DNA of 37,910 nucleotides from an uncultured bacterium (GTDB lineage: Bacteria; Patescibacteriota; Minisyncoccia; Phycocordibacterales; UBA5272), in contig CAIQWN010000030.1 of assembly GCA_903875555.1 (NCBI GenBank), positions 1 through 37,910 on the forward strand, given 5' to 3'. Below the pieces are notes generated by a model. That model ran no database searches. It was not told where the DNA came from and worked only from the letters and a program-made list of their open reading frames with translations. The translations under genes and the position numbers were made by a program. Positions 1 to 37,910 of the stretch are shown here, one piece after another (positions within the stretch are counted from its first letter, which is position 1; every line of letters starts with the position of its first letter).

Positions 1-195
1 AAAATAATATTAGATAATTTGTTCATATACTTATATTATACTATTAATTTATAAAAATTCTATCAGGAACCGCGAGTACGCTTTCGGTTACAGATAATTT
101 TTTGCCGTCGCAAAAAAATTCCGCGACCCCGTCTCGTCCATTTTTTCTACTGAAAAAATATGACCCCGCGGTTCGATTCCTGTCAAGAGTACACA

Positions 196-245
196 TAAGT
201 TAAAATATAAATCACCACAAGTTTGTGGTGATTTATATTTTAATG
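196..245. terminator. Hairpin TTAAAATATAAATCACCACAA-GT-TTGTGGTGATTTATATTTTAA
   Basis: Near-perfect long inverted repeat; a related hairpin occurs at 18160-18203. Confidence 0.6.
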
Positions 246-368
246 TGTCCAAATCAGGAACCGTACCCCACTCGTGCGCTCTAATAGGTTCTGTTTCCTG
301 TTTGGGTGCTAAATTATGTTTCTAAAAAACTCTTATAAATTATACCTTCTCGTGCTAGCACGTCATTG

Positions 369-441
369 TGTCCCCAGCAGGAATCGAACCTGCGACCGTC
401 TGCTTAAAAGGCAGCTGCTCTACCGGCTGAGCTATAGGGAC
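369..441 (-). tRNA. tRNA-Lys (anticodon TTT)
   Basis: Reverse complement GTCCCTATAGCTCAGCCGGTAGAGCAGCTGCCTTTTAAGCAGACGGTCGCAGGTTCGATTCCTGCTGGGGACA has acceptor, D, anticodon (CTTTTAA) and T arms. Confidence 0.93.
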
Positions 442-662
442 ATATATATTATTCTAACTAACTTTAAGTCTTTTTCTTGTTGCCAAAAAATATAGCAATA
501 GAATTCATATACTCTATCAAAAAAATCGTAAAATTCCAAGTTTTTTGATAGGGTTAAATTTTATTTAACAGGACAAAAACGCGAAATGACGACGAAGAAA
601 TATAAACACAGAGTTGATACTTGCTGGAATTAAAATTATAAGTTTTATGTTAGAATTTAATT

Positions 663-1448
663 ATGTATTTTGAAACTGGTGAAAATGATAATAGTCCGAT
701 AATATGTAATGTCCCACACTCAGGAAATCTAATTCCGAGTGAATTCATTGATGACTTCTCTTTATCTCCTAATGAACTTGATGAAGAAGTAAAATATATG
801 GCTGATAATTATACTGACCAACTTTACGCAGAATTATTATATGTTTCTAGTTTTATAAAATCAAAATTAAGCAGGATAGTTTTAGATATTGAGAGGTTTA
901 AAAATGAAGCAGACGAACCAATGTCAAAAGTTGGTATGTCAGCGTTATACACTCGGACAAGTGACGGAAAAATTTTAAGAAACATATCACCCACTTCTAA
1001 AAATAAACTAGAAAATATTTATGAAGATTATTATAACACCTTTACAAATTTAGTTAGTTCGGTATTAGAAAAAAATAATATTGCAGTAATAGTTGATTGT
1101 CATTCTTTTCCATCTAAACCAAGAAGTTATGAAAGTGACAAAGAAGATAATCGTCCAGATATTTGTATTGGTGTAGATGATTACCATACCACAGAAGGAC
1201 TTATGAATTTATTAAAAAATAATTTTGAAGAAGTGGGTTTTAGTGTAAAAATTAATTCACCATTTTCTGGAAGTATTGTTCCGTTAAAATTTTATAAAAA
1301 AGATAAAAGAGTTGTTTCAGTCATGATAGAGGTTAATAGAAAACTGTATATGAACGAAGATACTTTTCAAAAGTTAAAAAATTTTTCTGGTGTGGGAAAT
1401 AGTGTGTCTAGGTGTGTAATTAAAAGTATTAATCAATTTTTAAAATAA
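663..1448 (+). CDS. N-formylglutamate amidohydrolase-like protein
   Basis: ORF; NVPHSG and VDCHSFP motifs typical of the FGase family. Confidence 0.8.
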   Translation: MYFETGENDNSPIICNVPHSGNLIPSEFIDDFSLSPNELDEEVKYMADNYTDQLYAELLYVSSFIKSKLSRIVLDIERFKNEADEPMSKVGMSALYTRTSDGKILRNISPTSKNKLENIYEDYYNTFTNLVSSVLEKNNIAVIVDCHSFPSKPRSYESDKEDNRPDICIGVDDYHTTEGLMNLLKNNFEEVGFSVKINSPFSGSIVPLKFYKKDKRVVSVMIEVNRKLYMNEDTFQKLKNFSGVGNSVSRCVIKSINQFLK

Positions 1449-1449
1449 T

Positions 1450-1923
1450 ATGTCGCAAGAAGAGTTGCAAGATTTAGAGGTAAAAACATTTTGTATGGTG
1501 AGTGTAGATGAGTTTATAAAATTTCGTGATATGTTGGAACCCGACCTCTTTGCTTTTTTGACAGCGCACACTTTAGAAGATTATGGAAATAAAGAAACCA
1601 GATTGTTTTTATCTCAAGATTTGAAATCCGGTTTTGGTATTAACCCAGACGGAGAACTAATTTCAGTTTTTGCTTTAGAAAGAGGAAGGGGTCAAATTTT
1701 GGTTAAAGAAGCAAGAGATCAAGGTGCTTCGTATTTGTGTTGTATGGGTGATCATCTGTTGAATCTATATTCTGAATTTGGTTTTTCTCCTGTAAGTGTT
1801 TTGAGGTGGGATAATAGATTTGCTCCAAAAAATTGGAATTATGAAAGATTTGGTTACCCAAATTTATATGAGATGAAATTATTAAATCCTTATATAAAAA
1901 AATATGATAAACCTAGAAATTAA
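1450..1923 (+). CDS. GNAT-like acetyltransferase / hypothetical
   Basis: ORF 1 nt after the previous gene; GRGQILVKEARDQGASYLCCMGDHLLNLYSEFGF resembles a GNAT core. Confidence 0.5.
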   Translation: MSQEELQDLEVKTFCMVSVDEFIKFRDMLEPDLFAFLTAHTLEDYGNKETRLFLSQDLKSGFGINPDGELISVFALERGRGQILVKEARDQGASYLCCMGDHLLNLYSEFGFSPVSVLRWDNRFAPKNWNYERFGYPNLYEMKLLNPYIKKYDKPRN

Positions 1924-2416
1924 AGTTGTTGCTTCAAATATTGAAGAAATAAAAAATAAAGCGATAAAAATAGGGGTAAGCAATAATGGCGTTTTACAAC
2001 AAACAGACACATATCTTCTTGTCGGCAAAAAAAGATTGAAGTTAAGAGAAGAGACAGACAGAAACCATTTAGTTTTTTATGTAAGAGAGAATACAAATGA
2101 TAGTAAATTTTCTAAATATTATATAGTTAATATTCCAAAATATTTATCACCAATAATTAAAAAAATACTCTCGGCTATCTTTGGTGTGAAAGTTATTGTA
2201 AATAAAAAAAGAGAATTATTAATTTATAAAAATACAAGGATACATTTAGATACAGTAGAAAATTTGGGAACTTATATTGAACTAGAAACAGTATTTAATA
2301 ATAATCAAAAAGAAATTGATTTAACAGGCGAACATAATTTCGTTATTAGTTCCCTTGGTTTAAATAATCTAGAAAAAATTTCAAGTTCGTATTCCGATTT
2401 GTTACTCTCCAAGTAA
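1904..2416 (+). CDS. CYTH domain protein (class IV adenylate cyclase/thiamine triphosphatase-like)
   Basis: LEIKVVA...QTDTYL...RLKLREE...HLDTVENLGTYIELE motif order of CYTH domains. Confidence 0.8.
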   Translation: MINLEIKVVASNIEEIKNKAIKIGVSNNGVLQQTDTYLLVGKKRLKLREETDRNHLVFYVRENTNDSKFSKYYIVNIPKYLSPIIKKILSAIFGVKVIVNKKRELLIYKNTRIHLDTVENLGTYIELETVFNNNQKEIDLTGEHNFVISSLGLNNLEKISSSYSDLLLSK

Positions 2417-2575
2417 CTATTTTGCTTTAACATCTGCTGGTCCTATCTTTTCTAGTTGTCCGCCAACCGCTCTGATATATGGTTTGGTTTTGTCATCGCG
2501 AAGTGGGCCACCTGTTACATACCAAAGAAGCCATATTGCCCAAAATCCAACAAATATTTTTAAGAAGAGTTCCAT
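2417..2575 (-). CDS. Small membrane-anchored protein (52 aa), absent from ORF track
   Basis: Manual translation MELFLKIFVGFWAIWLLWYVTGGPLRDDKTKPYIRAVGGQLEKIGPADVKAK*; one TM segment; fills the gap between neighbours. Confidence 0.65.
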   Translation of the reverse strand: MELFLKIFVGFWAIWLLWYVTGGPLRDDKTKPYIRAVGGQLEKIGPADVKAK

Positions 2576-2626
2576 AGATATATTATAACAATACTAGCCA
2601 ATAGCCACTAGGGTATAGCCAATAGG

Positions 2627-2661
2627 AGATGCTGAATTTTGCGAAGCAAAATTCAGCATCT
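2627..2661. terminator. Perfect hairpin AGATGCTGAATTTTGC-GAA-GCAAAATTCAGCATCT
   Basis: 16-bp inverted repeat with 3-nt loop in an intergenic gap. Confidence 0.6.
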
Positions 2662-2714
2662 TAACTAAACCCTAATCACTAGTGGTTAAAACCTGCAAAT
2701 GGTATCATTTGCTT

Positions 2715-3629
2715 ATGCCAGAACTTCCAGAGGTTTATACAACCGTTAAGGGGTTGCAAGAAAATATTCTTGGGTTAAAAATTACAGATATTTGGTCTGG
2801 TGTGTTCAGTGATCACAAGCTTTTTCGTAACACAATTAAGAATAAAAAATATTTTGTTTCATTTAAAAAGAATGTAATTGGTGCGAAAGTTATTTCTGTG
2901 AGACAGGTCTCTAAAAATATTTTAATAAATTTAAACAATGATTTTACTATTGTGATTCATATGAAGATGACAGGACATCTATTATACGGATCATGGATAA
3001 AGGATGAAGGATTATGGAAACCCAAAGACAAGAAAAGTTTATTGAATGATCCGTACAATAGACATATCAGGGCAATGTTTTCTTTTTCAAATAATAAACA
3101 ACTCGCGTTTTGTGATTCAAGAAAATTTGGCACAATAGAAATTTTTGAAACAAAAGAAATTGAAAATGATTTTAAAGGCATTGCTCCGTCACCACTCGAC
3201 CTGCCAACACAGGCAGGTAAAAAATTTTCTGAAAGAGAAGTTAAAGAAAAATTATTGAAATCGTCTCGGGATATAAAAACTCTTTTGATGGATCAAAAAA
3301 TAATTGGTGGTATCGGAAATATTTATTCTGACGAAATGCTTTTTAAGTCGCATATTTTGCCAACAAGAAAATCCAAAAGTTTAAATGATAGTGAGTGGAA
3401 ACTTTTATTTAAAAGTATGAAAGAAGTTTTAAAGAGAGGGATAAAATTTGGTGGTGACAGTATGAGTGATTACAGAAATATTTTTGGAGAGAAGGGGAAT
3501 TATCAAAATGCACATTTGGTATACGGAAGAGTAGGACAAAAATGTTTAACAAAAAATTGTTCAGGAATAATTAAGAAGAAAAAAATCGGAGGACGAAGTG
3601 CGAGTTATTGTGATGTGTGCCAGAAATAG
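2715..3629 (+). CDS. mutM: Formamidopyrimidine-DNA glycosylase
   Basis: Starts MPELPEV (start re-called from 2682); helix-two-turn-helix region and C-terminal zinc finger CxxxxC...CxxC. Confidence 0.96.
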   Translation: MPELPEVYTTVKGLQENILGLKITDIWSGVFSDHKLFRNTIKNKKYFVSFKKNVIGAKVISVRQVSKNILINLNNDFTIVIHMKMTGHLLYGSWIKDEGLWKPKDKKSLLNDPYNRHIRAMFSFSNNKQLAFCDSRKFGTIEIFETKEIENDFKGIAPSPLDLPTQAGKKFSEREVKEKLLKSSRDIKTLLMDQKIIGGIGNIYSDEMLFKSHILPTRKSKSLNDSEWKLLFKSMKEVLKRGIKFGGDSMSDYRNIFGEKGNYQNAHLVYGRVGQKCLTKNCSGIIKKKKIGGRSASYCDVCQK

Positions 3630-3641
3630 TTTGTATTTGAG

Positions 3642-3731
3642 TGTCATACCTGCGAAGGCAGGTATCCAGTGTCTTATGGCTGGTTTTGTGTAATTCAAAC
3701 ACACTGGACCCATGCCTTCGCAGGGGTGACA
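3642..3731. repeat. Palindromic dispersed repeat, copy 1
   Basis: TGTCATACCTGCGAAGGCAGGTATCCAGTGT...ACACTGGACCCATGCCTTCGCAGGGGTGACA, imperfect inverted termini. Confidence 0.75.
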
Positions 3732-3797
3732 AATACACAAAGTTTCATCTGTTTATACAGATTAGCAGTCCAGTGATAAATACGATAAAATAGATTA

Positions 3798-4835
3798 ATG
3801 AAAAAATACGAGTTTCGAGAATTAAAGGGTGATGAAATTTTTGAGCCGAGTGATATTTGCGTAAGTGTTCCATTTACTCAGGCGGGGTTTTATGGAGACT
3901 GGCAAAAGACTCTCGGTAGAACAGTGAGAAGATTTTTGATAAATAAAAACGGTGAGACTGTTACATATTTTCAACTCGTTAAATATCCGCTGATATTTAA
4001 AAAAAGTTATTTATATATTCCATACGGACCAGTTACAAAAGATTTTTCTGAGGATCTTTTAAAAAGTTTGAAAGAAGAATTAAAGAAAATTGCGAAAAGT
4101 GAAAACGCAGTTTTTGTTCGTCTTGATTTTACTCCTGCTATACATAACGATTCTCACACAAAAACTTTATCAAAAATTTTTTACAAAGCTCCAATCTACA
4201 CATACAAAGCAGCGTACTTCCAACCTCGCGCGGAATGGTTTCTTGATCTTACAAAAACAGAAGACGAGATTTTGAAAGAGATGCACGAAAAGACAAGATA
4301 CTCGATTCGTCTTGCAGAAAAGAAGGGGATAAAAATAGAAATAATTTCATCGGACTTCACCCAATACTTTGAAACATTTTATGAAATAATGTCTACAACA
4401 TCTTTGCGTAACGGGTTTCACTTACACAGCAGAGAATATTATAAAAAAGTTTTTCAAAATTTGAAATCAGAAAATTCATATCTTTCAATTTCAAAATTCG
4501 ATGACAAAATATTGTCGATTTATTTGGTGATTCATTACGGAGGAATTGCGAACTATGTTTATGGTTGTTCGAGTAATGAGCACAGGGAACTTGCGCCAAC
4601 ATATCTCGCTCATTGGAAAGCGATACAGCATTCAAAGAGTCTTGGTGCAACGGCATATAACTTCGGAGGAATTTCTTTCGGTGAGGTTTATAAAAAGATA
4701 AATATGGACAGTCTAACAACTTTCAAAAAGAAGTTTGGTGGTTACGAAGTAATTCATTCTGATTTCTACGATGTAATTGTGGAACCGTTTTGGTATCATT
4801 TGTATAATTTTAGAAAACTTATTAAGAATAAATAA
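3798..4835 (+). CDS. FemAB-family peptidoglycan bridge aminoacyltransferase
   Basis: GNAT/Fem-type sequence (REYYKKVFQNL, IANYVYGCSSNEHRELAPTYLAHWKAIQHSKSLGATAYNFGGI). Confidence 0.88.
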   Translation: MKKYEFRELKGDEIFEPSDICVSVPFTQAGFYGDWQKTLGRTVRRFLINKNGETVTYFQLVKYPLIFKKSYLYIPYGPVTKDFSEDLLKSLKEELKKIAKSENAVFVRLDFTPAIHNDSHTKTLSKIFYKAPIYTYKAAYFQPRAEWFLDLTKTEDEILKEMHEKTRYSIRLAEKKGIKIEIISSDFTQYFETFYEIMSTTSLRNGFHLHSREYYKKVFQNLKSENSYLSISKFDDKILSIYLVIHYGGIANYVYGCSSNEHRELAPTYLAHWKAIQHSKSLGATAYNFGGISFGEVYKKINMDSLTTFKKKFGGYEVIHSDFYDVIVEPFWYHLYNFRKLIKNK

Positions 4836-4838
4836 TGT

Positions 4839-6158
4839 ATGAAAAAGTTAAAAAATATTATTAAAAAATTTGTTCCAAAAAAGATTTTGTTAATTTATCA
4901 TCTTGCGCTCGCATATTTTGCAACGGTTTACTACGGATTTCCTTCGAAGAAAATGATCGTGATTGGCGTAACAGGTACGAAAGGAAAAACTTCGACGATA
5001 AATTTCATTTGGTCTTGTTTAAATTCTGGTGGATATAAAACAGGAATAATAAGCACAGCAAATATTCGTATTGGTGAAAAAGAATTTTTGAATAAATATC
5101 ATATGACAATGCCTGGCAGGTTTACTATTCAAAAGTTGATGGCACAAATGGTAAAGGAAGGGTGTAAGTGTTGTATTGTGGAGACGACATCGGAGGGAAT
5201 CAAGCAACATCGTCACGTGGGTGTGTATTATGACATCGCTGTCTTTACAAATTTATCACCAGAACACTTGCAGTCACACGATGGATCTTTTGAAAAATAT
5301 AAACAAATGAAAGGAAAAATGTTTGAATCACTTTTTTCTTGTCAGAAAATAATTAATGGAAAGAAAATTGAAAAAACTATCATCGTAAATAACGACGATA
5401 ATCATAATGGTTATTTTTCTGAATTCAAAGCAGATAAAAAATTGTCATTTGGAATTAATAACAAAGCAGATATTATGGCGACTGACATCAAAGAAACAGA
5501 AAGAGGTGTCGAGTTTAATGTTGTAGAGTCGCAATTCTCCATTGAAATACTTGGAAAGTTTAATGTGTATAATGTTCTTCCTGCGATTGCGATTGCGAGA
5601 ATGCTAGGGGTGAATGATGAAGATATGAAAAAGGGATTGAGTGGTTTAGAAATTATCCCAGGGAGAATGGAGAAAATAAACGAAGGACAAAGTTTCACTG
5701 TGCTTGTTGATTATGCTCACGAAAAAGAAAGTATGACATATGTTTTGCAAACTGCGAATAATATGAGAAGTGGTGATGCGAAAATAATTATTATGATTGG
5801 TGCTGAAGGTGGTGGGCGTGATAAAGCTAAGCGTCCGATTATGGGAGAACTTTCTGCGAAGATGGCAGATTATGTTGTGGTAAGTAATGTTGATCCATAT
5901 GAAGATGATCCAAAACAAATTTTGGAAGACATTGCTATTTCGTCAGAAAAATTTGGAAAGGTGAGAGAGAAAGATTTGTTTGTGATTGAAGACCGAAGAG
6001 AAGGAATTAGAAAAGCGTTGTCGCTTGCGAGCGGAAATGATATTGTTTTGATTACAGGAAAGGGGGCAGAGCAAACGATTATTATTGATGGAAAAGTTTT
6101 ACCTTGGGATGACAGAAAGGTTGTGAGAGAAGAATTATTGAAAAGAGTGAAGGATTAG
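4839..6158 (+). CDS. Mur ligase family protein (MurE-like)
   Basis: GVTGTKGKTST P-loop, ETTSEG, DYAHEKESM, ITGKGAEQ motifs. Confidence 0.9.
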   Translation: MKKLKNIIKKFVPKKILLIYHLALAYFATVYYGFPSKKMIVIGVTGTKGKTSTINFIWSCLNSGGYKTGIISTANIRIGEKEFLNKYHMTMPGRFTIQKLMAQMVKEGCKCCIVETTSEGIKQHRHVGVYYDIAVFTNLSPEHLQSHDGSFEKYKQMKGKMFESLFSCQKIINGKKIEKTIIVNNDDNHNGYFSEFKADKKLSFGINNKADIMATDIKETERGVEFNVVESQFSIEILGKFNVYNVLPAIAIARMLGVNDEDMKKGLSGLEIIPGRMEKINEGQSFTVLVDYAHEKESMTYVLQTANNMRSGDAKIIIMIGAEGGGRDKAKRPIMGELSAKMADYVVVSNVDPYEDDPKQILEDIAISSEKFGKVREKDLFVIEDRREGIRKALSLASGNDIVLITGKGAEQTIIIDGKVLPWDDRKVVREELLKRVKD

Positions 6159-6181
6159 GGATAATAGATGAAGTAGAAACA

Positions 6182-6214
6182 ATAGACACACAAAACCGAA
6201 GGTTTTGTGTGTCT
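6182..6214. terminator. Hairpin AGACACACAAAACC-GAA-GGTTTTGTGTGTCT
   Basis: Perfect inverted repeat between convergent genes. Confidence 0.6.
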
Positions 6215-6272
6215 ATTCATAATCCTTAATCCATCATCCTTCATTCTCAAAATTAAAATAAAATTGAAAATT

Positions 6273-6833
6273 TTATTTTAATTTTGTTAAAGCTTCCGTA
6301 ATTAATTTACTTACATTCTTTTCTTTTTTATCTAACTTACTAACCACTTCGTTTACTTCGCGTGGGGTGTAACCGAGCGCTTCAAGGGCGAGGCGAACTT
6401 CGAAGGTGTTGTCGTTACTGTCTGTATTTTGCAAGTGCGCAAGCTTTCCTCTAAGTTCTAAAATAATTTTTTCTGTTGTTTTCTTCCCGATGCCAGGGGT
6501 GTGGGTGAGTAACTCCGAATCTCCTCTTTCTACTGCGTCAGCGATCGATGAAGGGGAATGAACAGAGATCATTGCCAGAGCAGACTTTGGTCCAACACCA
6601 GATACATCTAATAATTTTTCAAAAACAAATAAATCAATTTCTTTTTCAAAACCATAAAGAGTGATAGCATCTTCACGAACACGAGTATGAATGAAAAGAT
6701 TTTTATTCTCATTTTTTTTAGATGAGAGAAGGGTGGGAAGAGGACAGAAAATTTGATAGCCCACACCAGCAACATCAAGAACGATTTCTTTTTCAGTTAC
6801 ATAAATAATTTTTCCAGAAAGGTGACGAATCAT
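6273..6833 (-). CDS. ruvA: Holliday junction branch migration protein RuvA
   Basis: MIRHLSGKI..., GVGPKSALAM and GIGKKTTEKIILELRGKL HhH motifs. Confidence 0.96.
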   Translation of the reverse strand: MIRHLSGKIIYVTEKEIVLDVAGVGYQIFCPLPTLLSSKKNENKNLFIHTRVREDAITLYGFEKEIDLFVFEKLLDVSGVGPKSALAMISVHSPSSIADAVERGDSELLTHTPGIGKKTTEKIILELRGKLAHLQNTDSNDNTFEVRLALEALGYTPREVNEVVSKLDKKEKNVSKLITEALTKLK

Positions 6834-6902
6834 ATTGTTATTACTAGTTTAACATAAAAAGAGTACGTCATTTTAGAACACTTTTGATATACTTAAATTA
6901 AT

Positions 6903-7067
6903 ATGAGTAGAAAAACAGCAATCTGGGTTTGGATGTTTGTAATATCAACCATTGGTGCCTATATACCCGCTATTTGGGGTGAAGGAGTTTTCTCACTTTC
7001 TTCAGTTTTTCTTTCAGGGATTGGTGGATTTATAGGAATATGGATCGGTTATAGAACAGGAAATTAA
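6903..7067 (+). CDS. Small glycine-rich two-TM membrane protein (54 aa), absent from ORF track
   Basis: Manual translation MSRKTAIWVWMFVISTIGAYIPAIWGEGVFSLSSVFLSGIGGFIGIWIGYRTGN*; TATACT 9 nt upstream. Confidence 0.65.
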   Translation: MSRKTAIWVWMFVISTIGAYIPAIWGEGVFSLSSVFLSGIGGFIGIWIGYRTGN

Positions 7068-7093
7068 TTTTTTAAAAATGCTATAATCCCGAA

Positions 7094-8323
7094 ATGGACA
7101 ATCGGGAAGTATATTTAGATAATGCAGCGACCACACCTATAAACCATAATGTTTTGGAGGTAATGTTGCCGTTCTTGAAAGAGAATTATGGCAATCCGTC
7201 GTCCCTTCATAAATTTGGAAGAATAAGTAAAAGTGCGATTGAAAATTCAAGAAATAAAATTTCTCAGATTATAAACTGCGAGCCTTCAGAAATTATTTTT
7301 ACAAGCGGAGGAACAGAAGCAAACAATCTAGCAATACTGGGCATTGCTCGTGCGAATAAAAATAAAGGTAAACATATTATTGTTTCTTCGATCGAACACA
7401 AATCTATTTTGGATGCATGTAAGGTTTTGGAAAAAGAAGAGTTTGAAATTGATTATTTAGATGTAGATAAAAATGGTTTAGTTAAACTTGAAGATTTAAA
7501 AAATAAAATTAGAAAAGATACAATTTTAGTTTCGATAATGTATGCGAATAACGAAGTTGGAAGTATACAGCCGATAAAAGAAATCAGTAGATTTCTTAAA
7601 GGGTTAAGTATGAAGTCAAAAACTAATAACGAACAACGGCTAACGAATAACTTTCCACTCTTTCATTGTGATGCTTGCCAGGCAGTAAATTATTTACCTG
7701 TCGACATTAAAAAAATCGGAGTCGATTCTTTAACTATTAGTGCTTCAAAAATTTATGGACCAAAAGGAACAGGCATACTTTATGTAAATAAAAAAATAAA
7801 AATTGCGCCGCTTATTGTTGGTGGAGGCCAAGAAAGAGGGTTAAGAAGTGGAACACCCAATGTTGCTTTTATTGTTGGTACGGCTTCAGCATTAAAAATT
7901 TCTGAAATGAAAAGAGAAAAAGAAAGTGAAAGACTAACAAAACTTCGCGATTATTTTTTGTTACAAATAAAGAAAAAAATTAAAGGAATAATTGTTAATG
8001 GTGGAATGAAAAATCGTTTACCAAACAATTTAAATATTTCTGTGAAAGGTGTAGAAGGGGAAACGTTACTCCTTATACTTGATGACAAAAATATTTATTG
8101 TTCAACTGGATCTGCTTGTTCTTCTATGGATTTAAACCCGTCTTATGTGCTAGTTAATATGGGCTTGCCTTTAGGGTTTATCCATTGTAGTATCAGATTT
8201 GGTCTAGGTCGCCACACAAATAAAGCAGACATAGATTATACGGTTAAAGTTTTATCCGAAAGTATTAATAAAATAAGGGCAATGTCACCTGCCCCGTTAA
8301 ATGATTTTAAGGTGGAGTCTTAA
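7094..8323 (+). CDS. iscS: Cysteine desulfurase
   Basis: YLDNAATTP, FTSGGTEANN, SASKIYGPKGTG, STGSACSS. Confidence 0.96.
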   Translation: MDNREVYLDNAATTPINHNVLEVMLPFLKENYGNPSSLHKFGRISKSAIENSRNKISQIINCEPSEIIFTSGGTEANNLAILGIARANKNKGKHIIVSSIEHKSILDACKVLEKEEFEIDYLDVDKNGLVKLEDLKNKIRKDTILVSIMYANNEVGSIQPIKEISRFLKGLSMKSKTNNEQRLTNNFPLFHCDACQAVNYLPVDIKKIGVDSLTISASKIYGPKGTGILYVNKKIKIAPLIVGGGQERGLRSGTPNVAFIVGTASALKISEMKREKESERLTKLRDYFLLQIKKKIKGIIVNGGMKNRLPNNLNISVKGVEGETLLLILDDKNIYCSTGSACSSMDLNPSYVLVNMGLPLGFIHCSIRFGLGRHTNKADIDYTVKVLSESINKIRAMSPAPLNDFKVES

Positions 8324-8386
8324 AATCAAAATTTGAAACTGGGGCTAATGTTTCAAATTTTATTTAACAGGGTAAATAAAATACGC

Positions 8387-8836
8387 ATGAAAAACAATAA
8401 TATAACACAAGGTTGTTCCACTGATGGAGAGGGTTGGGTTTATAGCCAAGCCGTAAAACTTCATTTTTTTTGCCCAAGAAATATTTTATTAGATGAGAAA
8501 GATTTTGATGCTGACGGGTATGGGACAGTTGGAAGCCCAGAATGCGGAGATGTTTTAAATGTTTGGATAAAAATTGATAAAGAAACTAATCGCATTAAAG
8601 AATGTAAATGGAGAACGTTTGGTTGTGCTACGGCGATTGCTTCGGCTTCTATGATGTCTGTAATGGTGACAGAAAATGGTGGAATGGATTTGAAAGAAGC
8701 ACAGAGATTAAAACCAGAACAGATAGTGGAAAGATTGGGTGGGCTTCCAGATAGGAAGTTTCACTGTTCAGTTTTAGGGCATATGGCATTACGTGAAGCT
8801 GTGCTCGATTATTTAAAAAATGCAAAACGACACTAG
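8387..8836 (+). CDS. iscU: Iron-sulfur cluster scaffold NifU/IscU-like
   Basis: GSPECGDVLNVWIKID, CKWRTFGCATAIASASMM, HCSVLGHMALREAVLDY; start re-called from 8333 to the internal ATG. Confidence 0.92.
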   Translation: MKNNNITQGCSTDGEGWVYSQAVKLHFFCPRNILLDEKDFDADGYGTVGSPECGDVLNVWIKIDKETNRIKECKWRTFGCATAIASASMMSVMVTENGGMDLKEAQRLKPEQIVERLGGLPDRKFHCSVLGHMALREAVLDYLKNAKRH

Positions 8837-8838
8837 TG

Positions 8839-8971
8839 TGTCGTCCCTGCGAAGGCTCCCGATTTCTTAAATTGTAATCAATTTGTTGAAATCGCAGTAC
8901 TGTAAGTGCAGGGATCCAGTGTGTTAATTTAAAATACAAACACTGGATTCCAAATCAAGTTTGGAATGACA
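8839..8971. repeat. Palindromic dispersed repeat, copy 2 (internally expanded)
   Basis: TGTCGTCCCTGCG...GGGATCCAGTGTGTT...AACACTGGATTCCAAATCAAGTTTGGAATGACA. Confidence 0.7.
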
Positions 8972-8985
8972 CACAACACAAAAAT

Positions 8986-9687
8986 ATGATAAACAAAAAA
9001 ACAGAATTTATTTTAATAGATAAAAAAATTGAAGCAGATGAAGTAGTATCTTTGTTTTTTAAATCTGTTGATAATTTGGAATATAATTTTATTGCTGGGC
9101 AATATGTAAATATAAAATCTCCATTAGGGGGACATAGCAAGTCATATACGATCTCTAATTCACCAGATGAAGAGTTTGTTCGCATAACAATTAAAAGGAA
9201 GGGAAAAGTTTCATCAGAGCTTAGCGATTTAAATATTGGCGATAAAATATTTTTGGAAGGGCCTTACGGATATTTTTATCCTGAAAATTTTAATAAAGAT
9301 ATTGTTATGATTGCTGGTGGTATTGGAATTACACCTTTTAAAAGTATAATTAAAAGCTTAATAAATAAAAATCAAAAAGTAAATGTTACGTTATTTTATA
9401 GTAATCAAAATATTAAAGACATAACTTTTTTTGAAAAATTAAATGAGATTACAAAAAATAATTCACATATAAAAGTCATTAATCTGCTTACACAAGAAAA
9501 AACAAAGAATGATTCAATAAAAGAATATTCTCGTATTGATAAAAATATTTTGAAAAAGGATCTTGGTAATTTTGAAAATAAAAATTATTTTATTTGTGGA
9601 TCGATTGAATTTGTAAATAGTATATGGAAACTTTTGAAAGATGAAGGTGTGGACGAGTTAAATATTTTTACTGAGTCGTTTTTTTAG
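8986..9687 (+). CDS. FAD/NAD(P)-binding oxidoreductase (ferredoxin-NADP reductase superfamily)
   Basis: GQYVNIKSP...SKSYTISNSP, IAGGIGITPFKSII, YFICGS. Confidence 0.88.
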   Translation: MINKKTEFILIDKKIEADEVVSLFFKSVDNLEYNFIAGQYVNIKSPLGGHSKSYTISNSPDEEFVRITIKRKGKVSSELSDLNIGDKIFLEGPYGYFYPENFNKDIVMIAGGIGITPFKSIIKSLINKNQKVNVTLFYSNQNIKDITFFEKLNEITKNNSHIKVINLLTQEKTKNDSIKEYSRIDKNILKKDLGNFENKNYFICGSIEFVNSIWKLLKDEGVDELNIFTESFF

Positions 9688-9729
9688 TGTGATATAATTA
9701 TTTGTATATAAATTTATATAATATTAATT

Positions 9730-10035
9730 ATGGCAGTACAAATTTTGATTCATGGCATTGTGGTTTTATTTTCTTTTCTTGGTATGGTTTCGCTTTTTCT
9801 TTTTTCGAGAAGATTAGAAGGAAAGGAGTTTCAAACAGTTACTCAACTTATGGTTGGTGGAATATTTTTTGCTGTTTTTCTTCACTCGATAGTCGAATTA
9901 TTAGAATCAATCGATCTTTTTAGTGCTGGTATTGAGTCACTGCTCATGAATTTCTTATTAGCTTTTGGTTCTGTGTTTTTTATGTACGCAGGGAAAGTAG
10001 GGTTAGACCTAGTTGATATTAATAATAAAAACTAA
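9730..10035 (+). CDS. Hypothetical membrane protein
   Basis: Three hydrophobic segments; TATAAT 7 nt upstream. Confidence 0.6.
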   Translation: MAVQILIHGIVVLFSFLGMVSLFLFSRRLEGKEFQTVTQLMVGGIFFAVFLHSIVELLESIDLFSAGIESLLMNFLLAFGSVFFMYAGKVGLDLVDINNKN

Positions 10036-10316
10036 ACAAGATAATTTTAAAAGAAAAACATCTGAAAAAATATTCAGATATTTTTCTTTTTGCGAATGGT
10101 TCGCACATATTTTTTGAAAGTGGGTTTTGCCCTTGCGTCCTTATATTATATGTGTTTTTGTGGGTTTTTTACCTTCCAAAAATAAGGGTTTTTAGCTATC
10201 CACAGGAAAAAAATTGCGCAATCTGTCAACCTAACTGATAATAAAAATATACACCCATGGCTGCTAAAAGTTTGTTTAAATTTATTAAGATGTGTCTAAA
10301 TTAAGTTAAAAAATAT

Positions 10317-12485
10317 ATGCTTACAAAAATCATTAAAAGAAATGGTAGTGAAGAGGTCTTCGACAAAGAAAGAATTATAAGTGCGCTTGCAAAAGCTGGC
10401 AAAGCAACTGGAGAATTTAGAGATGAAGAGGCGAGAGATTTGACTGAGAAAGTTATTTCTCATATCGAACATAAAGTAACTGATCGCGCTCCAAAAGTTG
10501 AAGAGGTGCAAGACGCAGTAGAACAAGTTTTGATGACATCAAAATTTAAACAAACAGCAAAAGCATATATTCTTTATCGTGAACAACATGCCGAGATGCG
10601 TGCGTTTGCAACATCAGCTTCTCTTGGTTTGATTGATGGGTATCTTGATCAAATTGATTGGCAAGTAAAAGAAAATAGTAATATGGGTTACTCAATTCAA
10701 GGACTCAATAATCACATTTCACAAGAAATAAGTAAGACATATTGGTTAAATAAAATTTATCCAAAAGAAATTCGTGACGCATACGAGAGTGGAGATCTTC
10801 ATCTTCATGATTTAGGAACAGTTGCCGTTTATTGTGTTGGCTGGGACTTAATGGATTTATTAATTACAGGCTTTAAGGGTGTTCCAGGAAAAGTAGAATC
10901 AGCACCAGCAAAACATTTTCGTGCTGCGCTTGGTCAATGTGTAAATTTTATGTATACCATGCAAGGTGAGGCGGCTGGTGCGATTGCGTTTTCAAACTTC
11001 GATACGCTACTTGCACCATTCATTCGTTATGACAGTCTTTCACAAAAAGAAGTGAAGCAAGCCCTTCAAGAATTTATTTACAATATGAATGTAGCGACTC
11101 GTGTTGGATTTCAAACTCCATTTTCTAATATAACTCTTGATCTTACGCCTGCTGTTAATTACAAAAATTCACCTGTGATAATTGGCGGTAAAATAATGAA
11201 AGAAAAATATTCAGAGTTCCAAAATGAAATGGACATGTTCAATGAAGCGTTCTTTGAAATTATGGCAAAAGGTGATGCGTCTGGAAGAGTGTTCTCTTTC
11301 CCAATTCCAACAGTGAACGTTACAAAAGATTTTAATTGGGAAAATCCAAAACTAAATGGACTTTGGGAAATTACAGCCAAGTATGGAATTCCATATTTTT
11401 CTAACTTCGTTACTTCAGACATGAAACCAGAAGATTCTCGTTCTATGTGTTGTCGTTTACGTCTTGATCTTAGTGAATTAGACAGAAGAGGTGGTGGATT
11501 ATTTGGTGCTAATGCTCTTACAGGTTCTGTGGGTGTTGTCACAATTAATCTTCCTCGTATTGCTCACACAGCAAAGAAAGACACACAATCACTTGAAAAA
11601 GCAAAAGAATTATTTTACGAAAGATTAAACAAGCAAATGGATATTGCCAAAGAAAGTTTGGAGATTAAAAGAAAGCTTTTGGAAAAATTAACTGATGCGA
11701 ATCTATACCCATATACAAAATTCTATTTGAGAAATATTAGAACAGCACACGGGCAATATTGGAAGAATCACTTTTCTACAATTGGTCTTATCGGAATGAA
11801 CGAAGTTTGTGTAAATCTTTTTGGGGAAAACATTGCTTCAGAAAATGGACAAAAGTTTGCTGGAGAAGTTCTTGATCATATGAGAAACAGATTGATTGCT
11901 TATCAAAAAGAAACCGACAACCTTTATAATCTAGAAGCCACACCAGCAGAAGGAGTGACAAGAAGATTTTCTAATAAAGACAAAAAAGTTTATCCAGATA
12001 TTATTGTGGCTAATGAACATGAGGTTAGAACAAAACGAGCAAAGCCGTTCTATACAAACTCAACACACCTTCCTGTAAATTATTCAAACGATATTATTCA
12101 TTCACTTAATATCCAAGATAATCTGCAAACAAAATATACTGGCGGAACAGTGATACATCTTTTCTTGGGTGAAAGAATTTGTGATTATACAGCAGTGCCG
12201 AAACTTGTGAAGAAGATTTGTGAGAGTTATAAACTTCCATATTTTACATTCACCCCAACATTTAGTATTTGTCCTTCACATGGTTATGTAAACGGCGAAC
12301 ACTTTAGTTGTCCAACTTGTAATAGTGAGTGTGAAGTTTATTCTCGTATCGTAGGATACATTCGTCCTGTTCAACAGTGGAATGATTCTAAACAAGCAGA
12401 GTTTAGTATTAGAAATGAATTTATTCCAGAATTAAATCATCAAGGAATGAGAGTGGAAGAAGTTGTCGCGGCAAGCGTTCAGTAA
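10317..12485 (+). CDS. nrdD: Anaerobic ribonucleoside-triphosphate reductase
   Basis: N-terminal ATP-cone; class III core; C-terminal CPSHGYVNGEHFSCPTCNSECEVYSRIVGYIRP. Confidence 0.97.
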   Translation: MLTKIIKRNGSEEVFDKERIISALAKAGKATGEFRDEEARDLTEKVISHIEHKVTDRAPKVEEVQDAVEQVLMTSKFKQTAKAYILYREQHAEMRAFATSASLGLIDGYLDQIDWQVKENSNMGYSIQGLNNHISQEISKTYWLNKIYPKEIRDAYESGDLHLHDLGTVAVYCVGWDLMDLLITGFKGVPGKVESAPAKHFRAALGQCVNFMYTMQGEAAGAIAFSNFDTLLAPFIRYDSLSQKEVKQALQEFIYNMNVATRVGFQTPFSNITLDLTPAVNYKNSPVIIGGKIMKEKYSEFQNEMDMFNEAFFEIMAKGDASGRVFSFPIPTVNVTKDFNWENPKLNGLWEITAKYGIPYFSNFVTSDMKPEDSRSMCCRLRLDLSELDRRGGGLFGANALTGSVGVVTINLPRIAHTAKKDTQSLEKAKELFYERLNKQMDIAKESLEIKRKLLEKLTDANLYPYTKFYLRNIRTAHGQYWKNHFSTIGLIGMNEVCVNLFGENIASENGQKFAGEVLDHMRNRLIAYQKETDNLYNLEATPAEGVTRRFSNKDKKVYPDIIVANEHEVRTKRAKPFYTNSTHLPVNYSNDIIHSLNIQDNLQTKYTGGTVIHLFLGERICDYTAVPKLVKKICESYKLPYFTFTPTFSICPSHGYVNGEHFSCPTCNSECEVYSRIVGYIRPVQQWNDSKQAEFSIRNEFIPELNHQGMRVEEVVAASVQ

Positions 12486-12486
12486 A

Positions 12487-13176
12487 ATGGAATTCGGCGG
12501 ATTAGAAAAATTTACTTTAATAGATTATCCAGGGAAAATTGCATGTATTATTTTTACAATAGGATGCAATTTTCGTTGTGGATTTTGTCACAACCCAGAA
12601 CTTGTTAATTGTAATGTTACTGAGAGAATTAAAGAAAAAGAAATTTTAGATTTTCTTGAAAGTCGCAAAGGGTTGCTTGAGGGTGTGACGATAACAGGAG
12701 GGGAACCAACAATGCATGGAGAGAGACTTCTTAATTTTATTCGTAAGGTTAAAGTGATGGGGTTTCTAGTTAAGTTAGATTCTAATGGAACGAATCCAGA
12801 TATTTTACAGAAGGCGATTGATGAAAAAATTATTGATTACATTGCTATGGACATAAAAGCACCATTTGCAAAATACAAAGAAGTAACAATGAGGTTAGAT
12901 GACTTAGACTCGATTAAAAAAAGTGTGAAGTTGATTATGGAGTCGGAAATTGATTATGAATTTAGAACAACTGTCGTGAAGTCGCAGTTATCGTTTGAAG
13001 ATTTTGATGTTATTGGTGAAGAAATTCGTGGCGCAAAAAATTATTATCTGCAAAAATTTATCCCAACGAAAATTTTGGATGAGAGTTTTAAGAATGAACA
13101 TACGTATAGCGACGAAGAGTTTAAATTGTTGAAAGAGAAGATGGATGGGTATGTGGAGAATTGTGGAATACGATAA
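12487..13176 (+). CDS. nrdG: Anaerobic ribonucleotide reductase-activating radical SAM protein
   Basis: CNFRCGFCHNPELV (CxxxCxxC) and TITGGEPTMH; directly after nrdD. Confidence 0.94.
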   Translation: MEFGGLEKFTLIDYPGKIACIIFTIGCNFRCGFCHNPELVNCNVTERIKEKEILDFLESRKGLLEGVTITGGEPTMHGERLLNFIRKVKVMGFLVKLDSNGTNPDILQKAIDEKIIDYIAMDIKAPFAKYKEVTMRLDDLDSIKKSVKLIMESEIDYEFRTTVVKSQLSFEDFDVIGEEIRGAKNYYLQKFIPTKILDESFKNEHTYSDEEFKLLKEKMDGYVENCGIR

Positions 13177-13214
13177 TAGTTATTCGTTAGGAAGTTAGTT
13201 GTTCTTAGTTTAAA

Positions 13215-13245
13215 TGCACGGGTTCGCTTCGCGAACCCGTGCATT
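13215..13245. terminator. Hairpin ATGCACGGGTTCGCTTCGCGAACCCGTGCAT
   Basis: Perfect inverted repeat after nrdG. Confidence 0.6.
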
Positions 13246-13276
13246 GTCATTCCCGTGAAAACGGGAATCTGGGTCC
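13245..13276. repeat. Palindromic dispersed repeat, copy 3 (half element)
   Basis: TGTCATTCCCGTGAAAACGGGAATCTGGGTCC. Confidence 0.65.
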
Positions 13277-13350
13277 AAATTTTGAATCTAAAAGTATTTC
13301 ATTTTATTTAAAATTTGTGTTATATTATCTCGATAATCGCAAGATTAGAG

Positions 13351-13437
13351 GGATAGGTGGCTGAGTGGTCTAAAGCAACAGTCTTGAAAACTGTCGTCTG
13401 AGCAATCGGACCGTGAGTTCGAATCTCACCCTATCCG
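13351..13437 (+). tRNA. tRNA-Ser (anticodon TGA)
   Basis: GGATAGG...CAGTCTTGAAAACTG...long variable arm...GAGTTCGAATCTCACCCTATCCG. Confidence 0.95.
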
Positions 13438-13601
13438 CTAGAACAAAAATCACAGGTTTTGCCTGTGATTTTTAAATGTAGTGAACTAATATAACGTCGT
13501 TGACTTACTTCGTATAAAGAATACACTTAGATTATATTAAAATTTTTATGGAAAAATAGATGAATCGGTTACAAAAATTAACCAGTTGAAATATAATTAA
13601 T

Positions 13602-14414
13602 ATGAAAAAAATAGTACAAACAAATATACACCCAAAGATTTTTGAAGAAAAAGAAATCCGTCGCGTGTGGCACGAAGAAAGATGGTTTTTTTCTATCTCT
13701 GACATAGTGCAAGTTTTAACAGACTCTAAAGATGTTAAAGAGTATATAAAAAAGATGAAGACGCGTGACACAGAACTTTCTGTCAAGTGGGGGACAATTT
13801 GTACCCCCCTTGACGTGGTATCCAAAGATGGCAAAAAGAGAAAAGAAAACATGTCTGAATTACAAGGGGTATTTAGAATTATACAATCAATTTCATCTCC
13901 TAAAGCTGAGCCGTTTAAAAATTGGCTTGCACAAGTCGGCAGGGAAAGATTAGAAGAAATGATTGACCCAGAGAAGGCTTTAAATAGATCTAGAGAATAT
14001 TGGCAGAAACATGGTAGAAGTGAAAAGTGGATACAGCAAAGAATGATGGGTCAAGAGACCAGAAATAAATTAACCGATTATTGGAAAGGGTCAGGTGTAC
14101 AAGAAGGAAAAGAATATGCGATTCTCGCAGATATTATTCATTCTGAGTGGGCAGAAATTTCTGTTAAAGATCATAAGAAAATTAAAGGATTAAAATCTCA
14201 AAACTTGCGCGATCATATGAGTGAAGCAGAGTTAATATTTACTGCTCTTGCTGAATCAGAAAATGTTGTTGGTTTTAAAGAAAATAAAATACCCGCTAAG
14301 CGTGGAGGTAAAATAGCAAAAGACGCAAAGCTTGCACTAGAAGAAAAGACTGGTAAAAAAGTTGTGAGTAACGAAAATTATCTACCAAATAAAAAAAATA
14401 GAAAGATAAAATAG
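13602..14414 (+). CDS. BRO-N domain / DinD-like protein
   Basis: IRRVWHEERWFFSISDIVQVLTDSKDVKEYIKKMKTRD...GVFRIIQSISSPKAEPFKNWLAQVGRERLEE is BRO-N-like; long C-terminal extension. Confidence 0.75.
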   Translation: MKKIVQTNIHPKIFEEKEIRRVWHEERWFFSISDIVQVLTDSKDVKEYIKKMKTRDTELSVKWGTICTPLDVVSKDGKKRKENMSELQGVFRIIQSISSPKAEPFKNWLAQVGRERLEEMIDPEKALNRSREYWQKHGRSEKWIQQRMMGQETRNKLTDYWKGSGVQEGKEYAILADIIHSEWAEISVKDHKKIKGLKSQNLRDHMSEAELIFTALAESENVVGFKENKIPAKRGGKIAKDAKLALEEKTGKKVVSNENYLPNKKNRKIK

Positions 14415-14418
14415 AAAT

Positions 14419-15075
14419 ATGGCAAACATAACAACCGAAGAATTGTTTCAGTCTAAATCCCTCGTTCTCTCATATCTAGATCTTAGAAAGGCGATCGGTA
14501 TTATTGGGATGACACTTCCATTTATTTTGGTTTTAGGAAAAATTATTTTTGAAAGTTCTGGAATCCAAAGTTCAATCAGTGCTTATTATTACACTGTTAT
14601 GCGCGATGTTTTTGTTGGTGGTTTATGTGCGATTGGAGTTTTCTTGGCTTCATATCGTGGGTATGGACGTATTGATAATATTGCAGGCAATCTTGCTTGT
14701 GTTTTTGCACTAGGGACTGCTTTCTTTCCAACAACTCCAGAAATTAGTACAACAATAAGTTCTTTTATTGGAATAATACATTATATTTTTTCTGCTAGTC
14801 TTTTCTTTACTCTCGTATTTTTCTCACTTGTTCTTTTTAGAAAGACGAGTCCGAATGTAGTACTTACACCTAGAAAAGAAAAAAGAAATTTAATTTATAC
14901 AATTTGTGGTTATGTAATTTTAATTTGTATGTTGCTAATTGTTGCGGTTGATAATATGCCGAACAATTTACAATTACAAAATTTATCTCCAGTATTTTGG
15001 CTCGAGTCTACATCACTAATCGCTTTTGGTATTTCTTGGTTTGTAAAAGGCGAAGCAATTTTGAAGGATAAATAA
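14419..15075 (+). CDS. Multi-pass membrane protein
   Basis: About six hydrophobic helices. Confidence 0.6.
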   Translation: MANITTEELFQSKSLVLSYLDLRKAIGIIGMTLPFILVLGKIIFESSGIQSSISAYYYTVMRDVFVGGLCAIGVFLASYRGYGRIDNIAGNLACVFALGTAFFPTTPEISTTISSFIGIIHYIFSASLFFTLVFFSLVLFRKTSPNVVLTPRKEKRNLIYTICGYVILICMLLIVAVDNMPNNLQLQNLSPVFWLESTSLIAFGISWFVKGEAILKDK

Positions 15076-15126
15076 TAAAATAACTAGATTAAATTAAAAA
15101 AATAGTGTAGTATCTATCAAATACAA

Positions 15127-15198
15127 GCTCTCGTAGTTCAATGGATAGAATTCAAGTTTGCGGTACTTGCGATGCAGGTTCGATTCCTGCCGAGGGCA
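15127..15198 (+). tRNA. tRNA-Arg (anticodon GCG)
   Basis: Acceptor GCTCTCG/CGAGGGC; D arm GTTC-AATGGATA-GAAT; anticodon stem CAAGT-TTGCGGT-ACTTG gives GCG; T arm GCAGGTTCGATTCCTGC. Confidence 0.9.
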
Positions 15199-15248
15199 CA
15201 GAAATTTTAAAGCCACACAATATTTGTGTGGCTTTAAAATTTTGTAAT

Positions 15249-15515
15249 TTATTTTGCTGAAACCTTTGCAATCGCTTTCGCTAATCTTGATTTCTTGCGG
15301 TCAGCATTTCCTTTTTTTATAGTTCCACGCTTTGCTGCTTTATCAAGTGCTTTGAAAGCTGTTGATAAGTCTTCTTTTAGTGTTGTAGCCTTTGTAGAAA
15401 CATTCTTACGAACTGTTTTTACTGCTTCCTTCATAGTGCGACGACGCTTGTCATTTGAGACGCGCTTTCTTTCACTCACACCTATTGCTCTTTTTGCATT
15501 TTTTGTAATTGCCAT
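15249..15515 (-). CDS. rpsT: 30S ribosomal protein S20
   Basis: MAITKNAKRAIGVSERKRVSNDKRRRTMKEAVKTV. Confidence 0.95.
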   Translation of the reverse strand: MAITKNAKRAIGVSERKRVSNDKRRRTMKEAVKTVRKNVSTKATTLKEDLSTAFKALDKAAKRGTIKKGNADRKKSRLAKAIAKVSAK

Positions 15516-15676
15516 AATCGTATTAATTTAACACAAAAATGATAAATATACAACATCTTTGACTTTAGACTTTAGACTTTAGTTTTTAGACGAAACAAAC
15601 ACACAATTTGGTTATTCACTTTTTCTAAAGTCTAATGTCTAAAAACTAATATCTAGTTTGTGATATAATTTCATTT

Positions 15677-16141
15677 ATGAAATATTTAGGAATAGATTAT
15701 GGTTCAAAGAAAGTTGGGTTCGCACAGTCAGATGACGATGGAAGACTTGCTTTTCCGCTCATGATTGCACCTAATGATAAAAACTTAGTAAAAGATATAG
15801 TGGAACTTATTCGTGAGATGAAAATTAGTACTGTGGTGATAGGGGAAAGTGTAAATTCACAAGGAAAGCCAAACGAGATAGCAAAAGGGGCTCGCGAGTT
15901 TGGAACGACACTAGAAAATAGTATTGATGTGAGGATTGTTTTTGAAAAAGAATGGTTTTCAACTGTTGAGGCTCGCAAACAACCCGGCAAAGAAGGATCA
16001 CACGACGTAGATGATCAAGCCGCAGCGATTGTGCTTCAAAGATATTTAGAAAAAGTAAACGGACCAAGTGCTGGAGAGGAGATTACTTATGCAAATGAGG
16101 AAGAAATCGAAGAAGTAGAAAACAGAAGTGGAAACTGGTAG
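15677..16141 (+). CDS. Putative pre-16S rRNA nuclease (YqgF/RuvX)
   Basis: YLGIDYGSKKVGFAQSDD and VIGESVNSQG; terminal DDQAAAIVLQRYL. Confidence 0.94.
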   Translation: MKYLGIDYGSKKVGFAQSDDDGRLAFPLMIAPNDKNLVKDIVELIREMKISTVVIGESVNSQGKPNEIAKGAREFGTTLENSIDVRIVFEKEWFSTVEARKQPGKEGSHDVDDQAAAIVLQRYLEKVNGPSAGEEITYANEEEIEEVENRSGNW

Positions 16142-16150
16142 TATAAGAAT

Positions 16151-16531
16151 ATGAACGAAGAAATAAAAACAGAAGAAAAAGTTGAAGAGGTGATTTCAAA
16201 AAACAATTACATAACTATTGATGATTTTGCAAAAGTAGAAATTCGTGTGGGAGAGGTATTGTCGGCAGAGATTGTTGAAGGTGCTGATAAGTTGTACAGA
16301 CTGTCTGTTGATTTTAACGAAGAAAAACCAAGACAAATTCTTTCTGGTATACGTGAATATATAAACCACGAAGAATTAATTGGTAAGCAGTTTCCGTTTG
16401 TAACAAACCTCGCACCAAGAATGCTTCGTGGGTTTGAGTCGCAAGGTATGATACTCGCAGGTAAAGATGAAAACGGATTAGCACTTTTTAATCCTAATAA
16501 AAAATTAGTGAACGGTACTAGATTAAGCTAG
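16151..16531 (+). CDS. tRNA-binding (EMAP/MetRS C-terminal-like) domain protein
   Basis: FAKVEIRVGEVLSAEIVEGADKLYRLSVDF...QILSGIREY...MLRGFESQGMILAG. Confidence 0.9.
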   Translation: MNEEIKTEEKVEEVISKNNYITIDDFAKVEIRVGEVLSAEIVEGADKLYRLSVDFNEEKPRQILSGIREYINHEELIGKQFPFVTNLAPRMLRGFESQGMILAGKDENGLALFNPNKKLVNGTRLS

Positions 16532-16545
16532 TTATAAAATTATTT

Positions 16546-16884
16546 ATGAGTAATACCACTATTCTAATTACCGTGATGTTTCTTAATTTAGTGTTCTCTA
16601 CTATTATGGATGTATTAGCTAAATATTGGAATGTAACAAATAATATTATCTTTTTCTATTTAAGTATGGGGGCTAGTATTTTCACGATGTTTTTCTATAT
16701 ATGTATGATCAAATATGGAAGTTTAACTATTTCAACGACTGTTACACTATTATTAACTATAATAATAAGTGTGTCACTTGGTTATTTCTATTTTTATGAG
16801 CAAGTGGAAACCGTTCAATGGGTTGGTATATTTTTAAGTTTTGTGTCTATTTTACTCATGTTAAATGTTTTTTCTAAAATTTAA
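16546..16884 (+). CDS. Small EamA/SMR-like membrane transporter
   Basis: 112 aa, four TM helices, resembles half of a DMT transporter. Confidence 0.55.
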   Translation: MSNTTILITVMFLNLVFSTIMDVLAKYWNVTNNIIFFYLSMGASIFTMFFYICMIKYGSLTISTTVTLLLTIIISVSLGYFYFYEQVETVQWVGIFLSFVSILLMLNVFSKI

Positions 16885-16920
16885 TTTCGTTATTTGTTGT
16901 TTGCTTGCTACTATTTACTA

Positions 16921-17502
16921 ATGATTAAAAAATTAATTCGCTGGACAGAAAAATTTGCAGAACATAAACATTCGGAGCTAGCTCTTGCTATTGTTTCATT
17001 TACTGAATCGTCTATATTTCCTATTCCTCCAGATTTTTTAATTATTGCAATACTTTCTCATCATATAAAAAAATCTTGGATAAAAATTGCAAGTAACGCA
17101 ACAGTAAGTTCTGTTGTTGGAGGGGTGTTTGGTTATATTATTGGACATTTTTTCTATCAATATGTCGGCATACAACTAGTTCATTTTTATGGAGTAGAAA
17201 ATCAAATAGCAGAGATTGGTATGAAACTTCGAGAAAATGCTTTTTGGTTTTTGATTTTACTTTCATTTACTCCGATACCATACAAGGTTGCCACTATTTC
17301 ATCAGGAATCTTTAATGTAAGTTTTCCTCTGTTTCTAATAGCTTCAATTATAGGCCGCGCCAAAAGATTTTTCTTGGTTGCTTATTTATCACACAGATTT
17401 GGAGAGAGAGCCAAGAAGAAAGTTTTAGAAACAGAGGAAAAATACATTTGGTTTTCATTACTTGCGGTTGTAGTTTTAGTTTATTTACTATTTATTAAGT
17501 AG
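16921..17502 (+). CDS. YqaA/DedA-like membrane protein
   Basis: FTESSIFPIPPDFLIIAI, SFTPIPYKVATISSGIF. Confidence 0.85.
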   Translation: MIKKLIRWTEKFAEHKHSELALAIVSFTESSIFPIPPDFLIIAILSHHIKKSWIKIASNATVSSVVGGVFGYIIGHFFYQYVGIQLVHFYGVENQIAEIGMKLRENAFWFLILLSFTPIPYKVATISSGIFNVSFPLFLIASIIGRAKRFFLVAYLSHRFGERAKKKVLETEEKYIWFSLLAVVVLVYLLFIK

Positions 17503-17514
17503 TATAATTGTTTT

Positions 17515-17751
17515 ATGGAACACCACATTTGTATTTGTGAAGATTTTATAACTTTCGACGGAGAGATTATCCCTTTTGGTAAAAAAGACATTGAAGAACA
17601 TTTTACAAAAGTGTTGCCTGATATTTTTGAAACAATTATTCACAAAATAAAGAATGATAAAAAAGTATTTATTTGTGGCAATGGAGAAGCAAGGAGAATT
17701 TTAGGAAGGAAGTTGGAGGATAGATTGGGGAGGGTGGTGGAGTATGAGTAA
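17515..17751 (+). CDS. Hypothetical protein (78 aa)
   Basis: ORF with TATAAT 6 nt upstream. Confidence 0.55.
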   Translation: MEHHICICEDFITFDGEIIPFGKKDIEEHFTKVLPDIFETIIHKIKNDKKVFICGNGEARRILGRKLEDRLGRVVEYE

Positions 17752-17757
17752 CTTTTT

Positions 17758-18159
17758 ATGATGGAAAATTTAGAACAATTTAATAGTAGTCAGGAGTATA
17801 ATCGTAATTCTGAAACTTGGGAATCGAAAAAGAAGCTAGAAGATGTTGTTAAATTAGAACAAGAACTTGTTTTAATTAATAAAGAGATTAGTCAACTTGA
17901 ACATCCTCGTCGACTCTCGTATGTGAGTAAAGTTTTGCATACGTTCACCGGGAATAACAACCAAAACAAACTTATACCACTTTATCAAAAGAGACACAGT
18001 TATGAAGCGATGTTGGAAAAACTTTGTTTTTCCAAAAGCCAAAGTGTTCGCGACATTAATTCGCGTGGAATCGCCTCTCATTCTGCTGAGCTCGAGACCT
18101 TCGCACCCTCTTCGGGTGCTGCGGCCCGCGGTTCGATTCCTACGCTAAACACCAGTTAA
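17758..18159 (+). CDS. Hypothetical coiled-coil protein; C-terminal end doubtful
   Basis: ORF; last about 35 codons overlap an inverted-repeat/tRNA-T-arm-like element. Confidence 0.4.
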   Translation: MMENLEQFNSSQEYNRNSETWESKKKLEDVVKLEQELVLINKEISQLEHPRRLSYVSKVLHTFTGNNNQNKLIPLYQKRHSYEAMLEKLCFSKSQSVRDINSRGIASHSAELETFAPSSGAAARGSIPTLNTS

Positions 18160-18203
18160 AGTAAAATCACCACAAAAACTTTTTGTGGTGATTTTACTTT
18201 AAT
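18160..18203. terminator. Hairpin TTAAAGTAAAATCACCACAA...TTGTGGTGATTTTACTTTAA
   Basis: Long inverted repeat related to the 196-245 hairpin. Confidence 0.65.
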
Positions 18204-18204
18204 G

Positions 18205-18276
18205 TGCCCTCGCGTGGAATCGAACCACGAATAACGGCTTAGAAGTCCGCAGTTATATCCATTTAACTACAAGGGC
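18205..18276 (-). tRNA. tRNA-Arg (anticodon TCT)
   Basis: Reverse complement GCCCTTGTAGTTAAATGGATATAACTGCGGACTTCTAAGCCGTTATTCGTGGTTCGATTCCACGCGAGGGCA. Confidence 0.92.
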
Positions 18277-18394
18277 AATTTGTTTGTATATACTAGCAAA
18301 AAAAAATAAAAAAGACGAGGTATTATAAAAATAAAACGACTGGGCACCAAAATCAATGGTCCCAGCCGAGCTTTTTCACTTCCGTGAAGTGTCT

Positions 18395-18673
18395 TCATAA
18401 AAGTTTTGGAAGATAAACAACAAACTCACCCATCGCACCAACTTCTTTTACAAGAAAAAACATTGTTGCCTCTGAAAGAAAAGTAGGGTCTTCATCCTTA
18501 ACGAACTTTATTTTGAAATGACTTTCGCCACAAGAGAAACTTGTTTGCTCCTCGTTTATTGCCAGTAGCGCAAGTCGTTTGATTTCTTCAGACGGAATAA
18601 CACCACCATCTATTATTTCAAGTTTTTTCATGTGCTCACCACTCAAAGAAGATAGTATTTTATTATATATCAT
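18395..18673 (-). CDS. Hypothetical protein (92 aa)
   Basis: ORF directly downstream of the kinase-like gene on the same strand. Confidence 0.5.
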   Translation of the reverse strand: MIYNKILSSLSGEHMKKLEIIDGGVIPSEEIKRLALLAINEEQTSFSCGESHFKIKFVKDEDPTFLSEATMFFLVKEVGAMGEFVVYLPKLL

Positions 18674-18677
18674 ATGT

Positions 18678-19640
18678 TTATTTTGTCAAGTTTTGATTTT
18701 TTAATAATTCTTTTAAAACAAAAATAAGATGGGTGAGGTTTTGTTTCATATTTATAAGGTCTACTCTTTTTTCTCGTTCAATAAGATTATCCATTGAGTC
18801 AGAGATTTTTTCATCACCAAATTTTAAATGATATTTTTGTATATTAATAGATTTACCAAAATCTATTAAATAAATTTCACCATCTTTATCTAGGAGGACG
18901 TTTCCACTATGTAGATCTGCGTGTATGATGTTGTTTTTATGTAGAATAGAAATATCATCAAGATATATTTTAAAATTTTCTTCTAATTTTTTAATTATGC
19001 CTTCTAATTTTTCATAATCACCATTAATTAAATTGAAATATTTATCAGGGTGGGTCCCGATGTTAGCAACGCTTAGTCCTTGAACTCTTTTCATAACAAG
19101 AAGACTTTTTTCAGGATTAATTGCGTTAGGGGTGAGGAATGATTCTCCTGGAACTCTTATCATTTTAAAATTTATACCTTTTATATAATCTAGTAATTCA
19201 AATTCTTGGAAGATAGTATTACCATCCTTAGGTTGGGTGTGTATATATTTTATGCATAGGTTTTCATTTCCTTCTTGTGCGTAAACAATACCAGAATTAC
19301 CTCGACCAACAAAAAGAGATTGATTAAAACGCGAGTCTTGGGTTTCTTCTACAGATTTAACGGCGTATTTTAAATATTTATTCGGTAGCCCTGTTAAGTC
19401 CCACTCAACCTCATTTCTTTTGTGAAGTATTGCTAGAAAATTATTTAATATTTCTTTATATTTTTCTTTTGGTAGTTCCTCGGCTAATTCTTCCCAAGAT
19501 AGTTTTGTTCCTTTATCTAAATTATAACTTAAGATAATGTTGTCTGGTACGGGAAGTTCCTTAAGAATAGGGTTTTGTCTGATGATTTGTTGTAGATCTT
19601 CATATGTAGTTTCTTGTATACTTGTTTCCTGTTTTTTCAT
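18678..19640 (-). CDS. Protein-kinase-like fold protein
   Basis: GRGNSGIVYAQEGNENLCIKYI (Gly loop/Lys), IIHADLHSGNVLLDKDGEIYLIDFGKSI (catalytic loop and DFG). Confidence 0.8.
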   Translation of the reverse strand: MKKQETSIQETTYEDLQQIIRQNPILKELPVPDNIILSYNLDKGTKLSWEELAEELPKEKYKEILNNFLAILHKRNEVEWDLTGLPNKYLKYAVKSVEETQDSRFNQSLFVGRGNSGIVYAQEGNENLCIKYIHTQPKDGNTIFQEFELLDYIKGINFKMIRVPGESFLTPNAINPEKSLLVMKRVQGLSVANIGTHPDKYFNLINGDYEKLEGIIKKLEENFKIYLDDISILHKNNIIHADLHSGNVLLDKDGEIYLIDFGKSINIQKYHLKFGDEKISDSMDNLIEREKRVDLINMKQNLTHLIFVLKELLKNQNLTK

Positions 19641-19724
19641 TTTTCAAGTATACATATTTAAATTTTAAAACACAAAATAATACAGTTGAATTAATTGAGT
19701 AATTATTGTATTATGGTTTAACTT

Positions 19725-19776
19725 GAGGGATTAATTCAGTTGGCAAAATAAAAATAGACAACTCGTTTACATAAAC
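19725..19776 (+). pseudogene. Degenerate tRNA-Val 5' copy
   Basis: GAGGGATTAATTCAGTTGGCA...ACTCGTTTACATAAACGA resembles the intact tRNA-Val at 19820. Confidence 0.55.
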
Positions 19777-19819
19777 GAAAAGAATTTGAATTAAGTTTGA
19801 AAATTGTAAAATATAAAAT

Positions 19820-19892
19820 GGGAGATTAGCTCAGTTGGTAGAGCAACTCGTTTACACCGAGAAGGTCACAGGTTCGAGTCCTGTATCTCCCA
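19820..19892 (+). tRNA. tRNA-Val (anticodon TAC)
   Basis: GGGAGATTAGCTCAGTTGGTAGAGCAACTCGTTTACACCGAGAAGGTCACAGGTTCGAGTCCTGTATCTCCCA. Confidence 0.95.
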
Positions 19893-20033
19893 CTTGCATA
19901 AAAATGCGCACGCGACAGCGTGTCATTTTTATTAAGTGGAAAATAAGAAAATGAACTTCTTTATTTTCGTGAGGGCGAGAATGGGGGTCGCGAAATCATC
20001 TGTGACGAATTTATGAGGAACTAATTTTGTGAC

Positions 20034-20052
20034 CGAGTCCTGTATCTCTCAC
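20034..20052 (+). repeat. Duplicated tRNA-Val 3' end
   Basis: CGAGTCCTGTATCTCTCAC against CGAGTCCTGTATCTCCCAC in the intact tRNA (one mismatch in 19 nt). Confidence 0.7.
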
Positions 20053-20089
20053 TAAAAACAAAAACGCGACTAGTGTCACGTTTTTGTTT

Positions 20090-20773
20090 TTAGTCTATTC
20101 TTGGATTCAATATTTTTGCGACGTGTTTTGATTTTTTAATTATAATTTCGTCATTAACATCAAGCTCAATATTTTTTTCTTGATTATCTACATAAATTAT
20201 TGCAGGACCCCTAGTTATTTTCATTTTGATAATAGAATCTTCTTTTAGAATCATATGATCAAATTGCTCGGTGGAGTTATTAAAGGCAAGTCCAACACCA
20301 ACATCAAAAAAACTTTTTGTAATACTTCTGAAATATCCAGTCGATCCAAAAGGGGTAGAAACAATAATTCCATCACCAATAATTTCATGACCCAAATCTT
20401 CACCATTAATTTCTAATCTGTATCTAATCGCATGACGAGGGTCTTTGTTATGAACAGTAATATCATTGATACCAAAAAGCTCTACTCCTTTTGATTGGAC
20501 AGAAATTTTCATCAGTTCTTCTTCGCTGTATTCTTTATTAAAAATTTTCTTTAAAACATCTTCATTAGAAAACACAGAACACTTTTTACAGATCATACTA
20601 TTCTTAAGTGCAACCTTTGGAATATCTGGATAAAAACTTTCTGAAAGGACAAGTGTGCCGTCTCCACCAAAAGAAGCCACGATGTCGGCGTTATTTTCTA
20701 CAATATCAAAACCAATTTCCTTTGCAGTTTTTTCTATTTCATTTTTGTCTTTTCCGAAGATGGTTATTTTCAT
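20090..20773 (-). CDS. NAD(+) kinase
   Basis: ASFGGDGTLV; GINDITVHN; GDGIIVSTPFGSTGYF. Confidence 0.9.
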   Translation of the reverse strand: MKITIFGKDKNEIEKTAKEIGFDIVENNADIVASFGGDGTLVLSESFYPDIPKVALKNSMICKKCSVFSNEDVLKKIFNKEYSEEELMKISVQSKGVELFGINDITVHNKDPRHAIRYRLEINGEDLGHEIIGDGIIVSTPFGSTGYFRSITKSFFDVGVGLAFNNSTEQFDHMILKEDSIIKMKITRGPAIIYVDNQEKNIELDVNDEIIIKKSKHVAKILNPRID

Positions 20774-20821
20774 ACTTGCTTCTAGTATATATCCTGTTAG
20801 AATGGAAGCAAGTTTAAACTT

Positions 20822-21544
20822 ATGAAATTCAAAATATTATATGAAGACGATCATTGTTTGTTTATAGACAAACCAGCAGGAGTAATGGTTCATCCCGATG
20901 AAAGAAATGACGAAAAAACAGTATCAGATTTTTTAAAAGAACAATACAACGTGAATGGTATTGGTGATGAAGGTCGTGAAGGGATAGTTCATAGACTAGA
21001 TAGAAATACTACTGGGGTTCTTTTGCTTGCGAAAGATAAGATTGCTTATACAACATTTAAAAAACAATTCAAGAATCATACAATAAGAAAAGTTTATCAC
21101 GCTATCGTTGATGGAAATATAAAAAGTGACACAGGTATGATCGCTCTTCCTATTGCTAGATCAAGAAGTGATTTTCGTAAAAGAACAATCGTAGACATGT
21201 ATTCTCAAGATCAGAGAGGGGAAGAAAGAGAAGCTATAACTCGTTATAAAGTTTTATCACGTTCTACACTTCCAAACGGTAAAGGATATTCTTACGTTGA
21301 GGTTTATCCATTAACTGGACGTACACATCAAATCAGGGCCCATTTTCGTGGCATTAGACATCCAATTCTTGGAGACGACTTATATGGATCAAAAGAAGGA
21401 AAGAAAGAAGCTAAAAGATCTATGCTTCATGCATATTCTCTGACCGTTGTAATTCCAAAAGATGATGGGAGTGAAGAAAAAACAATCATCGCACCAATTC
21501 CTAAAGATATGAAAGATACACTAAAAAGGCTGTTGCTTGTTTAG
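20822..21544 (+). CDS. RluA/RluD-family pseudouridine synthase
   Basis: DKPAGVMVHP; IVHRLDRNTTGVLLLAK; PLTGRTHQIRAHF. Confidence 0.95.
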   Translation: MKFKILYEDDHCLFIDKPAGVMVHPDERNDEKTVSDFLKEQYNVNGIGDEGREGIVHRLDRNTTGVLLLAKDKIAYTTFKKQFKNHTIRKVYHAIVDGNIKSDTGMIALPIARSRSDFRKRTIVDMYSQDQRGEEREAITRYKVLSRSTLPNGKGYSYVEVYPLTGRTHQIRAHFRGIRHPILGDDLYGSKEGKKEAKRSMLHAYSLTVVIPKDDGSEEKTIIAPIPKDMKDTLKRLLLV

Positions 21545-21570
21545 TTTTTTTGTGATAAAATTCCTTTACT

Positions 21571-21993
21571 ATGAAAACAACTATTAAATTAACCCCAGTA
21601 GATATGGAAGCTCGCAAGGCATTAGATTTTTCTTCTGGAGATACTGTTAAGGTTTTTAATAAAATTAAAGAAGCCGATGGAAAGACACGTCTTCAAGCTT
21701 TTGAGGGTATGGTTCTTGCTCGTAAACATGGAAATGAAATCGGAGCAACATTTACTGTTCGTAAAGTAGCGTCAGGTGTTGGAGTAGAAAGAGTCTTTCC
21801 ACTATTTGGTGTAAATATTGATAAAATAGAAATTGTTCGTAAAACAAGAACTCGTCGTAGTAAACTTTATTACGTTCGTGATAAGGCTATGCGTGATGTT
21901 CGTCGTAAGCTTAAAGCAGAAACAAAAGTTGTTAAGAAAAGTGGGGTAACAACGAGAGAAGCTGTTGTAGAAGAAGCAGAAGTTACAGCATAA
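21571..21993 (+). CDS. rplS: 50S ribosomal protein L19
   Basis: FSSGDTVKVFNKIKEADGKTRLQAFEGMVLARKHG...GVGVERVFPLFGVNIDKIEIVRKTRTRRSKLYYVRD. Confidence 0.95.
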   Translation: MKTTIKLTPVDMEARKALDFSSGDTVKVFNKIKEADGKTRLQAFEGMVLARKHGNEIGATFTVRKVASGVGVERVFPLFGVNIDKIEIVRKTRTRRSKLYYVRDKAMRDVRRKLKAETKVVKKSGVTTREAVVEEAEVTA

Positions 21994-21998
21994 TTATA

Positions 21999-22034
21999 AA
22001 ACAAAAAACGCCATAGGCGTTTTTTGTTTTATCT
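21999..22034 (+). terminator. Rho-independent terminator after rplS
   Basis: AAAACAAAAAACGCC-ATA-GGCGTTTTTTGTTTT. Confidence 0.8.
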
Positions 22035-22101
22035 TTTTTGTGTTAGTATTTTCTTACATTCAATTTTGTTTAAAAATTAAAAATTGGATAATTTAATATA
22101 T

Positions 22102-22183
22102 GCCCAAGTGGCGGAATTGGTATACGCGTACGATTGAGGTTCGTATGTCTTACGACGTGGAGGTTCAAGTCCTCTCTTGGGCA
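22102..22183 (+). tRNA. tRNA-Leu (anticodon GAG)
   Basis: GCCCAAGTGGCGGAATTGG...TTGAGGT...long variable arm...GAGGTTCAAGTCCTCTCTTGGGCA. Confidence 0.93.
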
Positions 22184-22231
22184 CAAATTAATTAAAATAC
22201 ACAACTAAATATTGGGTATTTAAATTGCCTC

Positions 22232-22261
22232 TTGACAGTCTTTTTAAAGGTGTGTTATGTT
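22232..22261 (+). promoter_or_regulatory. Sigma70-like promoter for the N-rich secreted protein
   Basis: TTGACA, about 18-nt spacer, TATGTT (or N17-TTATGT); -10 ends about 8 nt before ATG. Confidence 0.6.
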
Positions 22262-22269
22262 AATAATAT

Positions 22270-23346
22270 ATGAAAAAGATAATTACAATTTTTGGGATAT
22301 TGTTTGTTTTTACAACGATGAATGCTTTTGCTGACAATGAGATTGGCGAGGTTGGAGAAATAAGTGAAGCAGGGGAAATATATAGTAATTCAAATTACAA
22401 CACCCAATCGAGCTTGATTAGTAATATGAATAATCAACTCATTAATAATCAGTCTGGTGTTGTGTCTCAATCGACAAACAATACCGCTAACACTATTCCA
22501 TATTATTCTAATGTAGAATCTCATAATAATTTGGGTTACGATTTAAACACTTACACAAATCAATCAAACCTTGTTAATACATTAAATAATTCTCTTAATA
22601 TTTCTAATTCGGTTAATAATCTTGTCCCACAAAATACTTCTTTGCAGACAACAAATAACACAACACCTTATTATTATGGTGAAAGTCTAAACGATTATAA
22701 TCATTATTACACTACTACACCTATTCAAAACAATAACTATTCAACAAACTTGAATACTACTAGTAATCCTTCTGTAACTAATCAGTCGACTGTAAATAAT
22801 TTATTATCACCATATTATAATAATGATTACTATAGAACCTCTCTGCCAATTAACACACAAACAACTAATCAAAACACTAATACATTAAACAATTCAGTTG
22901 CTCCATATAATTATGGTGATAACAACAATGATTATTATCGTTACAATTCACTCACTAACCAAACGATTACAAGTGGACTACCAAATACTTTACCTAATAC
23001 TTACACAAACGCAAACAACACAACAATAAACACAAACACATCAAATGTAACCACTCCATATTATTACGGTAATGATTTTTATCCATCTGGTTACAGAACA
23101 AATCAAGCAGGTTCAAATTATTCATCACTTAATCAATATGTTCCGACAAACACAAACACAGTGAATAATCCAAATTTAATTAATCAATTAAATAGTTTGT
23201 ATAATCCTTATATAACCCCAAACACGAATACATTAAATAATTATCAATATAATAATTATGTGCCGTCATATCCAAGCAATAATTATGTAGGTCAATATAA
23301 TATGGATTACTGTTCTAATGTTGGTGGAGTAACACAGTGTTATTAG
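22270..23346 (+). CDS. Asn/Thr/Tyr-rich low-complexity secreted protein
   Basis: N-terminal signal peptide MKKIITIFGILFVFTTMNAFA; degenerate PYYYG..NDYY repeats; C-terminal YCSNVGGVTQCY. Confidence 0.8.
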   Translation: MKKIITIFGILFVFTTMNAFADNEIGEVGEISEAGEIYSNSNYNTQSSLISNMNNQLINNQSGVVSQSTNNTANTIPYYSNVESHNNLGYDLNTYTNQSNLVNTLNNSLNISNSVNNLVPQNTSLQTTNNTTPYYYGESLNDYNHYYTTTPIQNNNYSTNLNTTSNPSVTNQSTVNNLLSPYYNNDYYRTSLPINTQTTNQNTNTLNNSVAPYNYGDNNNDYYRYNSLTNQTITSGLPNTLPNTYTNANNTTINTNTSNVTTPYYYGNDFYPSGYRTNQAGSNYSSLNQYVPTNTNTVNNPNLINQLNSLYNPYITPNTNTLNNYQYNNYVPSYPSNNYVGQYNMDYCSNVGGVTQCY

Positions 23347-23433
23347 TTTGAGATGAAAATACTCACAATCTTGTGAGTATTTTCATTTTGCACCTTTTAT
23401 TATTTTTGTGCGTATATTATAATGATATACATT

Positions 23434-23985
23434 ATGACAAATCAACAAAAATTTTTTCTTTTAATAGTTCTAATTGTGGCTGGTGCTGGGGCTACTATTT
23501 ATGTTAATACAAATAAAAGTAATTTAAGTGTAGATAATAATTCAAAAAATACAGCTTCTAATATTGTAGATAACATAGACAATACATCGCCAACAGTAAA
23601 TAATACACAAAATACACCAAGTCCTGTTCAAAATACGAACCCAACACCAGTACAAGCAATAACAAGTCCAGTTGTGCAACCTGTTGTTAAAACTCCAACA
23701 CAGTATGTAAACAATGTTTCATACTATACACCATCAGGTATGTCAGAAATGATACATGTTACTATAAGTGTTTTAAATGGAGCTGTTTCAGATATAACTT
23801 TTAGTTATGATAGTCCAACAAATAGAGAATCAGGGAGATATTTATCTAGATTTTCTTCATCCCTCGATAAGAATTTAATTATTGGTAAGAAATTAACAAA
23901 CGTATCATTATCTCGTGTTGGTGGAGCATCACTTACAACAGATGCATTTATGCAAGCGATACAGGATACAGCAAGTAAAGTTTAA
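23434..23985 (+). CDS. Membrane-anchored FMN-binding-domain-like protein
   Basis: N-terminal TM, P/N/T-rich linker, C-terminal SRVGGASLTTDAFMQAI resembling the flavinylated FMN-binding motif; next to ApbE. Confidence 0.7.
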   Translation: MTNQQKFFLLIVLIVAGAGATIYVNTNKSNLSVDNNSKNTASNIVDNIDNTSPTVNNTQNTPSPVQNTNPTPVQAITSPVVQPVVKTPTQYVNNVSYYTPSGMSEMIHVTISVLNGAVSDITFSYDSPTNRESGRYLSRFSSSLDKNLIIGKKLTNVSLSRVGGASLTTDAFMQAIQDTASKV

Positions 23986-24875
23986 TGAATAGTAAGATTT
24001 TAATTTTAGATAATTTTAAAGCACTAGGAACTGGGTGGTGGATAGAAATTTTTCAAAGAGGAGAAGCCAAGTTTGATGTAGAAAAAATAAAAATAAGACT
24101 AGAAGAAGAAATAAAAAATTTTGAAAATAAATATACTCGTTTCAAAAATACATCTTTACTTTCAGAATTAAATACAAAAAAAGAAATCAAATTTGATAAA
24201 GAATTTTTTGAAATACTAACACTCGCTGATAAGTTTAATAAAAACAGTGGTGGTATTTTTAATGTTTTTATTAAAGAAAAATTAGAAGAGAAGGGGTATG
24301 GAAAAGAAGTGGTTGTTGCGGAAATTTCTAAAAAAGATTTTTCAGAAATTTCCGCAACCATACAAAATGATAATAAAATAATTTTAAAAGGAAATTTTGG
24401 TATTGATCTTGGTGGAATTGGCAAAGGATATTTAATAGACAAACTTTCTAATATTTTACAAAATGAATTTAATCTTGAGTATTTTTTGATAAATGGTGGT
24501 GGTGATATTTATGTAACATCAAATTATGGTGAAGATATTCAATTTTTTTTGGAACACCCAATAAATGAAGGGGAATATATTTATAAAATAAAAATAAAAA
24601 ACAAAGCTTTTTGTGTATCATCATCATTTAAAAGAATGTGGAATAAGGAAGGCAAAGAAGTTAATCATTTTATAAGCGAAGGAGAAGTATGGGCAACGTC
24701 CTATGTTGTTGCTGACAGAACAGTTATTGCAGATGTGTTTGCTACTGTTTCCTGTATATTATCTTCTGATGATACAAAATTAAAAAATATTTATAAAAAT
24801 TTTGACGTGGAATATTTAGTAATAAACGAAGTAGGGAAAATTTTTAAAAGTGAAGGTTTTCCAAAATTAGAATAA
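23985..24875 (+). CDS. apbE: FAD:protein FMN transferase
   Basis: ALGTGWWIEIF, FNKNSGGIFNVFI, GIDLGGIGKGYLID, LINGGGDIYV. Confidence 0.92.
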   Translation: MNSKILILDNFKALGTGWWIEIFQRGEAKFDVEKIKIRLEEEIKNFENKYTRFKNTSLLSELNTKKEIKFDKEFFEILTLADKFNKNSGGIFNVFIKEKLEEKGYGKEVVVAEISKKDFSEISATIQNDNKIILKGNFGIDLGGIGKGYLIDKLSNILQNEFNLEYFLINGGGDIYVTSNYGEDIQFFLEHPINEGEYIYKIKIKNKAFCVSSSFKRMWNKEGKEVNHFISEGEVWATSYVVADRTVIADVFATVSCILSSDDTKLKNIYKNFDVEYLVINEVGKIFKSEGFPKLE

Positions 24876-24892
24876 GTTGTTATACTCATTTT

Positions 24893-26080
24893 ATGAGTAA
24901 TTTATTTTTTCTTGCGAGTCTTATTGGTTATATAGGTATACTGCTTCTGTTTATTCAGGTTACTATTGGTAGTCGTCATGTTTTTAAATATTGGACACGT
25001 GACAATGTTTTTATAAATAAAATTCATAAGCAAATTGGTATTTGGGGAACACTTTTTATTTTTGCTCATCCAGTACTTGAGATGATGGTTAATCTTCAGG
25101 GTTGGGCTTGGGTTTTTATACCAAACACCTTAACAGACGAGAATGAAAATATTACCTATGGACGTGTGGCACTTATTTTAGTTATTTTTATTTGGTTAAC
25201 ATCAGCAATCATTAGAGAAAAAGTTAAGTGGCGCCCTTGGAAATATATACATTTATTTTCTTATCCTGTTTTACTTTTAGCTTTCATCCACATTCCAGAA
25301 ATTGGGACATATTTTAAAGAATATATTTTTATACAAGTTATTTGGTTTATGTGTTTCTTTGTTTTTGGTGTTTCATTTGTTTTAAGATTATTAGCACTTT
25401 CTTCTATAAGCAAAGAAGTTTATTTAATTTCTAAAAAAGAATTAGTTGGAGAAAACATTTTATTAATCTCTCTTAAGCCTGCGAATGGAAAAATTATTAC
25501 GGGAAATATCGGACAACATTTTTATTTACAAACAGATAGATTTTTGAGTGAACACCCATTTACTGTAATGGAACAAAACAAAGAAACAGGCGAATTAACT
25601 TTTGGAATAAGAAAATTAGGAAAGACTTTTGAAAGATTAACTTCAAAAAATATTGGTGATAAAGTTTTTGTAGATGGACCATATGGAAATTTTACGAGAG
25701 AAGCCCAAAATAATGAGAGTAAAGTTGTAATCTCTGGTGGTATAGGTGTAACACCTTTCGTTGATCTGGTTCGTAGATATGGTTCATCAATAACTTATAT
25801 AAACTGTAATAGAAATATAAACGAAGTGATTCGTCGTGAAGTTTTGGTGTTTTGTAAAAAATATATTGATGTAGTTGATGTTTACGATGGTGAACCTAAC
25901 ATAAATATAAAAGTTGGTCGTATCTCTGCTGACCTTATAAAGGAAATAGTTGGCACTGATTTATTAAATCAAAAATATTTTTTATGTGGTTCACCAATGT
26001 TTATTTCTATTGTTAAAGGATTACTAGTTTCTCTCAGTGTTCCAAAGAAAAATATTTATTTTGAAGAGTTAGGTTTTTAA
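24893..26080 (+). CDS. Ferric-reductase-like transmembrane protein with FAD/NAD(P)-binding domain
   Basis: N-terminal multi-TM His-containing domain; GQHFYLQTDRFLSEHPFTVME; VISGGIGVTPFVDLV; YFLCGSPMF. Confidence 0.9.
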   Translation: MSNLFFLASLIGYIGILLLFIQVTIGSRHVFKYWTRDNVFINKIHKQIGIWGTLFIFAHPVLEMMVNLQGWAWVFIPNTLTDENENITYGRVALILVIFIWLTSAIIREKVKWRPWKYIHLFSYPVLLLAFIHIPEIGTYFKEYIFIQVIWFMCFFVFGVSFVLRLLALSSISKEVYLISKKELVGENILLISLKPANGKIITGNIGQHFYLQTDRFLSEHPFTVMEQNKETGELTFGIRKLGKTFERLTSKNIGDKVFVDGPYGNFTREAQNNESKVVISGGIGVTPFVDLVRRYGSSITYINCNRNINEVIRREVLVFCKKYIDVVDVYDGEPNINIKVGRISADLIKEIVGTDLLNQKYFLCGSPMFISIVKGLLVSLSVPKKNIYFEELGF

Positions 26081-26179
26081 AATAAAAATCACCTTAAGGT
26101 ATTTTTTATTTATTTATACAAATCCCGGTTTTGTTTTATAGAATTACAAAATAGATTGTAACTGTTATAATGTTTAAAT

Positions 26180-26521
26180 ATGAAAATACAAAATTTATTA
26201 TTTATTTGCACAAGTAATTTAACTAGAAGTCCGACCTGTGAAGATATATTTAAAAACTCTTTAGAATACAAAACAAAAAGTGCGGGAACCGCAGAACATG
26301 CTGTGGTTAAGGTGTCTCAAGATTTAATTGATTGGGCAGATATTATTTTTGTTATGTGTGAAAGAACAGATAAACATTTGACCTATATTAAGAATAATTT
26401 TAATGTTAAGGATAAAAAAATTATAGATCTAGATTTAGAAGATTTCATTTATGATAAAAGAGATGATCCAGTTTTAATTGAAGATTTAACAAAAAGGCTT
26501 AAACCTTATTTAAATATTTAA
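26180..26521 (+). CDS. Low-molecular-weight protein tyrosine phosphatase-like protein
   Basis: LLFICTSNLTRSPTCE (P-loop variant), DLEDFIYDKRDDP. Confidence 0.82.
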   Translation: MKIQNLLFICTSNLTRSPTCEDIFKNSLEYKTKSAGTAEHAVVKVSQDLIDWADIIFVMCERTDKHLTYIKNNFNVKDKKIIDLDLEDFIYDKRDDPVLIEDLTKRLKPYLNI

Positions 26522-26523
26522 TT

Positions 26524-26964
26524 ATGAAATACGAAGACTTTCTTAAAACCTTAATAGTTTGTCCATTTTGTAACGGGGCTAATAGAATAATTTTAGAATC
26601 AGATAAAAGTTTTCTTACTTATGCACTCGCTCCTTATCATAAACATCATCTACTAGTGATCCCAAAGAGACATGTAGAATCAATAACTCTTCTTAGTCAA
26701 TCAGAACTCGATGACATTGATCTTTTGCAAGAAAAAGCTCTTGGAATTTTAAAAAAATTAGGATATGTAAACATGTCTCTTTTGGTGCGAGAGGGTAATG
26801 TTGAAACACACACAATAGAAGATAATAAAAGCATTGAGCACGTACATTTTCATGCTATCCCAAATATTCATATTGGTGATTTAGATCATTATGGTGAAGT
26901 AAGAAGGATTATGACAAATATTGAAATTGATAATGTGATGAATGAAATAAAACAAGTAGTATAG
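26524..26964 (+). CDS. HIT family protein
   Basis: APYHKHHLLVIPKRHV and SIEHVHFHAIPN. Confidence 0.9.
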   Translation: MKYEDFLKTLIVCPFCNGANRIILESDKSFLTYALAPYHKHHLLVIPKRHVESITLLSQSELDDIDLLQEKALGILKKLGYVNMSLLVREGNVETHTIEDNKSIEHVHFHAIPNIHIGDLDHYGEVRRIMTNIEIDNVMNEIKQVV

Positions 26965-27071
26965 ATTTATATTTTACTAATTTCAGTTCTGATCCTCTCT
27001 ACGATTACACTACAATTTTCTATAACAAAAAAACACAAGCTTTTTGCTTGTGATTTTTGTTTGAAAATTGT

Positions 27072-27143
27072 GTGCCTATCGGGATTTGAACCCGAACTGA
27101 GGGCTCCACAAGCCCGCGTGCTAACCGTTACACTATAGGCACC
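27072..27143 (-). tRNA. tRNA-His (anticodon GTG)
   Basis: Reverse complement GGTGCCTATAGTGTAACGGTTAGCACGCGGGCTTGTGGAGCCCTCAGTTCGGGTTCAAATCCCGATAGGCAC. Confidence 0.92.
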
Positions 27144-27267
27144 ATATACTTATAAATTAAAGTCTTATGATTTATAGTGAGAAAACTATAACATAAAAGA
27201 TGTTTTTAATAAAGAGTTGGCATATTAGTTACTTTTAATAAAATTTTTATGTGTTAAACTTTATCCA

Positions 27268-28128
27268 ATGTCTGAAAATGAACACACAGGGAATATATTA
27301 CACTCGATAACACTTGTTATTGTTTTTTTTACATTATTCATATTTTTATTTTACAAAACAAAAGCAGCGGATGATTTTATAAATTTTATAGATTCGGATG
27401 ATGCTGTTAAAGAAGAGCAAATACATCAAAGTGCGCCAGAGCTTCCACATATAAATGGGGCACCAAGTGTACCAATATTTGTTTACCACAGTGTGAGACC
27501 CTATGTTATAGGTGAATCAAAAATGCAAGACGCTTATGATATAACTCCACAACTATTTGAACAAGAACTTAAATATTTACAAGATAATGGGTACAAAACC
27601 ATTACTCCAGATGAATTAAATGATTATTTTACAAACAATGGCGCCACATCTGTTGATAAATCTGTAATAATAACTTTTGATGATGGTTGGGAAAATCAAT
27701 ATAATTACGCTTATCCTCTGCTTAAGAAATATAATATGAAAGCAACTTTTTATATTTACACTATGCCGATTGGACACAATCATTTTCTTACATGGGATCA
27801 AGTTTTAGAAATGAAAAATAATGGAATGAATATTGGAAGTCATACTGTAAACCATCCATATTTAAAAAAGACAAATGATATTGATTTAAAAAATGAAATG
27901 ACTGAAAGTAAGAAAATTATTGAGAGTCATATTGGTGAATCAGTAAATAATTTTGCTTCACCCTATGGTTATAGTGATGATAGAATAGTATCTTTTATAA
28001 AAGAAGCAGGGTATAAAACTGGAAGAACTTTATTTAAAGGTGTTCACCAAGACGATATGTTTATTTTGAAAGCATATTTAGCAAACGATAATTTTAATGA
28101 TTTTAAATTTATTCTTAGTGTTAAATAA
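27268..28128 (+). CDS. Polysaccharide deacetylase (NodB-like), membrane anchored
   Basis: VIITFDDGWENQYNYAYPLLKKYNMKATFYI; IGSHTVNHPYL. Confidence 0.95.
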   Translation: MSENEHTGNILHSITLVIVFFTLFIFLFYKTKAADDFINFIDSDDAVKEEQIHQSAPELPHINGAPSVPIFVYHSVRPYVIGESKMQDAYDITPQLFEQELKYLQDNGYKTITPDELNDYFTNNGATSVDKSVIITFDDGWENQYNYAYPLLKKYNMKATFYIYTMPIGHNHFLTWDQVLEMKNNGMNIGSHTVNHPYLKKTNDIDLKNEMTESKKIIESHIGESVNNFASPYGYSDDRIVSFIKEAGYKTGRTLFKGVHQDDMFILKAYLANDNFNDFKFILSVK

Positions 28129-28164
28129 ATTCAAAGAGTTTGTTTAATACATACCCAATTGTTA

Positions 28165-28479
28165 TTAGGCAGCTAATTGAATTTCTTCGTCTTCTTCTCC
28201 TATTAATTTTTCCCCAGTTTCTCCAGAATTTTTATTATTGATAAGATATCTTTCATCTTCTAATTTTTCTAGTTCTTTTGTAAGTGATTTTATTTTTGTT
28301 TTTTCGTTATTTGCTTCATCACCAATATATTCACCTTTTTTAATAAGAAGGCTTATTGCTTCATTAGATTCTTTTATTTTTTCTTTTATAACTAAAATTT
28401 CCTTTTCAACCTCGCTTAAATTTTTTGGAAGAGTTGTTACACCACTAGTTAAGTTTAATCCTGGTTCTCTTGGTATCAT
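28165..28479 (-). CDS. Hypothetical coiled-coil protein
   Basis: Acidic/charged heptad-rich ORF. Confidence 0.55.
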   Translation of the reverse strand: MIPREPGLNLTSGVTTLPKNLSEVEKEILVIKEKIKESNEAISLLIKKGEYIGDEANNEKTKIKSLTKELEKLEDERYLINNKNSGETGEKLIGEEDEEIQLAA

Positions 28480-28578
28480 ATTTATTAAGTATATATAGAA
28501 TCAACGATTAAGTAAACCTTTTTAGATAATAAAAAGGGCAGTCATAAACTGCCCCAGTTTTTCGAAAGATCGAAACGT

Positions 28579-28800
28579 CTATTTGCTCATTTCGGATCTG
28601 TAGTGATGAAGCAGTCTACAAAGTTGTTTGGCTCTGGCAGATATTGTCTGCAACTGTTTTTTTTGTTCCTCATTAATCAATGTTTGTGGAAAATCATCTA
28701 CTACCAAATTAAGCAGTGTGAGTTGGTTTTGAGAAGATTGAAGATTATTATATAAAACCTCCTCTGTTGTTTCTTTGATTTCGGGCATGACAGCCTCCAT
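28579..28800 (-). CDS. Hypothetical protein (73 aa)
   Basis: ORF followed by terminator AAAAAGGGCAGT-CATAA-ACTGCCCCAGTTTTT (28531-28562). Confidence 0.5.
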   Translation of the reverse strand: MEAVMPEIKETTEEVLYNNLQSSQNQLTLLNLVVDDFPQTLINEEQKKQLQTISARAKQLCRLLHHYRSEMSK

Positions 28801-28925
28801 AAATTGTTAGATACTTTCTACACTACTCTTTACTTTAGAAACTGTCAAGAGTTTTATATTTTTTAAGTTACTCCTGTTTTTATCTTTTGTGTAGTAAGAT
28901 TTAGTAGTGTGAGACGTCACTACTT

Positions 28926-29441
28926 ATGGAGCAAATAGCACCCATTACAAAAGAAGAGTTTTTGAAGGCGTACGACGAGTATGCGGACATGCTTTTTCGT
29001 TTTGCTTTTGTGAAAACAAGCGATAGGGAGATCTCAAAAGATATGGTACAGGATACTTTTGTAAAAACTTTTGAATATTTACAAAAAGGTGAAGAAGTAA
29101 ATAATCTAAAATCATTTTTATATCAAGTACTTAGAAACATAGTGATTGATTATTATAGAAAGAAAAAAAGTTTTTCATTAGACGAACAAATGGAAAATGG
29201 TTTTGATATTTTTGAAACAAACAAAGAATCAAAAATATTTGAGAATGCCGAAGAGAAAGAGGCGATCAGAATGCTTAATTCACTAGAAGATGTATATAAA
29301 GAAACTCTTGTCTTAAGATTCGTTCAAGATATGTCTGTTAATGAGATTGGAGAACTTCTTGGTGTTTCTCCAAATGTGGTATCTGTTAGAATTAGTCGTG
29401 GATTAGAAAAGTTAAAGTGGTTAATGGGAACAAAGAAATAA
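28926..29441 (+). CDS. ECF-type RNA polymerase sigma factor
   Basis: Sigma2 ADMLFRFAFVKTSDREISKDMVQDTFVKTFEYL and sigma4 YKETLVLRFVQDMSVNEIGELLGVSPNVVSVRISRGLEKLK. Confidence 0.94.
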   Translation: MEQIAPITKEEFLKAYDEYADMLFRFAFVKTSDREISKDMVQDTFVKTFEYLQKGEEVNNLKSFLYQVLRNIVIDYYRKKKSFSLDEQMENGFDIFETNKESKIFENAEEKEAIRMLNSLEDVYKETLVLRFVQDMSVNEIGELLGVSPNVVSVRISRGLEKLKWLMGTKK

Positions 29442-29443
29442 AT

Positions 29444-30397
29444 ATGAAAGAAGAAAAGATATTCAATTTAATAAAAGAAAAAATAACAAAAATGGAACTC
29501 TCAAGTGAAGAGAAGTCTTTAATGCGTTCAAATATTTCTGAAAAATTGATTGAAAATATTCCTGTAAGATTTGTGGAGGATGTTCCGTCTCCATATGTAG
29601 CGGACACTATGTCGACCCGCTCGATTATAAAATTTAATACAAAAAATAATATGTTAATAGGAGCAATAATAGCAGCAATATTAAGTGGATCAGTGTCATT
29701 CGCAGCACAAAGTTCATTACCAGGAGATACTCTTTATCCAGTAAAGATACACGTTAATGAAAGTGTTGGGGATTTAGTAGCAGTATCATCAGTGTCTCAA
29801 GCAAAATGGGATACAGCAAAAATCGAAAGACGTTTAAATGAAGCAAAAACATTAGAAAAAGAAGGTAAATTAGATGCGGTAAAGAAAGAAATTCTAAAGA
29901 GCGAGGTTGCGCTTCATATACAATCTCTTAAAACAGAATTAAGTAATATTGAAAAGTCTGGAAATAAAGAAGATATTACAAGTATAAAAAATAATCTTGG
30001 GTCACTTATAAGTGAAGAAAGACTTTCATTACCAGCAGGGGAAAGAGGGGTTGGACAAATGATTAATAATTCAACATCAACAGTTAATGCATCAGGAACT
30101 GTTATTGTAAGTAATATTACAGCATCAAGCACAAAAGGAAGAGGTGATGATGGTGACAACGAAGGTGAATTTGATGATTTTGTTAAGTCATTAAAAGACA
30201 CAGTTGGTAATGTAAACGATGAATCAGAAAATAATAATCATCAAGAAAGAAATAACGAGGCCACATCGACAGGAAATATATATAATAAAGAAATTAATGG
30301 TGAAAACAGTAGTGATGTGAAAAATAAATTTGAATCAGCAAAAGATCAAAATGAAAGAAGTGGTAAAAAAGTAGAAGGTGGAGACAGTAATGATTAA
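29444..30397 (+). CDS. DUF5667-like single-TM protein, candidate anti-sigma partner
   Basis: Directly after the sigma gene; one TM; SSLPGDTLYPVKIHVNESVGDLVAVSSVSQAKWDTAKIERRLNEAKTLEKEGKL. Confidence 0.8.
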   Translation: MKEEKIFNLIKEKITKMELSSEEKSLMRSNISEKLIENIPVRFVEDVPSPYVADTMSTRSIIKFNTKNNMLIGAIIAAILSGSVSFAAQSSLPGDTLYPVKIHVNESVGDLVAVSSVSQAKWDTAKIERRLNEAKTLEKEGKLDAVKKEILKSEVALHIQSLKTELSNIEKSGNKEDITSIKNNLGSLISEERLSLPAGERGVGQMINNSTSTVNASGTVIVSNITASSTKGRGDDGDNEGEFDDFVKSLKDTVGNVNDESENNNHQERNNEATSTGNIYNKEINGENSSDVKNKFESAKDQNERSGKKVEGGDSND

Positions 30398-30459
30398 AGA
30401 AAAATTAAAACCAGTACATGTATTATAATGTACTGGTTTTAATGTTATAATCTAAAGAT

Positions 30460-30876
30460 ATGAAAAATTTAATAACAAAAGAGTTTGCTAAGATCATTAT
30501 TTTATCAGCAATTTATTCAACTATCATTAATGTAATTTTACTTGCTTTAGTAAAAGGTCCATCTGGTGCACCAGTTGATTTTGGTCCTTTTGTGTATTCA
30601 GCAGTTGTTGGAGCAACAGTTTTGGGGGTTGTTCTTGCTGGGGCAACTTATGTTCTGATAGGTAAGTTTAATAAGAATTTATTATCAAACTGGACTGTTA
30701 TTTCACTTATTGTTTTAATATTATCGTTTATTCCAGATGTTCTTCTGCCATATTCGTCAGCAGCAGAAGATCAAGGTTCTACACCCTTTATAATTCTTAT
30801 GTTAATGATTATGCATGTTGTTCCAGCGTGGATTGTAATTGTGAAGTTTAATAAATATACAAAAACACAAGGATAA
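30460..30876 (+). CDS. Hypothetical four-TM membrane protein
   Basis: Hydrophobic ORF; TATAAT 8 nt upstream. Confidence 0.65.
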   Translation: MKNLITKEFAKIIILSAIYSTIINVILLALVKGPSGAPVDFGPFVYSAVVGATVLGVVLAGATYVLIGKFNKNLLSNWTVISLIVLILSFIPDVLLPYSSAAEDQGSTPFIILMLMIMHVVPAWIVIVKFNKYTKTQG

Positions 30877-30925
30877 GGGATGATGGACGAATCAACAGAT
30901 TCGCGTCTCGGATATTAAGGATGAA

Positions 30926-30971
30926 GAAAATACTAATAAGTCGCTCCGTAAGGCGCGACTTATTAGTATTA
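30926..30971. terminator. Hairpin AATACTAATAAGTCGC...GCGACTTATTAGTATT
   Basis: Long perfect-arm inverted repeat just upstream of the DGR. Confidence 0.6.
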
Positions 30972-31000
30972 AAAACCCTACAAAATAAGCGTGATTTTGC

Positions 31001-31029
31001 TTGACTTTTTGTTATATGTATGCTATTAT
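31001..31029 (+). promoter_or_regulatory. Sigma70-like promoter of DGR target gene
   Basis: TTGACT (31001-31006), 17-nt spacer, TATTAT (31024-31029); SD AAGGAG at 31088-31093. Confidence 0.75.
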
Positions 31030-31094
31030 ATTGAAGTCAAATTCTTGACACCTGCTTAGGCAGTTTTAAACAAGTTGTACCTTGATAAAGGAGA

Positions 31095-31883
31095 ATGATG
31101 ATGCCAGATAATAATCTGATCACATCAAAGCAACAAACACGTATTGTAGACCTTGTTTCAGCAGAAGCAAGGAATGTAACCCTCGAAGCACTCGACAAGA
31201 TGAATCTCGAAAGTACGGTAGCGCAAGATAATATCATCACCAAGGGTGGCGATTTTCAAGCACTGCTTACCACTGGTTTTGCTTCTGTCGTGGCTTCTGC
31301 TCTCAACAAGATGTCTGGGCGGAAACACCCACAAACTGAACCGCTCGAGCAATACTTCGCTGAAGTTTTGGGTTACACCCTCGACCTTTCTGGTGTTGTG
31401 TTTCCCGAAAAGGATGGCTTTGTCACTTACGTGGCGGTGCCGTCTGACCTTGATGAAGACCAAATCTTCAGTCGTATCACTACGCACTTCAAGGTTGGGC
31501 AATACGCATACCAGTCGCCAGTCGCAAGCAACATCAACCGCGAAGTAAAGCAGAAACGTCCGCAAGGGCTTTATGTCTTCGCACACGCAGGTGGTGACGA
31601 GCCTGATGCGAAGCATCTCGGCAAGTCCTACGACGACGCAATGGCGGTCAACATGACTTTCATGAATCCCAAGGAATATCTCTTGGCCACAGGCTTCCAT
31701 CGCTTTATGAACAAGGACCACTTCATGGATGTGAAAGGATGGACTCGCACATCCTCTTTGTGGTCCGCTGGCTACTTGGTGGACGGTTACTGGGATCCGA
31801 GCGATGGCGAGCTTGACCTCTGCAATGGCTATCGTGCCCATCGCGGTTCGGGCAGCGGTCCTCGTGAGCTGTTTCTGGGTTAA
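31095..31883 (+). CDS. DGR target (variable) protein with C-terminal C-type-lectin-like VR
   Basis: ORF ends in the VR, LWSAGYLVDGYWDPSDGELDLCNGYRAHRGSGSGPRELFLG; A-specific difference from the downstream TR; three tandem ATGs, and SD spacing favours 31098 or 31101. Confidence 0.93.
   Translation: MMMPDNNLITSKQQTRIVDLVSAEARNVTLEALDKMNLESTVAQDNIITKGGDFQALLTTGFASVVASALNKMSGRKHPQTEPLEQYFAEVLGYTLDLSGVVFPEKDGFVTYVAVPSDLDEDQIFSRITTHFKVGQYAYQSPVASNINREVKQKRPQGLYVFAHAGGDEPDAKHLGKSYDDAMAVNMTFMNPKEYLLATGFHRFMNKDHFMDVKGWTRTSSLWSAGYLVDGYWDPSDGELDLCNGYRAHRGSGSGPRELFLG
31758..31877 (+). repeat. DGR variable repeat (VR)
   Basis: 120 bp ungapped against TR: 102/120 identical; 17 of 18 differences at TR adenines. 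Confidence 0.95.
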
Positions 31884-31897
31884 CTTATACTTAACCC
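31877..31897. promoter_or_regulatory. Hairpin abutting the VR 3' end (candidate target-recognition structure)
   Basis: GGGTTAA-CTTATAC-TTAACCC, perfect 7-bp stem, 7-nt loop. Confidence 0.5.
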
Positions 31898-31930
31898 TTC
31901 TGACTTTTACCCTTGTGTTTGGGTTTGGGT

Positions 31931-31968
31931 CAAAAAGCTTCGCAATTCATTGCGGGGCTTTTTTCTTT
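31931..31968 (+). terminator. Terminator after DGR target gene
   Basis: AAAAAGCTTCGCAA-TTCA-TTGCGGGGCTTTTTT. Confidence 0.75.
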
Positions 31969-32161
31969 TTTATATACTAAAAATGGTGATTGTAAAATCG
32001 ATCTAGCAATTAATTTTTTGCGTGATAACGATTTATTGCCAAAAGAAACTGCCTGCATCATAGTATGTATTTATATATACAACACATTGCTCCCAGTGGA
32101 GGAGAAACACAGAAAATTTGGAAACAGACAATCGGTGAACAGACGCTATGATGTAGAACAA

Positions 32162-32281
32162 TTGTGGTCCGATGGCAACTTGGTGAACGGTTACTGGAAT
32201 CCGAGCAATGGCAAGCTTTACCTCAACAATGGCAATCGTGACAATCGCAATTCGGACAACGGTCCTCGTGAGAAGTTTCTG
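32162..32281 (+). repeat. DGR template repeat (TR)
   Basis: Second copy of VR with AAY/AAG codons where VR has other residues; 31 A in 120 nt by hand count. Confidence 0.95.
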
Positions 32282-32314
32282 CACATAAACCCGACTACTT
32301 GGTCGGGTTTTGTG
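32282..32314. terminator. Stable hairpin immediately 3' of TR
   Basis: CACATAAACCCGAC-TACTTG-GTCGGGTTTTGTG; contains the avd stop codon. Confidence 0.6.
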
Positions 32315-32682
32315 TTATATATTTTATCCATCCATTTGTCATTTTTGATATTTCAATTAACACGCCTTCAATTCTAAAATATGTTTTATCGTTTATGATT
32401 TTTAATTCATATTCTGTGCGAATTAAATGTTTTAATAATTCAAGTGATGTTCTTACGTGTTTAAGTTTTTCTAATTTATCGATTTTGTTTTCAAATGACG
32501 CACTTATAACATTATTCATAACTTCGAGAGTTATGTTTTCTATATGAGTATGAATACCAAGTTTATCTCGTTTCGTTAATTTGTTTCCAGTTTGATACAC
32601 TGTTGCATATAATTGTTTTACAATATGAATAATAGAGATATCAGTAGTTGTTCGGGGGGGGGGTAATTCTAACCTGTTCCAT
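32295..32682 (-). CDS. avd: Avd-like accessory variability determinant (four-helix bundle), antisense to RT; 5' end broken by C10 tract
   Basis: ...IVKQLYATVYQTGNKLTKRDKLGIHTHIENITLEVMNNVISASFENKIDKLEKLKHVRTSLELLKHLIRTEYELKIINDKTYFRIEGVLIEISKMTNGWIKYITQ; ATG at 32682 is in frame only if the tract is 9 or 12 nt. Confidence 0.8.
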
Positions 32683-33687
32683 AATGTTTCTAGTTTAACA
32701 AATCTTTTCGATGCTTGGAATGAATTTAAAAAAGGAAAGAGAAAAAAGAAAGATGTTGCACTCTTTGAGCTTCATTTAGAAGAAAATATTTTTAATTTAC
32801 ATAAAGAACTTCGTAATAAAACATACAATCATAATCCATACGAAGATTTTTATGTTTGTGATCCGAAGCGAAGACATATTCATAAAGCAAATATTAGAGA
32901 TAGGGTAATGCACCAAGCACTTTTTAGAGTTTTGTATAAAGTGTTTGATAAACATTTTATTTACGATTCGTATTCATCGAGAAATGATAAAGGAACACAT
33001 GCTGGTGTGATTCGTCTTAATAATGCTATACGAAAAGTAAGTAAGAACTGGAAGAAAACAGTGTGGGTTCTTAAGTGTGATGTGAGAAAATTCTTTGATA
33101 GCATCGATCATAATATTTTACGAGAGTTGATTTTACAAAAAGTAGACGATAAAGAAATTCTTTGGCTTATAGATATTATATTTTCAAGTTTTGAAAAAGA
33201 AAAATGTAAAGGACTTCCGCTTGGGAATGTTACAAGTCAGTTATTTGCAAATATTTATTTAAACGAACTTGATCAATTCGCAAAACACACTCTAAAGGCA
33301 AAACATTATTTTAGATATTGCGATGATTTTATAATTGTTCATGAAGATAAGAAGTTTTTGGAAATTGTAATTAGAAAGATCGAAGAGTTTTTGAAAAATA
33401 ATTTAAAACTTGAACTTCATCCAAACAAAGTAGAGATACGCAAAGTTTCTCAGGGTATAGATTTTTTAGGTTATGTGATTTTACCTCACGCTATTGTGCT
33501 TCGTACAAAAACTAAAAGAAGAATATCTAGAAAAATTAAAGAAGGTGTAAAACTTTATAACAAAAAACAAATCTCAAAAGAATCTTTTAGATCTATGATT
33601 ACATCGTATCTTGGTGTTTTTTCACACTCTAGATCAAGGAGGGCGACTGATTATTTAAATGAGATCGTTAATGTTTTATCAATTTAA
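32625..33687 (+). CDS. DGR reverse transcriptase; ORF open from 32629, ATG at 32625 joined only if the G10 tract is 9 or 12
   Basis: Manual N-terminal extension ...NLFHNVSSLTNLFDAWNEFKKGKRKKKDVALFELHLEENIFNLHKELRNKTYNHNPYEDFYVCDPKRRHIHKANIRDRVMHQ upstream of the track ORF at 32908; CDVRKFFDSIDH, GLPLGNVTSQLFANIYLNELD, FRYCDDFII. Confidence 0.93.
32654..32663. repeat. G10 homopolymer in the shared 5' region of RT and avd
   Basis: tgttcGGGGGGGGGGtaattct. Confidence 0.95.
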
Positions 33688-33729
33688 ATTTTCCTTGCTA
33701 CTTACCATATACTACTTTATACTTTTGTT

Positions 33730-34134
33730 ATGGTCACACACTCAACCGAAGGAATATACATACACATGAAAGATGAACCGCTCTTAGTTAAAGAAGGGGT
33801 GTTTCTTGTTGATGGAGAAGTTTGGAATACACAAAAAAGAATTGCAAAAATTTATGGAAGATCAGTTCCAACTGTAAACGATCATTTGAAAAAAATTTAT
33901 AAAGAAAAAGAATTAAGCAAAGTAAATAGTGAAAGAATTTTATTTATAACTCAGAAAGAAGGCAAGAAAGAAGTAACAAGAAAAGTATTGGTTTACAACA
34001 CCAATGTTTTGATTGCTGTTGGATTTCGTGTGCAAGGAGAGTGGGGAAAAGAGTTTCGTGTTTGGGCAAGAGAAGTTGTGCGTGATAGTTATGATCCCAA
34101 AGAACAGATTAAACATTTGTTTAAAAATAAATAA
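33730..34134 (+). CDS. RhuM-like (virulence protein family) N-terminal-domain protein
   Basis: FLVDGEVWNTQKRIAKIYGRSVPTVNDHLKKIYKEKEL...VLVYNTNVLIAVGFRVQGEWGKEFRVWA; likely start at 33766 (MKDEPLL). Confidence 0.7.
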   Translation: MVTHSTEGIYIHMKDEPLLVKEGVFLVDGEVWNTQKRIAKIYGRSVPTVNDHLKKIYKEKELSKVNSERILFITQKEGKKEVTRKVLVYNTNVLIAVGFRVQGEWGKEFRVWAREVVRDSYDPKEQIKHLFKNK

Positions 34135-34152
34135 GTGGTATAGTAAAAATAT

Positions 34153-34944
34153 ATGGACATAAACAATATTGATCACAAAAAAACATTATTAATAATAGGT
34201 AATTTGTTAGGTTGTGCTTTAATTATTTTAGCGTTAGCTTGGTCTTATAAGGTTTTGAAATCCCCAATTTCTCAAGCAGAAGAAAGTGCCGCGATTACAA
34301 TCACAGGAGAAGGAGAGGTGACCGCAATACCAGACGTGGCTAATATTTCTTTTTCTCTTCGTGAGGTTTCAAAAAATGTAGATGACGCACAAAAAATTGT
34401 GAATGATAAACTTACAAAAAGTTTAACAGAAATAAAAGTTTTAGGTGTGACTGATAAAGATATTAAAACTACTTCGTATAATGTTTATCCAAAATATACT
34501 TACACCAATCAAGTTTATTGTTTGGTAAACTGTCCTCTATCAAAACAAGTTCTTGAAGGTTATGAAGTATCACAAACTGTTTCTCTTAAGTTAAGAAATA
34601 AAGACGGTAAAGATTTAACTTCACAAGTTTTGGAAATTTTAGGAAAAAATAATATTACAGAAATAAACGGTCCATCATTTAGTATTGATGATGAAGAAAA
34701 ATTAAAAGCAGAAGCAAGAGAAATAGCAATCAGAAACGCAAAAGAAAAAGCAAAGGTGGTCGCAAAATCTTTAGGTGTTGAATTTGAAAATATAATTGAT
34801 TATCAAGAGGGTGCAAATGGTTACACACCAATGTATGAAGCAAAAGGTTTGGGTGGTGCGATGACCACAGCCTCAGCTGTTTCTGTTCCGACAGGAGAAA
34901 ACACAGTGAAGGTTAGCGTATCAATTACATATTCAGTAAGATAA
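34153..34944 (+). CDS. SIMPL (DUF541) domain protein
   Basis: ITITGEGEVTAIPDVANISFSLREVSKNVDDAQKIVNDKL...AREIAIRNAKEKAKVVAKSLGVEF. Confidence 0.9.
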   Translation: MDINNIDHKKTLLIIGNLLGCALIILALAWSYKVLKSPISQAEESAAITITGEGEVTAIPDVANISFSLREVSKNVDDAQKIVNDKLTKSLTEIKVLGVTDKDIKTTSYNVYPKYTYTNQVYCLVNCPLSKQVLEGYEVSQTVSLKLRNKDGKDLTSQVLEILGKNNITEINGPSFSIDDEEKLKAEAREIAIRNAKEKAKVVAKSLGVEFENIIDYQEGANGYTPMYEAKGLGGAMTTASAVSVPTGENTVKVSVSITYSVR

Positions 34945-35126
34945 TGGGAAGTAGTATGTAGCACGCAGTACGTAGTAAGGAAAAAATACAATGACTTAGT
35001 CATTGTATTTTTCTTTCTACTTGCTACATACTACGTACTACTTGAATTTAATTTGACTTGTCTTGCCTTATCTAGTATAGTGTGTTTATGAATGCCCTGC
35101 GGGGTGTTTTTTAGAATAAGATATAT

Positions 35127-35306
35127 ATGAGCTTAATAAATTACTTAAAAGAAACAAAAGAAGAATTAAAAGAGGTTAGTTGGCCAACAAGAAGACAGAC
35201 AATAATTTGGACAATATTGGTTATAGTTATATCAACTATAGTGGCGGTATTTTTAGGAGCTATTGATCTTGGTCTTAAACAACTTCTTTCTACTTTATTA
35301 AAATAA
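35127..35306 (+). CDS. secE: Protein translocase subunit SecE, absent from ORF track
   Basis: Manual translation MSLINYLKETKEELKEVSWPTRRQTIIWTILVIVISTIVAVFLGAIDLGLKQLLSTLLK*; precedes nusG. Confidence 0.92.
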   Translation: MSLINYLKETKEELKEVSWPTRRQTIIWTILVIVISTIVAVFLGAIDLGLKQLLSTLLK

Positions 35307-35395
35307 AAATGTAAATTTCGAAATTAGATTTTAATTCTTAGAATTTTTCTAGGTGTTAACTAATAACGAATAACTACTAACTAACAACTATTTAT

Positions 35396-35941
35396 ATGGC
35401 AAAACAAGAAACAGGTGGAGAGCGTCATTGGTATGCTATTCATACATATAGTGGATACGAAAATGCGGTTGTTCGTAATTTGAAACAGCGCATCGAGTCT
35501 CTTGGTATGGAAGACAAAATTTTTAGTGTTGTAGTTCCTGTTGAGAAAAAAATAAAAATTAAAGGAACAAAACGCGTTGAAGTAGAAGAAAAAATCTACC
35601 CAGGGTATGTTCTTGTAGATATGATAGTGGATGATAACTCATGGTATGTAGTGCGTAACACTCCGAGAGTAACAGGTTTCGTTGGAGCAGGAACACTTCC
35701 TGTGCCACTTGCACAAAATGAAATTGATTATCTATTTGGAAGGATGAAGGATGCAAAAGTAGAACATGAAATTACTATTGTGATAGGAGAATTAGTTACG
35801 ATCACAGATGGTCCGTTTAAAGATTTTGAAGGAAAGGTGAGTGATGTTGATAAAGCAAAAGGAAAATTGAAAGTCTTGGTGAATATGTTTGGAAGAGAGA
35901 CTCCTGTCGAGTTAGACTTTTTGCAAGTTAAAAAAGTTTAA
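35396..35941 (+). CDS. nusG: Transcription termination/antitermination factor NusG
   Basis: WYAIHTYSGYENAVVRNLKQRI; KIYPGYVLVDM; GPFKDFEGKVSDVDKAKGKLKVLVNMFGRETPVELDF. Confidence 0.97.
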   Translation: MAKQETGGERHWYAIHTYSGYENAVVRNLKQRIESLGMEDKIFSVVVPVEKKIKIKGTKRVEVEEKIYPGYVLVDMIVDDNSWYVVRNTPRVTGFVGAGTLPVPLAQNEIDYLFGRMKDAKVEHEITIVIGELVTITDGPFKDFEGKVSDVDKAKGKLKVLVNMFGRETPVELDFLQVKKV

Positions 35942-36138
35942 AGTCTAAAAAATCACTTCATCTACGTTGTCGCTACGAGAGTTTTATCAGTCAATGTACT
36001 AATGTACATCTCTCTCCAAAAATCTCTATGCTCCTAGTAGCTAAAGCAATTTTTTAAACTTTTGAATACAAAAAGACAGAGGTTGAAATTTATTATAAAA
36101 AGTGTTAAAGTAGCAAGACTTAGAAAAAACTATTTATT

Positions 36139-36549
36139 ATGGCAAAGAAAATAACAAAATACGTAAAAGTTCAAATTGAAGCTGGAAAGGCAACTCCACA
36201 GCCTCCACTTGGTCCTGCTTTGGGACAAGCTGGTGTTCAGATTGGTGATTTCGTAAATAAGTTCAATGCAGCAACACAAGGAATGCAAGGAAAATTACCA
36301 GTAAAGATTTATGTTTATGAAGACAGAACTTATGACTTCGTTGTAAAGACACCAACAGCGACTTCTCTTGTAATGAAATTAGCAAATGTAGCTAAGGGAA
36401 ATTCAAAAGATGGATCTGGAACGATTTCTAAGGATCAAATAAAACAAATTGCTGAAACAAAATTGAAAGATTTAACAGCTCACACCGTAGAGCAGGCGAT
36501 GAAGATCATTGAAGGAACAGCTCGCTCAATAGGTATAAAGGTTAAATAA
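36139..36549 (+). CDS. rplK: 50S ribosomal protein L11
   Basis: KVQIEAGKATPQPPLGPALGQAGVQIGDFVNKFN. Confidence 0.98.
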   Translation: MAKKITKYVKVQIEAGKATPQPPLGPALGQAGVQIGDFVNKFNAATQGMQGKLPVKIYVYEDRTYDFVVKTPTATSLVMKLANVAKGNSKDGSGTISKDQIKQIAETKLKDLTAHTVEQAMKIIEGTARSIGIKVK

Positions 36550-36555
36550 AAACAC

Positions 36556-36596
36556 AATAAACAAAAAATCTTGCAAGGTGCAAGGTTTTTTGTTTA
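36556..36596 (+). terminator. Terminator after rplK
   Basis: AACAAAAAATCTTGCA-AGG-TGCAAGGTTTTTTGTT. Confidence 0.8.
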
Positions 36597-36670
36597 ATGT
36601 TAGTATGACCAAGTGCGGTCCTTACAGTTTGTTTGTGGCCGAAATTCTTTTAATTGCTGAGGTGATAATT

Positions 36671-37798
36671 ATGAATATCAATCAAGAGCTTGGTGTTTTT
36701 TCAAAAACGGATTTGAAAGCCCTTATAGAGAACGGGAGAATTATTCCCGGATCTACATTTTTGCCGAGTCATATCGGTGAAGCATCGATCGATCTTACTG
36801 TTACTGGCGAGGTATATAACATAACTCGCGTTATTCAACCAAACCAAGTCCGCGGTGAGAAAGTTAGGGATTTACTCCCTATGATGGGTGCAAGACCTGT
36901 TGATATTGGCAGTGTGCTTAGTGTTGGTAGTTCTTATCTTGCGAAAGCAAGTGTTGAACTAAACCTTCCACCTGGTACATATGGTTTTTGTAACGCCAAA
37001 TCAACATCTGGAAGATTGTTTGTGTTTGTTAGGACGATAGCGGACAGTATTTTTATGTTCGACTCTGTTGATCATCGAAATGAGGGGTATTCTGGTGAGT
37101 TGTGGCTTGTAATTGAGCCGTTAGCTTTTCCGATTATTCTTTCGACTGACGAATGTTTAAATCAACTTCGTATTTTTGATTCCGATACTCGTCTTGGGGA
37201 AACATCTTTGCGAAAACTTCTTCAAAAAAATGATTTGATTTTTCATCGGGAAACAAAGAGACCTTACAAACAGGGTGATCTTTCACTTTTTACAAACGAC
37301 GGTAGTGTTTTATGTACGTTGTTTGCAGAAGGTGATAAACACATTGGTTACAAAACTAGGTTGGGTGGTGTAGAACCAATAGATCTTTCCAGAAGAGATC
37401 TCAACCCAAAAAAATATTACGAGCCAGTCTTTTCAGAAACATTGATTGACAGCAATGAATATTCTCGTGGCGTAAACATTGAGGCTGGGCGTCATTTTCT
37501 TTTGTGCACAAATGAAATGTTTTGTGTCCCACTGACACATTCATCAGAGCTGGTTGCACTTGATAGACGACTTGGTGATGTGTTCACACATTTCGCAGGA
37601 TATTTCGATCCTGGTTTTTTCGGGACAGGTACCCTCGAAGTATTTTCACCAAGAACTGTATTTTTGCGTCATTTACAACCACTCGCAAAATTTGTCCTCG
37701 AGAAGATGCGTTCAGAAACAACTTCGTATCAAGATCGTGGAACATATGCTAGTCAGGTTGCAACAAGATTGCCAAAACAATTTGTAGATTGGGAGTAA
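36671..37798 (+). CDS. dcd: dCTP deaminase-family protein (two-domain)
   Basis: GSTFLPSHIGEASIDLTVTGE; FCNAKSTSGRL; YSGELWLVIEPL; second GxGTLEVFSP domain; start re-called from 36578. Confidence 0.85.
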   Translation: MNINQELGVFSKTDLKALIENGRIIPGSTFLPSHIGEASIDLTVTGEVYNITRVIQPNQVRGEKVRDLLPMMGARPVDIGSVLSVGSSYLAKASVELNLPPGTYGFCNAKSTSGRLFVFVRTIADSIFMFDSVDHRNEGYSGELWLVIEPLAFPIILSTDECLNQLRIFDSDTRLGETSLRKLLQKNDLIFHRETKRPYKQGDLSLFTNDGSVLCTLFAEGDKHIGYKTRLGGVEPIDLSRRDLNPKKYYEPVFSETLIDSNEYSRGVNIEAGRHFLLCTNEMFCVPLTHSSELVALDRRLGDVFTHFAGYFDPGFFGTGTLEVFSPRTVFLRHLQPLAKFVLEKMRSETTSYQDRGTYASQVATRLPKQFVDWE

Positions 37799-37812
37799 TG
37801 TGTTTTGTTTAG

Positions 37813-37847
37813 AAAAAGGGAGCCCCAAAGCTCCCTTTGTTTTTTTG
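37813..37847 (+). terminator. Terminator after dcd
   Basis: AAAAAGGGAGC-CCCAAA-GCTCCCTTTGTTTTTT. Confidence 0.85.
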
Positions 37848-37879
37848 TTATAATTAATTTATGAAATTTGTATTTTGGG

Positions 37880-37910
37880 TGTCATTCCAAACTTGATTTG
37901 GAATCCAGTG
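37880..37910. repeat. Palindromic dispersed repeat, copy 4 (cut by window end)
   Basis: TGTCATTCCAAACTTGATTTGGAATCCAGTG. Confidence 0.75.

Follow-up and report, generated by a model that had tools for sequence, protein, structure and literature searches.

A G10 tract in a diversity-generating retroelement (DGR) is very likely (probability roughly 0.82) a slipped-strand contingency locus that switches the element, and the assembly appears to have caught it in the OFF state. The position of the tract, the reading frames, the conservation of a repeat (not of its length), the retention of an ATG and leader in ON and OFF relatives and the adenine-specific divergence at OFF loci are shown by the sequences. 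Slippage within populations, for which no reads were at hand, the lack of useful Avd or reverse transcriptase (RT) in OFF cells and the resulting switching of retrohoming are all inferred.

The DGR of the window and its G10 tract

The window, meaning the whole stretch of 37,910 nucleotides that was analysed, is contig 30 of a 714 kb genome in 45 contigs, estimated to be 96% complete. A DGR spans positions 31095-33687 (Table 1). No Pfam or NCBIfam match was found for the target gene. Between the variable repeat (VR) and the template repeat (TR), 17 of 18 mismatches fall at TR adenines. The RT contains the motifs GLPLGNVTSQ, conserved in relatives, and YCDD; DGR reverse transcriptases are characterised by an SQ motif replacing QGxxxSP. 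The Avd domain lies within a minus-strand frame that is open from 32690 to 32295. Its best matches were NCBIfam DivGenRetAVD (NF033474, 5.9e-13) and Pfam bAvd (PF22296, 1.5e-9), both below the curated cut-offs, and a purpose-built Avd profile, the seeds of which included the window's own sequence, matched at 9e-33. With an SQ-type RT, an adenine-mismatch TR/VR pair and an Avd, the locus meets these three criteria for a DGR, an assignment inferred from sequence alone and subject to the weak Avd family matches.

Table 1. Features of the DGR in the window.
Feature	Position	Strand	Remarks
DGR target gene, 262 aa, VR at 3' end	31095..31883	+	ORF ending in VR
Variable repeat (VR)	31758..31877	+	85% match to TR
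Template repeat (TR)	32162..32281	+	Paired with VR 31758-31877
avd, retroelement accessory factor	32295..32682	-	ATG at 32682; out of frame at G10
G10 tract (C10 in avd sense)	32654..32663	+	Proposed slipped-strand switch; place kept in relatives
Probable upstream RT start	32625..32666	+	MNNRDISSCSGGG then stop at G10; joins RT frame at 9 or 12
DGR reverse transcriptase body	32664..33687	+	Pfam RVT_1 2.5e-25; alignment with relatives

In two sister RTs (L012:2662-3735 and the RT of L013) an in-frame insert of the VIPAHAGIQ...DSRMRGND type directly precedes the LPLGN motif. It resembles a common palindromic repeat and is missing from the window RT.

The G10 tract, the sole G/C run longer than 6 in the window, falls within the overlap of the avd and RT 5' ends. 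At this length, translation from the plus-strand ATG ends as given in Table 1, and the minus-strand ATG reads MEQVRITPPPNNY followed by a stop. From the tract onwards, the RT frame stays open to 33687 and contains no ATG, GTG or TTG ahead of 32908. The only near-start codon just past the tract in this frame is CTG at 32674 (TTG in the relative L016), which could conceivably serve as a weak RT start. The window avd has no in-frame ATG, GTG or TTG in the interval from the tract to roughly the tenth codon of the Avd domain. By arithmetic, removal of one base or addition of two (G9 or G12) opens both frames, giving an RT of 353 aa and an Avd of 128 aa. An earlier, sequence-only reading had claimed this location, coordinates and frames for the tract, the restoration of both genes at 9 or 12 to about these sizes and the absence of an RT-frame start before 32908; upon re-reading of the sequence all three claims held. 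Going by the consensus tract length, the window assembly probably represents the OFF state, and reads are needed to decide between 9, 10 and 12.

Pattern searches of the whole genome located G8+ runs at only four places, of which three are G9+. These three are distributed one at each of the genome's three DGRs, the other two DGRs having G9 at the equivalent place, while about 0.09 G9+ runs would be expected by chance in a 714 kb genome of 32% GC. No RVT_1 genes were found in this genome beyond the three DGRs. The closest relative, L016 (82% RT identity), has the same layout with G11, and both of its genes need 9 or 12.

Since both window frames are broken, the avd/RT pair could be read as decaying pseudogenes. 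This is all but excluded: the domains are intact, the VR/TR mismatches are adenine-specific and the L016 ortholog keeps the layout at another length.

Repeats and reading frames in related loci

Loci were collected with an RT profile from named genomes, viral contigs and 397 genomes of the order, in collections holding one genome per species. The survey comprised 260 distinct loci, 195 with divergent and 62 with codirectional avd and RT. Prevalences and p-values are approximate, as most RTs used to find loci by similarity bear tracts and many of the loci are related.

A poly-C of 7-14 (avd sense) was located inside the 5' end of avd in 138 of the 195 divergent loci, a dinucleotide repeat (CT, GA or CA; mostly CT) at that end in 15, and no repeat in 42. 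Taken together, 153/195 divergent loci carry a repeat at the avd 5' end versus 1/62 codirectional loci. Named hosts with repeats belong to many Patescibacteria phyla, Saccharimonadota included. The homopolymer is always G on the RT-sense strand. Several dinucleotide-repeat loci have poly-C loci as nearest relatives, and the substitution of CT, GA or CA for poly-C probably means that mutability was retained and the sequence was not, although this remains an inference. Dinucleotide repeats of 7-16 units stand in the homopolymer's place at the avd start in L057, L067, L070, L076, L077, L081, L087, L209, L224 and others, and L102 is a composite of C10 followed by a TC repeat. In many of the repeat-free divergent loci (e.g. 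L018, L040, L106) the ATG stands at the very beginning of the Avd domain (MNDFDIPIFKK type), and these loci appear to be constitutive.

Two rival explanations bear on the run itself. In the first, the G run is a cis element (a G-quadruplex, a binding site or a part of the template RNA) and its position in avd is incidental. The constant G on the RT-sense strand speaks for this, but CT, GA and CA repeats take the place of the run, 42 divergent loci do without any, and a conserved ATG and leader are joined to the run, making a cis element very unlikely. In the second, the G10 is an assembly or sequencing error for a G9 (or G12) that leaves both genes intact at all times. Homopolymers are error-prone and both genes need the same correction, but error cannot place runs at one site in 138 loci, nor produce out-of-frame dinucleotide repeats, and most loci would have to be wrong. 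This explanation is likewise very unlikely. The claim of the sequence-only reading that a sequencing error would account for the observation equally well thus failed for the tract itself; error may still affect the single count in the window. The comparison of tract lengths in relatives, which that reading had proposed as a check, showed a conserved place with variable length and frame.

An ATG-open frame leads into the repeat in 152 of the 153 repeat loci (300 shuffles: mean 65, maximum 81), and no stop codon was found between repeat and Avd domain in any of the 153. The leading frame is unique in 131 loci, of which 29 are ON (in phase with Avd), 42 need +1 and 60 need +2 or -1. Leader peptides are alike in ON and OFF loci, as in MSQLNFSHTTNS (L075, ON) and MDKLNFSHTTNN (L288, OFF). 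Close pairs differ in state: L208 (C10, ON) and L281 (C12, OFF) at 85% identity, L258 (C7, ON) and L217 (C9, OFF) at 83%, and L002 (C9, ON) and L031 (C11, OFF) at 80%. On the RT tree, repeat type has a strong phylogenetic signal (20 changes vs 50.5 shuffled), whereas there is no signal for repeat length (74 vs 77) or for ON/OFF state (24 vs 26), the pattern expected of a hypermutable tract under selection.

Equal use of the three frames was rejected (p=0.004, 131 loci). The ON state falls below one third (p=0.007) and the one-base-too-long state is the commonest (60/131). Frame use is therefore probably not purely random, and the ON deficit is unexplained; OFF may be favoured in most cells, or frameshifting may be leaky in the one-base-too-long state. 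In 74/153 loci an in-frame ATG, GTG or TTG (mostly TTG or GTG) falls in the interval from the repeat to roughly the tenth codon of the Avd domain, and such internal starts might yield some Avd there at any length. In 48 loci, the window included, no such codon precedes the tract or follows it closely.

A third rival is programmed frameshifting, or transcriptional slippage at the poly-C, by which a low level of Avd (and RT) would be set at any DNA length without a genetic switch. The predominance of out-of-frame states and the excess of the -1 state favour it, as does the ability of ribosomes to slip +1 on CCC-C. However, programmed frameshifting needs a fixed offset and all three frames occur, even between close relatives. 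The replacement by CT/GA repeats, with the unambiguous CT loci spread 3:3:3 across the frames, suits DNA slippage better than homopolymer-specific slippage. Frameshifting as the explanation is considered unlikely.

Some further observations were made on the loci and genomes surveyed. A search for another copy of L122, a locus of the viral collection, with a different tract length returned only L122 itself. Among the other G9+ runs inspected in relatives, those of L253 and, weakly, L230 are at or near avd-like genes and the rest are not. At L253 (G001:C28, about 905) a TR-like stretch accompanies an avd whose tract is 11 bases long, and no RT was matched in that genome; the locus could be a DGR remnant, or its RT could be located elsewhere. 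Genomes G019 and G008 have G9+ runs away from any DGR (e.g. L227, L238, L254, L234, L251), which are perhaps other mutable loci. The RT copies G102:C2:1882-2772 and G012:C21:50364-51188 contain one internal stop codon each.

RT starts and activity of OFF loci

An in-frame RT ATG lies beyond the repeat in 96 of the 153 repeat loci, where the tract therefore gates avd alone. In 41 loci, including the window, no ATG, GTG or TTG was found between the tract and conserved RT sequence. Of these start-less loci with a unique avd frame, 33 have an open upstream RT ATG, and in 32 of the 33 this ATG is ON at the ON length of avd. Where a later RT ATG exists, the upstream ATG is co-phased with avd in 11/28 loci, which is the chance level. 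As a share of unique-frame loci, a co-phased RT ATG was found in 32/34 versus 11/82 (Fisher 6e-17, uncorrected for relatedness). In the codon-aligned antisense frame, an ATG-open frame is present in 36/41 loci needing it and in 16/96 not needing it; given this difference, the possibility that the upstream RT ATG merely reflects an Avd His codon read as its reverse complement was set aside. Because of the co-phasing and the codon-aligned frame in start-less loci, gating of avd and RT together is inferred to be a recurrent layout, probably so in the window's subset and not in general. Joint control of RT and Avd by one tract, as claimed in the sequence-only reading, accordingly held for this subset only.

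VR/TR pairs were scored as adenine-specific when at least 5 mismatches were present and at least 80% of these were at TR adenines. By this criterion, 46/49 OFF loci and 18/19 ON loci showed adenine-specific divergence, with about 17.7 mismatches each. From the divergence in 46/49 it follows, by inference, that OFF loci were very likely active recently and that the OFF state is not decay. MutS was not found in the window genome or in 12 genus mates searched, and MutL was not found in the window genome; in their absence fast slippage is expected. In the DGR of BPP-1 reconstituted in E. coli, Avd is required for retrohoming, and repair frequency was lowest with nonsense mutations in avd (PMC12875486). 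Out-of-frame lengths should therefore switch mutagenesis off.

The proposed switch and its meaning

In the proposed mechanism, the overlapping 5' coding ends of the divergent avd and RT genes would share G10 as a hypermutable contingency tract, which would gain or lose bases by replication slippage. At length class 9 or 12 in the window, the ATG of avd and, in this subset, that of RT would be joined to their genes and mutagenic retrohoming would become possible. At other lengths translation would end within a few codons and the DGR would be off. The locus meets the criteria for phase variation by simple sequence repeats (SSR) as far as sequence alone allows: a 5' coding repeat with ON and OFF frames is present, and among relatives the repeat is conserved and its length variable. 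Clonal length change and length-dependent expression are inferred. Phase variation, as put forward in the sequence-only reading, is supported by the conserved position, the free length and frame, the dinucleotide replacement and the active OFF loci, with switching within a population still an inference.

The DGR of BPP-1 (mtd, avd, TR, brt) shares the SQ-type RT, Avd and a TR/VR pair with adenine-specific mismatches, but is organised as a codirectional avd-TR-brt operon, whereas here avd and RT are divergent, with 5' ends that meet or overlap at a mutable repeat. With the SSR contingency loci of Neisseria and Campylobacter the window locus shares a mono- or dinucleotide tract in the 5' coding region, frame-dependent ON and OFF states and variable length. 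Unlike in those loci, what is switched is a targeted mutator in its own right, and two divergent genes can be gated by a single tract. Phasevarions, based on phase-variable DNA methyltransferases, are also switches on a system with downstream effects; here target-gene diversification is switched and not methylation. A 2025 review of phase variation does not mention retroelements or Patescibacteria. No prior report of a DGR with phase variation, a homopolymer, slipped-strand mispairing or frameshift was found in the literature searched, which did not cover the surveys of Paul et al. 2017 and Wu et al. 2018. DGRs and slippage switches are each known; their combination may be new, though prior mention in these two main DGR surveys is not excluded.

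According to Roux et al. 2021, targets turn over more slowly in the cellular clades of DGRs, the Patescibacteria-restricted clade 2 among them, than in viral clades; whether control of RT activity or selection is the cause could not be decided in that study (PMC8144416). A 2026 paper called the regulation of DGRs in the wild an exciting frontier (PMC12875486). If true, the slippage switch would answer the question of control raised by Roux et al. 2021 with a concrete mechanism, and it is testable and readable from existing metagenome reads. On a bolder reading, which is likely with the switching itself inferred, much of the Patescibacteria would have placed their DGRs under slipped-strand switching that acts on avd and, in a subset, on RT at the same time. 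A few cells in the ON state would then generate target diversity, and their return to OFF would fix the new variant. Such a system would represent evolvability at two levels, with a generic mutable tract gating a directed mutator.
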